In this document: positions 1 to 64,000 of the stretch, in pieces | How positions within the stretch are numbered: the first letter of the stretch is position 1 | How the letters are laid out: every line of letters starts with the position of its first letter | Source of the DNA: Collinsella aerofaciens | Lineage (GTDB): Bacteria; Actinomycetota; Coriobacteriia; Coriobacteriales; Coriobacteriaceae | Assembly: GCF_020181355.1 (NCBI RefSeq) | Contig: NZ_CP084004.1 | Coordinates: 1,178,001 to 1,242,000 of the forward strand | Direction of reading: 5' to 3' | Length of the DNA stretch: 64,000 nt | The notes under the pieces: model-generated | Database searches by the model: none | What the model was told of the DNA's origin: nothing | The model's input: the letters and a program-made list of their open reading frames with translations, nothing else | Program-made: the position numbers and the translations under genes

Positions 1-527
1 ACCTGCTGATCCTCGATTCCGACGGCATCCGCAGCGACCGCATCGATCAGATTGCCAAGTGGCTTGACGATCGCGGCGGCGTCCCCATGTTGGTGATCGT
101 CGACGACGAGGCGCTCGGCACCCTGCGCCTGCCGAATCACGCGCATGCCGACTTTGTATGCCCCACGGCGACGCCCAACGAACTCAAGGCTCGCGCACAG
201 CGCCTGATGGGCGAGGAGGAGACCGTCGCCGCCGATGTGCTCAACATCGATAACCTCGAGATTAACCTTGCCACCTACCAGGTGACGCTCGACGATGAGC
301 CCATCGACCTGACGCTGATGGAGTACTCGCTGCTGAGCTTTTTGGCGACGCACCCCAACCGCGCCTACAGCCGCGAAGTGCTGCTGCACCGCGTGTGGGG
401 CTTTGAGTACTGCGGCGGCACGCGCACCGTCGACGTGCACATTCGACGCATCCGTTCCAAGGTGGGCCCGCAGATCGCGGCACACATCACCACCGTCCGC
501 GGCGTGGGCTATCTGTTTAAGGACTAG
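1..527 (+). CDS. GlnR-like OmpR-family response regulator, 5' end outside window
   Basis: The reading frame is open from the first bases, so the N-terminus is missing. About 175 residues are visible. The first half is a receiver-like fold with weak phosphorylation-site features. The second half is a complete winged-helix DNA-binding domain, with LTLMEYSLLSFLATHPNR, then WGFEYCGGTRTVDVHIRRIR and a final TVRGVGYLF. The GGTRTVDVH stretch and the atypical receiver resemble actinobacterial GlnR, the nitrogen regulator (family recall, not a search). A type III glutamine synthetase lies at 57.8 kb and would be a plausible target, but no binding site was identified. The gene ends 3 bases before a family A hairpin that probably stops transcription. 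Confidence 0.8.
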   Translation, partial: LLILDSDGIRSDRIDQIAKWLDDRGGVPMLVIVDDEALGTLRLPNHAHADFVCPTATPNELKARAQRLMGEEETVAADVLNIDNLEINLATYQVTLDDEPIDLTLMEYSLLSFLATHPNRAYSREVLLHRVWGFEYCGGTRTVDVHIRRIRSKVGPQIAAHITTVRGVGYLFKD

Positions 528-530
528 ATT

Positions 531-564
531 TCCACCGCAAGGGGGACAGGCGCCTTTGCGGTGG
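531..564 (+). repeat. Family A hairpin, copy 1
   Basis: An inverted repeat with arms CCACCGCAA and TTTGCGGTGG around a GGGGGACAGG core, starting 3 bases after the response-regulator stop codon. The same core and arms recur at 16412, 16559, 17514 and 27862, always on the plus strand behind a plus-strand gene. It may act as a terminator or a REP-like element. Confidence 0.75.
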
Positions 565-682
565 TTTTGCCGCAGGTGCGGGTTCCTTTCGAGTTTGCAG
601 TAGAACTTAAGCCTTCCTAAAAGATTGCGTTCTCATACACGTGCACCCGCATATTGGGGTACAACTCATCGTGAACAATGAT

Positions 683-717
683 GGCCCGCCACGTGTTTGG
701 CGGGCCTTTGGTTATTT
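683..717 (+). terminator. Hairpin with T-rich tail just upstream of htrA
   Basis: The arms GGCCCGCCA and TTGGCGGGCC form a G+C-rich stem followed by TTTGGTTATTT. It ends about 20 bases before the htrA start and next to its ribosome binding site. It either ends an upstream short transcript or works as a leader attenuator of htrA. Confidence 0.6.
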
Positions 718-735
718 GACGAAAGGATTGCAGCT

Positions 736-2196
736 ATGAGCGAGAACGATTCCCAGCGTCCCCAGGATGCGGGCCACGCCGGCGAGACTCAGCAGCAACC
801 GCGCGTACAGGTGGAGTCGACGCCTGCCGACGGCAACATTCCCTACGTGCAGGCCTACGACACGCAGACCGGCAAGCCGCTGGGCGGCCAGCAGGTTGTA
901 AACAAGCACACGGTGGTCAAGACCAAAACCAAAAAGCTGCCGATCTTTATTACGGCACTCGCCGGCTGTGCCTGCGGCGCCCTGCTGGTCATTGCGCTCA
1001 TTATGAGCGGCACGCTCGATATCGGCGGCGGCAGGAACGCCGTGACGGCGGGTGCTTCGGGTTCATCGACGCAAAAGATCACCATCGACTCCGAGGACAC
1101 CACGCTGGCCGAGGCCGTCTCTGCCAAGGCCCTGCCCTCCGTCGTTTCCATCACCGCTACTTCGAGTGGCAGCCAGAATGGCTCGCTTTCGCAGTCTGCC
1201 GACGAGTCGGATAGTTCGGGCAGCGTCGGTTCGGGCGTTGTGCTCGATACCGAGGGCCACATCCTCACCAACAACCACGTGGTCGATGGTTACGACCAGT
1301 ACGTGGTGACCATGGACGACGGAACCACGTACGAGGCCGAGTTCGTGGGCAACGATGCTTCGAGCGACCTGGCCGTCATCAAGCTCAAGGATGCTGACGC
1401 CTCCAAGCTCACGCCGATTGAGATTGGTGATTCCTCCAAGCTCAACGTGGGCGAGTGGGTCATGGCGATCGGCTCGCCGTTCGGCAACGAGCAGTCTGTC
1501 TCCACGGGCATTGTGTCGGCGCTCTATCGCTCCACGGCCATGAGCTCTACCAACGGTAACACCATCTATGCCAACATGATCCAGACCGATGCCGCCATCA
1601 ACCCGGGCAACTCCGGCGGCGCGCTCGTCAACGACAATGGTGAGCTGGTGGGCATTAATTCGCTTATCGAGAGCTATTCGGGCTCCAGCTCGGGCGTGGG
1701 CTTTGCCATTCCGGTTAACTACGCCAAGAACATTGCCGACCAGATCATCGACGGTAAGACGCCGGTGCACCCGTACCTGGGCGCCACGCTTTCGAGCGTC
1801 AACGCGCTCAACGCCCGCACCAACAAGCTGAGCACCGATAGCGGCGCGTATGTGGCGAGCGTCGTTGAGGATGGCCCTGCTGCCAAGGCCGGCATCCAGG
1901 AGGGCGATGTCATTACCAAGCTGGGCGACGACGAGATTACGAGTGCCGATGGCCTGATCATCGCCCTGCGCAGCCACGAGGTGGGCGAGAAGGTCGAGAT
2001 CACGCTCATGCGCGGCAAGGAAGAGAAGAAGGTCACCGTCGAGCTGGGCTCCGATGAGGAGCTGCAGAACCAGCAGCAGGATGACAGCGCGACCGACACC
2101 GGCAACGGCGGTATTACCGACGAGCAGCTGCGCCAGTATCTGGAGGAGCTGTTGGGCCAGCAGGGCCAGGGTCAAGGCTACGGTCAGGGCTACTAG
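736..2196 (+). CDS. htrA: HtrA/DegP-like membrane-anchored serine protease
   Basis: A trypsin-like protease of 486 residues for envelope protein quality control. The Pro/Gln-rich N-terminus is cytoplasmic, one membrane helix spans about residues 68-90, and a Ser/Gly-rich linker leads to the protease domain outside the cell. The catalytic triad is visible as His181 in TNNHVVDG, Asp211 in SSDLAVIKL and Ser293 in NPGNSGGALV. One PDZ domain follows at about 350-450, and the tail is rich in Gln and Gly. The ATG at 736 was chosen because AAAGGA lies 8-14 bases upstream; the longer open frame to 697 would run through the terminator hairpin. It appears to be a single-gene unit with a terminator on each side. 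Confidence 0.95.
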   Translation: MSENDSQRPQDAGHAGETQQQPRVQVESTPADGNIPYVQAYDTQTGKPLGGQQVVNKHTVVKTKTKKLPIFITALAGCACGALLVIALIMSGTLDIGGGRNAVTAGASGSSTQKITIDSEDTTLAEAVSAKALPSVVSITATSSGSQNGSLSQSADESDSSGSVGSGVVLDTEGHILTNNHVVDGYDQYVVTMDDGTTYEAEFVGNDASSDLAVIKLKDADASKLTPIEIGDSSKLNVGEWVMAIGSPFGNEQSVSTGIVSALYRSTAMSSTNGNTIYANMIQTDAAINPGNSGGALVNDNGELVGINSLIESYSGSSSGVGFAIPVNYAKNIADQIIDGKTPVHPYLGATLSSVNALNARTNKLSTDSGAYVASVVEDGPAAKAGIQEGDVITKLGDDEITSADGLIIALRSHEVGEKVEITLMRGKEEKKVTVELGSDEELQNQQQDDSATDTGNGGITDEQLRQYLEELLGQQGQGQGYGQGY

Positions 2197-2222
2197 CGAG
2201 CCGTATCGCGTATATCGAGGCC

Positions 2223-2268
2223 AGAGGGGGCTGTCCCATCAACGTGGGGCAGTCCCCTCTTTTCTTAT
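2223..2268 (+). terminator. Rho-independent terminator of htrA
   Basis: A stem of AGAGGGGGCTGTCCC and GGGGCAGTCCCCTCT is followed by TTTTCTTATT, 27 bases after the htrA stop codon. Confidence 0.75.
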
Positions 2269-2413
2269 TGATCCGTTGGGGACGGAGGAAAATGGATCAT
2301 TTAGAGTTGATAAGAGCATGGTTTAATCGCGCAATCCATCCCGGTGCGTCGACTGCCGATTCGATGCGGTTCGAAAGGGTTATTCGGCGCCATGGTGACC
2401 GGTGGTACTCTAG

Positions 2414-4675
<2,262 letters not shown>

Positions 4676-4698
4676 CGCATCGATAACCAAATTGAAGA

Positions 4699-4736
4699 AC
4701 CGCCCGGAAGCACGATGCCTTCCGGGCGGATCTTAT
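4699..4736. terminator. Bidirectional terminator between ligA and merR
   Basis: The perfect stem CCGCCCGGAAG / CTTCCGGGCGG is followed by TCTTATTTGG on the plus strand. The convergent MerR gene stops at 4733, inside the distal end, so one hairpin can serve both genes. Confidence 0.8.
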
Positions 4737-5581
4737 TTGGACGGGGCAACCGGCACCGTGATCTGCGTCACGTAGGTTGCCGGATCATCGCTAATGATGT
4801 CGTCGATCAGGGCAATCTCGCGCGATGGACCGGCGGGTATCAGGTTATGTTTGCGCATATAGCCGAGCAGCTGCTTATAGCGCGGGCCCGCTTGCCCGTG
4901 CGCGCCGCGAAAGCTTATGGCCAGGCAGCGCGCGGTGGATCGCGTCTCGACGTCGCCCACGTAATCATCGGTGTCATCGAGTAGTAGAAAGACCTCGTCG
5001 TAGCCATCAAAGTCGCCGGCGGCGAGGCGCTCGGCGCTAATCCCAACGCCCAAGTTGCCCAGAAAGACAAAGGTCTCGTGCTGGCCCTTCTGCAGTTGAC
5101 GGATCTGCCACTCCAGCGCATAGGCGTCGGTAGGGTTGACGCGTTCGCGCAACACGGCGCAGCGAAGCTCGGGCGCATCGATTGTGCAAATGGTATCGAG
5201 CTCGATGTTCAAGGCATTGTGCAGCAGGGCAAGCCGGTTATCGATTTTGCGCGACACACGCTCTAGCTCACGTCGCTTGCGCTCGATGAGCTTTTGCTGC
5301 TGAGCCAGCTGCCGCTGCATAAGGTTCACGTCGCGCGTGGTCACAAACTCGCGGATTTGCGCGAGCGGTAAGTCGAGAACACGCAGGCGGCTGATGGTGT
5401 TGAGAGTGGAGAGCTGCCGCGATCCGTAGTAGCGGTACCCACTCGCCGGATCGATGTGCGCCGGGTCCAGCAAGCCCATCTGCTCGTAATGACGTAGCGT
5501 GCCTACGCTCAGGTTAAACAGGCGTGCCACCTCACCAATGCGGAGCAGGCCCTCGGTATGTTCGGTTGGCATGTCGGTCAC
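4733..5581 (-). CDS. MerR-family regulator with GyrI-like effector domain
   Basis: A 282-residue regulator of the BmrR/BltR type (family inference). The N-terminal winged helix at about 14-80 reads IGEVARLFNLSVGTLRHYEQMGLL and contains the GYRYYG wing. A dimerising coiled coil covers about 85-125. The remaining part is an effector-binding domain of the GyrI-like kind, expected to bind a drug-like ligand. The start is GTG at 5581, 7 bases from AAAGGAG; ATG at 5572 is possible but too far from that site. It lies 77 bases downstream of the MATE exporter on the same strand, so the two are probably co-transcribed and the regulator controls the exporter promoter near 7059. Confidence 0.85.
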   Translation of the reverse strand: MTDMPTEHTEGLLRIGEVARLFNLSVGTLRHYEQMGLLDPAHIDPASGYRYYGSRQLSTLNTISRLRVLDLPLAQIREFVTTRDVNLMQRQLAQQQKLIERKRRELERVSRKIDNRLALLHNALNIELDTICTIDAPELRCAVLRERVNPTDAYALEWQIRQLQKGQHETFVFLGNLGVGISAERLAAGDFDGYDEVFLLLDDTDDYVGDVETRSTARCLAISFRGAHGQAGPRYKQLLGYMRKHNLIPAGPSREIALIDDIISDDPATYVTQITVPVAPSK

Positions 5582-5658
5582 AGGACCGCTCCTTTCAATG
5601 GGCGGGGAAGGGGCGCCGAGGTCGTGCGGCGCGGCCGTCGTATGACACAAACGATCCG

Positions 5659-7005
5659 CTACGCTACCAACTTGTCAAAAGCTCCGCGCCGGTTAAGCAC
5701 GGTAAACGCGACAACACAGATGACTGCCGACAAAATCGATCCGCACGGCGAAGCGATGCCCATGGGAAACAGCGTGTCGGAATAGGCGTTCGACAGCAGC
5801 CACGCGCCGGGTACGCGAATGAGCGCCACGGCCAGCACGTTGTGCGCAAAGCCGATGTAGCTCTTGCCGTATGCAGCGAAAAAGCCGCTAAAGCAAATGT
5901 GGATGCCGGCAAAGATTGCGTCGAAAATATAACTGTGCATATAGCCGGTACCGGCCGCGACCACCGCGGGGTCCTTGGCAAAAAAGCCGATAAACGCCGG
6001 CGCCACCAGCCACATCAGCATCGTGATCAGACAGCCGTACACCACCGAGATCGTCATGGCATCCTTGAGTACCTGACGCGCACGACCGCCCTTTCCTGCA
6101 CCGGCGTTTTGCGCCGTGAGCGCGCTGACGGTGGCGCCCATGGAACTCGGAACAATGAACAAAAAGCTGATCATCTTCTCGACCAGGCCTACGGCGGCGG
6201 CGTCGACGAGCCCTCGGTGGTTGGCGATGACGGTGATAAACATAAACGCCACCTGGATGCAGCCGTCCTGTACAGCCACAGGCACGCCGATCTTAAGAAT
6301 GCTGCCGAGCACCTCGGGCTGGGGGCGCAGGTCGCTGCGCTTAACGTGGATGTTCGTGCGGCGGCTCTTGAGCCACACGAGCGCGAGGGCAACGCTGGCC
6401 GTCTGGGCGGTCACTGTGCCGAGCGCCGCGCCCACGGGGCCGAGCCCCATGTGGCCGATAAATAGAAAGTCGAGCGCGATGTTGATGATGCATGCCACGC
6501 CAATCACGTACATAGGCGAGCGCGAATCGCCCAGCCCGCGAAAGATGGCCGAGAGAATGTTGTATGCGGCGATAAACGGAATGCCGACAAAGCAGATACG
6601 CAGGTAGGCGGCGGTGCCTTCGACCGCCTCGGGCGGCGTGCCAATGAGCGCCACAACCTGCGGGCAAAGTGCAAACAAGATGACGGCCAGTACTACCGAG
6701 ACGCCCATAAACAGCGTGATGGTATTGCCGATGGCGGTCTCGGCGCGGTCGAAGCGGCGCGAGCCCACGGCGTGGCCGACGATGACCGTCGTTCCCATGG
6801 CCAGGCCCACGAGCGTCACGGTAATGATATAGAGCGTCTGCGCGCCATTGCCCACAGCGGTGATGCCGGCGGCGCCGCTAAACTGCCCCATCATATACAG
6901 GTCGGCCATGCCGTAGAGCATCTGCAAAAAGTACGAGAGCATATAGGGCAGGGCAAAGACCGCGATGGTCTTAAGGACATTGCCGCGTGTGAGGTCGTGT
7001 TCCAT
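5659..7005 (-). CDS. MATE-family multidrug/Na+ (or H+) antiporter
   Basis: A polytopic exporter of 448 residues, the usual MATE length, with about twelve predicted membrane helices in two halves. The N-terminal half begins with a typical PYMLSYFLQMLYGMADLYMMG segment. The sequence VGHAVGSRRFDRAE resembles the conserved cytoplasmic loop of the family. The ATG at 7005 (MEHDLTRGN) gives a normal N-terminus, although its ribosome binding site is weak. The frame stays open to 7143, but that extension would cross the MerR-type operator. It exports an unknown cationic drug or metabolite and is probably induced through the MerR protein encoded behind it. Confidence 0.88.
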   Translation of the reverse strand: MEHDLTRGNVLKTIAVFALPYMLSYFLQMLYGMADLYMMGQFSGAAGITAVGNGAQTLYIITVTLVGLAMGTTVIVGHAVGSRRFDRAETAIGNTITLFMGVSVVLAVILFALCPQVVALIGTPPEAVEGTAAYLRICFVGIPFIAAYNILSAIFRGLGDSRSPMYVIGVACIINIALDFLFIGHMGLGPVGAALGTVTAQTASVALALVWLKSRRTNIHVKRSDLRPQPEVLGSILKIGVPVAVQDGCIQVAFMFITVIANHRGLVDAAAVGLVEKMISFLFIVPSSMGATVSALTAQNAGAGKGGRARQVLKDAMTISVVYGCLITMLMWLVAPAFIGFFAKDPAVVAAGTGYMHSYIFDAIFAGIHICFSGFFAAYGKSYIGFAHNVLAVALIRVPGAWLLSNAYSDTLFPMGIASPCGSILSAVICVVAFTVLNRRGAFDKLVA

Positions 7006-7054
7006 GAGCGGGGGCACTTTCTGGCTGGGTTTGTTTATGTACCAGTGTAGTGAA

Positions 7055-7080
7055 AACCCTACAACGATTGTAGAGTCAAG
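7055..7080 (-). promoter_or_regulatory. MerR-type operator/promoter for MATE-merR
   Basis: On the minus strand TTGACT is followed directly by the dyad CTACAATCGTTGTAG (plus-strand 7059-7073, arms CTACAA/TTGTAG). A weak -10 (TTCACT) lies 19 bases after the -35. A dyad inside a 19-bp spacer is the hallmark of MerR-activated promoters (established knowledge); assignment to this regulator is inference. Confidence 0.65.
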
Positions 7081-7198
7081 GTTTGTGTTGGGTGCCGGGC
7101 GAAAAAAGTCACGCGCACCATTATTCCGAGTGAATATGGACACACGTCACGAGAACTCGCCGCCGGCGTTAACCTTGCAGAAAACGATTTCGGAATAC

Positions 7199-7228
7199 TT
7201 GACACCATTATTCGGCGCGCAATAATAC
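7199..7228 (+). promoter_or_regulatory. Sigma-70-type promoter for the ABC exporter operon
   Basis: TTGACA at 7199-7204 and TAATAC at 7223-7228 are separated by 18 bases, about 40 bases before the first ABC gene. It is one of the clearest promoters in the window. Confidence 0.65.
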
Positions 7229-7267
7229 GTGCGTTTGCGAACAACGTTTGATGGGGGTTGAACCTGC

Positions 7268-9097
7268 GTGCGCAATCTCAAAATACTGTTTTCTTATCTA
7301 GGGGCATACCGTCGCGATGCCATTCTCGGCGTGTTCTTTGTGTCGGTCGAGACGGTGCTCGAGCTGTTTATCCCGGTCATCATGGCCAACATCATCGATG
7401 TGGGCGTGCCTGCGGGTGATATCAACTACATGCTGCTGCAGGGCGCGTACATGTTGGTGTGCGCTGCGCTTTCGCTGGTACTGGGCTTGGGTTATGCACA
7501 CACGTCCGCCCGCGTTGCCTCGGGCCTAGGCGCTAACCTGCGCGAGGCCGAGTACAAAAAGATTCAGACGCTCGCTTTTGGTAACCTGGACAACTACGAC
7601 GCCAGCTCGCTCGTCACTCGCATGACCACGGACATCACCGTTATCCAAAATGCTGTGAGCAACGGCTTTCGCCCTACGGTGCGCGGCCCGGTGACGCTTA
7701 TCGTCGGCCTTATCTACGCGCTGATGCTGTCGCGCCCGCTCGCCACCGTCTTTGCGATCATCTTGCCCGTGCTGGCAATCGTGCTGGGTGTCATCACCTA
7801 TCGCGTCAGTCCGCTCTACCGCCAACTCCAGACCTCGATGGACCACCTTAACGGCGTGGTGCAAGAGGACCTTACCGCCGTGCGCGCAGTGAAGGCTTAC
7901 GTGCGCGCCGAGCACGAGTGCGACAAGTTTGACACCGTCAATACCGAGCTCGCCGGCACGGCGACCAAGACCTTCGGCACCGCCGTGCTCAACCTGCCGG
8001 TGTTTCAGCTGTCGATGTACGTGGCTGCGCTCTCCATCCTGTGGATTGGCGGCCGCATGATTCTCGCCGGCAAGCTGGGCGTGGGCTCTCTCACGGGCTT
8101 TATGAGCTACGTGCTGCTGATCATGAACTCGCTCATGATGATTTCCAACGTGTTTTTGCTGCTCACGCGCGCTCTCACGAGTGTGGGCCGTATCGCAGGG
8201 GTGCTCGATGAGGAGCCCTTTATCGCCAACCCTGCGGGAGACCTCGCGACTGCGGCGCCAGCGGACGGCAGTGTCGAGTTTCGCGACGTTTCCTTTAAAT
8301 ACCGCGCGGATGCAGCCGAGGATGTGCTCGAGCATATCGACCTTCGCGTCGAGAGCGGCTCGACGGTGGGCATCCTCGGCGGCACGGGCTCGGGTAAGAG
8401 CTCGCTTGTGCAGCTGATTGCGCGTCTGTACGACGCCACCGAGGGCGTCGTACTTGTGGGCGGACACGACGTGCGCGACTACGACCTGGTCGCCTTGCGG
8501 GACGCCGTGGGCATTGTGCTGCAAAAGAACGTGTTGTTCGCGGGCACCGTGCGCGAGAACCTGCAGTGGGGCAATCCGCAGGCGTCGGACGATGAGCTCC
8601 TCGCGGCTTGCCGCGCAGCGTGCGTGGACGAGTTCCTTGATCGCATCGGCGGGCTGGACGGCGAGTTGGGCCAAGGCGGCGCCGGTGTCTCGGGTGGTCA
8701 GAAGCAACGTCTGTGCATCGCGCGCACGCTGCTCAAGCATCCGCGCGTGCTCATTTTTGATGACTCCACCAGCGCGGTCGATATGGCGACCGACGCTAAG
8801 ATTCGCGAGCACATCGCTCGGATCCCCGATACGACCGTGCTCATCATCGCCCAGCGCATCGCGAGCGTTATGGATGCCGATCGCATTGTGGTGCTGGACG
8901 ACGGTCGTGTCCACGGCGTGGGCACGCACGAGGAACTGCTAGCGGGCGACAACATCTACCAGGAGATTTACGCCTCGCAGATGGAGTTTGCGGGGAACGT
9001 AGACGCCGGCGACGGCAGCGACGATGGCTGCGCGAATAATCCGTTTTCCTCCGTCCCCAGCAGATTACCCTTGGAAGGGGGCGAGCGCCATGCCTAA
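7268..9097 (+). CDS. ABC exporter half-transporter with degenerate ATP site
   Basis: A type I ABC exporter half of 609 residues: six membrane helices (about 15-300) followed by a nucleotide-binding domain. Walker A is GGTGSGKSS at about 371-379, the signature is VSGGQKQR at about 474, and Walker B is VLIFDDSTSAVD at about 494. The second acidic residue of Walker B is Asp where the catalytic Glu is expected. That is typical of the degenerate partner in heterodimeric exporters (TM287/288 or LmrCD-like, family knowledge). The start is GTG at 7268 behind a GGGGGTTG site. The reading frame overlaps the next ABC gene by 8 bases, which supports translational coupling and a heterodimer. The substrate is unknown. 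Confidence 0.92.
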   Translation: MRNLKILFSYLGAYRRDAILGVFFVSVETVLELFIPVIMANIIDVGVPAGDINYMLLQGAYMLVCAALSLVLGLGYAHTSARVASGLGANLREAEYKKIQTLAFGNLDNYDASSLVTRMTTDITVIQNAVSNGFRPTVRGPVTLIVGLIYALMLSRPLATVFAIILPVLAIVLGVITYRVSPLYRQLQTSMDHLNGVVQEDLTAVRAVKAYVRAEHECDKFDTVNTELAGTATKTFGTAVLNLPVFQLSMYVAALSILWIGGRMILAGKLGVGSLTGFMSYVLLIMNSLMMISNVFLLLTRALTSVGRIAGVLDEEPFIANPAGDLATAAPADGSVEFRDVSFKYRADAAEDVLEHIDLRVESGSTVGILGGTGSGKSSLVQLIARLYDATEGVVLVGGHDVRDYDLVALRDAVGIVLQKNVLFAGTVRENLQWGNPQASDDELLAACRAACVDEFLDRIGGLDGELGQGGAGVSGGQKQRLCIARTLLKHPRVLIFDDSTSAVDMATDAKIREHIARIPDTTVLIIAQRIASVMDADRIVVLDDGRVHGVGTHEELLAGDNIYQEIYASQMEFAGNVDAGDGSDDGCANNPFSSVPSRLPLEGGERHA

Positions 9098-10988
9098 GAC
9101 CGCAGCCCAAGCGCGCCCGGCCGACCTCAAGCGCACTGTGCGCCGTTTGCTCTCTTACATGGGCCATGCCAAGTTCTCGCTGCTGGCGGTGGGTATGCTT
9201 GCCTCCGTCGCGGCCATCGCGAGCCTCGCCGGCACCTACATGGTGCGCCCCATCGTCAACGGCCTGGCCACGGGCGGTGAGGAGCTGCTCGCCAAGCAGG
9301 TCATCGTAACGGCGATCATCTACGCCGCGGGCGTGCTCTCGGCCCTAGGCTACTCGCAGATCATGGTGCGCGCGGCCCAACGCGTGGTGTCCGACATCCG
9401 TCGCGACCTGTTCGCGCACATTCAGACGCTGCCGCTCAGCTATTTCGACAGTACGCGCTCGGGCGACATCATGAGCTTTTTCACCAACGACGTCGACACC
9501 GTCTCCGAGGCGCTCAACAACAGCTTTGCCAACGTGATTCAGGCCGCCATTCAGGTTGTGGGCACTACGGCTATGCTCATCATCCTTAACTGGCAGCTCA
9601 CGATTATCACGCTCGTGTGCGATGCGGCCATTGTGCTGTATGCGCGCTACTCGGGCGCGCGTTCTAAGCGTTTCTTTGCCGCCCAGCAGGCATCGCTTGG
9701 CGACCTGGACGGATATATCGAAGAGATGGTCTCGGGCCAAAAGGTCATCAAGGTCTTTAATCACGAACAGGCCAACGTGGCTGGTTTTGACGTGCGCAAC
9801 CAAGAACTGCGCCGCACCGGCACCGCCGCCGTGAGCTATGCCAACTCCATGGTGCCCATGACCGTCGTGATTGGCTACGTCAATTATGCCATCGTTGCCG
9901 TGGCGGGCGGCATGCTCTGCATCAAGGGACTCGCCGACGTAGGTGCGCTCGCAAGCTACCTGGTCTTTGTGCGTCAGGCTGCCATGCCCATCAACCAGTT
10001 TACGCAGCTCGGCAACTTCTTGCTCAACGCGTTGGCCGGTGCCGAGCGCCTGTTTGCGGCTATGGACCTTAAGCCCGAGGTGGACGAGGGCTGCGTGGAG
10101 CTGGTGCAGACGGGCGACGCCGCGTGGGCGTGGAAGATTCCCGAGGGCCAGGGCGTGGGCGCGTACGGGCACCTGCATGATGTGGCTGCCGTTGATGAGT
10201 CGGGCCGTGCGGTGGCTGCCGACGGCACCGAGCTCACGTGCGGCTTGGTCCCACTTGCCGGCGACGTGCGCTTCCATGCCGTGGACTTTTCCTACGTGCC
10301 AGGCACCCGTGTGCTCACGGATCTCAACCTGTTTGCCAAGCCGGGCCAAAAGATCGCCTTTGTGGGCTCCACAGGCGCAGGTAAGACGACCATCACCAAC
10401 CTCATCAACCGCTTCTACGAGGTCGATGACGGCGAGATCACGTACGACGGCATTGACGTCAAGCACATTGCCAAGGCCAGCCTGCGCGGATCGCTCGGCA
10501 TTGTGCTGCAGGACACGCACCTGTTTAGCGGCACCATTGCGCAGAACATCCGCTTTGGCAAGCTCGACGCGACCGACGAGGAGGTGCGCGCCGCTGCCGA
10601 GGCCGCCTGCGCCGACTCGTTTATCCGCCGCCTGCCGCAGGGCTATGACACGCTCGTGACCGCGGACGGTGCCAACCTGTCGCAGGGTCAGCGTCAGCTG
10701 CTCGCCATCGCGCGCGTGGCCGTCGCCGACCCGCCGGTGCTCATCCTGGACGAGGCCACGAGCTCTATCGACACGCGCACCGAAAAGCTCATCGAGCGCG
10801 GCATGGACCGCATCATGCGTGGCCGCACCACGTTTATGATCGCGCACCGCCTGTCCACCGTCCGCGACGCCGACGCCATCATGGTCCTCGAACACGGCCG
10901 CATCATCGAGCGCGGCACGCACGAAGAGCTGCTCGCCCAGCACGGTGAGTACTGGCAGCTGGCGCATGGCTTAAAAGAGTTGGATTAA
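9090..10988 (+). CDS. ABC exporter half-transporter, catalytically complete partner
   Basis: The second half of the exporter, 632 residues. Six membrane helices are followed by an NBD with Walker A GSTGAGKTT (about 426-434), signature LSQGQRQ (about 530) and canonical Walker B LILDEATSSID, with the catalytic Glu present. The ATG at 9090 has GGAAGGGGG upstream and lies inside the end of the previous gene. Between the membrane domain and the NBD (about residues 345-410) there is an extra segment of roughly 60 residues, with no recognisable motif, that most exporters lack. The pair probably exports a drug, lipid or peptide; nothing nearby names the substrate. Confidence 0.92.
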   Translation: MPKTAAQARPADLKRTVRRLLSYMGHAKFSLLAVGMLASVAAIASLAGTYMVRPIVNGLATGGEELLAKQVIVTAIIYAAGVLSALGYSQIMVRAAQRVVSDIRRDLFAHIQTLPLSYFDSTRSGDIMSFFTNDVDTVSEALNNSFANVIQAAIQVVGTTAMLIILNWQLTIITLVCDAAIVLYARYSGARSKRFFAAQQASLGDLDGYIEEMVSGQKVIKVFNHEQANVAGFDVRNQELRRTGTAAVSYANSMVPMTVVIGYVNYAIVAVAGGMLCIKGLADVGALASYLVFVRQAAMPINQFTQLGNFLLNALAGAERLFAAMDLKPEVDEGCVELVQTGDAAWAWKIPEGQGVGAYGHLHDVAAVDESGRAVAADGTELTCGLVPLAGDVRFHAVDFSYVPGTRVLTDLNLFAKPGQKIAFVGSTGAGKTTITNLINRFYEVDDGEITYDGIDVKHIAKASLRGSLGIVLQDTHLFSGTIAQNIRFGKLDATDEEVRAAAEAACADSFIRRLPQGYDTLVTADGANLSQGQRQLLAIARVAVADPPVLILDEATSSIDTRTEKLIERGMDRIMRGRTTFMIAHRLSTVRDADAIMVLEHGRIIERGTHEELLAQHGEYWQLAHGLKELD

Positions 10989-11037
10989 CCCGTTCGAGCA
11001 CGATGCTTTGGCCCCTCTATGCTCCTCACCTCGCCTC

Positions 11038-11102
11038 AAACCATCACAACATTCGAAGTTTTTTGCCAAAAACGGGAAAAGCATCGAATGTTGTGATGGT
11101 TT
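11038..11102. repeat. Family B hairpin, copy 1
   Basis: Perfect 19-bp arms (AAACCATCACAACATTCGA and its complement) enclose a 27-base loop containing TTTTTTGCCAAAAACGGG. The copy at 13794 has an almost identical loop. A run of T follows, so it may end the ABC operon transcript. Confidence 0.85.
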
Positions 11103-11203
11103 TTCTACCACTCGATCGGGTGGAATCGCTTTCTTGCGCACGAAGGTGTGCGGACCCGTGGGCAGGGGAATAAGGTTGGTTATCTGACTCCATTGGAGGG
11201 CTC

Positions 11204-12241
11204 ATGGACCTGCCGATCGTCCTGTCCCATAAGACTGCCTGGCTGTACCACAACGTGGCGCGCCCGTCCGAGCCGCTCTCGCGAGCAAGCAGCCTATACG
11301 ATGAGGACTCGCTTGCTAGCGAGGCGGAGCCGATTGCGGACCTGCCCAAATTGGGGCTCGATGCCAAGGGGCTGAGGGCTTCAACGGCAGTTGGAATCGT
11401 TACCGACTATCTGGTTTCGCTTGGTATTCCACGAGAAGAGCTCGATCATATCGACACGCTCGTCAACTTCGATTTTGAGCGCTCGACGCCGGCTGGATTT
11501 AGGTGCCACGTGTTTGGGGCGCCGGTACCTCCAGGCCATCTTATCGAGGTGGCAGAGGGCCTTCTGGTGGTTGATGAGGCCATGTGCTTTGTCCAGGCGG
11601 GTTCGTGGATGAGTGAGCCCGAGCAGCTGGAATATGGCTACGAAATCTGCGCCCGATACCATTTGAATCATCTGTCGACAGGCGATTATATCGAGATGGG
11701 GCAGAGGTATACCGTTGCCGACTTGATTGCCTATTGCAATGAGAACCGATCTCGTCAGGGGGCTATACGCGCGGCCGCCGTGCTCAAGCGCGTGCACGAT
11801 GGCGCGCGGTCGCCCATGGAGACGGCCACCGCAATCATGGTCGTAGCAAAACGTTTCCAGGGCGGGCTGGGATACGCCAAAATCGAGCTCAACCATAGGG
11901 TCGATGTTCCCAACGAGTTCAAGTGTCTCGCAAAGGCCGGGTATTTCGAGATTGACGTATATGCGCCTGCGAGCGGTACGGGGATTGAATACAACGGCTC
12001 GGACCATCTTGATAAACAGCGCAGCGCGTCGGATGCGGAGCGTATGACCGTACTGAGCGCGCTGGACTTTAGGATGATCGTCCTCACCGGGACTCAGTTT
12101 GCCCATCAGCTGCAATTGCACCGGGCGATGAACGCCATTGCGCTCGCTATGGGCCTCAAGTGCGACCGAAGCGAAGCGTTCCAAAAGCGGCAGAACGACC
12201 TTCGAGAATTCGTGATTCGCCACTGGGACGGCGGCCTCTAG
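11204..12241 (+). CDS. Unknown protein with possible DUF559/Vsr-like nuclease C-terminus
   Basis: A 345-residue protein I cannot name. It has no signal peptide or membrane helix. The N-terminal two thirds are unassigned, with conserved-looking Cys and Tyr-rich stretches (YGYEICARYHLNHLSTGDY). The C-terminal region reads EIDVYAPASGTGIEYNGSDH, then an Arg- and Asp-rich helix (SASDAERMTVLSALDFRMIVLT). This D-x-Y...EYxG..H layout resembles the PD-(D/E)XK core of DUF559 or Vsr-like proteins (inference). The start has TTGGAGGG upstream. It stands alone between a family B hairpin and an IS256 element, typical of an accessory gene. Confidence 0.6.
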   Translation: MDLPIVLSHKTAWLYHNVARPSEPLSRASSLYDEDSLASEAEPIADLPKLGLDAKGLRASTAVGIVTDYLVSLGIPREELDHIDTLVNFDFERSTPAGFRCHVFGAPVPPGHLIEVAEGLLVVDEAMCFVQAGSWMSEPEQLEYGYEICARYHLNHLSTGDYIEMGQRYTVADLIAYCNENRSRQGAIRAAAVLKRVHDGARSPMETATAIMVVAKRFQGGLGYAKIELNHRVDVPNEFKCLAKAGYFEIDVYAPASGTGIEYNGSDHLDKQRSASDAERMTVLSALDFRMIVLTGTQFAHQLQLHRAMNAIALAMGLKCDRSEAFQKRQNDLREFVIRHWDGGL

Positions 12242-12285
12242 GGGCGCTTTGGTCTTTCTACGGGGTGCCGTGGGGTGGCGCGCGC

Positions 12286-13767
12286 AGACGTGGTGTAAGA
12301 GCGTCCTGAGGTCCGTCGCTGCAAGTCCCGATATTACTCCTTCTTGAGACCGCGCCTCTCGACTATCTCGTCCACTATCTCCCTGGCGCGCCGCCCGAGC
12401 GCGCGGCGCCTCCCCTCTGTCGGGGCCGGCCTGTCCGCGGGCTCGGCGAAGCCCTCGGCGGCCGAGGCCTCGGAGAACACGCGCTGCTGGGACCACTGTC
12501 CCTCGGTCTCCATGAGGCTCGCGCACGTCAGGCGCAGCATCGACTCCCTCGAGGGGAAGGACTGCACGACCCTGTAGCGGCGCTTGATCTCGCGGTTGGC
12601 GCGCTCCTGGACGTTGTTGGTGCGGAGCTTGGCCCAGTGCGCCCTGGGGAAGGCCGTGAACGCCAGCGCGGAGTCCTCGGCCTGCTCGAAGACCTCGCCG
12701 GCCCTGGCGGACACCGACGCCACCCAGGGCGCCGCCTCGGCCCACACGCAGCGCGCGAGGTCGGGGTCGTCCTGGTAGACCGCGGCGTGCACGAGGTCCC
12801 TGACGGCCGCCTTGGAGTCCTCGGGCCTGCCCGAGCAGGCGCTCTGGAGGTTGCGCTGCAGGTGCGTCACGCAGCGCTGCCAGGCGCAGCCCTGGAACAG
12901 GCGCGAGACGGCGGCCACGAGCCCGGCGTGGCTGTCGGAGACCACGAGGCGAACGCCGGCCAGCCCGCGCTCGCGCAGCCCGCCGAGGAATGCCGCCCAG
13001 GAGTCCTCGCTCTCGGTGTCGACCACGTCGCAGCCCAGGAAGTGCTTGCGCCCGTCGGCGCCCAGCCCGATCGCGGTCACGACGCCCTGCGAGACGACCG
13101 ACGAGCCGACCCTGCAGCTCATGTAGGTGGCGTCGAGCCACAGGTAGCAGCACGGCGTGCCCGACAGGTCGCGGCGGCGGAACTCCGCCACCTCGGCGTC
13201 GAGGTCGGAGCAGAGGCTCGAGACCTCCGAGCTCGACAGCGAGGATATGCCCAGCTTGGACGCCACGCGCTCGACCTTGCGGGTGGACACGCCGCATACG
13301 TACATCTCCTGCACGATGGCGGCCACCGAGGTGTCGACGCGCGACCATCGCGCGAGCATGCCCTCGGGGTAGTAGGTGCCGTGCCTGAGCTTGGGTATCT
13401 CGAGCTCCACGTCGCCCACGGCGGTCTTGAGCGACCTGGGGCGGTAGCCGTTGCGGCTGTTCTCCCTGCCGTCGCTGCGCTCGTTGCGGCTCGCGCCGCA
13501 CATCTGCTGGGCCTCGGAGTCCATCAGCGCGTTCATCACGCTGCCCAGCACCCTGCACGCGAACTCGCGCGCGTCGCCGCACTCCTGCCAAAGCCTCGCC
13601 GCCTCGAGGGCCTCGTCGCGGCCGAGGCGCAGTACACTCTCTTCTTGGGGCATCGCCTTTCCTTCCATTCGTCACCTTCATTACTCCAACGACGAATTCT
13701 AGGCGGTGTCCCCTCCCTTTCAAGAAAGGGCGGAGGCGGGGCATGCCCCGCCTCTTACACCACATCT
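12286..13767. mobile_element. IS256-family insertion sequence
   Basis: Imperfect terminal inverted repeats of 16 bases (AGACGTGGTGTAAGAG on the left, AGATGTGGTGTAAGAG on the right strand) enclose a single transposase gene. The GTGTAAGAG end sequence is characteristic of actinobacterial IS256 elements (recall). Flanking GC-rich octamers (GCGCGCGC and CTGCGCGC) are similar but not identical, so the target duplication is uncertain. A palindrome and a GAAAGGG hairpin lie between the transposase start and the right end. Confidence 0.8.
12334..13668 (-). CDS. IS256-family (mutator-type) transposase
   Basis: An intact 444-residue DDE transposase. The family block CGVSTRKVERV precedes the first catalytic Asp in YLWLDATY. 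The second Asp is in VVSDSHAGL and the Glu in NNVQERANREIKRR, all present. The WQRCVTHLQRNL block between them is also characteristic of the mutator superfamily. The start at 13668 has GAAGG nine bases upstream. The gene runs opposite to its neighbours and fills the element. No frameshift is seen, so the copy may still be active. Confidence 0.95.
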   Translation of the reverse strand: MEGKAMPQEESVLRLGRDEALEAARLWQECGDAREFACRVLGSVMNALMDSEAQQMCGASRNERSDGRENSRNGYRPRSLKTAVGDVELEIPKLRHGTYYPEGMLARWSRVDTSVAAIVQEMYVCGVSTRKVERVASKLGISSLSSSEVSSLCSDLDAEVAEFRRRDLSGTPCCYLWLDATYMSCRVGSSVVSQGVVTAIGLGADGRKHFLGCDVVDTESEDSWAAFLGGLRERGLAGVRLVVSDSHAGLVAAVSRLFQGCAWQRCVTHLQRNLQSACSGRPEDSKAAVRDLVHAAVYQDDPDLARCVWAEAAPWVASVSARAGEVFEQAEDSALAFTAFPRAHWAKLRTNNVQERANREIKRRYRVVQSFPSRESMLRLTCASLMETEGQWSQQRVFSEASAAEGFAEPADRPAPTEGRRRALGRRAREIVDEIVERRGLKKE

Positions 13768-13793
13768 CTGCGCGCTACCTACCGTGGGCAGGC

Positions 13794-13857
13794 AAACCAT
13801 CACAACATTCGACGTTTTTTGCCAAAAACGGGAAAAGCAACGAATGTTGTGATGGTC
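13794..13857. repeat. Family B hairpin, copy 2
   Basis: Arms AAACCATCACAACATTCG and CGAATGTTGTGATGGT enclose a loop nearly identical to copy 1 at 11038. It starts 26 bases outside the right end of the IS256 element. Confidence 0.85.
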
Positions 13858-13988
13858 TGTGCTGAGGATGGGCTTGGGAAGCCGGTCTTGCTCGAAGCGA
13901 CCTGTCCTGTCGTACGGGTGTCGGCATGATTCTCCCGTGGGGTATTATGTTTTCCGAAGAATAAAACGCCGCGTGAGGGGAGGGCCGC

Positions 13989-15044
13989 GTGGACGGGCAC
14001 GTGCAACATGACGGCTTTGGCCGCGACATTAACTACCTGCGCATTGCCGTTACCGACAAGTGCAATTTCCGCTGCATTTACTGCATGCCGGCCGATGGCG
14101 TGGCGCCCCGCGCGCATGACGAGCTGCTCAGCGTCGAGGAAATCGCCCGCTTTGTGCGCTTGGTAGCGGGGGAGGGCATTCGCCGCGTGCGCCTGACGGG
14201 CGGCGAGCCGCTGGTCAGCCGCCGTATCATCCCGCTCATTCGTGACATCCGCGCGATTCCGCAGATCGAGGACATCTCGCTCACCACCAACGGCGCCCTG
14301 CTGCCCGAGCTGGCGCCGCAGCTCAAAGATGCCGGGCTTAACCGCGTCAACATTTCGCTCGACACACTCGACCCTACGCTCTTTGGAAAGATCACGCGTC
14401 TGGGCCGACTCGAGCAGACAATGGCCGGCATCGACGCGGCACTGGCTTGGGGCTTTGAGCCCGTTAAGGTCAACTGCGTTGTTGTGCGCCGGCTCAACCA
14501 GGATGTGGCGGCCCTCGCGCGGCTCACGCTTGACCGCCCCATCCACCTGCGCTTTATCGAATACATGCCCATCGGCGACGAGCACACGAGCTCGCATTGC
14601 GCTGTGGACCCTCACGCGCCCGCGCTCAATCCCGAGCTGTGGGACGCGAGCGACACCGTGCCGAGTGACGAGCTGCGGGCGCGCATCAATGCCGGGGCAG
14701 CCGCGGCGGGGCTGGGCGAGCTCGAGCCGCTCGGCATCAACGACGCTCCTGCCGGCGCGGGCCCTGCGCGCTATTGGCACTTTCCTGGCGCGACGGGAAC
14801 GGTCGGTTTCATTAGCGCCATGTCCAACCATTTTTGTGCGAATTGCAACCGTCTGCGCCTGACGGCCGATGGCAACGTGCGTCCGTGCCTGTTCAGTGAT
14901 GCCGAGTATTCGGTGCGCGACGCCCTGCGCCGTGGTGATGATATGCAGGTACTTTCGATTTGGCGCGATGCCGTGGCCCACAAACCGCAGGAACACGCGA
15001 TAATTGAGGGCACGCAACGATTTATGTCCCAAATCGGAGGATGA
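13989..15044 (+). CDS. moaA: GTP 3',8-cyclase MoaA
   Basis: A radical-SAM enzyme for the first step of molybdenum cofactor synthesis, turning GTP into 3',8-cyclo-GTP. The N-terminal cluster motif CNFRCIYC gives Cys25, Cys29 and Cys32. The SAM-contact motif LTGGEPL follows. The C-terminal cluster is CANCNRLRLTADGNVRPC (about 283-300). The usual C-terminal GG is present (SQIGG), needed for activation. The protein is 351 residues. The start is GTG at 13989 with GAGGGGAGGG upstream; the next ATG choices lie inside the fold. The stop codon is 4 bases before the moaC-mobB start, so the genes are co-transcribed. Confidence 0.96.
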   Translation: MDGHVQHDGFGRDINYLRIAVTDKCNFRCIYCMPADGVAPRAHDELLSVEEIARFVRLVAGEGIRRVRLTGGEPLVSRRIIPLIRDIRAIPQIEDISLTTNGALLPELAPQLKDAGLNRVNISLDTLDPTLFGKITRLGRLEQTMAGIDAALAWGFEPVKVNCVVVRRLNQDVAALARLTLDRPIHLRFIEYMPIGDEHTSSHCAVDPHAPALNPELWDASDTVPSDELRARINAGAAAAGLGELEPLGINDAPAGAGPARYWHFPGATGTVGFISAMSNHFCANCNRLRLTADGNVRPCLFSDAEYSVRDALRRGDDMQVLSIWRDAVAHKPQEHAIIEGTQRFMSQIGG

Positions 15045-15048
15045 TCAT

Positions 15049-16353
15049 ATGGCCAAGAGCAGGTACGCCGATGCCACCAAGGCCGCTCGCAGGGCCGCGA
15101 TGTCTGCCCACAAAGGCACGGCTGCGGCGAATGCTGGTAACGCCGACGCGTCCGCACAGCCGACTGCCAGTGCTGCCACCGAGCCCGCCCGCGACGCCCG
15201 TCGCGACGAGCTGACGCATGTGGACGCCAAGGGCGAGGTGCGCATGGTCGACGTGTCCGACAAGGCCGAGACCCATCGCATCGCCATCGCCGAGGGCACT
15301 ATCCTCATGCATCCCGAGACACAGGCCATGGTGCTGCAGGACCGCGCCAAAAAGGGCGATGTGCTCGCCTGCGCGCGCGTGGCGGGCATCATGGCCATCA
15401 AGCGCACGAGCGACATCATCCCCATGTGCCATCCGCTGCTCATTACCAAGAGCAAGTGCGACATTGCGCCCATCGCTCCGGCGGGGACGCCGGCCGAGGA
15501 CGTGCCCGAGGGCTGGGCGCCGGCGCGCGCGGACGGGCAGGTTGGCTTTCACGTACTGGTTACGGCCGGCGTGACTGGCAAGACGGGTATTGAGATGGAG
15601 GCGTTGACCGGCGCGAGTGCCGCGTGTCTGACCATCTATGACATGTGCAAGGCGGTCGATCGCGGCATGGAGATTGTCGACGTGCGCCTGCTGCACAAGG
15701 AGGGCGGCCGCTCGGGCGTGTGGGACCGCGCAGAGCGTCAGGCCGCTGCTGTTGAGGCCGTGGCCGCTGACGGTGCCGCGCCCGCAAGCGCACCCGTCGC
15801 CGTCGCGCCCGCAGCTCCGACACCGGCCGTCCCCGCGATCGCGTTTATCGGCTACCAAAACTCGGGCAAGACCACACTCGTCGAGAAGGTTATCGCCGAG
15901 CTCACCCGCCGCGGCCTGCGCGTGGGCTCGCTCAAGCATCACGGGCACCACGGCTTTGATATCGATGTGCCCGCTAAGGATACGTGGCGCCATCACCAGG
16001 CCGGATCCAAGCACGTGGGCCTCATCTGCGCCACGCGCTGGGCGGAGTACGCCGACACGCGCGAGGAGGACGAGATGCCCGCGCGCGAGCTGCTGTCGCG
16101 TTACAACGATGTCGACGTGGTGATCATCGAGGGCTACAAGACCGAGGGCTTCGACAACATTGTGGTCGCGCGCTCCGGTGTCGACCGTCTGCGCGGCAAG
16201 AGCTCGCTCGACCTGGTCGACGGTCACACGCTGGCCCTTGCCTGCAACGAGGCCCTGGCACGCCAGGCCTTCGACGCCGGCTTCGCGACCCGAGCCATCA
16301 ACATCAACGACGCCCGAGCCATCTGCGATCTGATTCAGGACCATCTGGCCTAA
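15049..16353 (+). CDS. moaC: MoaC-MobB fusion protein for molybdopterin synthesis
   Basis: A fusion of 434 residues. After an Ala-rich lead of about 55 residues comes a MoaC domain (about 56-225), recognisable by LTHVDAKGEVRMVDVSDK, IPMCHPL and GASAACLTIYDMCKAVDRGM. It converts cyclo-GTP to cyclic pyranopterin monophosphate. An Ala/Pro linker leads to a MobB domain (about 262-434) with P-loop GYQNSGKTT and SLKHHGHHGFDID, a GTP-binding helper in guanine-dinucleotide cofactor formation. MoaC and MobB normally act at opposite ends of the pathway. The ATG at 15049 has GGAGGA seven bases upstream and is coupled to moaA. Confidence 0.94.
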   Translation: MAKSRYADATKAARRAAMSAHKGTAAANAGNADASAQPTASAATEPARDARRDELTHVDAKGEVRMVDVSDKAETHRIAIAEGTILMHPETQAMVLQDRAKKGDVLACARVAGIMAIKRTSDIIPMCHPLLITKSKCDIAPIAPAGTPAEDVPEGWAPARADGQVGFHVLVTAGVTGKTGIEMEALTGASAACLTIYDMCKAVDRGMEIVDVRLLHKEGGRSGVWDRAERQAAAVEAVAADGAAPASAPVAVAPAAPTPAVPAIAFIGYQNSGKTTLVEKVIAELTRRGLRVGSLKHHGHHGFDIDVPAKDTWRHHQAGSKHVGLICATRWAEYADTREEDEMPARELLSRYNDVDVVIIEGYKTEGFDNIVVARSGVDRLRGKSSLDLVDGHTLALACNEALARQAFDAGFATRAININDARAICDLIQDHLA

Positions 16354-16392
16354 AACCTGCCAAAAAGGGACAGGTTTATTTCGGCAGGTTTT
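16352..16392 (+). terminator. Hairpin behind moaC-mobB
   Basis: Arms AAAACCTGCC and GGCAGGTTTT surround a loop containing GGGACAGG, starting inside the moaC-mobB stop codon. The loop shares GGGACAGG with family A, suggesting a related element used as a terminator. Confidence 0.7.
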
Positions 16393-16411
16393 ATCTGGGC
16401 AAACGTCACTT

Positions 16412-16444
16412 CCACCACAAAGGGGCCAGGCACCTTTGTGGTGG
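16412..16444 (+). repeat. Family A hairpin, copy 2
   Basis: CCACCACAAAGGGGCCAGG followed by CACCTTTGTGGTGG, a near-perfect palindrome of 33 bases. It lies 17 bases before a family B copy, the same order as at 27862. Confidence 0.85.
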
Positions 16445-16461
16445 ATTTTGCTTTGCAGTAA

Positions 16462-16525
16462 AAACCATCACAACATTCGATGAAAATCGCGATTTTGCCG
16501 AAAAACGTCGAATGTTGCGATGCTT
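16462..16525. repeat. Family B hairpin, copy 3
   Basis: The left arm AAACCATCACAACATTCGA is intact; the right arm (CGAATGTTGCGATGCTT) carries two changes. Its loop (ATCGCGATTTTGCCG) matches copy 4 rather than copies 1 and 2. Confidence 0.8.
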
Positions 16526-16558
16526 TGCGCCCCGGGCCAGGCCACCCTACGGGTTCGG

Positions 16559-16587
16559 CCACCACAGGGGGGCGGGCACCTTTGTGG
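16559..16587 (+). repeat. Family A hairpin, copy 3 (degenerate)
   Basis: CCACCACAGGGGGGCGGGCACCTTTGTGG keeps the arms and the CACCTTTGTGG end but has lost bases in the middle. It lies upstream of the HAD gene. Confidence 0.65.
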
Positions 16588-16678
16588 CGATCGGGTCCCA
16601 ACGGCCTGCGCCTTGGTATACCATGTACGCCGTTTACGAATACACCCCACACCGCCGCACAACCCAGAAAGGCCCCCC

Positions 16679-17500
16679 ATGGACACCACCTTCAGCCACA
16701 TCAAAGCCGTGTTCTGCGATATCGACGGCACGCTGCTCACGAGCCAGCACACGGTGTCCCCGCGCACCGTGGCGGCGATCCACGCCCTGCGCGAGCGCGG
16801 CGTGCTCTTTGGCCTGTGCACCGGGCGCGACGCCCAGGCGACCGAGGCCATGTACGAGCTCTGGGGTATCGAAGGCCTGGTGGACGTGCTCGTGGGCTGC
16901 GGCGGCGCCGAGGTCATCGACCGTGCACACGGCATCAACGAGCTGAGCTACCCGCTGCCGGGCGAGACCATCGCGCGCATCTGCGAGCACATGGCAGACC
17001 TGCCGGCAACGCCCGTTTGCCCTCGGGACGGCGTGCTCTATGTGCCCGAGAGCAATGCATGCGTCGAGCACCTGTCGCGTGTCGACGGCGTGCCCTACAA
17101 GGTGGTCGACTTTGCCGAGTTTTTGCGCGAGCCGCAGACCAAGGTGATGTTTACCATGGCGCCCGAGGTGATGCCGCAGGTCATCGAGCGAGCGTCGACG
17201 TTCGCCGACGACACCGTTAAGGCGGCTGCTCTGCAAACCACGCAGCGACTCTACGAGTTCATGGATCCGCGCGTGTCCAAGACGCGCGGCCTTGTGCGCA
17301 TGGCGGAGCTCAACGACATGGAGCTCCAGAACATCTGCGTGTTTGGCGATGCCGATAACGACACCTGCATGGTGGCCGACGCCGGCGTGGGTGTGGCCAT
17401 GGCGAACGGCAGCGATGCCACCCGCGCCGCCGCCGACTTTGTAACCGCGAGCAACGACGAAGACGGCATCGCAATCTTTATCGAGGAACATCTGCTATAG
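16679..17500 (+). CDS. Cof-type HAD-IIB sugar-phosphate phosphatase
   Basis: A haloacid-dehalogenase phosphatase of 273 residues. Motif I is DIDGTLL with nucleophile Asp14 and acid Asp16. A Thr is seen in LCTGRD (motif II) and a Lys in the VSKTRG region (motif III). Motif IV is FGDADNDTCMV, and the C2B cap lies between motifs II and III. Such enzymes dephosphorylate sugar phosphates or FMN-like substrates (family knowledge); the substrate here cannot be read from sequence. The ATG at 16679 has AGAAAGG ten bases upstream. A family A hairpin follows the stop codon by 13 bases. Confidence 0.9.
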   Translation: MDTTFSHIKAVFCDIDGTLLTSQHTVSPRTVAAIHALRERGVLFGLCTGRDAQATEAMYELWGIEGLVDVLVGCGGAEVIDRAHGINELSYPLPGETIARICEHMADLPATPVCPRDGVLYVPESNACVEHLSRVDGVPYKVVDFAEFLREPQTKVMFTMAPEVMPQVIERASTFADDTVKAAALQTTQRLYEFMDPRVSKTRGLVRMAELNDMELQNICVFGDADNDTCMVADAGVGVAMANGSDATRAAADFVTASNDEDGIAIFIEEHLL

Positions 17501-17513
17501 CGCCGGGGGAGAA

Positions 17514-17546
17514 CCACCGCAAAGGGGACAGGCTCCTTTGCGGTGG
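17514..17546 (+). repeat. Family A hairpin, copy 4
   Basis: CCACCGCAAAGGGGACAGG followed by CTCCTTTGCGGTGG, 13 bases behind the HAD gene stop codon. It is closest to copy 1 (GCGG arms). Confidence 0.85.
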
Positions 17547-17911
17547 CCGCTTGATTGCAATTAAACGCTCAGGCGATTTGGGCGAATTGATACCTAAAAT
17601 CTGCGTGAAAATGCAAATAACGTTGCCTGAACATCACGCTTCTAACTGCCGATGGGTTAAGATATTCTCACCAGTTTGGTAGGATATTCCTTCCGGTTGA
17701 TGACCTACTGTTCACGGTCGATTTTCGACCGTGAGCGGGATGTTTGCTCTTGAGCAAAAATTTGTGCAAATAATTCTGATGCCATTAAAAAATGATGTGC
17801 AACTAAATTACCAGTAGAAACAAAAAATAGATAGCGAATAAACGAAGGTAAATCTGAGCAAATGTCAAGAGAATTGAGAATCCGCTACAAAAATGTCGGT
17901 ATTGTTGCTCA
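17547..17911. other. A+T-rich non-coding region upstream of the pilus locus
   Basis: About 365 bases without a gene, clearly more A+T-rich than the surroundings. It holds a perfect hairpin with arms TCACGGTCGA/TCGACCGTGA at 17712-17734 and several GAGCAAA or GTGCAAATAA stretches. Before the IS30 insertion it was continuous with the leader of the first pilin gene and is probably its upstream control region. Confidence 0.5.
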
Positions 17912-17925
17912 GATGCCTAAACAAT
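17912..17925. repeat. Target-site duplication of the IS30 element, left copy
   Basis: GATGCCTAAACAAT occurs here and again at 19563-19576, directly outside the two inverted ends of the IS30 element. Confidence 0.75.
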
Positions 17926-18152
17926 GGTTGATTTCCGATCTCAGCCGAACACATTGAGCAAATAGGCCATTCCCGCAGTTAGCTGAACGCCCCCGCGGCC
18001 CCTCCTGGGGTCCGGGGGCGCCGTTTTCCCAGTTGAAGGAACGGTGGAGATGTGTTTCGATGGGTCCGGTGGCCATGCTCCGCCCTCCGCCCGGCACCTC
18101 TTCCCAGACTCAGCCGGACGGCCGGTCCGTCTATTCCGTTTTTTCCTTCAGG

Positions 18153-19445
18153 CTAGGACAGCGGGGCATCGCCCCTCTCTGCGCGCGCCCGCCCTATCAG
18201 TCCCGGCGTCAGGTCGAGCTCGCCGAGCGGCACGTCCTCCACGCCGTAGGCGTCCAGCAGCGCCGCCGCGTCGTCCCCGAGCATCGCCCTGAAGGCGCGG
18301 GCGGGCGTCGTGAAGCCGAGCGCGCCGCGGGGCTCGGAGTTCACGTGCGACATGGCCAGCGCCAGGTCGGCCGGGGAGAGCCGGTCGAACCTGATTCCGG
18401 CGCCCTTGGGCAGCAGCTTCCTTATCTCGACGTGGTTGCGCTCGCAGGCGCCCTTCTGGTCGCTTCGCCCGGGGTCGCAGTAGAACAGCCTCGTCTCGCC
18501 CGGCCCCTCGCCGAGCAGCGCCGCGATCGCCGCCTCGTCGGAGAACTCGGCGCCGTTGTCGGTGAGCACGGCGCGGAAGACCCTGCCCATGCCGTCGGCG
18601 CCGAGGACCTCCCTGATATCGCCCAGGGCGTCCGCGACGCACCCGGCGGTCTTCTCCTCCAGCGGCAGCGCGAGCTGGAGCCTGCTGGGGCGGTGCAGCA
18701 GCGTGAGCAGGCAGGCGGAGTCCTCCCGCGCGCCCTCGACCGTGTCCATCTCCCAGGCCGCGGCGCACGCGTCCTCCCCGAGGGCGAGGAACGCGGCATG
18801 CGACCTGCGGGCGGAGTGGCGCGTGGCCGCCCGGCCGGCGGCGCTCTTCCTCGGCCTGTAGCCGACCTTGCGCCTGAGCTCCATGTTGGTCATGCCGTCG
18901 TAGCCCGCCGAGACCCAGCGGTAGATGGTCGACGGCGACAGGTCCACCGGGCCGCCGTTGCGCGCCGCCATCTGCTCGGGCGAGAGCCCCCGGCGCAGGC
19001 AGTCCCTTATCGCCTCCAGCCTGGCCGCCGCGGCGGGCTCGTCGGCGTCTATCCCGCGCCTGGACGAGACGAGGACCGAGTCGGCGCACAGCTGCGCGGC
19101 CCGGGCCTCGTAGAAGACGTGGGGGCGGCGCTTGCAGCCGATCGCGCGGTACCGGCCGCAGCCGTTGCAGCATCGCGGCCACGCGGCCAGGCGCGGGCAG
19201 GCCGCCGACAGGTCGGCGGAGGCGTCCACGCGCTCGCCGCGCCTGGACTTCGGCGCCGTCACGAACCTGTGCGACGCCACCTCGGCGCTCACCGTCGAGG
19301 GCGACCTGCCCAGCTCCCTCGCGATCTCCCTGCACGAGGCCCCGCGCTCCAGCATCCTCTGGACCGTGTCCCGCTCGTGCCTCGTGAGCCTTCCGTAGGC
19401 CCTCGGGACCGCCCTCGCGGAGCCCCTATTCTTCTTTCCGGACAT
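18153..19445 (-). CDS. IS30-family transposase
   Basis: An intact 430-residue transposase. The N-terminal helix-turn-helix (LTRHERDTVQRMLERGASCREIARELGRSPSTVSAEV) is typical of IS30. The catalytic triad is Asp in WEMDTVEG, Asp in AVLTDNGAEF and Glu in KGACERNHVEIRK. The middle part has a cysteine-rich segment. The ATG at 19445 has GGAGG five bases upstream and fits the family N-terminus. The frame is also open to an ATG at 19505, which lies inside a perfect palindrome. It is transcribed away from the pilus genes. Confidence 0.93.
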   Translation of the reverse strand: MSGKKNRGSARAVPRAYGRLTRHERDTVQRMLERGASCREIARELGRSPSTVSAEVASHRFVTAPKSRRGERVDASADLSAACPRLAAWPRCCNGCGRYRAIGCKRRPHVFYEARAAQLCADSVLVSSRRGIDADEPAAAARLEAIRDCLRRGLSPEQMAARNGGPVDLSPSTIYRWVSAGYDGMTNMELRRKVGYRPRKSAAGRAATRHSARRSHAAFLALGEDACAAAWEMDTVEGAREDSACLLTLLHRPSRLQLALPLEEKTAGCVADALGDIREVLGADGMGRVFRAVLTDNGAEFSDEAAIAALLGEGPGETRLFYCDPGRSDQKGACERNHVEIRKLLPKGAGIRFDRLSPADLALAMSHVNSEPRGALGFTTPARAFRAMLGDDAAALLDAYGVEDVPLGELDLTPGLIGRARAERGDAPLS

Positions 19446-19496
19446 GCCGTCCTCCGATCTCCCGGGGCCGGCCGGTCCGGCCCTCAGGGTATCGGG

Positions 19497-19536
19497 TTCC
19501 CACATTCATCCGCACATGTGCGGATGAATGTGGGAA
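19497..19536. repeat. Perfect 40-bp palindrome in the IS30 end
   Basis: TTCCCACATTCATCCGCACA is followed at once by its exact reverse complement. It lies between the right inverted repeat and the transposase gene, in its promoter/leader region. It may be a control site or transcription barrier. Confidence 0.9.
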
Positions 19537-19562
19537 GTGTTCGGATGAAGTTGATAATCAAG

Positions 19563-19576
19563 GATGCCTAAACAAT
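19563..19576. repeat. Target-site duplication of the IS30 element, right copy
   Basis: Exact second copy of GATGCCTAAACAAT (first at 17912), adjoining the right inverted repeat. TACAAT follows at 19580 and may be the -10 box of the pilus operon. Confidence 0.75.
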
Positions 19577-19674
19577 CGTTACAATATGTACACTAAACGT
19601 GCGCAATTTCAGATTGCGCAGATACGTTTGATAGTGAAAGAGCAAGATCGCGGTCTCTTGGGGAGGAGACATCG

Positions 19675-22600
19675 ATGAAAGCAAATTCAGACAAATCTAA
19701 GCAGAGTAAAAAAGCGACGCGCCGTGTACTGGCAGGCGTTTTGTGCGGAGCATCTGTTTTGAGCCTGGTGCTGTCGCTCGTCATGCCTCCGATCTCGCAG
19801 GCCATTGCCAACGATGCCCAGACGGTTTCTGCCGAGGAATCCGTTGCGGGCGAAGGCGCTTTGGACGAGGAGGCCGGTGCAGACAGCACCGCAGATAAGG
19901 GTACCGAAAACCAGAATGGTGATGACACCGAGCATAGCCAGGGCGAAGACGCCGCTACGACGGACCCGTCTGCCGATGGCGCGGAAGCCAAGGGCGCCGC
20001 GCAGCCTTCTGGTGATGAAGCGGATGATGGAGATAGCATCGCTCCCGTTGCAGATGACGAAACTAAATACGATATTCATAGTGGGGAAGAGTTGGCTTCA
20101 AAGCTTCAGGACGAGAGCCTTCGCAATGAAAATGGTGCCGCCACTTTTAAGCTTGTTGCCGATATTGAGTACAACGATGAGGTAGGGCTCGTACAAAACA
20201 ACGAGCACCCCGTCGTCAATATCATCTTGGATTTAAACGGTCACAAGCTTAAGCACTTGAGTAATAGCAATTCATTATTCGATGTTGCCAACGGCGCGAC
20301 ACTTACAATTAAGGATTCTGTGCAGACGGAGGAAAAGGTCAGTAACGGCCAGCAGCTAAATGATCAGGGACAGAAATTAACTCGCGCCAATTATGGCAAG
20401 GAAGCCAAACTGTCTTACGACAACGATGGCATTCCGACTTACCTTTCCTACTATGTGACCGAATCGTCCCCAGAAGGAACGGGCACAACCGAGTCGCTTG
20501 TAGAGCATGGTGTTGATATTAAAGGTAAAGGCGATATTAAAGGTAAAGGCGCCATTGTGGCTTGCGACGGTTCAAGAGGACTGAAGCTCATCAACATCCA
20601 TGACGGCGGTCATTTCAGTCTTGAGAGCGGCGTGCTCACGCAAAAGAAAGACAGCAGTGTCCGAAACCTGGTGTACGCGGGGAGCGGCTCGACCGTCAAT
20701 ATGAAGGGCGGTTATGTTTGCGGAGGTTATTGTCCGGACGGTGCTGCCGGCGCAGGAATATCTGTCGAAAATTCGACTCTTAGCATTTCTAACGGCGTAA
20801 TTGCCGGCAACCGCGCTCCTAGTGGCGGCGGTGTATATGCCAATGGGTCTGCAGTCACGGTGACCGGCGGCGTAATCTCCGGTAATAGCACGCTTGATGG
20901 CATGAACGGATTTGGTGGCGGCATCATGGCCGAAGGCGGCAGCGTTACTGTTTCCGGCGGTTACATTACGAACAATTGCTATGCCAAATTCTGCGGCACG
21001 GATGGCAACGGTGACCATGGCGGCGCTGGGCTTGCTGCCAAGAACGGTACCCATGTCACCATTTCCGGTGGCCAGATTACTGGCAATTATTCTAAAGAAG
21101 CCGGTGGCGGCGTTTACGTTACCGATCAATGGCGAGACGGTTCTCGCAAGGATATGGCATGGCTCAACATTACGGGAGGAATTATTGCCTCTAACGTGAG
21201 CTACCGATCTGAAGGTGCCGGCATCCGAGTGGGCCAGAAGGTTGACGCGATGATTAACGGCCCTAAAGAAAGTAACGGCACTAAAGAAAGTATAGTCTAC
21301 ATCACAAACAATCACTGCATGTCTCGCTTCGACTGGGGCGGCGGCGGCATCTTTGTTCAGGGCGATTCAAACACTGCATCTAATGCGGGTAGGCTATTTG
21401 TCTATAACTCCTATATAAGCAGTAATGAGGCCGGTGGCTATGGTGGTGGCGTTGCGGTTTGCCCGACGGGTAAGACTTTGGTGACAAACACCGACGGCAC
21501 GGCGATTTTTGGCAATAGAGCCGCTGACGCGAGCAAGCAATATGACACGACGTACGATTCAGCTAATAATGCGGGCAATAACGGTACGCCCCATCTTTCT
21601 GGCGGCGGTCACGGCAAGAACCAAGATATTGATGCCTACAATAAAGATGTATTTCGCACGAACGGCCATGCGGATTTCTTCCTTGCTGCAACGGGACACA
21701 GCGATCCAATCGCAGCGGTGATCGGCAAGATGCTTGGTGGCGGTGACGCCAAGTTTTCGGGAAGCATTGAACTTGAAAAGAAGATTAGTATTCCGGCTAA
21801 TGGTGGTGTTCAGGTCAAGAATAGTATCGGCTTGTCTTCGGGTGTTAATGCCGGAGATGATGCTGCGACGGCTGCGCAGGGTCTTGCCACAACCTTCATC
21901 ACTGGCAACTATTCCTGGAACCATGGCGGCGGCATCATGTCGAACGGCGACCTGTACTTGGGTCAGCCAGCAGATACGTATGTTTACCCGAGCCTTAAGC
22001 TGAAGGCGACCAAGGCGTTGAAAAATACGCAAACCGGAAAAGAAGAAACGCCCGCCCCAGATCAGTTTTCCTTCGCGGTTTATCGCAAGGATTCGGCTAC
22101 TGCGACGGCGCCTTCTTGGAAAAATGGCACATTCAACGATGGTGGCTGCAACTTTGTTGAGCGTGTCAAGAATGACGCTAACGGCAACATCACGTTTGAC
22201 CTTGGTGAGCAGTTTGCAGCGAGCGGTACGGCTGACGAGATTACATACTACTTGGTTGAAGATGCTGGCAATGATCACAACATCACGTACGACTCTGCCG
22301 TGTACGAGATTGTGGTGACGGCCGAGGACCACACGACTGTGCTCATGTCTGTTCCGACGCAGAAAGATCCGAACTCGACTAAAGATCTCAGAGTTCATAA
22401 CTACACGATTAATGGCATGACTGTAACCAAGCACTCCGGTGGTTCAACTAGCGAGCCGCGTCCTGTGCAGGCAGATTCTGACGGCTATTATTCCGTCCCT
22501 GGCTCCAATGGGAAAAAGACCTTCACCAACGTGTACACTCCGTACGAATCTACCGGCTCCTGGATTCCCAAGGCGACTAAGGTCGTTAAGGGTGGCGAGA

Positions 22601-23193
22601 TGAAGGAGTTTACGCTCGAGTTTGCGGATAACCCGGACTTCAACAGCGCTCAGACGGTTAAGACTCGGGTCGATGGCGACAAGTCCCAGACGCTTTCGTT
22701 CTTAAATGCGTCTGGTGAGGGGATTAAGTACTCGCTCTCTGATATCACGAAGAAACCCTTCACTGCCGGTGATCCTACGGGCCGTGGCGCTTCCAAGACC
22801 TTCACGTACTACGTGCGCGAGAAGAATGAGAGTTCAATTTTCTCGCATTACAAGTTCGATCGGTCGGTCTATAAGCTTGATGTCACGATGACGGATCAGA
22901 AAGATGGCACGATCACTGCCACGAAGGTGACCTACACCCAGATCAAGGATGCTGACGGTAATGCCATCGACGAAGGCAGGCAGACTCCCGTGGATTACAA
23001 CGATGGATCCGATACTACCAAGCCCGAGTCCACCCCAACCTTCACCAACACCTACTCCACCTCTTTGCCCCTTTCTGGTATGTCGGGCGTCACTCTGACG
23101 TACCTTGCCGGCGCGGCGGTGCTTTGCGCTGCTGCGGCCTGGATGCACATTCGTCGCAAGGCGAATGCGAAGGGAGGCGAGCGTCGTGAATAA
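19675..23193 (+). CDS. Large sortase-anchored pilus adhesin with beta-helix and isopeptide domains
   Basis: A surface protein of 1172 residues. A long signal peptide (about 1-45) is followed by an acidic, low-complexity stretch. A parallel beta-helix-like region (about 200-680) is made of short Gly-rich repeats such as SGGGVYANGSAVTVTGGVISGN. Two pilin isopeptide-type domains follow (about 780-905 and 950-1125, each beginning KATKALKNT- or PKATKVVKG-like and having Glu-containing strands). The sorting signal is LPLSG at about 1131 with a membrane helix and an Arg-rich tail. It is most likely the tip adhesin, placed first as in many pilus operons. GGGGAGGAG lies just before the ATG. Base composition is lower in G+C than neighbouring genes. 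Confidence 0.88.
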   Translation: MKANSDKSKQSKKATRRVLAGVLCGASVLSLVLSLVMPPISQAIANDAQTVSAEESVAGEGALDEEAGADSTADKGTENQNGDDTEHSQGEDAATTDPSADGAEAKGAAQPSGDEADDGDSIAPVADDETKYDIHSGEELASKLQDESLRNENGAATFKLVADIEYNDEVGLVQNNEHPVVNIILDLNGHKLKHLSNSNSLFDVANGATLTIKDSVQTEEKVSNGQQLNDQGQKLTRANYGKEAKLSYDNDGIPTYLSYYVTESSPEGTGTTESLVEHGVDIKGKGDIKGKGAIVACDGSRGLKLINIHDGGHFSLESGVLTQKKDSSVRNLVYAGSGSTVNMKGGYVCGGYCPDGAAGAGISVENSTLSISNGVIAGNRAPSGGGVYANGSAVTVTGGVISGNSTLDGMNGFGGGIMAEGGSVTVSGGYITNNCYAKFCGTDGNGDHGGAGLAAKNGTHVTISGGQITGNYSKEAGGGVYVTDQWRDGSRKDMAWLNITGGIIASNVSYRSEGAGIRVGQKVDAMINGPKESNGTKESIVYITNNHCMSRFDWGGGGIFVQGDSNTASNAGRLFVYNSYISSNEAGGYGGGVAVCPTGKTLVTNTDGTAIFGNRAADASKQYDTTYDSANNAGNNGTPHLSGGGHGKNQDIDAYNKDVFRTNGHADFFLAATGHSDPIAAVIGKMLGGGDAKFSGSIELEKKISIPANGGVQVKNSIGLSSGVNAGDDAATAAQGLATTFITGNYSWNHGGGIMSNGDLYLGQPADTYVYPSLKLKATKALKNTQTGKEETPAPDQFSFAVYRKDSATATAPSWKNGTFNDGGCNFVERVKNDANGNITFDLGEQFAASGTADEITYYLVEDAGNDHNITYDSAVYEIVVTAEDHTTVLMSVPTQKDPNSTKDLRVHNYTINGMTVTKHSGGSTSEPRPVQADSDGYYSVPGSNGKKTFTNVYTPYESTGSWIPKATKVVKGGEMKEFTLEFADNPDFNSAQTVKTRVDGDKSQTLSFLNASGEGIKYSLSDITKKPFTAGDPTGRGASKTFTYYVREKNESSIFSHYKFDRSVYKLDVTMTDQKDGTITATKVTYTQIKDADGNAIDEGRQTPVDYNDGSDTTKPESTPTFTNTYSTSLPLSGMSGVTLTYLAGAAVLCAAAAWMHIRRKANAKGGERRE

Positions 23194-24844
23194 GAAAGTT
23201 TGCTCCTTCCCGATCTTGTTTGCGCTGCTTGCCCTCCTGATCGGCATCTGCGCGGTTGTGTTCCCCGCATCCGCGCAGGCCGCGCCGACCTCGACCGGTT
23301 CCATCACGGTGAGCGGTACCGTGGCGCGCAGCTACGACGCCTACCAGATCTTTAGCGCCAACGTCGTCGACGGCGACAGCGACGCCAAGATCGCCACCGA
23401 CCTCGCCTGGGCAAGCGACGCCGTGCGTGACGCCGCGCTGCTTGTGCTGCACAGCGCCGGCATGCCCAATTCCCAGACCACCGCGCAGGAAGCTGCTGAG
23501 TGGCTCAACACCGATTCCCACCTCACGAGCGCGCTGAGCGCACAGCTCGCTCGTTCCCTCCAGAGCTCTGGCGCCGTGTCCGTGGCCCTTAACGCGGGCA
23601 CGACGGCCGGGCTACCCTGCGGCTACTGGCTCATCGTCGCCAATGACGACGCCATCTCCCAAAACGAGGCCGGCACCGCGCCGGTCATGGTCCTGGTCGG
23701 CGGCGCCGCCGTCACCGTCAAGCCCAAGGCGGCGACGCCCAAGGTCCAAAAGCACGTGCTGGAGGACAGCACCGCCGCCTGGGGCAAGGCCGCCGACGCC
23801 ACGGTCGGCGACGACCTGTACTGGCGCCTCTCGGCCACGGTCCCGGCGGGGCTCACCGCCTACGACACCTATACGGTGCGGTTCGTCGACACCATGGGCG
23901 CGGGGCTCGACCCCTCCAAGGTGGCCGCGAGCGTGCGCGTGTACGCGGCGGCGGGCGCGGACGGCGGCTTCGACGCCGTCTCGGCCGGTAAGGACGACCG
24001 TGTCGGCACCGAGCCCGCGAAGGGCTGGACCGATATCACGGCCCAGTGCGCCACCAAGGTAGCGGCGGACGGTAAGACCTTCACCGTGCGCACCGGCGAC
24101 CTGATCGCCGCGCTCGGCGGGGCCGACGCCTTCACCGCGGGCGCCCGCGTGGTCGCCGTGTACAACGCGCCGCTCAACAGCGCATGCAACCACGGTATCG
24201 CGAAGGGCAACCCCAACGAGGTCTACCTGCGCTACCCGCGCTCTCCCTTTGCCGACCAGTCCGGCGACGCCGGCTTCACCCACACGCCGAGCGACGACGC
24301 GTGCGCCTACACCTGGGATCTCGCGCTCACCAAGCGCGGCAGCGACGGCGACAAGCCGCTTGCCGGGGCGGTCCTGTGCATCGCCGACGACCGCGGTCGC
24401 ACGCTAGCGGCCGACGGCACGTGGGACGCGGAGGGCAAGGCCACCGTCACCACGGGCGAGGACGGCCGCGTGACCGTCTCGGGCGTGGACTCGGGCAAGC
24501 TGGAGGTCCGCGAGCTCAAGGCGCCCAAGGGCTACACCGCCCCTGAGGGCACGCGCTCCGTGACGGTCAAGACCGAGGGCCTGGACGTCGACCAGGTGGC
24601 CGCCGCCAAGCCCAAACTCACCATCACGGCCGAGTCGCCCCTGCGCGCCGACAGCGCGGACGGGTCGACGGGCAGCCTGGAGGCGTCGCTCATTAATACG
24701 CCCACCAAGGATTCCCCTCGAGGCTTTATGCCCTCGACAGGAGATATGGCAATGTTCGCCGCGGCCGCCGTGGCGGTCGCCGGAGCCGTGCTGATTCTGG
24801 CCGCGCTCCTGGTCAAGGGGGGAAGTGGCAACCATAAAGAGTAG
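23186..24844 (+). CDS. Minor (basal) pilin with isopeptide-forming domains
   Basis: A 552-residue surface pilin. The start is GTG at 23186 with GGGAGGCGAG upstream, overlapping the previous gene by 8 bases. The signal peptide (about 1-30) ends SAQAAP. A D2-type isopeptide domain (about 170-380, KHVLEDS...) is followed by a SpaA/Cna-B-like domain (about 390-480) with the E-box-like LEVRELKAPKGY. The sorting signal is MPSTG at 515, a variant of LPxTG, then a membrane helix and a short basic tail. Its G+C content is much higher than that of the first pilin gene, so the two genes have different histories. Confidence 0.88.
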   Translation: MNKKVCSFPILFALLALLIGICAVVFPASAQAAPTSTGSITVSGTVARSYDAYQIFSANVVDGDSDAKIATDLAWASDAVRDAALLVLHSAGMPNSQTTAQEAAEWLNTDSHLTSALSAQLARSLQSSGAVSVALNAGTTAGLPCGYWLIVANDDAISQNEAGTAPVMVLVGGAAVTVKPKAATPKVQKHVLEDSTAAWGKAADATVGDDLYWRLSATVPAGLTAYDTYTVRFVDTMGAGLDPSKVAASVRVYAAAGADGGFDAVSAGKDDRVGTEPAKGWTDITAQCATKVAADGKTFTVRTGDLIAALGGADAFTAGARVVAVYNAPLNSACNHGIAKGNPNEVYLRYPRSPFADQSGDAGFTHTPSDDACAYTWDLALTKRGSDGDKPLAGAVLCIADDRGRTLAADGTWDAEGKATVTTGEDGRVTVSGVDSGKLEVRELKAPKGYTAPEGTRSVTVKTEGLDVDQVAAAKPKLTITAESPLRADSADGSTGSLEASLINTPTKDSPRGFMPSTGDMAMFAAAAVAVAGAVLILAALLVKGGSGNHKE

Positions 24845-24952
24845 CTGTCGCTCCCACCGAGAGCGGGGCGAGACATAACGAAGCAGATGCTAAGGCACAG
24901 ACAGACAGATTTAGATCAAACGGACTTCAAGCAGAAAGCAGAGGAAAAGAAG

Positions 24953-26746
24953 ATGAGCATGAGCAAGAACATCGCACGCCTGGCAGTAACCGCCGGCCTC
25001 ACAGCAGCGCTGAGCTTCGGCGGAGTTATGGCGCCGGTGACCATGGCGTTTGCCGAGGGAACGGGGTCGACCGTCACGTTCGAGGACGCCGATTACACTG
25101 CGTCCACGACCTATAAGGGTATCCAGATCTTCAAGGCAAAGGTCACGACGACCGGTGGGAATACGACGGTGAGTAGCATCGAATGGGCCAGCTCCGAAGC
25201 CCAAACTGCTGTCGTAAACGCCATCAAGACAAAGGATACATCCTACGATAGCGAGAACGCACAGGATGCTGCCGATTGGCTTAGCATCAAATCTGAAGTT
25301 ACCGGGACCGATTCGAAGGTTGCTAGCGACAACGTTCTCAGTCTAATCGCCGATGGCCTGAAGAGCAGCACCGCCTGGAAGGTGACGAGCGAGGGCAGTG
25401 CATCCCTTTCCGGACTCGGCGCCGGCTACTGGCTCTTCCTCACCGCTACTCCCGGTAAGCCTGCTGACAAGTCGACCGATGTGTTCACCTCTCCCGTCTA
25501 CGCCGTGATCGACGGCGTGAACGCGAAGACCGTTATGCCAAAGAAGGGCGTGCCCACTGTCGAGAAGAAGGTCCTCGACGATGCCGACGCCGCCGATGCC
25601 GCCGACATCAAGGGCTCCAACAAATGGAATGATGTCGCCGATTCCCAGATCGGCCAGGAAGTTAACTACAAGCTTACCGGCACGATCGCCAGCAACTACG
25701 CTACCTTTGGCACGTATGCTTACAAGTTCACCGACGGGCTTTCCAATGGCCTTGACTATGTCAAAGGCTCGGTTAAGGTGTACGCGCTGAACGGCGAGAC
25801 TTACAGCGAGATTAAGTCGAGCAATTATACCGTGACGGATGCTGATGCTAGCAACAACAACACGCTGACGGTCGAGTTTAAGACCGGAGACGGCAAGAAG
25901 GGCCTCAAGGACGTCAGTGACGTGAACGCCGACACCAAGATCGTTGTCCTTTACAAGGCCAAGCTCAACGGCAACGCCGTGATCGGCAACGCAACCGACG
26001 GCAACAAGGGCGGTAACCCCAACACCGTCAAGCTCGAGTACTCCAACAACCCGTATGCCGAGGGCACGGGCGAGACGATCGAGGATACCGTCGCCGACTT
26101 CGCGTTCAAGCTCAACCTCAACAAGGTCGACCAGGGCACCGAGAGGGGCCTTGCGGGCGCCGTCTTCACCATCCAGTCCGATGATGCGAACACTCAAGGC
26201 CAGTATATCGCCTCGAAGGACGACCCCACCGCGGGCGTCGTCGCGGGCCAGCTCGTGACCGTTGCCGGCACCACCAGCCTTCCCGGTTACGTGAAGTTCA
26301 CGTCTGGCGATAATGGCCAGATTGCCGTGAAAGGTCTCGATGAAGGCTCCTACAAGGTGACCGAGGTCCAGGCTCCCAATGAGAAGTACACCAAGGCCAA
26401 CCCCTTCACTTTCACCATCACCGCGACGTATGATGACGCGAGCATGAAGGTGACGGGCCTCACGGCGGCGGTTTCCAAGGCCGACGAGGGCCGCACCGAC
26501 ATCGCCTTCGGTAAGCTCGACGGCAATGACGGAGACAATAAGCTGACCGGTACGGATGGCACCGGCACCAACGCCGCCACCGGTGAGATCACCATCAACG
26601 TCGGCAACACCAAGTCCGTCGGCCTCCCGCTGACCGGCCTCAACGGCGTGACCTTCACTTGGATCGCTGGTGGCGCGGTGCTGTGCATCGGCGTGGCGCA
26701 CCTCATCCGCAGCCGTAAGCAGGCTGAGGAGTCCGAGCAGGAGTAA
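24953..26746 (+). CDS. Major pilin subunit (SpaA/FimA-like, LPLTG anchor)
   Basis: A 597-residue shaft pilin. The signal peptide ends near MAFAEG (about 35). The region VMPKKGVPTVEKKVLDD (about 195) matches the place and style of the pilin motif, whose Lys is joined by the sortase to the next subunit (inference). A D2-type domain is followed by a Cna-B-like domain with the E-box YKVTEVQAPNEKY. The sorting signal is LPLTG at 558 with a membrane helix and basic tail. The ATG at 24953 follows AGAGGAAAAG. A strong terminator ends this unit before the sortase gene. Confidence 0.9.
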   Translation: MSMSKNIARLAVTAGLTAALSFGGVMAPVTMAFAEGTGSTVTFEDADYTASTTYKGIQIFKAKVTTTGGNTTVSSIEWASSEAQTAVVNAIKTKDTSYDSENAQDAADWLSIKSEVTGTDSKVASDNVLSLIADGLKSSTAWKVTSEGSASLSGLGAGYWLFLTATPGKPADKSTDVFTSPVYAVIDGVNAKTVMPKKGVPTVEKKVLDDADAADAADIKGSNKWNDVADSQIGQEVNYKLTGTIASNYATFGTYAYKFTDGLSNGLDYVKGSVKVYALNGETYSEIKSSNYTVTDADASNNNTLTVEFKTGDGKKGLKDVSDVNADTKIVVLYKAKLNGNAVIGNATDGNKGGNPNTVKLEYSNNPYAEGTGETIEDTVADFAFKLNLNKVDQGTERGLAGAVFTIQSDDANTQGQYIASKDDPTAGVVAGQLVTVAGTTSLPGYVKFTSGDNGQIAVKGLDEGSYKVTEVQAPNEKYTKANPFTFTITATYDDASMKVTGLTAAVSKADEGRTDIAFGKLDGNDGDNKLTGTDGTGTNAATGEITINVGNTKSVGLPLTGLNGVTFTWIAGGAVLCIGVAHLIRSRKQAEESEQE

Positions 26747-26847
26747 CGCTCGCTCACCCATCCCTTTGGCAGGTGGGATGTGATGGCCATGAGACTTGCG
26801 GACACTTTTCTCGTCCATCCACGTTCTTGCTTTGCCATTCACTTTTC

Positions 26848-26884
26848 GGGGCAGACTCCGCACTGGAGTTTGCCCCGTTTTGTA
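26848..26884 (+). terminator. Terminator between major pilin and sortase
   Basis: GGGGCAGACTCC and GGAGTTTGCCCC form a stem followed by GTTTTG. Partial read-through would lower sortase relative to pilin. Confidence 0.8.
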
Positions 26885-26956
26885 TCTGCGAGCCCGCGCT
26901 GCGCTATCCTGCTTGGTGCAGCTCTCTAGCGCAACCTGACGAAAGTGGTGTGGCCG

Positions 26957-27847
26957 ATGTCACGTGCAAACAAACACTCCAAGCCCGCGGGCGGCAAGCG
27001 CCGTCGCAAGCGACTGCCGCGCTGGGCCGACCGGCTCATCACCATCGTCATCATCCTTATTGGCGTGGGCCTTATGACCTGGCCGTGGATCTTGGACCGG
27101 CTCGAGGCCTCGGGCGTGTTCAACCAGATCAGCACGGTGTCCAGCACCGTGGACGCGCTGTCTGCCGAGGAGCGCGAGCGCATCCTGCTGCAGGCGCGCT
27201 CCTTTAACGAGCAGCTGGCGGGCGAGGCCACCGAGCTTCCCGCCGACCAGATCGAGCCCTACGCTCAGCAACTTATCTTTGACCGCGACCCCATGATGAG
27301 CTGGGTCGAGATCCCCTCCATCGATGTGAGCATGCCCATCTACCACGGCACGAGCGAGGAGGTCCTTATGGCGGGCGTCGGCCACCTGGAGGGCACGAGC
27401 CTGCCGGTGGGTGGCACCTCGACGCATTGCGTGCTCACCGCGCACTCGGGCATGCGCAACCTGAGCATGTTCGACGACATTCACTCGCTGGAGCCCGGTG
27501 ACCTGGTGCTGCTGCGCACCATGAACAAGACGCTCGCCTATAAGATGGTGGACTCCGAGGTGGTGCTGCCCGAGGAGATGGAGTCGCTGACCATCGAGCC
27601 CGGCGCCGACAAGGTGACGCTCGTCACCTGTACGCCCTACGGCGTGAACGACCATCGTCTGCTGGTGCATTGCGTGCGCACCAAGTACAGCAAGAAGGAC
27701 GTCGACAAGCAAAAGTCGCTGGCTGGCCGCCACTGGGGCAAGCGCGAGTTTGCCGTGCTCATCGTGGTCGTAGCCATTGTGCTGTTGCTGCTGGACATCG
27801 TGATCCACGCGGGCCGCAAGCGCCGCAAGGCCAAGGCCTCGGCATAA
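26957..27847 (+). CDS. srtC: Class C pilin-polymerising sortase
   Basis: A membrane transpeptidase of 296 residues that links pilin subunits. A basic N-terminus precedes a membrane helix at about 27-45, and a second helix at about 262-282 with a basic tail is typical of class C. The catalytic His163 is in LTAHSGM, Cys225 in TLVTCTPYG and Arg234 in NDHRLLVH. A DPMMSW segment near 111 corresponds to the active-site lid (DPW/DPF) of this class. GTG starts at 26945 or 26948 are possible; ATG 26957 sits 11 bases after GAAAG. It follows the three pilins and should act on them. Confidence 0.93.
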   Translation: MSRANKHSKPAGGKRRRKRLPRWADRLITIVIILIGVGLMTWPWILDRLEASGVFNQISTVSSTVDALSAEERERILLQARSFNEQLAGEATELPADQIEPYAQQLIFDRDPMMSWVEIPSIDVSMPIYHGTSEEVLMAGVGHLEGTSLPVGGTSTHCVLTAHSGMRNLSMFDDIHSLEPGDLVLLRTMNKTLAYKMVDSEVVLPEEMESLTIEPGADKVTLVTCTPYGVNDHRLLVHCVRTKYSKKDVDKQKSLAGRHWGKREFAVLIVVVAIVLLLLDIVIHAGRKRRKAKASA

Positions 27848-27861
27848 GATATTCTCCAGAA

Positions 27862-27894
27862 CCACCACAATGGGGACAGGCACCTTTGTGGTGG
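27862..27894 (+). repeat. Family A hairpin, copy 5
   Basis: CCACCACAATGGGGACAGG followed by CACCTTTGTGGTGG, 14 bases behind the sortase stop codon and 11 bases before a family B copy. Confidence 0.85.
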
Positions 27895-27905
27895 TCGGGA
27901 CTTCC

Positions 27906-27970
27906 AAACCATCACAACATTCGATGATAATCTCGATTTTGGCGAAAAGCGTCGAATGTTGTGATGGTTT
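27906..27970. repeat. Family B hairpin, copy 4
   Basis: Arms AAACCATCACAACATTCGA and TCGAATGTTGTGATGGTTT are complete. The loop contains ATCTCGATTTTGGCG, related to copy 3. It forms an A-B composite with the hairpin at 27862. Confidence 0.85.
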
Positions 27971-28152
27971 TCGTTGCGGGTGGGATGGTTTTCGCTATGG
28001 ACGGCGCGGTTTTCGCTGCAGAATCGCCAGCCCGCAGCCTGCCAACCCGCCGCCCTCGTTACGTTTTCGCTGCATTTGGGTAAAGCGCCTGCTCCAAGCG
28101 GCGTTGCCTTGTATACTAGAGCGGTTTATCTGTTATGCGGAAGGGAGCGCCT

Positions 28153-28464
28153 ATGGCACTCAGCGAGAAAGACGTGCGCGGCATCGCCGAGTACGCAAAG
28201 ATCGCACTGACCGATGACGAGCTCACCCAGATGACGTCCTACATGAATGACGCCGTCCAGATGCTCGAGCCCGTCCTGCAATATGACTTACCCGACGTGG
28301 AGCCCACGTTCCATCCCATCGGAAGCCTGTCCAACGTGATGGGCGACGACCTGCGCGAGCCCGAGCGCGACCTGCCGCTCGACGTCGCGCTTGAAAACGC
28401 CGGCAGCGCGCGTGAGCGCTACTTCCGCGTGCCGTCCATTTTGGGAGAGGGGGAGAGCGAATAA
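28153..28464 (+). CDS. gatC: Asp-tRNA(Asn)/Glu-tRNA(Gln) amidotransferase subunit C
   Basis: The small subunit of the GatCAB complex, 103 residues, which stabilises GatA and wraps the GatA-GatB interface. It starts ALSEKDVRGIAEYAKIALTDDEL and has the family segment LEPVLQYDLPDVEPTFHP. The ATG at 28153 follows AAGGGAG. Its stop codon overlaps the gatA start (TAATG), so the subunits are made together. A TATACT box at about 28111 may be the operon's -10. Confidence 0.94.
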   Translation: MALSEKDVRGIAEYAKIALTDDELTQMTSYMNDAVQMLEPVLQYDLPDVEPTFHPIGSLSNVMGDDLREPERDLPLDVALENAGSARERYFRVPSILGEGESE

Positions 28465-29978
28465 TGGCGCTAAGCTTCGATTCCCTTACCGCCGCCCAGA
28501 TCGCCGCGGGCGTTGCCGCCGGCGACTTTACCGCTACCGAGGTGGCCCAGGCCTCCCTTGCTGCCATCGAGGCGCGCGAGGGCGGGGTCCAGGCATTCCT
28601 GCAGGTGGCGCCCGAGCTTGCGCTCGAGGCTGCTGCGCGCGTGGATGCCGACCGTGCCGCAGGCAAGCCGCTGCCCCCGCTTGCGGGCGTGCCGCTGGCC
28701 ATCAAGGACAACATGAACCTCGTGGGCACGCGCACCACCTGCGCTTCCCGCATGCTCGCGGACTACCAGAGCGTTTACACCGCCACCTGCGTCCAGCGCA
28801 TGCTCGATGCCGGCTGCCTGCCCATGGGCAAGGCCAACATGGACGAGTTTGCCTTTGGCAGCTCCACCGAGAGCTCAGCGTTCCACCGCACCAACAACCC
28901 TTGGGATACCGAGCGCGTGCCCGGCGGCTCCTCGGGCGGCTCCGCTGCCGCCGTCGCCGCGGGCGAGGTCGCGCTCTCGCTGGGCTCGGACACCGGCGGC
29001 TCCATTCGCCAGCCGGCGTCGCTGTGCGGCGTGGTGGGCTTTAAGCCCACGTATGGCGCCGTGAGCCGTTACGGCGTGGTCGCCTTTGGCTCGTCGCTCG
29101 ACCAGGTGGGCCCCTTTGGCCGCACGGTCGAGGATGTCGCGCTGGCCATGAACGCGCTTACCGGCGCGGGCCATGATCCGTACGACTGCACCAGCCAGGA
29201 TTGCGCCGTCGACTTTACCGAGCATCTCAACAACAGCATCGAGGGCAAGCGCGTGGGCATCATCCCCGCATTTATGGAGGCCGAGGGCCTGACGCCCGAG
29301 GTCAAGGCCGCTGTTCAGCGCGCCGCCCAGGAGCTGCAGAACCAGGGCGCCGAGCTGGTCGAGGTCGACCTGCCGCACCTGGACGCCGCTATCGCCGCCT
29401 ACTACGTCATCGGCCCGGCCGAGGCGTTCTCCAACCTGGCCCGCTTCGACGGCATTCGCTACGGCTATCAGGAGGAGGGCTGCGCCAACCTGTCCGACCA
29501 GAGCTCGCTTTCGCGCGCCCACGGCTTTGGTGCCGAGGCCAAGCGACGTCAGATGCTCGGCGCCTACCTGCTGAGCTCGGGCGTGTACGACAAGTACTAC
29601 TACGCTGCGCAAAAGGCCCGCACGCTCATCACGCAGGACTACGACGCCGCGTATGCCAAGGTGGACACTATTCTCATGCCCGCCTCGCCGCGCACGGCCT
29701 TTAAGTTTGGCGAGATCAGCGACCCCACGCAGATGTACCTCTCCGACCTGTACACCATCTCGCTCAACATTTGCGGCAACGGTGGTATCTCGGTGCCGCT
29801 GGGCCTGGGCGAGGATACTCAGCTGCCCGTTTCTGCCCAGCTGGTGGGTCCGGCGTTTAAGGACCGTCAACTGCTCACGTTTGCCCGCGCCCTGGAGCGC
29901 GGCTTTGCCGATGCCGCCACGGGTGCGCCCGCGCTTTCCGTCGCGCCCGAATTTGCCGGGAAGGGAGGCGAGCTGTAA
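28464..29978 (+). CDS. gatA: Asp-tRNA(Asn)/Glu-tRNA(Gln) amidotransferase subunit A
   Basis: The amidase subunit of 504 residues that releases ammonia from glutamine. The Ser-cisSer-Lys triad is visible: Lys81 in LAIKDNMN, Ser156 in GGSSGGSAAAV and Ser180 in SLGSDTGGSIRQP. The start shares bases with the gatC stop, and the end overlaps the gatB start in the same way. Presence of the complex implies that Gln-tRNA (and perhaps Asn-tRNA) is made by the indirect route, as in most Gram-positive bacteria. Confidence 0.96.
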   Translation: MALSFDSLTAAQIAAGVAAGDFTATEVAQASLAAIEAREGGVQAFLQVAPELALEAAARVDADRAAGKPLPPLAGVPLAIKDNMNLVGTRTTCASRMLADYQSVYTATCVQRMLDAGCLPMGKANMDEFAFGSSTESSAFHRTNNPWDTERVPGGSSGGSAAAVAAGEVALSLGSDTGGSIRQPASLCGVVGFKPTYGAVSRYGVVAFGSSLDQVGPFGRTVEDVALAMNALTGAGHDPYDCTSQDCAVDFTEHLNNSIEGKRVGIIPAFMEAEGLTPEVKAAVQRAAQELQNQGAELVEVDLPHLDAAIAAYYVIGPAEAFSNLARFDGIRYGYQEEGCANLSDQSSLSRAHGFGAEAKRRQMLGAYLLSSGVYDKYYYAAQKARTLITQDYDAAYAKVDTILMPASPRTAFKFGEISDPTQMYLSDLYTISLNICGNGGISVPLGLGEDTQLPVSAQLVGPAFKDRQLLTFARALERGFADAATGAPALSVAPEFAGKGGEL

Positions 29979-31654
29979 TGAAGGAGCTTTCCGAGGTCCT
30001 GCAGGATTGGGAGGCCGTGATCGGCCTGGAGATCCATACCGAGCTCACCGCACTCGATACCAAGATGTTCTGCAACTGCAAGCTCAGCCACGATGACGAG
30101 CCCAACGCCAACGTGTGCCCGGTGTGCCTGGGCCTGCCCGGCGCCCTGCCGGTGCCCAACAAGCGCGCCATCGAGAGCATCGTCAAGGCCGGCCTCGCCA
30201 CCAACTGCGAGATCCAGCGCCACTCGATGTTCTACCGCAAGCACTACTTCTACCCCGACATGGCCAAGAACTTCCAAACCACGCAGGGTCCGGTCGCTTT
30301 TGCCATGTACGGTCACCTGGACCTGGACGTGACCGGTCGCGGTGCCGCCGAGCGCCCCGACTGCGCATTTGGCGAGGCCGAGGCCCAGAGCCTGGCGAGC
30401 GCCTCGGCCAACGCCGAGGGCCTGTCCACGTCCATGACGTCGACCATGCGCGAGGGCACCCAGCGCGCCGGCCACCTGGCCAGCTATGACGCGTCCAACC
30501 TGCAGATGCCCGAGCGTCGCGAGGACGGTTCCTACACGGTGCCCATCCGCATCCTGCGCATCCACATGGAGGAGGACGCAGCCAAGATGGTGCACGTGGG
30601 CGGTGCCGAGGGCCGCATTACCGCCGCGGCCGAGTCGCTCGTCGACTACAACCGCTGCGGCACGCCTTTGATTGAGCTCGTGACCGAGCCCGACTTGCGT
30701 ACGCCCGAGGAGGCTCGCCTGTTTATGGAGAAGCTCCGTCGCATCTTTGTGACGCTGGGCATTTCGGACTGCTCCATGGAGAAGGGCTCCATGCGTTGCG
30801 ACGGCAACGTGTCGCTTCGCCGCCGCGGCGAGACCAAGCTGGGCACCAAGACCGAGCTCAAGAACCTCAACTCATTTAAGAGCCTGCACGACGGCCTTGC
30901 CTACGAGATTTGCCGCCAGGCCGAGGTACTCGAGGAGGGCGGCATCATCTATCAAGAGACCCGCCACTGGGAGCCCAGCCGCAAGCGCACCGTGGTCATG
31001 CGTGTGAAGGAAACGGCCGACGACTATCGCCTGTTCCCCGACCCCGATCTGGCGCCGTTCGATCTGGACGACGAGTTCATCGACCGTTGCCGTGGCGAGA
31101 TCCCCGAGCTGCCCGATGCCAAGCGCGCCCGTTTTGAGGCCGACTTTGGCATTAAGGCGGCGGATGCCGAGCAAATCGCCGGCGACCCCGAGTTTGCCGA
31201 CTTCTTTGAGGCCGCTGCTGCCGGTATGGCCGGCAAAGAGGCCCAGACGGTCGCTAACCTGCTGGTCAACGAGATGATCGCCTACCTTAAGGGCGCGGGC
31301 GTGTCGCTCGCCGAATCCGGCATCGCGCCGGCTCAGGTAGCAGCCCTTGCCAAGCTGCTGGCGACCGATGCTATCAGCTCCAACCAGGCGCACGAGGTCT
31401 TTGAGGCCATGGCCCAAACCGGCGACGATCCCAACAAGATCGTCGACGAGCGTGGTATGCGTCAGGTGAGCGATGCCGGCGCGCTGCAGCCGATCGTGGA
31501 CGAAGTCCTGGCAAACTGTGCCGATCAGGCGCAGCAGTATCGTGACGGCAACCAGAAGGTCATCGGCTTTTTGGTGGGCCAGTGTATGAAGGCGAGCCGC
31601 GGCAAGGGTAACCCCAAGCTCTTCAACGAGTTGCTGAGAACGTCGCTCTCGTAG
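29978..31654 (+). CDS. gatB: Asp-tRNA(Asn)/Glu-tRNA(Gln) amidotransferase subunit B
   Basis: The kinase/tRNA-binding subunit that phosphorylates the mischarged glutamate or aspartate and then amidates it. It begins WEAVIGLEIHTELTALDTKMFCNC and has the paired Cys region CNC...CPVC that holds zinc in this family. The YYPDMAKNFQTTQ-like stretch (FYPDMAKNFQTTQ) is the substrate region. The C-terminal YqeY-like tail domain is complete. At 558 residues it is longer than the usual 470-500, with extra sequence around GRGAAERPD and ASANAEGLSTSM near residues 113-155. AAGGAGG lies before the start. Confidence 0.95.
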   Translation: MKELSEVLQDWEAVIGLEIHTELTALDTKMFCNCKLSHDDEPNANVCPVCLGLPGALPVPNKRAIESIVKAGLATNCEIQRHSMFYRKHYFYPDMAKNFQTTQGPVAFAMYGHLDLDVTGRGAAERPDCAFGEAEAQSLASASANAEGLSTSMTSTMREGTQRAGHLASYDASNLQMPERREDGSYTVPIRILRIHMEEDAAKMVHVGGAEGRITAAAESLVDYNRCGTPLIELVTEPDLRTPEEARLFMEKLRRIFVTLGISDCSMEKGSMRCDGNVSLRRRGETKLGTKTELKNLNSFKSLHDGLAYEICRQAEVLEEGGIIYQETRHWEPSRKRTVVMRVKETADDYRLFPDPDLAPFDLDDEFIDRCRGEIPELPDAKRARFEADFGIKAADAEQIAGDPEFADFFEAAAAGMAGKEAQTVANLLVNEMIAYLKGAGVSLAESGIAPAQVAALAKLLATDAISSNQAHEVFEAMAQTGDDPNKIVDERGMRQVSDAGALQPIVDEVLANCADQAQQYRDGNQKVIGFLVGQCMKASRGKGNPKLFNELLRTSLS

Positions 31655-31874
31655 CTGCGAGGCCGGGGAAGCCCCGAGTCGCCGGGGTATTTCCTCCAAA
31701 TTTCAAACAGTCCTATGCAAGACGAAGGCCACATTTAGTGGCCTTCTTTGCATGCGGAACTCATTTGTGTTAGCGCCGGAATAATTTAGCCAAATATAGT
31801 CGGCCGAGATTGACCAATCCCGGCCGACCCATTTTAGCCAACACGCCCGCATCTATGACTTTCCTATCGCATTC

Positions 31875-32702
31875 CTACATCCCCTCGGGCTGGATCCCCC
31901 TCACCTTCACCGCCTGGGGGACGGCCTCCACCGAGTAGGTGTCAAGCTCCCTGCCGCGGTAGCTCGGGCCCCGCATCACGAACACCGACGCCTTGTCGAA
32001 CAGCCTGTCGAGGGCGCAGAGGAGCGTGTCGTCGCCCGTGAAGAACTCATCCCACCCGCTCGGGGCGATGTTGCTCGTGAGGACCATCGCGTTCGGCCCC
32101 TCCTTCTCGTAGCGCCTGTCGACGACATCGAAGAACAGGTCGGTGCACGGCCTGTCGTAGACGCATCTCCCCACCTCGTCAACGATGAGGCACGACGGCT
32201 TGACGAGCGAGGAGACGACCCGCGAGGTGTTTCCCCGCTGGACGGCCTTCTGGAACCTGTCCCTGAGCTCGGTCGCCTTTATGTAGTAGGTCTTGAGCCC
32301 CCGCATGCAGCACTCGCGCCCGTAGGCCTGCGCGAGGTGCGTCTTCCCTATGCCGCCGGGCCCGACGAAGGCGACGTTGCGGTGCGCGTAGAGGTCGGCC
32401 AGCGACGGGAGCTTGCCCAGCGCGGCCGCGTCCCGGCCCTGGATCCTGGAGAAGTCGAAGCCCTCGAAGGTCTTGGGCTCGCGCCTGGGCAGCCTGCTCA
32501 GCCTCAGCAGCGTCTCGATGGAGGCGAGCCTCCTCTTCTCCGCAAGGTAGGAGAAGGTGGCTGCCACGGCGGCCATCTCCCCGTCGCCGAGGTCGAGGTC
32601 CGAGGCGAGGGTCGCGAGCTCCTCCGCCCCGACGGCGATCCCGAGCCTCGACGCGGCGTCGCTCGCGAGCTCGTAGGGGCTCGCCCCCGCGCCCGCCATC
32701 AT
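31875..32702 (-). CDS. istB: IstB-like AAA+ ATPase of the IS21 element
   Basis: A transposition helper of 275 residues that selects and remodels target DNA. Walker A is GPGGIGKTHLA, Walker B is SCLIVDEVG, and LTSNIAPSGWDEFF is the sensor region (family knowledge). The start is ATG at 32702, overlapping the istA stop codon in an ATGA arrangement, so translation is coupled. No damage is seen. Confidence 0.94.
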   Translation of the reverse strand: MMAGAGASPYELASDAASRLGIAVGAEELATLASDLDLGDGEMAAVAATFSYLAEKRRLASIETLLRLSRLPRREPKTFEGFDFSRIQGRDAAALGKLPSLADLYAHRNVAFVGPGGIGKTHLAQAYGRECCMRGLKTYYIKATELRDRFQKAVQRGNTSRVVSSLVKPSCLIVDEVGRCVYDRPCTDLFFDVVDRRYEKEGPNAMVLTSNIAPSGWDEFFTGDDTLLCALDRLFDKASVFVMRGPSYRGRELDTYSVEAVPQAVKVRGIQPEGM

Positions 32703-34006
32703 TCGGCCCTCCCGAAGTCGAACCTCTCGAAACCGGGTTTCGTCCTGGGCGGGGCGATTTGCTCGACCACGGTCCCCACCGGCTGGGTCGGCAGCTCCTC
32801 GGGCTGCGCCGGCGATGTCTCCCACTGCCCCTCGCACCAGCTGTCGGCGCCGGTGCCGACGGCGTGGGCGACGAGCTCGCGGGAGAGGTCGTCGCTGTAT
32901 ATGTGCACCACGCGCCCCTCCCGGTTCACCCTGCACTCGCGGCGGACGTACCAGTAGGGCACGCCGTAGCGGTGCCCCTCGAAGCTCACGAAGCCGTCGA
33001 AGGAGATCTTCCGGCGCGGGCACAGGTACCGCTCGACCTCGGCCGTGACCTCGAGCGGCCTGGTGTTCGCCGAGCACGCCGCCTCGTGCTCGCGCATCGG
33101 GACGCATGCCGCCGCGCGCCGCCAGCGGCCTCCCTGCTCGGCGCACCAGAGGGCGGCCTCCCGGTTGAGGGCGTCAAGGTCGGTAAAGGACCTTCCCGCG
33201 AGGAAGTTCCCCTTCACGAAGCGGACGAGCCTCTCCACCTTGCCCTTCGTATAGGGGTGGCGCGGCCTGCACAACCTGGTGCGGAAGCCGACGACGCCCA
33301 TGAACTCGGCGTAGTCGGCCTGCCAGACGGGCCGGCCGTCGGCATCGCGGCGGACGACCACGCTCTTCATGTTGTCGGTGAGCACGGTCGCGGGCACGCC
33401 CAGCGCCGAGAACGCGTGCAGCATCCCGATGAGGAGGTTCTCCTGGCGCGCGTTCGGGAAGAACTCGACGTGGGCGCCCCCGCAATGGTGGCAGACCATG
33501 GCGAAGCAGGCGATCCGCGCCCGCTCCCCGCCAGGGCGCTCGACCGCGACGAAGCCCCAGTCCATCTGGTAGGCCTCTCCGGGCGCCGTCCTGAAGCGCT
33601 GGCCGCGGCAGCCCTGCGGGGCCGCCTGCCGCCTCTTCGCGGGCACGAGGTCCCGGTGCGCGGCGATATAGGTCTTCACCGTGGTGAGGCCGCCGGCGTA
33701 GCCCTGGCCGAGCAGCCGCTCGAATATCACCTGCGAGTTGGTGACGCCCTTCCGCAGGAGGTCGTCCACCAGGCCGGTGTGGCCGGCGAGCACGCCCGGC
33801 GCGGCCCTCCTCCCGCTGTTCCCGTGGGGCAGGGCCCTGAACCCGTGTGCCCTGACCGTCCTCGCGCGGGAGCGGGTGAGCCCCGTCCTCCTGCAGAACT
33901 CCGCGAGGTTGCATGCCTGCGGGTCGAACCCGTCGCCCTCCTCCGCGGCCATCTCCCGGAGCGCCGCGTCTATAATCTCCTGTAGGTCATCGTGTCTCTC
34001 GTTCAC
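32699..34006 (-). CDS. istA: IS21-family transposase IstA
   Basis: A DDE transposase of 435 residues. An N-terminal helix-turn-helix (LAEFCRRTGLTRSRARTVRAHG) precedes the catalytic Asp in AYQMDWGFV, Asp in VLTDNMKSVV and Glu in KGKVERLVRFVK. The cytosolic CHHCGG segment between them is common in this subgroup. The start at 34006 follows TGAGGTGAACG on the minus strand. The gene is complete, so the element may still be mobile. Confidence 0.94.
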   Translation of the reverse strand: MNERHDDLQEIIDAALREMAAEEGDGFDPQACNLAEFCRRTGLTRSRARTVRAHGFRALPHGNSGRRAAPGVLAGHTGLVDDLLRKGVTNSQVIFERLLGQGYAGGLTTVKTYIAAHRDLVPAKRRQAAPQGCRGQRFRTAPGEAYQMDWGFVAVERPGGERARIACFAMVCHHCGGAHVEFFPNARQENLLIGMLHAFSALGVPATVLTDNMKSVVVRRDADGRPVWQADYAEFMGVVGFRTRLCRPRHPYTKGKVERLVRFVKGNFLAGRSFTDLDALNREAALWCAEQGGRWRRAAACVPMREHEAACSANTRPLEVTAEVERYLCPRRKISFDGFVSFEGHRYGVPYWYVRRECRVNREGRVVHIYSDDLSRELVAHAVGTGADSWCEGQWETSPAQPEELPTQPVGTVVEQIAPPRTKPGFERFDFGRAE

Positions 34007-34184
34007 CTCAATGGTCCTCCTAACGCCGGCGTGTTGGCACCACCAGCGTAGTGGCGGCGGGGAGGCACGGTGGCCATTATTCGGTGACCGGGATTGGTCA
34101 AAATAGTTTGACTATTAGCGGCTAAAATCGCCCGGCGCTAACATTTGGAGCAAACACCCCGGCGACTCGGGGCTTCCCCGGCCA

Positions 34185-34257
34185 GACGACTCGGCCGTTC
34201 GGGTCAGGCGGGGCTGAATGGAATAGAGTGAATGGGCGTGCCGTCGGCACGCCCATT
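34185..34257 (+). repeat. Terminator module, first copy
   Basis: A 40-base unit starting GACGACTCGGCCGTTCGGGT and ending GGCTGAATGGAAT is followed by a hairpin with arms AATGGGCGTGCCG/CGGCACGCCCATT at 34231-34257 and GTTTTG. The 40-base unit recurs at 34314 with one mismatch. Confidence 0.8.
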
Positions 34258-34313
34258 GTTTTGAGGGGAACTCATTGAGAGGCAAGGCCCTGCGCCCGGC
34301 CCCTCGGTTCCGT

Positions 34314-34386
34314 GACGACTCGGCCGTTCGGGTCGGGCGGGGCTGAATGGAATTTGGTGAATGAGGGCGCCGATGGCGCTCTCATT
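34314..34386 (+). repeat. Terminator module, second copy
   Basis: The same 40-base unit as at 34185, again followed by a hairpin (AATGAGGGCGCC/GGCGCTCTCATT, 34360-34386) and CTTT. The unit is conserved but the hairpin stem sequence differs, with pairing kept. Confidence 0.8.
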
Positions 34387-34412
34387 CTTTATGGATGTGG
34401 CAAACGAAGGTG

Positions 34413-34578
34413 AATACTTTTCCGCGAAGTGAACGACCTATTTTGGACCCCTGAAACATCAACACTTTTCTGGCTCTGTTTCCTGCGGTTTTGTCGAGTT
34501 TTTCCTGCGGTTTTGCTGGCGAAAAATGCAGATGTTTCGGGGGTCCGATTTCACTCGTTCACTTCGCGGAAAAGTATT
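34413..34578. repeat. 166-base nested palindrome
   Basis: Perfect 24-base outer arms (34413-34436 and 34555-34578, beginning AATACTTTTCCGCGAAG) enclose a second inverted repeat (34445-34460 and 34531-34546, GGACCCCTGAAACATC, 15 of 16 paired). The loop contains TTTCCTGCGGTTTTG twice. No open reading frame of note lies inside. Confidence 0.9.
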
Positions 34579-34700
34579 AGACCTCGATTTGTTGGGTCGG
34601 GGGAGAGCCTTTCTTGGATGCCGGAGGTGTACGCTGCGGCAGGCGGATCGCCAGAAGTCGGCTGTTCCGCGCCTCAAGATTTTCAAAGGGTTAACCTTTG

Positions 34701-34732
34701 TTGACCTTAATAGTTAGATAAACTAAACTATT
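34701..34732 (+). promoter_or_regulatory. Promoter with DtxR/MntR-like dyad for the metal ATPase operon
   Basis: TTGACC (34701-34706) and TAAACT (34724-34729) are 17 bases apart. A dyad AATAGTT...AACTATT (34709-34732) covers the spacer and -10 and contains TTAGATAAACTAAA, which resembles iron/manganese repressor boxes. The regulator is inferred. Confidence 0.5.
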
Positions 34733-34816
34733 TTCCAAAAGTGTGCTCGAGCAAACTTATTTACTCGGGTGCTGAGGCACCGTGCCGCGTCTAATGCGGC
34801 AAAAGGGAGAAGCAAC

Positions 34817-35062
34817 ATGAAGAAGTCGACGTTTAACACCCTGCTTGTTGGTGGCGGTTTTCTGCTCGGCACGGCCGGCATCAAGCTGCTTACCAGCGCT
34901 CCGGTCAAGAATGCCTGCGTGCAGGGTATCGCGTGCGGCATGCGCATCAAGAACGGCTACCAGGACATGGTCGAGCAGGCCAAGGCTAATGTCGACGACA
35001 TGGTTGCCGAGGCTGCCTACATCACCCAGAGCGAGGCCGCTGCTGACGAGGCAGCCGAGTAA
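34817..35062 (+). CDS. Small membrane-associated protein of the metal ATPase operon (DUF6110-like)
   Basis: An 81-residue protein. Residues 5-27 (TFNTLLVGGGFLLGTAGIKLLTS) form one hydrophobic helix with glycines. The rest is a soluble, acidic helix (NGYQDMVEQAKANVDDMVAEAAY). From memory it resembles DUF6110, small proteins found beside P1B-type ATPases; no function is established. The ATG follows AAAGGGAGAAG. It is 18 bases before the ATPase start, so the two are co-expressed and it may be an accessory or sensor of the pump. Confidence 0.75.
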   Translation: MKKSTFNTLLVGGGFLLGTAGIKLLTSAPVKNACVQGIACGMRIKNGYQDMVEQAKANVDDMVAEAAYITQSEAAADEAAE

Positions 35063-35080
35063 CGCTCCCAGGCACAAACT

Positions 35081-37156
35081 ATGAGATTCTCGATTATCAG
35101 CGAGATCCCCGGCAGGACCCGTCTTCAATTGGCGGGTCCTGTGCCAGAGAGCGATCTCGATGCACTTCTTAAGCTTGGCGGCGAAATCGACGGCGTGCGC
35201 AAGGTGCGCGTCTACGGCCGCATCGGCCAGATGGCGCTCGAATATGATGAGCCGCGCCGCGATGCCGTGCTGACCGCCGTCGGTGCGCTCGACGCTCAGG
35301 CCATTGCCGACGCAAAGACGGGTTACGTGATGCAGCTTGAGCCACGCAAGCACAAACTCGTTATGGACCTGGCGACACTCGTCGGTGCCCATTACGCACG
35401 TCGCTGGTTCTTGCCGACGCCTCTGCGTGCGGTGTTTGTCGTGGCCGGTTACATGGCTTTTTTGCGCGCTGCCCTTCATGAGCTGGCGCAGCCTCGCCTG
35501 ACCGTTCCCGTGCTCGACGCTTCGGCCATCGGCATTTCGTTCGTCAAGCGTGATGTCGACACCGCGGGCCAGACGATGTTCCTGCTCAACGTGGGTGAGC
35601 TGCTCGAGGACTACACGCGCGCCATGAGCGAAAACGAGCTCATCAACTCGCTGCTCGACGTGCCCGATAAGGCACAAAAAGTGGTCGGCGACACCGAGGT
35701 AAGCGTTGCCGCGACCGAGCTTGAGCCCGGTGACTTGGTGGCCGTGCGCACCGGCATGTCCATCTGCATTGACGGCGTGGTCGAACAGGGGAGCGCCATG
35801 GTCAACCAGGCGACCCTGACCGGCGAGCCGCTTGCCGTCGAGCGCAGCGCAGGCGATGACGTGTTCGCCGGGACCGTCGTGGAAGACGGCAGCATCTTGG
35901 TGCGCGTGCGCGCCAACACGGCTCAGACCAAGCTCCGATCGATCGTCTCGCTCGTGCAGACGGCCGATTCACTCAAGTCCGAGGGCCAGTCGCATATGGA
36001 GGACCTTGCCAACAAGATCGTCCCGTGGAATTTCTTGCTTGCAGGTCTTGTCGCTCTTACCACGCGCAGCCTCATCAAGACTTCGGCAGCGCTGATGGTC
36101 GACTACTCGTGCGCACTCAAGCTTACGGGTTCCGTTGCCGTCATGACTGCCATGAGCGATGCTGCCAAGATGGGCGTTATGGTCAAGGGCGCTAAGTACT
36201 TTGAGTCGTTTGCCAAGGCCGATACCATTGTCTTTGACAAGACCGGTACGCTGACCGAGGCCCAGCCGCGCCTAGCTTGCGTGCTCACGACCGACGGCTG
36301 GAGCGAGGACGAGGTCCTGCGCCTTTCCGCTTGCTTGGAGGAGCATTTTCCGCATCCGGTGGCGCGTGCCGTGGTCAACGCCGCCCGCGAGCGCGGGCTC
36401 GAGCACCGCGAGCGTCATGCCGCCGTCGAGTACATCGTGGCGCACGGCATCGCTTCGTCCATCGAAGGGCGTCGCGCGATTATCGGCTCGGCACACTTTG
36501 TGTTTGAGGACGAGAGCGCGCAGCTCGAGGCCGACATTAAGGAGCAAATCGAGTCCCAGATGCAGGGCCTGTCGCCGCTGTATCTGGCGGTCGATGGAAA
36601 GGTCGTCGGCGTGCTCGGTATCGAGGACCCGCTCAAGCCCGGGGTCCGCGAGGCAATCGCCGACCTGCATGCGCTGGGCGTCAAGCATGTCGTTATGCTC
36701 ACGGGCGACTCCGAGCGCACGGCCGAGCGCATTGCGCGAGAGGCGGGCGTCGACGAGTTTAAGGCCGAGCTGCTGCCCGAGGACAAGTACGCGTATGTGG
36801 AGCGCATTAAGGGCGAGGGGCGCCACGTTGCCATGGTGGGCGACGGCGTCAACGATTCGCCGGCGCTCGGTTTGGCCGATGTGGGGTTGGCCATGGGCGG
36901 CGGAAGCGACATTGCCAAGGAGGTCGCCGATATCATCCTGACCGATACGGATCTTGCCGCGATCGTGCGCCTGCGCCGCATGAGTCAGGGTCTCATCGAC
37001 CGTCTGACGAGCTCCTATTCTAAGGTGATGCTCACCAACTCAGCGCTCTTGGCACTGGGCATTACCGGCGCGATTACCCCGCAGGCGTCGTCACTGCTGC
37101 ACAACGGCTCGACGATTGCCTACAGCCTGGGCAACGCAAAGGCTTACCTGCGTTAG
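35081..37156 (+). CDS. P1B-type metal-transporting ATPase (CtpC-like)
   Basis: A 691-residue metal pump. The N-terminus has an HMA-like fold without a CxxC pair (FSIISEIPGRTRLQLAG). The actuator motif is LTGEPLAV, the phosphorylation motif DKTGTLT has Asp386, the HP dipeptide of P1B pumps is in EEHFPHPVARA, and the hinge is GDGVNDSPAL. The membrane metal motif reads DYSCALKLTG, that is S-C-A where CPC or SPC is expected, so metal choice is uncertain; manganese or another divalent ion is plausible. The ribosome binding site is weak, suggesting coupling to the small gene before it. A terminator at 37183 ends the unit. Confidence 0.88.
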   Translation: MRFSIISEIPGRTRLQLAGPVPESDLDALLKLGGEIDGVRKVRVYGRIGQMALEYDEPRRDAVLTAVGALDAQAIADAKTGYVMQLEPRKHKLVMDLATLVGAHYARRWFLPTPLRAVFVVAGYMAFLRAALHELAQPRLTVPVLDASAIGISFVKRDVDTAGQTMFLLNVGELLEDYTRAMSENELINSLLDVPDKAQKVVGDTEVSVAATELEPGDLVAVRTGMSICIDGVVEQGSAMVNQATLTGEPLAVERSAGDDVFAGTVVEDGSILVRVRANTAQTKLRSIVSLVQTADSLKSEGQSHMEDLANKIVPWNFLLAGLVALTTRSLIKTSAALMVDYSCALKLTGSVAVMTAMSDAAKMGVMVKGAKYFESFAKADTIVFDKTGTLTEAQPRLACVLTTDGWSEDEVLRLSACLEEHFPHPVARAVVNAARERGLEHRERHAAVEYIVAHGIASSIEGRRAIIGSAHFVFEDESAQLEADIKEQIESQMQGLSPLYLAVDGKVVGVLGIEDPLKPGVREAIADLHALGVKHVVMLTGDSERTAERIAREAGVDEFKAELLPEDKYAYVERIKGEGRHVAMVGDGVNDSPALGLADVGLAMGGGSDIAKEVADIILTDTDLAAIVRLRRMSQGLIDRLTSSYSKVMLTNSALLALGITGAITPQASSLLHNGSTIAYSLGNAKAYLR

Positions 37157-37182
37157 CAGACGTGTTCGCCCACGTTATCTGG

Positions 37183-37226
37183 CCTGCGCCCAGACGGCAT
37201 CGGTGTCGTCCGGGCGCAGGTCTTTT
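37183..37226 (+). terminator. Terminator of the metal ATPase operon
   Basis: The stem CCTGCGCCCAGACG / CGTCCGGGCGCAGG has one mismatch and is followed by TCTTTT. The PIN gene starts inside its T-rich tail. Confidence 0.75.
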
Positions 37227-37719
37227 GCATTTGGATGCCAACGTATGGGTTGATTCGTTTTGCGCCGACCATGCCGAGTCGATTGCCGCGCGTGCGTTTA
37301 TTGGGCAGGCGACGGAGGCGGGGGCATTGCTGTTCTTTCCGGTGCATATCGCCAAGGACGTACTGTATGTTGTACAGCACGAACTGAAGCGCAGCGTTCT
37401 TGCCAGCGGGGGAGCGCTCGGCGAGGCTTCTGCCCGCGCGATTGGCGATGCGGCGCTGGCGTTTGTTCGGAACATGACCGAAAACGCCACGGCCGTGGGT
37501 GCAGATGCGTCGGACCTTTGGCTGGCCGACAAATACTTAGCGCTCCATCGCGATTACGAGGACAACTTGGTGCTCGCCGCGTGCAAGCGCGCGCAGGTCG
37601 ATTACTTGGTGACCAACGATCGCAAACTGCTCGAACATGCCGATCTTGCAGCAAAGACCCCGCGCCAAATGATGCCGATTTTGGCCTTGGCCGAACGCGG
37701 CGGGGCGGCTATCGGTTGA
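37225..37719 (+). CDS. PIN-domain protein, possible ribonuclease
   Basis: A small protein of about 164 residues with a PIN nuclease layout. The first acidic residue is in HLDANVWVD, the middle acidic position is probably in AKDVLY, and the C-terminal motif is DYEDNLVLAACKRAQVDYLVTNDRKLL. The start is uncertain. A TTG at 37225 or 37231 gives the usual PIN N-terminus and has CGCAGG upstream; the open frame extends to GTG 37162, but that would put the terminator hairpin inside the gene. PIN proteins are often toxins, yet no antitoxin gene is adjacent, so it may be a stand-alone RNase. Confidence 0.72.
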   Translation: MHLDANVWVDSFCADHAESIAARAFIGQATEAGALLFFPVHIAKDVLYVVQHELKRSVLASGGALGEASARAIGDAALAFVRNMTENATAVGADASDLWLADKYLALHRDYEDNLVLAACKRAQVDYLVTNDRKLLEHADLAAKTPRQMMPILALAERGGAAIG

Positions 37720-37777
37720 CGCGAACTGCTTGCGGGCCTCTTGGACGACGATGCGCCAAGGGACCCGCGTGTGCTAT

Positions 37778-38212
37778 TTACAAAAGCTCGGCCTTAATGG
37801 CGGGGCTTTCTGCAAGCTGCTCGGCTGCCTTTTCGTCGGAGCTGTCGAGTGCGGCCAGACTGCGGTAGACCCACTCGTTGACCTGGGTGTTCTTGACGCC
37901 TGCGGTCTGCATAAGGGCGCCTACCTCGCGGATTGCTGCGAACAGATCGGCCTTGGGACCCGCGAGCTCGACCTCGATACCGTGGTAGGCGGCCACGCCG
38001 CGGTTCTCACTCACGTGGTCGATAAAGCCCTCGACGGTCTCAAGCTGCTGGGCGAGAGCCACATCATCGTTAGCGTCCAGCGCGACGAGTGCATTCGATA
38101 CCGTGAGGGCGGGATGTCCACAGGGGACAAAGCCTTCGATGACATCCATAGCTTCGGTAATGGTTGAGCCCAGGCCTGCGAGGGCATTGACGAGTTGCTG
38201 CTTGGTATCCAT
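37778..38212 (-). CDS. Conserved-looking protein of unknown function
   Basis: A 144-residue soluble, mostly helical protein that I do not recognise. It starts MDTKQQLVNALAGLGSTITEAMDVIEGFVPCGHPALTV and has no obvious catalytic motif. It contains a single Cys-Gly-His. The start at 38212 follows GAAAGGA at good spacing; the frame stays open upstream to 38449, but that part has no ribosome binding site and overlaps the tmRNA promoter region. It is divergent from tmRNA. Confidence 0.7.
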   Translation of the reverse strand: MDTKQQLVNALAGLGSTITEAMDVIEGFVPCGHPALTVSNALVALDANDDVALAQQLETVEGFIDHVSENRGVAAYHGIEVELAGPKADLFAAIREVGALMQTAGVKNTQVNEWVYRSLAALDSSDEKAAEQLAESPAIKAELL

Positions 38213-38452
38213 AACGGTCCTTTCGACGGGGCAGTTGTGCTTGGCGAAAATATACGTGACGCGATCGATAGCAAAAGTGCGAAGTGCGGCGCACATTGGG
38301 GTCTTCACAGCTCGTGCATAGAACAGCTGTCCGCTTTCAGAACGTGGTAAGATAACACTCCACAAGCGGGGCTCGTCCCGCATGTTCCTTGAAAAGTCGA
38401 CGGCTGTTGGGTGCTTTTGTGCCCGATGCCATCCAGACTTTCCCAGCATTCG

Positions 38453-38815
38453 GGGGCGACTGGTTTCGACACGATAGCTCTGAGAGAGGAAGCAAGCCGA
38501 GGTCTCCTCGCCTCGTTAAACAGGGGTACCGTCAAATTGAATTGACAACAACTCTTCTTTTGAGCCTATGGCTCTCGCTGCTTAATTTATAGCGGCGCGT
38601 CAACCCGGTGATTTCCCCGACACCGGCGCGACGTCATTTTAGGGGAATGCTCCTGCGCACGTAATCGGTATGGCGCAGGCTAAGACCGAACCGGTTAGGA
38701 CGCCGCGAGCGTGTCGCTGCGCGCAAAGCGTCCGAGACTAAACCAGCGACTGAGCTTGGAGATGCCAATCAGGGGGCTTTCGTGGACCGGAGTTCGATTC
38801 TCCGCGCCTCCACCA
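38453..38815 (+). ncRNA. ssrA: tmRNA (ssrA)
   Basis: Transfer-messenger RNA that rescues stalled ribosomes. The 5' end GGGGGCGACTGGTTTCGACA is a strong ssrA signature. The 3' end GGAGTTCGATTCTCCGCGCCTCCACCA contains the T arm, the acceptor strand pairing with GGGGGCG and an encoded CCA. The tag frame can be read from GAC at 38544 to TAA at 38583-38585. It encodes DNNSSFEPMALAA after the tRNA-borne Ala, ending in the ALAA degron typical of the molecule. The pseudoknot region lies between 38590 and 38740. A clear terminator follows the 3' end. Confidence 0.96.
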
Positions 38816-38823
38816 TAAGTAAC

Positions 38824-38859
38824 AGGCAGGTAGATACTCATATCTACCTGCCTTTTTAT
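38824..38859 (+). terminator. Terminator of ssrA
   Basis: AGGCAGGTAGATA / TATCTACCTGCCT is a perfect stem with a TTTTTATTT tail, 8 bases after the tmRNA 3' end. Confidence 0.92.
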
Positions 38860-38872
38860 TTCTTGTCCGCAC

Positions 38873-39004
38873 CGCGGAGAATCGAACTCTGTGCAGGGCG
38901 CGAGCGTTAAGCAAACGCGAAGCGTTTGTAGCGAGCGGGCGAGGACGCCGGCAGGCGGCCGAAGCCGGTGCGTATTTGCGAAGCAAATACGCGGATTCTC
39001 CGCG
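38873..39004. repeat. Nested hairpin segment sharing the tmRNA T-arm sequence
   Basis: Outer arms CGCGGAGAATC and GATTCTCCGCG (38873 and 38994) enclose CAAACGC-gaa-GCGTTTG at 38912-38928 and GCGTATTTG-cgaag-CAAATACGC at 38970-38992. The left outer arm continues to a 17-base match, in inverted orientation, with the T arm of tmRNA (GAGTTCGATTCTCCGCG). No gene is seen here. Confidence 0.8.
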
Positions 39005-39080
39005 CAAAGCTTCAACCCTATGCAGATGCGATGCCGATCGGACTGCAGCCTGCCATGCCCCGCATCAACGTCGCCCCAGG

Positions 39081-39266
39081 CGGAAAATCCATCCCAGAAT
39101 TCCGGCTCAGACTGGGATGCGGTTTCCGGATGACGTTTCAAGCGGAAACCGCATCCCGGAATCTAAGCTCGGAATGGGATACATTTTCCGGATGACGCCT
39201 CAAGTGGAAAGTTCATCCCGGAATCCGCGCTCAGACCGGGATACACTTTCCGCTTCACCTGCCGCC
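39081..39266. repeat. 62-base tandem repeat, three units
   Basis: Units start at 39081, 39143 and 39205. Each has GGAAAnnnCATCCC, then GAATnnnnGCTC, then GGGATnCnnTTTCC, so each can fold as a hairpin. The first two end GGATGACGnnTCAAG; the third diverges at its end. The length is not a multiple of three, which argues against coding. It fills the space between tmRNA and the patatin gene. Confidence 0.85.
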
Positions 39267-39338
39267 TCGAAAAACCTGCGCGCCCTCCATCCCAAAACTG
39301 GGTAGAAGAAAGCCAAAACGCAATCGCAGGAGGTCAAT

Positions 39339-40217
39339 ATGACTGCAGAAGATAAGGCAAAGAACGCCGGCAAGGTCGCGCTCGTCTTGGAGGGTGGCAG
39401 TTTTCGTGGGCAGTTTACCGCCGGCGTGCTCGACGTTCTCATGGAGGCCGGTGTCGAAATTCCGGCGGTGTACGGCGTATCGGCCGGCGCCCTCAACGGC
39501 GTGAACTACAAGTCGCACCAGATCGGCCGTGCCAACCGCATCAACCTGGCTTTCTGCAACGACAACCGCTTCATGGGCGCCGCATCGTTTGCGTCCACGG
39601 GCTCCATCGTGGGTTACGACTTTATCTTCAACGATGTCCAGGACCGCCTGGACCCCTTTGACAACGAGACGTTCGACGCGAGCCCCATCGAGATGTACGC
39701 CGTCGCGACGGACATGCTCTTTGGAACCGCCGCGTACCTCCCGGTCAAAAGCGCCGTGCTCGATCTCGACGCCGTGCGCGCCTCGACCTCGTTGCCGCTG
39801 GTGACGCCGCCGGTCGAGATCGATGGGCACAAATACGTCGACGGCGGCGTAGCCGATTCGGTCCCCGTCGAGCACGTGCTGGAGGAGGCGGGCTTCGATC
39901 GCGCGGTTGTCATTGTCACGCAGGACCGCTCGTACGAGAAAAAGCCCTACGAGTTTATGCCCGCCGCACGCGCTCGCTATGCCGACTACCCCTACCTGCT
40001 CGAGGCTATCGAGACGCGCCACGACCGCTATAACATCCAGCGCATGCATCTATGGAAGTATGAGCGTGAGGGCCGCGCGCTGGTCGTTGCTCCGCAAAAG
40101 CCGGTCGAGGTCGGTCACGTTGAGCATGATCCGGCAAAGCTCCTCGACCTGTATATTCAGGGCCGCCAGGAGGCAAAGCGCCTACTGAGTGATATCGAGG
40201 CATTTGTCGAGCGCTAG
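39339..40217 (+). CDS. Patatin-like phospholipase
   Basis: An acyl hydrolase of 292 residues. The oxyanion loop is LEGGSFRGQFTAG, the nucleophile elbow is GVSAG (Ser about 50), and the catalytic Asp lies in VDGGVADSVPV. It has no signal peptide, so it acts inside the cell on phospholipids or acyl esters. The C-terminal part (EKKPYEFMPAARARYADYPYLLEAIETRHDRYN) is typical of the bacterial YjjU-like subgroup. AGGAGG lies before the ATG. It stands alone. Confidence 0.92.
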   Translation: MTAEDKAKNAGKVALVLEGGSFRGQFTAGVLDVLMEAGVEIPAVYGVSAGALNGVNYKSHQIGRANRINLAFCNDNRFMGAASFASTGSIVGYDFIFNDVQDRLDPFDNETFDASPIEMYAVATDMLFGTAAYLPVKSAVLDLDAVRASTSLPLVTPPVEIDGHKYVDGGVADSVPVEHVLEEAGFDRAVVIVTQDRSYEKKPYEFMPAARARYADYPYLLEAIETRHDRYNIQRMHLWKYEREGRALVVAPQKPVEVGHVEHDPAKLLDLYIQGRQEAKRLLSDIEAFVER

Positions 40218-40280
40218 TGTCGCGACGTCATGACCCATGGATGACATGTGCAGAAACTCTGGTCGGAGCCAAAATACCTG

Positions 40281-40308
40281 TTGACTCGAGCGGCGAGCGG
40301 GGTAATAT
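40281..40308 (+). promoter_or_regulatory. Promoter of rplM-rpsI
   Basis: TTGACT (40281-40286) and TAATAT (40303-40308) are 16 bases apart, about 65 bases before rplM. Confidence 0.7.
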
Positions 40309-40374
40309 GGACGGGTTACTTGCAGAGCCCCGTGAATCTCTGTAACAACACGTACTGTACATGGAGGAGTCTAA

Positions 40375-40818
40375 GTGATTTCGAAATCGACTCACTACGC
40401 CAAGCAGGGCGAGGTCCAGCGCAACTGGGTTCTCGTCGACGCCGATGGTGCTGTCCTGGGCCGTCTTGCCACCCAGATCGCAATGATCCTGCGCGGTAAG
40501 AACAAGCCCCAGTTCACGCCCAACAGCGACTGCGGCGACTTCGTTGTCGTCATCAACGCCGATAAGGTCCAGCTTACCGGTAACAAGGCCGACACGAAGA
40601 CCTATTATCGCCACAGCGGCTACAACGGCGGCCTCAAGGCTGAGAGCTTCCGCCAGGCTATGGAGAAGCACCCGGAGAAGGTCATCGAGCGCGCCGTTCG
40701 CGGCATGCTGCCCAAGACCACCCTCGGCCGTGCCCAGATGACCAAGCTTAAGGTCTACGCTGGTGCCGAGCATCCGCACGCTGCCCAGAACCCCACGAAG
40801 ATTGAGCTGGAGGCTTAA
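40375..40818 (+). CDS. rplM: Large ribosomal subunit protein uL13
   Basis: A 147-residue ribosomal protein. The family stretch [42 protein letters not shown], the [14 protein letters not shown] block and the [13 protein letters not shown] block are all present. The start is GTG at 40375 behind GGAGGAG. It lies 2 bases before rpsI, the conserved bacterial pair. Confidence 0.98.
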
Positions 40819-40820
40819 AG

Positions 40821-41216
<396 letters not shown>

Positions 41217-41246
41217 GGTTTTATCTCCTTACGAGATACAATGTAC

Positions 41247-41290
41247 AAGCGGGGCCTGCCGATTGCTCGGCGGGTCCCGCTTTTCTTTTT
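41247..41290 (+). terminator. Terminator of rplM-rpsI
   Basis: AAGCGGGGCCTGCCG and CGGCGGGTCCCGCTT pair, followed by TTCTTTTT. Confidence 0.88.
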
Positions 41291-41339
41291 CGACTAGGGT
41301 GGGCGACTGCGTTTTGCCCACTTGGGAAGGAGCGATCCT

Positions 41340-42677
41340 ATGCCCCAGAACATCTTCGGTACCGATGGCGTCCGCGGCGTCGCCAACGCCGACCTCTCGT
41401 GCGACCTCGCGTTTCGTCTTGGCCGTGCGGCGACCAAGTTCCTTGGTCCGGACATTTGCATCGGCCGTGACACGCGTCTTTCGGGCACCATGCTCGAGAG
41501 TGCTCTGACCGCCGGCATTATGGCCGAGGGCGGCCGACCGCACTGCTGCGGCGTTATCCCTACGCCGGCCGTGGCGCTGCTCACCGTCCAAAACGAGCTC
41601 GACGGCGGTATCGTCATCTCTGCTTCGCACAATCCGCCGGAGTTCAACGGCATCAAGTTCTTTAGCCGCAAGGGCATGAAGCTTCCCGATGCTGTCGAGG
41701 AAGAGATCAGCGCCTGGGTCATGTCCGAGGAGGCCATGGCTGCCGACACGCTGCCGACCGGCGCCGGTGTGGGTCACATCATCAAGATGAAGGACGCCCG
41801 CAAGGCATATGTCGATCATGCCATCAGCACGCTCGACGGCCTTAAACTCGATGGCCTGGTTGTTGCCGTCGACTGCGGCCACGGTGCTTCTTGCCAGACC
41901 ACGCCCGCCGCACTGCAGCGCCTGGGCGCCACGGTCCATGCCATCAACACCGATTACTGCGGCACCGACATTAACGTCGAGTGCGGCTCCACTCATCTTG
42001 AGCCCCTGCGTGAGCTCGTGCTGCGCACCCACGCCGACATCGGTCTGGCTCACGATGGCGACGCCGATCGCGTGCTGTTCGTGGACAGCGAGGGCAACGA
42101 AATCGATGGCGACTACATCCTGGCCATCTGCGGCTCCGACTTGGCCGCTCGCGGCAAGCTCGCCAACTCCGAGATCGTCTCGACCGTTATGTGCAACCTA
42201 GGCTTCTCCATCGCCATGAAGGAGCAGGGCTTCGAGATGGTCCAGACCGCCGTGGGCGACCGCTATGTTCTCGAGCGTATGCTCGAGGACGGTGCCGTCA
42301 TCGGCGGCGAGCAGTCCGGCCACATCATCTTCCTGGAGCACAACACCACCGGCGACGGCTTGGTGACGGCCCTGCAGCTTCTGGCCGTGCTCAAGCGCAC
42401 CGGCCGCACCCTCACCGACCTTGCCGGCATCATGAAGAAGTACCCGCAGGTACTTATCAACGTACATTCCGACAATAAGGCCGGCCTGGACGATTGTCAG
42501 CCCATTTGGGACGCCGTCGCTGCCGCCGAGAAGGAGCTCAACGGTCGCGGCCGCATTCTGGTACGTCCGAGTGGCACCGAGCCGCTGGTCCGTGTGATGG
42601 CCGAGGCCGAGACGCACGAGTTGACCCAGCGTGTGGTTGACGACATCGTCGAGGTTGTCAAGCGCGAACTTCCCTAA
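41340..42677 (+). CDS. glmM: Phosphoglucosamine mutase
   Basis: Converts glucosamine-6-phosphate to glucosamine-1-phosphate for cell-wall UDP-GlcNAc. The protein is 445 residues. The N-terminus is FGTDGVRG; the active phosphoserine Ser96 is in ISASHNPPEFNGIKFF, the metal loop is DGDADR, the sugar loop is GGEQSGHI, and the phosphate loop is RPSGTEPLVRVM. The ATG at 41340 follows GGAAGGAG; a TTG at 41322 is in frame but lies upstream of that site. nagB two genes downstream works on the same metabolite pool. Confidence 0.96.
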   Translation: MPQNIFGTDGVRGVANADLSCDLAFRLGRAATKFLGPDICIGRDTRLSGTMLESALTAGIMAEGGRPHCCGVIPTPAVALLTVQNELDGGIVISASHNPPEFNGIKFFSRKGMKLPDAVEEEISAWVMSEEAMAADTLPTGAGVGHIIKMKDARKAYVDHAISTLDGLKLDGLVVAVDCGHGASCQTTPAALQRLGATVHAINTDYCGTDINVECGSTHLEPLRELVLRTHADIGLAHDGDADRVLFVDSEGNEIDGDYILAICGSDLAARGKLANSEIVSTVMCNLGFSIAMKEQGFEMVQTAVGDRYVLERMLEDGAVIGGEQSGHIIFLEHNTTGDGLVTALQLLAVLKRTGRTLTDLAGIMKKYPQVLINVHSDNKAGLDDCQPIWDAVAAAEKELNGRGRILVRPSGTEPLVRVMAEAETHELTQRVVDDIVEVVKRELP

Positions 42678-42748
42678 TGGTCAAAAACGGGTGCCAAGTG
42701 GTAAACTGTTAAAGTTATTTTGATTGATTGGTATGTCCGAGGGGGAGC

Positions 42749-43246
42749 ATGTTCACTAAAGTCCTGAGGTCTTTTGGTATGCGTGGTCGAGTCCTTACGC
42801 TGGATGCTCCCATCTCGGGCGACGTCATTCCGTTATCCGAGGTCAAAGACCAGACGTTTGCTACCGGCCTTTTGGGCCAGGGCGTGGCGATTCAGCCTAC
42901 GGGTACACGTGTGATTGCTCCGGCTGACGCTAAGGTCGAGGCGATTTTTCCCACGGGTCATGCCGTTGCGCTCAACACGGTCGATGGTCTAGACGTGCTC
43001 ATCCATGTTGGTTTGGACACTGTCCAGCTTGAGGGCAAGCATTTTAGCGTGCATGCACAGGTGGGTGATGTCGTCCATAAGGGCGACGTGCTCATCGAGT
43101 TCGATCGCGAGGCAATTGCTGCCGAGGGTTACGATGTGACGGTTCCCATCTTGGTGTGCAACTCTGTTGAGTTCTCGAGCATCAAGGGCTCCGTTGGCGA
43201 GCATGTCGAGGAGATGGACCAGCTCATCGTTGCTCGCGAGCGCTAG
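42749..43246 (+). CDS. PTS glucose-type EIIA component
   Basis: A single-domain phosphocarrier of 165 residues. The glucose-type EIIA fold is clear: DAPISGDVIPLSEVKDQTFATGLLGQGVAIQP, then His71 in PTGHAVAL and His86 in LIHVGLDTV, the phosphorylated His. It passes phosphate from HPr to a separate EIIBC. No membrane domain is next to it, so it may serve distant transporters such as the EIIBC at 62.3 kb, which lacks an EIIA. The ATG at 42749 follows GAGGGGGAG. It may also have a regulatory role like Crr (inference). Confidence 0.92.
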   Translation: MFTKVLRSFGMRGRVLTLDAPISGDVIPLSEVKDQTFATGLLGQGVAIQPTGTRVIAPADAKVEAIFPTGHAVALNTVDGLDVLIHVGLDTVQLEGKHFSVHAQVGDVVHKGDVLIEFDREAIAAEGYDVTVPILVCNSVEFSSIKGSVGEHVEEMDQLIVARER

Positions 43247-43286
43247 TCGCTCCGCTTGGCCTTTAGCCTACAATTCAATCACGTTT

Positions 43287-43320
43287 ACGGAGGGCGCCCT
43301 TGAAAGAGGGCGCCCTCCGT
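43287..43320 (+). terminator. Strong hairpin behind the EIIA gene
   Basis: ACGGAGGGCGCCCT and GGGCGCCCTCCGT pair around TGAAAGA. The T tail is missing, so termination may be factor-assisted. Confidence 0.6.
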
Positions 43321-43518
43321 GGCAAGATGGGGATTGTCCGAAGCTAAACAGCTTTGGGTCACCGTGGACGGGCAGGGGCCTCGACGCGGTTAGACACGAG
43401 ACACATATATTACGCGACCTCGCCCTGGTGGCCGCACACGTTGGTTGCGGCCGACGCGGGCCGCGGGCAAGTGCTTGTAAGGGGAGCCTTGCCTCTCTTG
43501 TACGAGAAAGGACGCGTA

Positions 43519-44247
43519 ATGAAAATCATTAAAGCTAAAGACTACGAGGATATGAGCCGCAAGGCCGCTAATATCATCTCGGCCCAGGTTATCCTCAAGC
43601 CCGATTGCGTGCTGGGTCTTGCCACCGGCTCCACCCCGATTGGCGCTTACAAGCAGCTCGCCGCTTGGTACGAGAAGGGTGACGTCGACTTTGCCGAGGT
43701 CAGCACTTATAACCTGGACGAGTATCGTGGTCTTTCGCACGACGATCCCCAGAGCTATCACTACTTTATGCGCGAGAACTTCTTCGATCACATCAATATC
43801 GATCTGAACAACACGCACGTGCCCGATGGCTCCAACCCCGATGCCGCTGCTGCCTGCTCAGAGTACGACAAGATCGTCGCTGCCGCCGGTTACCCGGATC
43901 TGCAGCTGCTCGGCATTGGTAATAACGGTCATATTGGCTTCAACGAGCCCGATGACCACTTCTCCAAGGGTACGCACTGCGTCGACCTGACCGAGAGCAC
44001 CATTCAGGCTAACAGCCGCCTGTTCGACAGCATCGATGCTGTGCCCCGTCAGGCTTACACCATGGGCACCCAGACCATCATGTATGCCCGCATGATCCTG
44101 GTTGTCGCCAACGGCGAGGCCAAGGCTCAGGCCGTGCACGATATGTGCTATGGTCCGGTTACGCCCAAGTGCCCGGCTTCGATCCTGCAACTGCACACCA
44201 ACTGCGTCGTCGTTGCCGACGAGGCCGCCCTTTCGCTCTGCGAGTAG
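43519..44247 (+). CDS. nagB: Glucosamine-6-phosphate deaminase
   Basis: Turns glucosamine-6-phosphate into fructose-6-phosphate and ammonia. The protein is 242 residues. LGLATGSTPIGAY is the phosphate loop, the catalytic Asp lies in TYNLDEYRGL, and His and Glu are in GNNGHIGFNEP. The short C-terminus lacks the extension that carries the allosteric site in E. coli NagB, so the enzyme is probably of the unregulated type. The ATG at 43519 follows GAGAAAGGA. It follows glmM and an EIIA gene, consistent with amino-sugar use. Confidence 0.96.
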   Translation: MKIIKAKDYEDMSRKAANIISAQVILKPDCVLGLATGSTPIGAYKQLAAWYEKGDVDFAEVSTYNLDEYRGLSHDDPQSYHYFMRENFFDHINIDLNNTHVPDGSNPDAAAACSEYDKIVAAAGYPDLQLLGIGNNGHIGFNEPDDHFSKGTHCVDLTESTIQANSRLFDSIDAVPRQAYTMGTQTIMYARMILVVANGEAKAQAVHDMCYGPVTPKCPASILQLHTNCVVVADEAALSLCE

Positions 44248-44279
44248 CGCGAATCCTGCAGCTCGACATAGCCTTGCCT

Positions 44280-44307
44280 AAGGCCTCCGCTTTGCGGGGG
44301 CCTTTTT
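44280..44307 (+). terminator. Terminator of nagB
   Basis: AAGGCCTCCGC and GCGGGGGCCTT pair, followed by TTT. Confidence 0.85.
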
Positions 44308-44695
44308 GCTATCCCTTTCCGCCCGCTTGACCAAAATCTTGCCGCAAGCTTGACGAATGCCGGATGTCAAACAGCTTGATTCATTCCATACCAGATTCTA
44401 TGCAAAAATGCCACTAAAAGGTCGTAGACGGTAGCGGGTGCTAGGCGAGTTGAATGACATGGCTGAACCTTGTTCATTTGCGTTACACTGCCGCTTGGAT
44501 GGGACAAGCTGACAAGCTCATTTACCTGCTTAAAGACCGATTAGTCGGGGGATTAATAACAATCGGCCCTCGCTGTACAAAAACTTGCCGCTTGCGTACC
44601 AAAAGACAACCTAAAACACAAGGTCGCTCTATTCATAGCGCGGCTTGTATGGTCTTGCGGTTACAGTGTCCATACGGTCGAGTTGAGGAGCGGGC
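44308..44695. other. Non-coding leader region of the large regulator gene
   Basis: About 390 bases of moderate A+T content without a convincing gene. A TTACACT box at about 44484 might be a -10. No operator or structured RNA could be identified. Confidence 0.4.
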
Positions 44696-47695
44696 ATGGT
44701 AAACGATTTGGGCAGTATAGACGACCTCGAGCTGATGCCGCTGGGCGGAGGCTATATGGTGCGACGCGAACGCTTGATGAATGAGCTTATCGCCAAGGGC
44801 CGAAAGGTCGGCATCGTGGTTCTTTATGCGCCCGACGGGTTTGGGAAGACCTCGGTGCTGCTGCAGTACACCCATGAGGTTAAATGCGACCCGACGCGAG
44901 GCCCCGTGCGGATTATCGAGGCCGATCGCGCCACTGGGCGCGAGGTGTTTATGCAGCTCGAGGTGGTCACCGAAGAACTCAAAGACAAACCGCACTCCCT
45001 TATCGCGATTGATAATGTGCCAAACCTCGATCAGCGCGATACCGAAGACCTCATCGACAGGATTCGCGGCCTGCGCGCTATGGGGGTAGGGGTCTTTATC
45101 TCCTGCCGTCCTTCAAATCGTCAGCTGATTCATGGGCTGGGCGATTCGGTTAAGATCAATGCGCAGATGCTCAAGGTGCATGCCTATGAGTATTCGGCGT
45201 GGGCATCGGCGTTTTCGATCAGCACATCGCTCGACTTTTATCAGCTCACGCAGGGTGTGCCCGAGCTCGTCTCGGCATTGCAGACGGGTCTGTATGGCCA
45301 AGGCGACGTAGCCGGTCTGCTCGAAAACGAGATTGTCAACGTATATGGCGCGGCACTTGTCGACCTGGCTTCGCTCGACAATAATGCGCTGTTTTGCGTG
45401 GCATGTCTCATGATTTTGATGGGCGAGGGCAATATCGCAGAACTCGAGGCTTGCGGGGTGAGGCTATCGATGGTCGACCAGTCCTACTTTGTACGCGACT
45501 ACCCGATCTTTGGCTTGGATCCCGCCGAGCGGAGTTTTACGTGTCTGGGCACGGAGGATAACGGACGATTGCGTTTGCGTAAGTTGGTGGCCGAGGTTCG
45601 CCCCGAACTTGTTCCGAGGGCGGCCCGGATTTTGCTTAAAGCGGGCCGATGCGATGCGGCGATGGGCCTGGCGGACGCCTTTTTGGACCGTGGAGCGGTC
45701 CTTGAACTTGCTGGGCAGTATGGGGTCGATCTTGCTCTGACGGGGCACGGGGCCGATATCTGCCGAGCAGCGCTGGGTACGATCGATGCCGACGATCCGG
45801 CTCCAGAGCCAACGCCTGCCGAGGCGCTCGGCGTGTATTTGGCAGCGGTCAGCGTGTCCAATACAAAGCTCGCTCGCTATATGGCATCGGTCATCGAGCG
45901 CGGGGGCGAACGGGCGGCCTGCGAAATAGACCCTGTTTCATGGAGAGTGGCCCAGACACTGACGGCTGTTTGCTATGGGGACAACGGGCTTGGGCTTCCT
46001 ACGAACCTGGCCGTGCCAGAAATCGAGACATCCCATACCGCACTCGATATGTTGTCCGCGCATATCGAGGTCAAGCGCTGCCTGACCGAGCGGGGAGATG
46101 ACGGCGGCGTTCTACAGCAGCTCAAAACGAGCAAGGCCTACGACTGTGAGCTCGACATCGCGGGGATTGTTATACGGGCCGATAGCATGCTGGTGGAGCT
46201 CTTTGACGGGTCGTTTACGGGAACCGACGAGCGCGACGACGAGATGACGGTGGTGCGGGAGGCGCTCGACGTGCGTGGGCTTAAGGCGATGGCTATCTGG
46301 GTGCGCATGGTGCTGGCGGCACGGCGGCTCCTTTCCGGCCTGCCGGTAACCGACGACGCGGCGTTCAACGAGCTCGATCGTTTTGCCGTGCGCATGCGCG
46401 ATAACCAGATTCAGCTGTTTGGCCTGTTGCTAGAAGGCTGGCAGTCGCTGGCAGAGGGACGGCCGGTTAATGCAAAGTTCCGTGCGGTCCAAGTGCTCAA
46501 ACTTGCCGAGGAGTCGATTGCGTACATGCGCGATAACGCATTGCTGCTGGAGCGCGCGGCGTATCTGCGTAACACCTCGATGGTTTCGGTACGTGAGGAA
46601 GCGGAGTTGCTCGATATAAGCCAGACGCAGGTTGGTGGAGCGGAGGCCTGGATGGTGGCGCTGCATTTGGCCTGTGCGGGCCGAGACAGCGACCTTGCGG
46701 CCTGGATGTCCATGAATCGTGCGGGGATTCTGGAGCCATCGTATCGGCTCTTTGCGCGCCTTGCCATGCATTGTCTGGGCGAGCCGGCGACCAGGATTCG
46801 CAAGAAGCTTCCCGTGCGCGAGCTGTCGCGGTACTCGCTGCGCGACGATTTGGAAGGGGAGGGCGAGCGCCTGTTCCAGGCCGGCGAGGTTGAAGCCGTT
46901 GATACCATTGACCATATCGAGATTCGCATGTTTGGTGCGTTTCGCGCCGAGCGCGACGGGTTTCCCATCACGGACAAAATGTGGCGCCGCAAGAAGGCGG
47001 CGACACTTGCCGAGCGGCTTGCGCTGGGCATGGATGCACTCGTCGATCGTGAGACGTTGGCCATGGAGCTGTGGCCCCATGCCGAGTTCAATAGCGCCCG
47101 CAACAACCTGTACTCGACGATATCGCGCTTGCGGTCGGCTTTGGGACCGACGCCGGATGGCAAGTCGTGCGTGCTCATCCAAAATGAATGCATCGGACTC
47201 AACGGCGACTACGTCAAGACCGATGTACGGCTGTTTGACCAGATAAGCCGCGAGGTTTTGGGAAATCGCACGGGTGCGCGCGGGCCCCATTTAGTTGAGC
47301 TGTGCCTTAAGATTGAGCAGCTTTATGCCGGACCGCTGTATGTTCCCAATGGCTGTAATCCCACCTACTTTTTGCGTATGCGACGCATTATGCAGTCAAA
47401 GTACATCGATTGCATGATTAAGGGAGCAAATGCCGCTCTAGAAGAAAACGATCTGCAGTCGGCGATTTGGCTGGCGGAGTCGGGTCTTCGACAGGAAACG
47501 GCGCGTGAGGATATGGTGCGCTGCGCTATGCGTGTCTACAGTGCGGCGGGGCGGAGGCGCGATATCGTCGAGCTATACAGTGGGCATATGCACCATCTGA
47601 GGGAGCAGGTCAATGGCGTGCCCGAGCCCGAGACGCGGCGTCTATACGAGCGCTTGGTGGAGGGGCGGCTCAATCGCGTGCTGGTCGAGCGATAA
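44696..47695 (+). CDS. Large NTPase-BTAD transcriptional regulator
   Basis: A 999-residue regulator. The N-terminal P-loop YAPDGFGKTS (about 44-52) begins a STAND/MalT-like ATPase region (about 20-330), with Walker-B-like SLIAIDNVPNL. The middle is a long helical repeat region (about 330-735), probably TPR-like. The C-terminus has a winged helix (IEIRMFGAFRAERDGFPITDKMWRRKKAATLAERL) with WPHAEFNSARNNLYSTISRLRSALG, followed by a BTAD domain to the end, as in SARP/AfsR regulators. Its target is unknown. The ATG follows GAGGAG. It is a single-gene unit. Confidence 0.85.
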   Translation: MVNDLGSIDDLELMPLGGGYMVRRERLMNELIAKGRKVGIVVLYAPDGFGKTSVLLQYTHEVKCDPTRGPVRIIEADRATGREVFMQLEVVTEELKDKPHSLIAIDNVPNLDQRDTEDLIDRIRGLRAMGVGVFISCRPSNRQLIHGLGDSVKINAQMLKVHAYEYSAWASAFSISTSLDFYQLTQGVPELVSALQTGLYGQGDVAGLLENEIVNVYGAALVDLASLDNNALFCVACLMILMGEGNIAELEACGVRLSMVDQSYFVRDYPIFGLDPAERSFTCLGTEDNGRLRLRKLVAEVRPELVPRAARILLKAGRCDAAMGLADAFLDRGAVLELAGQYGVDLALTGHGADICRAALGTIDADDPAPEPTPAEALGVYLAAVSVSNTKLARYMASVIERGGERAACEIDPVSWRVAQTLTAVCYGDNGLGLPTNLAVPEIETSHTALDMLSAHIEVKRCLTERGDDGGVLQQLKTSKAYDCELDIAGIVIRADSMLVELFDGSFTGTDERDDEMTVVREALDVRGLKAMAIWVRMVLAARRLLSGLPVTDDAAFNELDRFAVRMRDNQIQLFGLLLEGWQSLAEGRPVNAKFRAVQVLKLAEESIAYMRDNALLLERAAYLRNTSMVSVREEAELLDISQTQVGGAEAWMVALHLACAGRDSDLAAWMSMNRAGILEPSYRLFARLAMHCLGEPATRIRKKLPVRELSRYSLRDDLEGEGERLFQAGEVEAVDTIDHIEIRMFGAFRAERDGFPITDKMWRRKKAATLAERLALGMDALVDRETLAMELWPHAEFNSARNNLYSTISRLRSALGPTPDGKSCVLIQNECIGLNGDYVKTDVRLFDQISREVLGNRTGARGPHLVELCLKIEQLYAGPLYVPNGCNPTYFLRMRRIMQSKYIDCMIKGANAALEENDLQSAIWLAESGLRQETAREDMVRCAMRVYSAAGRRRDIVELYSGHMHHLREQVNGVPEPETRRLYERLVEGRLNRVLVER

Positions 47696-47698
47696 AAA

Positions 47699-47727
47699 AC
47701 GGGCGCCCGAAGTACTTGGGCACCCGT
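47699..47727 (-). terminator. Terminator between the regulator and yhbY
   Basis: ACGGGCGCCC / GGGCACCCGT pair. On the minus strand the stem is followed by TTTTTT, so it best ends yhbY transcripts; it can also slow plus-strand transcription. Confidence 0.85.
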
Positions 47728-47764
47728 ATGCTTGCTATGTGTTGGTTCGCCGGATCATTGACTC

Positions 47765-48064
47765 TTAGACGAGCTTGATCTTCTCGATGTCCTTGCGCGA
47801 GGACTCGCGATACAGCGAGAACTTGCGGCCGATGACCTGGACGACCTCGGCGTGGCAACGCTCAGCGAGCTCTTCGGCGGCCTCGCGGGCGGAAAGACTG
47901 GAGCCATCGAGCACGGAGCACTTAACGAGCTCATGCTTCTCCAGGTAGGCGACCGTCTGCTCGACGGTGCCCTCGTTGACATCGGACTTACCGATGATGA
48001 TGGCGGGGTTGAGGTGATGGGCCATGCTGCGAAGCTGCTTGACCTGGGCTCCTGTCAGTGCCAT
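47765..48064 (-). CDS. yhbY: YhbY-family RNA-binding protein
   Basis: A 99-residue CRM-domain protein that binds pre-50S ribosomal particles. The fold begins LTGAQVKQLRSMAHHLNPAIIIGKSDVNEG and contains the RNA loop GRKFSLYRES near the end, the GxxF-type motif of the family. It is probably involved in ribosome assembly. The ribosome binding site is weak. It lies downstream of a methyltransferase gene on the same strand with a gap of about 160 bases. Confidence 0.93.
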   Translation of the reverse strand: MALTGAQVKQLRSMAHHLNPAIIIGKSDVNEGTVEQTVAYLEKHELVKCSVLDGSSLSAREAAEELAERCHAEVVQVIGRKFSLYRESSRKDIEKIKLV

Positions 48065-48222
48065 GGGTTCTCGCTTTCTATGTATGGGGCGCCCCGCGAC
48101 GGGGCCTTAATCTACGTGAGCTGTCCCACGATAGCGCAGGAGCGGCGCGGTGTGGAGCGCGTTTGCCCAGTTCAAAAAGAATGCGGATGCCGAGGTGATG
48201 GGCAGTGCGGGCTGTGAACGGG

Positions 48223-49110
48223 CTACGAGCGGGATTCAGAGACCGGTTCCCATGCAATAAACGCCCAGCGAACCTTACGGATATGGTCGAGCATATAGCG
48301 CCCCTGCGGCACGCCCTTGGAGCCCGGCTCGCCGGCATGGGGGTTTTCGATCATGTGCTGAGCGATATAGTCGCGCAGGCGGTCGATCTTATCCTCGTTG
48401 CCATGCTCGAGCATACGGGAAAAATCCGCCACGCCTGCCTCAAGGCTATCGAAGGTATCGCGACGAGGCGATTCAAAGTATGTAACCTGCGGCAACGCAC
48501 CCATCTGAATGAGGATGTTGAAGGCGTACACAAAGCCATTGCTGCAGGTAACCGAGGCGCCGATAGCGTTCATCAAGTGCAGATCATAGCGCGGGCTGGA
48601 GTTAGCGACCATCGTGACAGCACAACGCCGACGAGCCGCACGGTCAAGCTTGGCAAGCGCACCTTTTAGATTGGTCGTCGTAACCGACCGACTGGCAAAG
48701 GCAACATCCACCGTTTTCGCGACCGGTCCAACCAAATCCCAATCATCATCCCAAGCAAGCTCAAGCGGCGTAATAAGATCCTCGAGTCCGTAATACTCAA
48801 TGCCAGCATCAAGGGTGCCCAGCATGGCAGGGGAGAAATCAGCCGCAATCACAGGATGCCCAGCCTGAGCAAGCGGAATAGCAATCGACCCAGCCCCACA
48901 CCCCATATCGAGCACCGACTCGCCGGGCTCAAGTGCCAACAGCTTTATAAAATCCCGAGCATAAGGGGCAGTCTCAAGAGGTCGAAAATGTCGAGCTCGC
49001 TTATCCCATTCAAAAGAATCATCAGCCCGATGCCGAGCGGCCTGCAGACGCATCCATTCGCCATTCCAATCCGCAGCAAGCAGCTCAGAACGAATCTCCC
49101 CATCAACCAC
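48223..49110 (-). CDS. Class I SAM-dependent methyltransferase
   Basis: A 295-residue methyltransferase. Motif I is VLDMGCGAGS (about 71-80), then IAADFSPAML. The N-terminal lead WNGEWMRLQAARHRADDSFEWDKRARHF is typical of a small-molecule methyltransferase group in anaerobes. The C-terminal half has an aromatic patch and no known target motif. The start is GTG at 49110 after GAGGAGG. The substrate is unknown. Confidence 0.85.
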   Translation of the reverse strand: MVDGEIRSELLAADWNGEWMRLQAARHRADDSFEWDKRARHFRPLETAPYARDFIKLLALEPGESVLDMGCGAGSIAIPLAQAGHPVIAADFSPAMLGTLDAGIEYYGLEDLITPLELAWDDDWDLVGPVAKTVDVAFASRSVTTTNLKGALAKLDRAARRRCAVTMVANSSPRYDLHLMNAIGASVTCSNGFVYAFNILIQMGALPQVTYFESPRRDTFDSLEAGVADFSRMLEHGNEDKIDRLRDYIAQHMIENPHAGEPGSKGVPQGRYMLDHIRKVRWAFIAWEPVSESRS

Positions 49111-49131
49111 GGGCCAACCTCCTCACACAAC

Positions 49132-49164
49132 AAAAAAAGCGGCCCCTCCCAAAAGAAGAGCCGC
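49132..49164 (-). terminator. Minus-strand terminator upstream of the methyltransferase
   Basis: On the minus strand GCGGCTC...GGGGCCGC is followed by TTTTTTT. It ends transcription from the UPF0210 side just before the methyltransferase start. Confidence 0.75.
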
Positions 49165-49280
49165 AACAAGCATATATCAGAAAAAGAACCGTTCCAACGC
49201 CAAAACGCCGCACCAGCCAAGTGGTGCAGGAGCGAAGCAACTGCAACCGGGATAGAACCCAACTGAGGTCCCGTTGTGCG

Positions 49281-49414
49281 GGAGCCCCGGGGAGGACAAA
49301 TATATAAGGTCGATCGCGAGTTCCGCACGAGCCGGAGAGCACTTAATGTGCTCTCCGTGCGAGTCAGGACTGTCCGAGCAGGCGACCTTATATATTTGCC
49401 CTCCCCGGGGCTCC
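49281..49414. repeat. 134-base nested long hairpin
   Basis: Outer arms of 32 bases (49281-49312 and 49383-49414, starting GGAGCCCCGGGGAGG and including CAAATATATAAGG) match in 31 of 32 positions. Inside is a second stem CGGAGAGCAC/GTGCTCTCCG at 49333-49357. It fills most of the gap between the UPF0210 gene and the methyltransferase gene. Confidence 0.9.
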
Positions 49415-49431
49415 TCGCCAGCACCCCTCAG

Positions 49432-50796
49432 CTAGTTCTTGAGCGAGTTCAGCGGTGCCGGGAAGCGTCCACCGCGATGGGCAAGCACGGTGCCGGCGTT
49501 GGGGTTCACCGGCATGATGGGTGCACGGCCGAACAGGCCGCCGTACTCGACGCAGTCGCCCACGCCCTTGCCGATGGCGGGAATCACGCGGACGGCCGTG
49601 GTCTTGTTGTTGATGACGCCGATGGCCATCTCGTCGGCGATGATGCCGGCGATGGTCTCGACCGGGGTGTCGCCGGGGATGGCGATCATGTCCAGGCCGA
49701 CGGAGCACACGCAGGTCATGGCCTCGAGCTTCTCGAGCGAAAGCGCACCGGCCTCGACGGCGGCGATCATGCCGGCGTCCTCGGACACGGGGATAAAGGC
49801 GCCGGAAAGACCGCCCACGCTGGAGCTGGCCATGACGCCGCCCTTCTTGACGGCATCGTTGAGCATGGCGAGCGCGCAGGTCGTGCCCGGGCCACCGCAG
49901 GTGCCCACGCCGATGATCTCGAGGATGCGCGCGACGGAGTCGCCGATGGCAGGCGTGGGAGCCAGCGACAGGTCGACAATGCCCTTCTCGACACCCAGAC
50001 GATGGGCGGCCTCGCGGCTCATGAGCTCGCCGGCACGGGTGATCTTAAAGGCGGTCTGCTTAATCTTTTCGGCGACTTCCATCATCGAGGCGGAATCGGG
50101 CAGCGTCTCCAAGGCTGCGGCCATAACGCCGGGGCCCGAGACGCCTACGTTGATGACGGCGTCGGCCTCGCCACCGCCGTGGACGGCGCCCGCCATAAAC
50201 GGGGAGTCCTCGACCATGTTGGCAAAGCAGACAAACTTGGAAGCGCCGACGGAATCCTGGTCGGCCGTGAGTTTAGCGGCATCGATGATGGTCTGGGCGG
50301 CCATGAGCACGGCATCCATGTTGATACCGGCGCGCAGGCTGGCGACGTTGACGCTGGAGCAGACGCGGCTCGTGGTGGCGAGCGCCTGGGGGATGGACTG
50401 GATAACGCGGCGATCGGCGTCGCCGATGCCCTTCTGGACGAGTGCGGAGAAGCCGCCCAGGTAATCGATGCCGAGTGTCTCGGCCGCGCGGTCGAGGGCG
50501 TGCGCGATGGGGGTGAGGTCCTCATCCTTGCAGCACGCGGCGATCTGCGCCACCGGGGTGACGGAAACGCGCTTGTTGACGATGGGGATACCGTACTCGC
50601 GCTCGAGGTTCTCGGCGGTCTCGACCAGATGCTCAGCCGTGTGCGTCACGTGGTCGTAGATCTTCGTGCACATGCGGTCGAGGTTCTCGTCACCGCAACC
50701 CATGAGCGAAACACCCATGGTGATGGTCCTGATGTCGAGGTTCTGTTCCTCAACCATGCCGCGGGTTTCCGCGATTTCTGCGGGCGTGATCGCCAT
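49432..50796 (-). CDS. UPF0210 (DUF711/PFL-like) protein
   Basis: A 454-residue protein of the UPF0210 family, related in fold to pyruvate formate-lyase-like proteins, with no established reaction. Features are the [12 protein letters not shown] start, [46 protein letters not shown] and the C-terminal [13 protein letters not shown]. It often pairs with a small ACT-domain protein in other genomes; none is found here. The ATG at 50796 follows AGGAGCACAAGG. It is the last gene of the minus-strand methionine block, behind a strong palindrome. Confidence 0.92.
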
Positions 50797-50841
50797 CCTT
50801 GTGCTCCTATCTGCCAAAACGAGCATAGTCTTATCTATTTT

Positions 50842-50879
50842 AACGTGCCGCACGCGCCAGGTGGCGCGTGCGGCACGTT
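50842..50879. terminator. Perfect 38-base palindrome between metH and the UPF0210 gene
   Basis: AACGTGCCGCACGCGCCA followed by GG and its exact complement TGGCGCGTGCGGCACGTT. A short A/T stretch flanks it. It probably ends metH transcripts. Confidence 0.85.
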
Positions 50880-50904
50880 TTAGTGCTCGGTTGTTTCCGT
50901 TGTG

Positions 50905-53478
50905 TTACTGCCCAAAGACCTCTTCGGCGATACGCGCGCTCTCGGCGGCGTCCTTGGCGTAGTAGTCCGCGCCAATCTGCTTGGCGTATTCGGGGGTGAG
51001 CACGGCGCCGCCCACGATGATCTTGACGCCCGGCACCTCGGCATGAAGCAGCTTGATGGTCTCCTCCATGGCCACGACGGTGGTAGTCATAAGCGCCGAG
51101 AGGCCGACGAGCTTAATGTCACGCTCCTTGACGGTCTTGAGCACCTCCTGCGGATCGACGTCGCGACCCAGATCAAAGACGGTGTAGCCGTAGTTGTCGA
51201 GCAGCATCTTGACGATGTTCTTACCGATGTCGTGGATATCGCCCTTAACGGTGGCCACGCAGATCTTGCCCTTGTCGGCAATCTCGCCGGCGGGCATCAG
51301 GCGCTTGATGGTGTCGAAGCCCACGCGCGCGGCCTCGGCCGAGGCCATGAGCTGCGGCAAGAAGAACTTTCCCTGGTCAAAGAGGACTCCGACCTCATCG
51401 AGGGCGGGGATAAAGTGGTTGTTGATGAGGTCCATAGCGTCGTGGTCGGCCAGCAGGCGCTCGGTCTCGGCCGCGATCTCGCCTTTGCGGCCCGAGACGA
51501 CCATGTGGCGGATGGGGTCGTCGTTGCCGTCGGTGCCAGCGGTGCCAGCAGCGGGCACGGTGTCGGTCGATGTGGCCTGAGCCGCTGCCGGGTTGGCGGC
51601 GATCTTGTACGGATCGGTCCAGCCGGCATAGCGCTCGATGTATCCGGTCGAGCCCTCGTCCTCAACGCTCAGGACGCGATAGCTGTAGACGGTGTCCATA
51701 AAGCGCTTGGAGCCCGGGTTCATGATGGGGGCGTCCAGGCCCGCGCCAAAGGCGGCGGCCAAAAAGACCGAGCCCAGCAGCGGGCGCGCGGGCAGGCCAA
51801 AGCTGATATTCGACACGCCAAGCGCGCATTTGACGCCCAGACGCTTCTTGCACAGGGACATGGCGCGCAGGATCTGTTCGGCTTGGCGTTGATTGGTCGA
51901 GGCGGTCATGACCAGGCAGTCGATGAGGATGCGGTCCGGGCCGATGCCGTAGCGGGCGGCCTCGGCCACGATGCGCTCGGCGATGGCGAAGCGAGCCTCG
52001 GCGGTATCGGGGATGCCGCCTTCGTCGAGCGTGAGGCCGACGACGTTGGTTCCATAGTGGGCGACCAGCGGAAAGATCTCATCCATGATCTGCTGCTTGC
52101 CGTTAACCGAGTTGATGATGGGCTTGCCGGCGTAGCGGCGCACGGCGGCCTCGACGGCTGCGGGGTCGGTGGAGTCGATCTGCAACGGCAGCAGTGTGGA
52201 ACCCTGGAGCTGTTCAGTCGCCTGCTGGATGATCTTGACCTCGTCGATCTCGGGCAGGCCGACGTTGACGTCCAGGATATCGGCGCCCTGTTCCTGCTGG
52301 CTGATGCCCTGGCTCACGACGTAGTCAAGGTCGCCGTCGTGCAGGGCCTGCTGTAGGCGCTTTTTGCCGGTGGGATTGATGCGCTCGCCGATGACAGCGA
52401 TCTTGTGGCCATCGCAGGGGAGGTCCACGACCGTCTGGGCGCTTGTGACCGACATGCTGGGCTTGCGGTGGCGCGGACTGGGCGTGTGGTTATCGATAAG
52501 CGTGCGCAGCGCTGCCATGTGCGCCGGCGTGGTGCCGCAGCAGCCGCCCACAACGCTTACGCCGTCCTCGATCATGCCGGCGACGGCCACGGCGTACTCG
52601 GGCGCCTGGATATCAAAGACGGTGTTGCCGTCGTCGTCCACGCGGGGCAGTCCCGCGTTAGCCTGCACCATAACGGGCTTATCGGTAACGGTGAGCATGC
52701 GTGCGGCGAGCCCTCGGAGCTCGGCCGGTCCCTGGCTGCAGTTAATGCCCAGGACGTCGGTACCGATGGCATCGAGCGTGATGGCGGCCACCTCGGGACT
52801 CGTACCCAGGAACGTGCGACCGTCTTCCTCAAAGGTCATGGTGGCAAAGACGGGCAGGTCGGAGTTCTCGCGGCAGGCAAGGACCGCCGCCTTGATCTCG
52901 GCCAGGTCGGTCATGGTCTCGATGATAAAGAGGTCCACGCCCGCGGCGACGCCAGCGCGCACCTCCTCGGCAAAGAGGTCGTAGGCCTCGTCGAAGCTCA
53001 GGGTACCCAAGGGGCGAAGCAGCGCGCCGATGGGGCCGATATCGCCGGCGACGTAGCGGGCACCGGCCGCGCGGGCGCAGGCGACAGCGGCGGCAAAGAC
53101 ATCTGCCACGGTGGCGGCACCGTCGAGCTTGTGGGCGTTGGCGCCAAAGGTGTTGGCGGTGATCACGTCGCAGCCGGCCTCGACGTACTGACGCTGAATA
53201 TCGGTAATGACCTGGGGTTCCTCAAAGTTGAGCAGCTCGGGCAGGGCGCCGGCCTTCATGCCGGCCGCCTGCAGCATGGTACCCATGCCGCCGTCGAACA
53301 GCAGTTGTCCCGTGCCCTCGATGGCGGCGCGCAGGCGATCGTCCTTAATGCGAAGGTCGTCGATCGTGCGCGTCTTGTATGCAGCCCCGTTGCGGCGCGC
53401 AGCATCAACAGGCGCCGCCAGCGCGGCACCGTCCAGATCATGAGTGATAAGTATGTTTGAGCTATTCGCCATGTGCAT
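50905..53478 (-). CDS. metH: Cobalamin-dependent methionine synthase without reactivation domain
   Basis: Transfers methyl from 5-methyl-tetrahydrofolate to homocysteine through cobalamin. The protein is 857 residues against about 1200 for E. coli MetH. Homocysteine-binding domain: about 40-340, with zinc Cys in GINCSQGP and GGCCGTTP. Pterin domain: about 355-625. Helical cap and cobalamin domain: about 655-855, with DIHDIGKNIV carrying the axial His. The C-terminal AdoMet reactivation domain is absent and is encoded apart at 55708-56499. ATG 53478 or 53472 is the start. Both lie within the last codons of the endonuclease gene, and no clear ribosome binding site is seen, so translation may depend on that gene. 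Confidence 0.95.
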   Translation of the reverse strand: MHMANSSNILITHDLDGAALAAPVDAARRNGAAYKTRTIDDLRIKDDRLRAAIEGTGQLLFDGGMGTMLQAAGMKAGALPELLNFEEPQVITDIQRQYVEAGCDVITANTFGANAHKLDGAATVADVFAAAVACARAAGARYVAGDIGPIGALLRPLGTLSFDEAYDLFAEEVRAGVAAGVDLFIIETMTDLAEIKAAVLACRENSDLPVFATMTFEEDGRTFLGTSPEVAAITLDAIGTDVLGINCSQGPAELRGLAARMLTVTDKPVMVQANAGLPRVDDDGNTVFDIQAPEYAVAVAGMIEDGVSVVGGCCGTTPAHMAALRTLIDNHTPSPRHRKPSMSVTSAQTVVDLPCDGHKIAVIGERINPTGKKRLQQALHDGDLDYVVSQGISQQEQGADILDVNVGLPEIDEVKIIQQATEQLQGSTLLPLQIDSTDPAAVEAAVRRYAGKPIINSVNGKQQIMDEIFPLVAHYGTNVVGLTLDEGGIPDTAEARFAIAERIVAEAARYGIGPDRILIDCLVMTASTNQRQAEQILRAMSLCKKRLGVKCALGVSNISFGLPARPLLGSVFLAAAFGAGLDAPIMNPGSKRFMDTVYSYRVLSVEDEGSTGYIERYAGWTDPYKIAANPAAAQATSTDTVPAAGTAGTDGNDDPIRHMVVSGRKGEIAAETERLLADHDAMDLINNHFIPALDEVGVLFDQGKFFLPQLMASAEAARVGFDTIKRLMPAGEIADKGKICVATVKGDIHDIGKNIVKMLLDNYGYTVFDLGRDVDPQEVLKTVKERDIKLVGLSALMTTTVVAMEETIKLLHAEVPGVKIIVGGAVLTPEYAKQIGADYYAKDAAESARIAEEVFGQ

Positions 53479-54475
53479 CCATTTCGTCTAGAGCCCACTG
53501 AGGAATTTCTATTTGAAGGGATTTGTCGGGCTCGATATCTTCGATTCGCTTGTTGTAGTGGGCAAGAAGCCGTGCGACATTTAATCGAATTAGGTCTCGC
53601 TTGTAGAACGATAATTCTTCAATATTGATGCCGATAAACGATTCGAGCGCGATAACCTGTACGCGATTGCCGAGTCCCTCACTTTCGAACAGTCCGTAAG
53701 CGAAGGAAACTTTATCGTGGGGGACAACGACGATGGGCCGAATGCCATTTCGAATGTTATCTCGGCATCGATCGGTCAATTTTGCCATTGGCGATACAGT
53801 CACGTGAAATGCAGCATCATTGATTTGGAAATCGCCAGAACGGTCTGTTTGCTGGTCGGCAGCGTTTGAGTTGTCCTTTCCGATTTCTATGGTTGGAAAT
53901 AACATCTCTAGTTTTGCGCCTACCAGGTGCTGTGCGACGGTACCCGTTGGCTTATCGGACCGTAGGCTTGCTTCGGCTAGGATATCATCGACAATGACAG
54001 AAATTGGTTTTTGAAGATCGATTTCGACTTTGATTCTCTGCCGGTTAAAGAAATCGACCTGGATTCGCTCGACGAAGAAATTGGCGATTGCGTTCGCAGC
54101 TTCAAGACGAGTGTCTTCGCAAGTGTCGCTGGGTAGGGTAGAGTTGATAATTGTGGCAAGCTCAAGCGCCATCGGGAGTGTGCCGCGTGAGGTTCTGCCG
54201 CCCTCTGATGCGAAGGCACGCATTTCCCCATGCCTGGCTAAAACTGTTTTGATGCATGCTCCACTTAGGCCTCGTACTTGGCTCCCCTTGTCCGATTGCA
54301 CATAATCGTTGGTGAGCGGAAAACGGTTTTGCAACAGCTCGCTTATGCCTATGCCAACCGCCATGACGTTACGGTTGACATTGCCTCGCTTGCTGCGCTT
54401 GGATTCGTACCAGAGTTCAATGGCATCCAAGATATCTTTATCGGGCTCGTTCAAGGAGCAATTGGTCATTTCCAT
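53462..54475 (-). CDS. Putative type II restriction endonuclease (DUF4928-like)
   Basis: A 337-residue protein paired with the cytosine methyltransferase. From memory it resembles DUF4928 endonucleases found beside C5 methyltransferases; I cannot point to an unambiguous catalytic triad, though SGDFQINDAAFHVTVSP is a candidate nuclease core. It has no membrane segment. Its start at 54475 follows AAGGAACGGAG and lies 38 bases inside the methyltransferase gene. Its stop codon lies inside metH. Its base composition is visibly more A+T-rich than that of metH. Confidence 0.7.
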   Translation of the reverse strand: MEMTNCSLNEPDKDILDAIELWYESKRSKRGNVNRNVMAVGIGISELLQNRFPLTNDYVQSDKGSQVRGLSGACIKTVLARHGEMRAFASEGGRTSRGTLPMALELATIINSTLPSDTCEDTRLEAANAIANFFVERIQVDFFNRQRIKVEIDLQKPISVIVDDILAEASLRSDKPTGTVAQHLVGAKLEMLFPTIEIGKDNSNAADQQTDRSGDFQINDAAFHVTVSPMAKLTDRCRDNIRNGIRPIVVVPHDKVSFAYGLFESEGLGNRVQVIALESFIGINIEELSFYKRDLIRLNVARLLAHYNKRIEDIEPDKSLQIEIPQWALDEMDAHGE

Positions 54476-55598
54476 TATTGTTCACTCCGTTCCTTGAAGA
54501 CATAAGCGCGGGTTTGACTGCATTTTTTATAAGCCAAGTGACAACTGGCACGGCAACTGCATCGCCGAATGCGTAGCGAATCTGAGCATCCGAGAAGCCG
54601 CTAAACTGACATGAGTCAGCACCTTGGAGACGGGCATATTCGGTTCCAGTCATCCAGCGAACTTCTATCTTTCCGTTTTCGCATATCACGACTGCCTGTC
54701 TTGATGAGCCGCCGCGAGCCGTTCTTAGACATCCGGCAATTTCTTCTTCACGGATTTCCCAGCGCACAACGCCTGATCGCGTGCGACGGTAAGCAGTGCG
54801 AACAATTTTTCCTTTGGCATTTAAGAAGCGCTGAAGGCGCTCTGCTTGATGCGGTGCAAGTGAGTCGATAAATGCTTGTACTTGGTTTTTGTTCCACCAA
54901 CGCTTGTCGTCCTCGGGAATATCTTCAACAACCGTTGCAAGGCCCGTCATGCGAAGTGGGCTCGGCTCGTTTAGGTGAGAGACGTGCGTAATGAGTGAAG
55001 GGTCGGAGTGAATCCAGGAGACCTTTTCAGGTCGAAGCGAGGAATCGAGTCGGCTGTTGGGAAGAGGGTTTTTTAATCCGACGACAAACATGCGGGGGCG
55101 TGACTGGGGAAGCCAGTGCCGTGCATCGATAAAATAAGCGTCGCATGAATAGCCTAAACGATTAAATTCCTGGCAAACGAGTCTAAAGTCATCACTGTTA
55201 TTAGACGTGGCAAGGCCGATGACGTTTTCGAGAACAAGTGCCCGCGGGGCACGATCGCTCATTCCTTCGATGGCCTTAATAAAGCCAAAGAACGCACTGG
55301 ACTCTTTGCCAGAGATAAGTCCCTCCCTGTTTCCCGCGAGAGATAAGTTTGTGCAAGGGCTTGACGCCCATGCGATGTCGGCTTGGGGTATTAGGTCGGG
55401 GTCGAGTGTGTGGACATCCTGCTCGACTAGATGCTCATCGCCCCAGCACTGGCTGTACATGGCGCATTTAGTATGGTCTATGTCATTTGCCCAGATTGTT
55501 TTGATTCCGGCTTTTGCCATGCCGGCACGAGCCAAGCCAATGCCTGAAAAAAACTCAAGCGCGGTTAGTTGTGGCGAGAACTGCAGAATGTTGTGCAT
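54438..55598 (-). CDS. DNA (cytosine-5) methyltransferase
   Basis: A C5 methyltransferase of 386 residues. Motif I is ALEFFSGIGLA, motif IV SSPCTNLSLAG with the catalytic Cys, motif VI VLENVIG, motif VIII SRPRMFVVG, and motif X YAFGDAVAVPVV. The target-recognition region lies at about 195-330; the target sequence cannot be read. It protects host DNA from the co-encoded nuclease. The gene is more A+T-rich than the methionine genes on either side, which suggests transfer. Confidence 0.93.
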   Translation of the reverse strand: MHNILQFSPQLTALEFFSGIGLARAGMAKAGIKTIWANDIDHTKCAMYSQCWGDEHLVEQDVHTLDPDLIPQADIAWASSPCTNLSLAGNREGLISGKESSAFFGFIKAIEGMSDRAPRALVLENVIGLATSNNSDDFRLVCQEFNRLGYSCDAYFIDARHWLPQSRPRMFVVGLKNPLPNSRLDSSLRPEKVSWIHSDPSLITHVSHLNEPSPLRMTGLATVVEDIPEDDKRWWNKNQVQAFIDSLAPHQAERLQRFLNAKGKIVRTAYRRTRSGVVRWEIREEEIAGCLRTARGGSSRQAVVICENGKIEVRWMTGTEYARLQGADSCQFSGFSDAQIRYAFGDAVAVPVVTWLIKNAVKPALMSSRNGVNNNGNDQLLLERAR

Positions 55599-55707
55599 GT
55601 ACTGGCTTTCAGATAGTTGTTATTTGGCATCTTATGGTACTTGTTTGTGAGGACATCCGCTTACTTACGGACGAGATTCCCTCGATACCGTGCCATCAAT
55701 TGACATT

Positions 55708-56499
55708 TTATTCAGAATGCGAATAGCAGGTGGTGTGGGCGGCGCGGAAGCGACAGTGCTCGCGCATGCGGCAGATAGTGCAGGTGGGACGGCTCTGGGC
55801 GTCGTGGACCTCGCCGTCAAACAGACCGATCACCGCGGTCACGCTCTTTGTGGGCATGAGTAGGCTGGTAGGCGTGACGGTAAGCCCGATGAGCCGCGTG
55901 GCGTTGAGCGCATTCACGATCGAGCGTTGTGCCGTAAGCGGGCAGTCGCCGTAGCCGGGACTGAAGCGCCAGTTACCGGCGAGTCCGTGTGCGGCGGCCG
56001 CAGCCTTGACCTGCTGATCCATCTGCTCGACGGCAGCTTCCACATAGGCAGAGCACGCGGCATCGAGCACAGCTCCCTCTAGGGGCTGCTGGGCTCCCGT
56101 GGTGCGCAGGCGACGCTCGGCGTCCATGCCGAGGGTGCATGCCATGAGCGCGGCAAATCGGGCGTCTTTGAGATGTCGATAGATATCGCGACCGCGCAGC
56201 TCAACGTTGGTGCCGACCAGACGGATGCAGGGCTCTCCCTGCTCGTCCACGCCCGTGGCATCGACGGCAAACACGCGTCGCACGCCACGGGGCTCAATGT
56301 CCAGTTCCAAACGTTCAACGACAAGCTCAATACGCTGCGACAGTTCGGGCTCAATTTGCTGACCGCTGTAGCCCAGGTAGCGCAGCATCTCGGCACGATC
56401 GACGCGGGGATGGTGGGCATCATCGATACGATAAAGCGCCGGCGACGCAAGGTCGGCCGGCACTTCGACAGCGGTTGTATCGATGTGCGGTTTTTCCAT
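55708..56499 (-). CDS. Stand-alone methionine synthase reactivation domain
   Basis: A 263-residue protein homologous to the C-terminal AdoMet-binding activation domain of MetH (compare the TM0269-like family, recall). The key motif is NWRFSPGYGDCPLTAQRSIVNALNATRLIGLTVTPTSLLMPTKSVTAVIG, where RxSPGYGDCP corresponds to the RxxPGYP AdoMet motif. It reductively remethylates cob(II)alamin of the truncated MetH. A Cys-rich tail (CTICRMREHC) may bind metal or a cluster. The ATG overlaps the metF stop (TAATG). The next gene downstream is the R-M methyltransferase, not metH. Confidence 0.88.
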   Translation of the reverse strand: MEKPHIDTTAVEVPADLASPALYRIDDAHHPRVDRAEMLRYLGYSGQQIEPELSQRIELVVERLELDIEPRGVRRVFAVDATGVDEQGEPCIRLVGTNVELRGRDIYRHLKDARFAALMACTLGMDAERRLRTTGAQQPLEGAVLDAACSAYVEAAVEQMDQQVKAAAAAHGLAGNWRFSPGYGDCPLTAQRSIVNALNATRLIGLTVTPTSLLMPTKSVTAVIGLFDGEVHDAQSRPTCTICRMREHCRFRAAHTTCYSHSE

Positions 56500-57371
56500 T
56501 ACCCCAGGCGCTCCATAATGGTTGCGGCGATCGCAGGACGATTCATAGTGTACAGGTGCAGACCGGCGGCGCCGTGCTCCTTGAGGTCGCAAAGCTGACG
56601 GGCGGCATAATCTACACCGGCTGCCTGCAGGCTCTCGGGATCGTTCTCGTACTTGGCGAGAATCTTGATGACGGGGGAGGGCAGCGATGCGCCGCACATA
56701 AAGACCATGCGGCTGATCTGCGACTTGCCCATAAACGGCATGATGCCCGCGGTAATGGGCACGGTGATACCGGCCTTGTCGGCAAGCTCGCGAAAACGGT
56801 AGAAGCACTCGTTATCAAAGAAGAGCTGCGTCACAAAGAAGCTCGCGCCGGCGTCCTGTTTTTGCTTGAGGTGTTCGACCGAGACGTTGAGGTCCTCGCA
56901 GGCAATGTGGCCCTCGGGGTAGGCTGCGGCGCCCACACAAAAGCCGGCGTCGACGAGCTCGGGGATGAGGTCGCGGGCGTAGGCGTAGTCCGAGGCGGGC
57001 TTGTCGTCCTCGGTCGCGCCGGCGGGAAGATCACCGCGCAGGGCCAGCACATTTTCTACACCGGCGGAGCGGTACTCGTCGATCTTGGCGGCAATATCGG
57101 CATGCGTGCGGCCAACGCAGGTGAGGTGTGCCACCGAGGGCGTATCGAATTCGCTCGTAATCATATGTGCGATGGGGGCGGTGGCGGCGCCGTTGCCCGA
57201 ACCGCCGGCCGAGCAGGTGACCGAGACAAAACTCGGCGAAAGATTGCACAGATTGCCTGCCACTTCGCGAGCCGTGTCGAGGGTCAGCTCGCCCTTGGGC
57301 GGGAACATCTCAAACGAAACGGGCGCGGTGCCTTGGGATGCTGCCTGCTTAAAAACCTCGTCGACGCGCAT
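56499..57371 (-). CDS. metF: 5,10-methylenetetrahydrofolate reductase
   Basis: Makes 5-methyl-tetrahydrofolate, the methyl donor of MetH. The protein is 290 residues. It begins APVSFEMFPPKGE with the catalytic Glu, then VSVTCSAGGSG, HLTCVGRT and NVLALRGDLP, all typical. The ATG at 57371 follows AAAGGAG. It is the first gene of the methionine operon; no SAM, B12 or T-box leader was recognised upstream. Confidence 0.95.
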   Translation of the reverse strand: MRVDEVFKQAASQGTAPVSFEMFPPKGELTLDTAREVAGNLCNLSPSFVSVTCSAGGSGNGAATAPIAHMITSEFDTPSVAHLTCVGRTHADIAAKIDEYRSAGVENVLALRGDLPAGATEDDKPASDYAYARDLIPELVDAGFCVGAAAYPEGHIACEDLNVSVEHLKQKQDAGASFFVTQLFFDNECFYRFRELADKAGITVPITAGIMPFMGKSQISRMVFMCGASLPSPVIKILAKYENDPESLQAAGVDYAARQLCDLKEHGAAGLHLYTMNRPAIAATIMERLG

Positions 57372-57516
57372 ATCGTGCTCCTTTAGATGCTTAGTGCGAT
57401 GTGTTGTAAGGATTCTACAGCACCACTGCGCCACGATGGAGTTTTACTCGCTATTTGGTGATACCAATCGAAAATGCTTCGCTATCGGCATTTCCTATAA
57501 CAGAGCGGTCAATGTA

Positions 57517-57575
57517 GAATGGGGGCTCTATTGAATGGTATCTGATGCGAAATACCAGTTAATAGAGCCCCATTC
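57517..57575. repeat. Inverted repeat between metF and the glutamine synthetase gene
   Basis: GAATGGGGGCTCTATT and AATAGAGCCCCATTC pair with an inner ATGGTAT/ATACCAGT stem. It sits between two divergent genes, so it is not a simple terminator of either. Confidence 0.7.
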
Positions 57576-57795
57576 CAAGTTGACTATCCTTAAACCATGG
57601 GGAGAGGTCTGCAATTTATACAGTTGATTGGCTGTTGAGGGCAGCAACACCGCCGCGATGCGGTAACCTCATTGATTGGTTTCGCGACAGCAACATAACG
57701 GTAATGTCGCGGAAACACGGCGAGTCTAAGCTAGGACTTGTTCGTTAGCAATCAACACCGCTTCTCACGCGGTGCCGATACGAAGGGAGTTCCGT
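57576..57795 (+). promoter_or_regulatory. Structured leader of the glutamine synthetase gene
   Basis: About 220 bases with several local hairpins: CCGCGATGCGG, TTTCGCGACA/TGTCGCGGAAA (about 57678-57713) and CACCGCTTCTCACGCGGTG. TTGACT at 57580 may be a -35. It does not match a riboswitch I know. Confidence 0.45.
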
Positions 57796-59883
<2,088 letters not shown>

Positions 59884-59910
59884 GACTGGGACAACATACC
59901 GTCACGGTTG

Positions 59911-59952
59911 AAAGCCGGGGTCCGCATCGCGCGGGCCCCGGCTTTCTTGTTG
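59911..59952 (+). terminator. Terminator of the glutamine synthetase gene
   Basis: AAAGCCGGGGTCCGC and GCGGGCCCCGGCTTT pair, followed by CTTGTT. Confidence 0.88.
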
Positions 59953-59991
59953 AACAAATTTATTAGGGAAGAGTCTGCTCCGTGTCGTTTG

Positions 59992-60732
59992 CTAGGGTAA
60001 GGGCGTGCGCGTTGCCGTGTCATGAAAATGAAAAATGCTTGGAATATAACGTGCCTCGATGTACTCAAATTGAGTTCCGGTTGAGTCGAATGTCTGGCTG
60101 GTTACGACTGCCAGATACGAAGAAGAATCGACGCCAAGCAACCGGCAGTCCTCAGCGTCGGGCTGGGCGAGTGTTATCGTTCGTTTGCTCACGGCAATGG
60201 TGAGCCCTAGCTCATCCTCGATGTAATGGAAGAGCGACAGGGTGGCATTCTGCTCGTTTAAGCCGGGGACGGAGGAAGTTAGGAAGTAGTGGCGGTCGAC
60301 AGCGACCGGTTTATCGTCGAGCATGCGGACGAGCTTCAAATGCGTAAGGTCTTCTCCTTCGGGAAATCCCGTCAACTGAGCTAGACACTTATTGGTGCTT
60401 ACGTGTTCGAAATAGACGATTTTTGACGTTGGGATTGCTCCGATCGCGTGTGCCGATTCGCTGAACGAACAAAGGCCGCTTACGGTGAATGCGCCCTCTT
60501 TGCTGGTGCCTGCAACTGACGTCTCGATTACGAGGACTCCCTTGCCTTTAATGGACTGAACTAGACCTTCATTTGCGAGAAGCGAGATAGCCTTGCGCAC
60601 CGTCATTCGAGAGCAGGAGAACTCTTTGGAAAGATTTTGTTCGGAAGGAAGGAGCGATCCCACGGGATGCTTGCCTTCGACAATCCGCTCTCGAAGGCTG
60701 CGGTAAATTTCACTGTACAGGATCCTTGCCAA
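59992..60732 (-). CDS. GntR/HutC-family repressor with UTRA domain
   Basis: A 246-residue regulator. The winged helix is ILYSEIYRSLRERIVEGKHPVGSLLPSEQNLSKEFSCSRMTVRKAISLLANEGLV. A UTRA ligand domain (about 80-240) follows and probably binds a sugar phosphate, as in TreR. The start is TTG at 60732 behind AAGGAG. It is divergent from the malA-PTS operon, whose promoter carries two TGTCTAGACA palindromes, the likely operators. Confidence 0.92.
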   Translation of the reverse strand: MARILYSEIYRSLRERIVEGKHPVGSLLPSEQNLSKEFSCSRMTVRKAISLLANEGLVQSIKGKGVLVIETSVAGTSKEGAFTVSGLCSFSESAHAIGAIPTSKIVYFEHVSTNKCLAQLTGFPEGEDLTHLKLVRMLDDKPVAVDRHYFLTSSVPGLNEQNATLSLFHYIEDELGLTIAVSKRTITLAQPDAEDCRLLGVDSSSYLAVVTSQTFDSTGTQFEYIEARYIPSIFHFHDTATRTPLP

Positions 60733-60867
60733 AATGCTCTCCTTATTGAGGTTGTACGGAATGCGTCGAATCGGCGCGATTATCCACTTCTACCAATTAT
60801 AGGAAGTGGAGACACTTAAAGTTACCGCTTACCGCCATAAATCAACCGTTCGCCCGTGTGCTTAACA

Positions 60868-62271
<1,404 letters not shown>

Positions 62272-62339
62272 TATCGGAAATCAATTTAGCGAATGATGGC
62301 GGGCGGCCGACCTTGGACAGGTCGCATGGGAGAAAAACC

Positions 62340-63809
62340 ATGAGCGAAAGCAAAGAGCTTGCAAATCGCAAGCTCGGCGAGGACGTAGTTGGCCTCGTCG
62401 GCGGTAAGGAAAACATCCTGAGCATCTCGCACTGCATGACGCGTCTACGTTTCAAGCTGCGAGACGATGCGAAGGCCGATACTAAGGCAATTGAATCTCA
62501 TAAAGGCGTCATTCAGGTAATCAACGCGAATGGCCAGTATCAGGTTGTTGTCGGCATCAATGTGATTGAGGATGTTTACGATGCCGCGGTTGCCGCTTCT
62601 GGTGTCGAGGGGCTGGGCGAGGTTAATCTTGATGGTGAGCCCGTCAAGAAAGGAAACGTTGTTAGTGCCCTTATCGATACTATTTCAGGCGTAATCCAGT
62701 CGATTCTTGCGGTGCTGTGTGCTGCGGGCATGATCAAGGGTGTTTTGAGTATTCTCGTCGCCCTTGGATGGATTACGGCGACAGATGGCTTGTACCAGAT
62801 TCTATATGCGGCTGGTGACGGCTTCTTCTACTTCCTGCCGATTATCCTTGGCTATACCGCGGCAAAGAAGTTTGGCTGCAGCGAGTTCGTTGGCATGACG
62901 CTCGGTATCGCACTTACGTATCCGGCGATGGTCAATATCACATCGGGTGATGTCTTGGGAACGGTGCTTGCCGGCACTCCCTTTGCCATGAACTATTACA
63001 CGACATTCCTCGGCATACCCGTCATCATGCCGTCTTCGGGTTATACGAGCTCTGTCATTCCGATTATCATCTCTGTTTGGTTCGCGGCAAAGCTGGAGAA
63101 GTGGTGCCGCAAGCATTTCTCTGAGTATGTAAAGTTCTTCTTTGTGCCTACGTGCGTGCTCGTTGTGATGGTCCCCGCTACCTATTTGATTATTGGCCCG
63201 ATTGCCACCCTGATTACGAACCTCATGAGCCTGCTGTTTAACTCCCTCTACAGCTTGCCTGTCATCGGCGGCGCGCTCGGCGGCATCGTGCTTACTGCCA
63301 TTTGGCAGCCTATGGTCATCTTCGGCTTCCACTGGAGTGTCATTGCTCTCATGCTTGTGAACATTGCCTCCCAGGGCTGGGATATTGTCATGGCGCCGTA
63401 CATGGTTTGCTCGTACGCTCAGTCCCTTGCCGTCCTCGCTATCCTTCTGAAGACTAAGGACGTAAAGCTCAAGCAGCTTGCATGGCCGGCGTTCATCTCG
63501 GGCTTCTTCTTTGGCATCACCGAACCCTGCATCTACGGCGTGACCCTTCCGCGCAAGAAGCCTTTTATCATGAGCTGCATCGCCTCTGTGCCCGGCGGCC
63601 TAATCATCGGCGCTCTTGGCACCAAGATGTTCGCCTTCACCGGCGGCGGCTTCTGCGCCTTCCCGGGCTTCATTGACCCGTCCGGTGCAATGGGCGCGAA
63701 CTACCTGATTTACGTAATCATAGCCATTGTGGTTTCCAGTGTGATTTCGTTCCTGCTTACGTATGCGACGTACAAGGAGGACGTGCCGGCGGTAGAGGCT
63801 GCAAAGTAG
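62340..63809 (+). CDS. PTS EIIBC transporter, probably for alpha-glucosides
   Basis: A membrane permease of 489 residues with an N-terminal EIIB and a C-terminal EIIC, order B-C as in TreB or BglP. The phosphorylated Cys32 is in ISHCMTRLRFKL. EIIC (about 105-480) has about ten helices and the family motif GITEPCIYGVTLPRKKPF. There is no EIIA domain, so an external glucose-type EIIA is needed. It forms an operon with the MalA-type GH4 enzyme, which points to a maltose-, trehalose- or isomaltose-like alpha-glucoside. The ATG at 62340 follows GGGAGA. Confidence 0.93.
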   Translation: MSESKELANRKLGEDVVGLVGGKENILSISHCMTRLRFKLRDDAKADTKAIESHKGVIQVINANGQYQVVVGINVIEDVYDAAVAASGVEGLGEVNLDGEPVKKGNVVSALIDTISGVIQSILAVLCAAGMIKGVLSILVALGWITATDGLYQILYAAGDGFFYFLPIILGYTAAKKFGCSEFVGMTLGIALTYPAMVNITSGDVLGTVLAGTPFAMNYYTTFLGIPVIMPSSGYTSSVIPIIISVWFAAKLEKWCRKHFSEYVKFFFVPTCVLVVMVPATYLIIGPIATLITNLMSLLFNSLYSLPVIGGALGGIVLTAIWQPMVIFGFHWSVIALMLVNIASQGWDIVMAPYMVCSYAQSLAVLAILLKTKDVKLKQLAWPAFISGFFFGITEPCIYGVTLPRKKPFIMSCIASVPGGLIIGALGTKMFAFTGGGFCAFPGFIDPSGAMGANYLIYVIIAIVVSSVISFLLTYATYKEDVPAVEAAK

Positions 63810-63858
63810 CCAAAGAAGCGGAGTGCGGGATATGTATTCCCCGTGCGCCAGCAATCTG

Positions 63859-63900
63859 ACAAGGTCGTCCTTGGATAAGCGCCGAGGGCGACCTTGTCTT
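63859..63900 (+). terminator. Terminator of the malA-EIIBC operon
   Basis: ACAAGGTCG / CGACCTTGT form the stem with an inner CCT/AGG pair, followed by CTT. Confidence 0.7.
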
Positions 63901-63933
63901 GTGCTGGTTTCGTTTGAGAGGCAGTGGTTGAGA

Positions 63934-64000
63934 GTGTCTAATATTATCTTTGACAATAGGATGGGCGAGGCGTGCCTTGCGGCGTGGAGGTCCGCGGGCG
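63934..64000 (+). CDS. Possible start of a further gene, cut by the window end
   Basis: From GTG at 63934 a frame stays open to the end and reads SNIIFDNRMGEACLAAWRSAG. It begins after the operon terminator with only a weak ribosome binding site. It is too short to assign. Confidence 0.3.
   Translation, partial: MSNIIFDNRMGEACLAAWRSAG

Follow-up and report, generated by a model that had tools for sequence, protein, structure and literature searches.

A probable mobile type II restriction-modification cassette inserted by substitution in the metF-act-metH locus of Collinsella

A split methionine synthase and the genes that separate it

The stretch of DNA analysed here (64,000 nucleotides, hereafter the window, from genome G000 of the genus Collinsella) carries a DNA methyltransferase gene and a putative restriction endonuclease gene between two genes of methionine synthesis, which raises the question of how such a pair came to lie there and what it does to its neighbours. 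A preliminary description had given the gene order as metF, Act, MT, RE and metH on a single strand. Open reading frames and profile searches recovered all five genes in that order on the minus strand, from 50905 to 57434 (Table 1). The range that it had singled out, 53462-56499, does take in RE, MT and Act, but the inserted DNA itself occupies 53452-55720.

Table 1 Features of the locus, in window coordinates.
Feature	Position	Strand	Basis or remark
metF, methylenetetrahydrofolate reductase	56499..57434	-	PF02219 7.3e-73; longest ORF shown, actual start possibly more internal
Act, stand-alone MetH reactivation protein, 263 aa	55708..56499	-	PDB 1j6r match 1.9e-9; TAATG start
Inserted DNA, 2,269 bp, replacing 31 bp of the empty allele	53452..55720	-	19 close empty alleles compared with two filled alleles
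Leader, 109 bp, Act stop to MT start	55599..55707	-	
MT, C5-cytosine DNA methyltransferase, 386 aa	54438..55598	-	PF00145 1.6e-42; dcm 8e-45; PADLOC MTase_II 3e-144
RE, putative DUF4928 restriction endonuclease, 337 aa	53462..54475	-	PF16280 4e-103; PADLOC REase_II 4.1e-95
metH without reactivation domain	50905..53478	-	ATG at 53478 or 53472, both within the last RE codons

The genes are closely packed. The metF stop and the act ATG overlap as TAATG, joining the two genes tightly, RE overlaps MT by 38 bp, and the overlap between RE and metH is 11 or 17 bp, as metH has two candidate ATGs. The Shine-Dalgarno match of MT is weak (-0.4 kcal/mol), and the RE protein aligns to DUF4928 across the full length of the profile.

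Our favoured reading, to which we give a probability of about 0.8, is that a type II restriction-modification (R-M) cassette, mobile and probably active, entered metF-act-metH by substitution, spread between two species and probably coupled metH to RE.

Profile searches of MetH found the domains S-methyl_trans, Pterin_bind, B12-binding_2 and B12-binding, and no match to Met_synt_B12. Act itself scores below threshold against Met_synt_B12 (20.7 bits, Pfam cut-off 25) and matches PDB 1j6r, annotated 'METHIONINE SYNTHASE', in a search that, like the search of the genus described below, used 247 of its 263 residues, starting at 56451 within the gene. We take 1j6r to be TM0269 of Thermotoga maritima, in which TM0268 and TM0269 reportedly form a split methionine synthase. 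This homology and this precedent support both a resemblance of Act and MetH to the TM0268/TM0269 type and the earlier proposal of joint action by the two MetH pieces. Common to both loci are a MetH without a reactivation domain and a separate reactivation protein. The Collinsella locus differs in that the R-M pair separates the two genes and in that Act has a C-terminal tail with four cysteines beyond the aligned part.

This tail (window 55708-55800) contains the pattern C-x2-C-x5-C-x8-C, absent from the aligned part of 1j6r and possibly a metal or Fe-S site. It is kept in 22 of the 23 Act homologues listed (L055-L057 and L060-L078); L079 is without it. The insertion point lies directly after its last cysteine.

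Empty and filled alleles

Forty-three Collinsella genomes, one per species, were searched, and 37 of them gave an Act match. The preliminary description had proposed looking for an empty site in relatives, and such sites are common: act and metH adjoin in the same orientation in 31 of the 37 genomes, their matched stretches lying 24-143 bp apart. The distance is 2,232 bp in two of the 37, the window genome and C. aerofaciens MCC370 (G005), both of which carry the cassette. In the other four (G023, G024, G028 and G042) metH lies on the opposite strand from act, the gaps being, in order of size, 41, 233, 731 and 2,408 bp. Outside the genus, 396 genomes of the class were searched for each gene, and 91 genomes stood among the matches listed. 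Three of these were left out because their two matches lie on different contigs; all 88 assessed genomes have both genes on one strand, at most 579 bp apart, with no large insert.

Six of the 43 genomes gave no Act match (G015, G016, G017, G026, G027 and G032). The last is 72% complete and has metH at a contig end. Among the other five, four have no metH match and G016 has a weak one (3.9e-28); we read these five as having probably lost the whole methionine synthase.

Comparison of 19 close empty alleles with the two filled alleles resolves the event to the base: 31 bp are gone (32 in one empty allele) and 2,269 bp have come in. The removed segment comprises the third base of a serine codon, the last two codons and stop of Act, a GGAG, and the first four codons of metH. 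Base-by-base comparison of the junctions revealed no target duplication at the insert, and the junctions are identical in the two carriers. Both MetH proteins remain complete in the filled alleles.

The insert contains only the two R-M genes and the leader, and no integrase or transposase was seen among the open reading frames of the strand carrying the R-M genes. Its GC content is 0.497, against 0.622 and 0.650 in the flanks, and GC3 is 0.51 in MT and 0.53 in RE against 0.71-0.85 in Act, metF, metH and DUF711, which bears out the earlier remark that the pair between the MetH halves is richer in A+T. The empty sites and this foreign composition also dispose of what had been named as evidence against an insertion, namely a pair of host-like composition present at this position in every relative.

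A 9-bp exact inverted repeat spans both junctions (window 53461-53478 and 55710-55727), 7 bp of its left arm being host sequence. Among 2,000 random position pairs such a repeat was reached by 13 with 20-nt flanks and by 22 with 30-nt flanks; with 15-nt flanks the repeat is only 6 bp, as in 300 of the 2,000 random pairs. As terminal repeats of the insert, these arms are suggestive at best.

Movement between carriers and a second pair in the same interval

The cassettes of the two carriers differ at 39 positions in 2,269 bp, with no gaps. Synonymous divergence (dS) is 0.046 for MT and 0.062 for RE, against 0.412 for Act, 0.286 for MetH, 0.186 for MetF and 0.106 for DUF711 (Fisher p versus the cassette 4e-18, 2e-19, 4e-6 and 0.010, respectively). 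DUF711, just downstream of metH, exceeds the cassette in divergence only modestly, so it is mainly the immediate flanks with which the cassette contrasts strongly. The few differences between carriers (15 in MT, 22 in RE) give dN/dS values of 0.07 and 0.17, with purifying selection at p 4e-6 and 5e-5, a pattern which indicates that both R-M genes are kept as functional.

A cassette less diverged than its flanks, with the same junctions, argues that it moved between species. The window Act is closest to that of an empty-site genome, G009 (dS 0.045; the next is 0.239), which argues that cassette and flanks have had separate histories. The cassette, with the same junctions, now sits on different flanking haplotypes in two species.

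These data also bear on the view that the group inherited the pair from its ancestor and that the other genomes lost it. The two carriers are non-sister, and freely recombining flanks could let empty alleles replace filled ones, both of which would suit such losses. However, the 31-32 bp that carry the ribosome-binding site and metH start are the same in each of the 19 close empty alleles and absent from the filled ones, which marks the filled state as derived; the low dS of the cassette relative to its flanks speaks against ancestry as well, and we consider it very unlikely.

How the cassette passed from one species to the other is less straightforward. The simplest route of transfer would be homologous recombination in the met genes on either side, and we favour one insertion followed by such transfer, on account of the shared junctions. 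Yet the nearest flank differences between the carriers lie only 24 bp (left) and 16 bp (right) from the junctions, so that almost no donor flank is left, which is awkward for simple flanking-homology transfer; several rounds of recombination, or a preference for the site, could account for it.

A preference of this kind is the core of another explanation, in which the act-metH interval is a favoured landing site that R-M systems entered independently, and the identical junctions of the two carriers reflect the site. Besides the scant donor flank, it draws on the 2,408-bp interval of G023, where a 448-aa C5-methyltransferase with HTH_17 (PF00145 1.5e-55) and a 284-aa SinI-family endonuclease (PF09570 2.6e-23; no NCBIfam family) lie at L055:2440-4761, with a GC content of 0.547 against 0.72-0.75 in the flanks. 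Both cassettes thus place a C5-methyltransferase and an endonuclease in the same interval, but in G023 the endonuclease family is unrelated, the genes are divergent and metH is inverted. The genus has therefore seen at least two entries of R-M systems into this interval.

The inverted metH, however, makes the G023 interval tail-to-tail, with different ends. Moreover, none of the other 33 genus genomes in which act and metH are neighbours has an insert of R-M size, nor has any of the 88 assessed outside the genus, and on the strand of the R-M genes the window insert shows no integrase or transposase. Two cassettes in one interval may also be a coincidence: assuming about 1,900 intervals per genome, the 43 C5-methyltransferase matches of at least 100 bits in the 43 genomes would by chance give about 0.5 coincident pair anywhere and about 2% for the act-metH interval. 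C5-methyltransferase matches occur in 29 of the 43 genus genomes (43 of 55 matches reach at least 100 bits), and some are shared by descent, which lowers both figures. Overall, we regard a preferred landing site as an unlikely account of the two carriers. A C5-methyltransferase in G024 was considered as a further case and rejected, as it lies past metF and the next gene, outside the interval.

Turning to relatives of the endonuclease, we found them in three of the 43 genus genomes (in G028 as a 38% homologue at a different place), in 4 of 65 genomes of the family, and in 4 of 396 genomes of the phylum, one of them a short weak match. A scan of genome contigs for close relatives returned C. aerofaciens MCC370 (NZ_WQPK01000008.1, 98%) and a Cryobacterium (40%). 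Among 72,556 plasmid records, 25 carry a relative, with identity below 60%. The plasmid NZ_CP082282 of Enterobacter cancerogenus has an MT-RE pair of overlapping genes with M before R, as in Collinsella (M 52% and R 46% identical), but that pair is plasmid-borne and outside a metabolic operon. MT and RE genes are also adjacent on a Serratia plasmid. A viral origin was considered and rejected: a phage collection of 50,697 records held no RE relative, RE matched no PHROG, and a scan of viral contigs, limited to close relatives, yielded no confirmed one. As to a PD-(D/E)XK nuclease fold for RE, the fold model is weak (pLDDT 63.7), and fold searches gave no clear match.

These relatives bear on a possible functional partnership, in which the methyltransferase would be sited there because MetH feeds the supply of AdoMet; the preliminary description had suggested, as speculation, that the enzyme draws on the pathway that it interrupts. 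Position is what speaks for such a partnership, together with the second, unrelated C5-methyltransferase pair in the same interval. The Enterobacter and Serratia relatives, on the other hand, had no met genes in the stretches read, and in G028 the DUF4928-methyltransferase pair and the met genes lie on different contigs. DNA methylation is a minor use of AdoMet. We found no evidence for the link and consider it the least probable of the explanations weighed here.

Consequences for metH and relation to known insertions

The favoured reading would have a cassette of a C5-methyltransferase and a DUF4928 endonuclease enter the conserved Collinsella metF-act-metH locus, exchanging 31 bp for its own 2,269 bp. 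Act is unchanged through the serine after its last cysteine and ends in HSE, from the insert, in place of SH; MetH starts with 7 or 9 new residues in place of 4, far ahead of its first domain at residue 59.

The insert took out the native metH GGAG and start codon. In 35 extracts (16 being repeats) from the 19 close empty genomes, the Shine-Dalgarno value at this native start is always -6.5 kcal/mol. The two possible new starts, 14 and 8 bases ahead of the R stop codon, have values of -3.4 and -3.1 kcal/mol. Their position within the last RE codons makes translational coupling to RE likely, and reinitiation from R is the natural reading of how metH would be translated. RNA folding showed no signal, either at the new metH start (z 0.46) or at one native start (z 1.55).

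With the cassette on the met strand, this coupling would probably take place on a shared met transcript, and stable expression of the R-M pair from the met operon is plausible. A promoter scan of the minus strand from 50.7 to 58.0 kb found no sigma-70-like site, which is weak evidence; in the promoter and terminator scan as a whole there was one promoter-like site, on the plus strand, against 3.1 expected, and eight terminator-like sites against 7.1 expected. An Rfam search of window 46-64 kb gave no match at the gathering score.

Type II systems restrict unmethylated foreign DNA and resist their own loss by post-segregational killing, and the Collinsella pair presumably does both. A further, rather doubtful step would be that the host gene is held hostage, metH translation depending on R and the act-metH interval being a recurrent R-M landing site in Collinsella. 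A cell that lost or truncated R would then forfeit MetH as well, so that a metabolic tie would add to post-segregational killing. Dependence of metH translation on R would give a selfish cassette a concrete way to tie itself to a metabolic gene. More generally, with empty alleles, two carriers and junctions resolved to the base, this R-M insertion makes mobility and the cost to its host, a gut bacterium, directly testable.

R-M pairs are already known to insert into operons, and even to separate genes that encode two chains of a single enzyme. In the account of PabI-family systems, R-M pairs had entered putative operons in the orientation of the operon genes, one insertion adjoining the genes for the large and small chains of glutamate synthase, and the inserts replaced 62 bp or 4 bp (PMC4615327). 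The enzymes there differ, being a restriction glycosylase and an adenine methyltransferase, and sections 8-9 of that account describe no takeover of the downstream gene's start (PMC4615327). Further modes of R-M movement have been described, among them illegitimate crossing-over at 1-3 bp (PMC3031569). Judged by title, the papers listed on Collinsella R-M systems include none on this insertion, which does not in itself prove start takeover unreported; the takeover of the metH start and the second cassette in G023 are the parts that may be new.

Some minor observations concern neighbouring or related DNA. In the Cryobacterium stretch (L032:2929-7059) a 248-aa open reading frame, GIY-YIG-like by eye, lies between the methyltransferase and DUF4928 genes, and a Vsr-like one, also by eye, lies upstream. 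The end of the window (about 60000-64000) looks accessory, as among 17 aligned relatives G002 alone aligns across most of it, although contig ends may hide this stretch in several relatives. A partial second C5-methyltransferase match is present in the window's own genome, at G000:C1:932635-932889.
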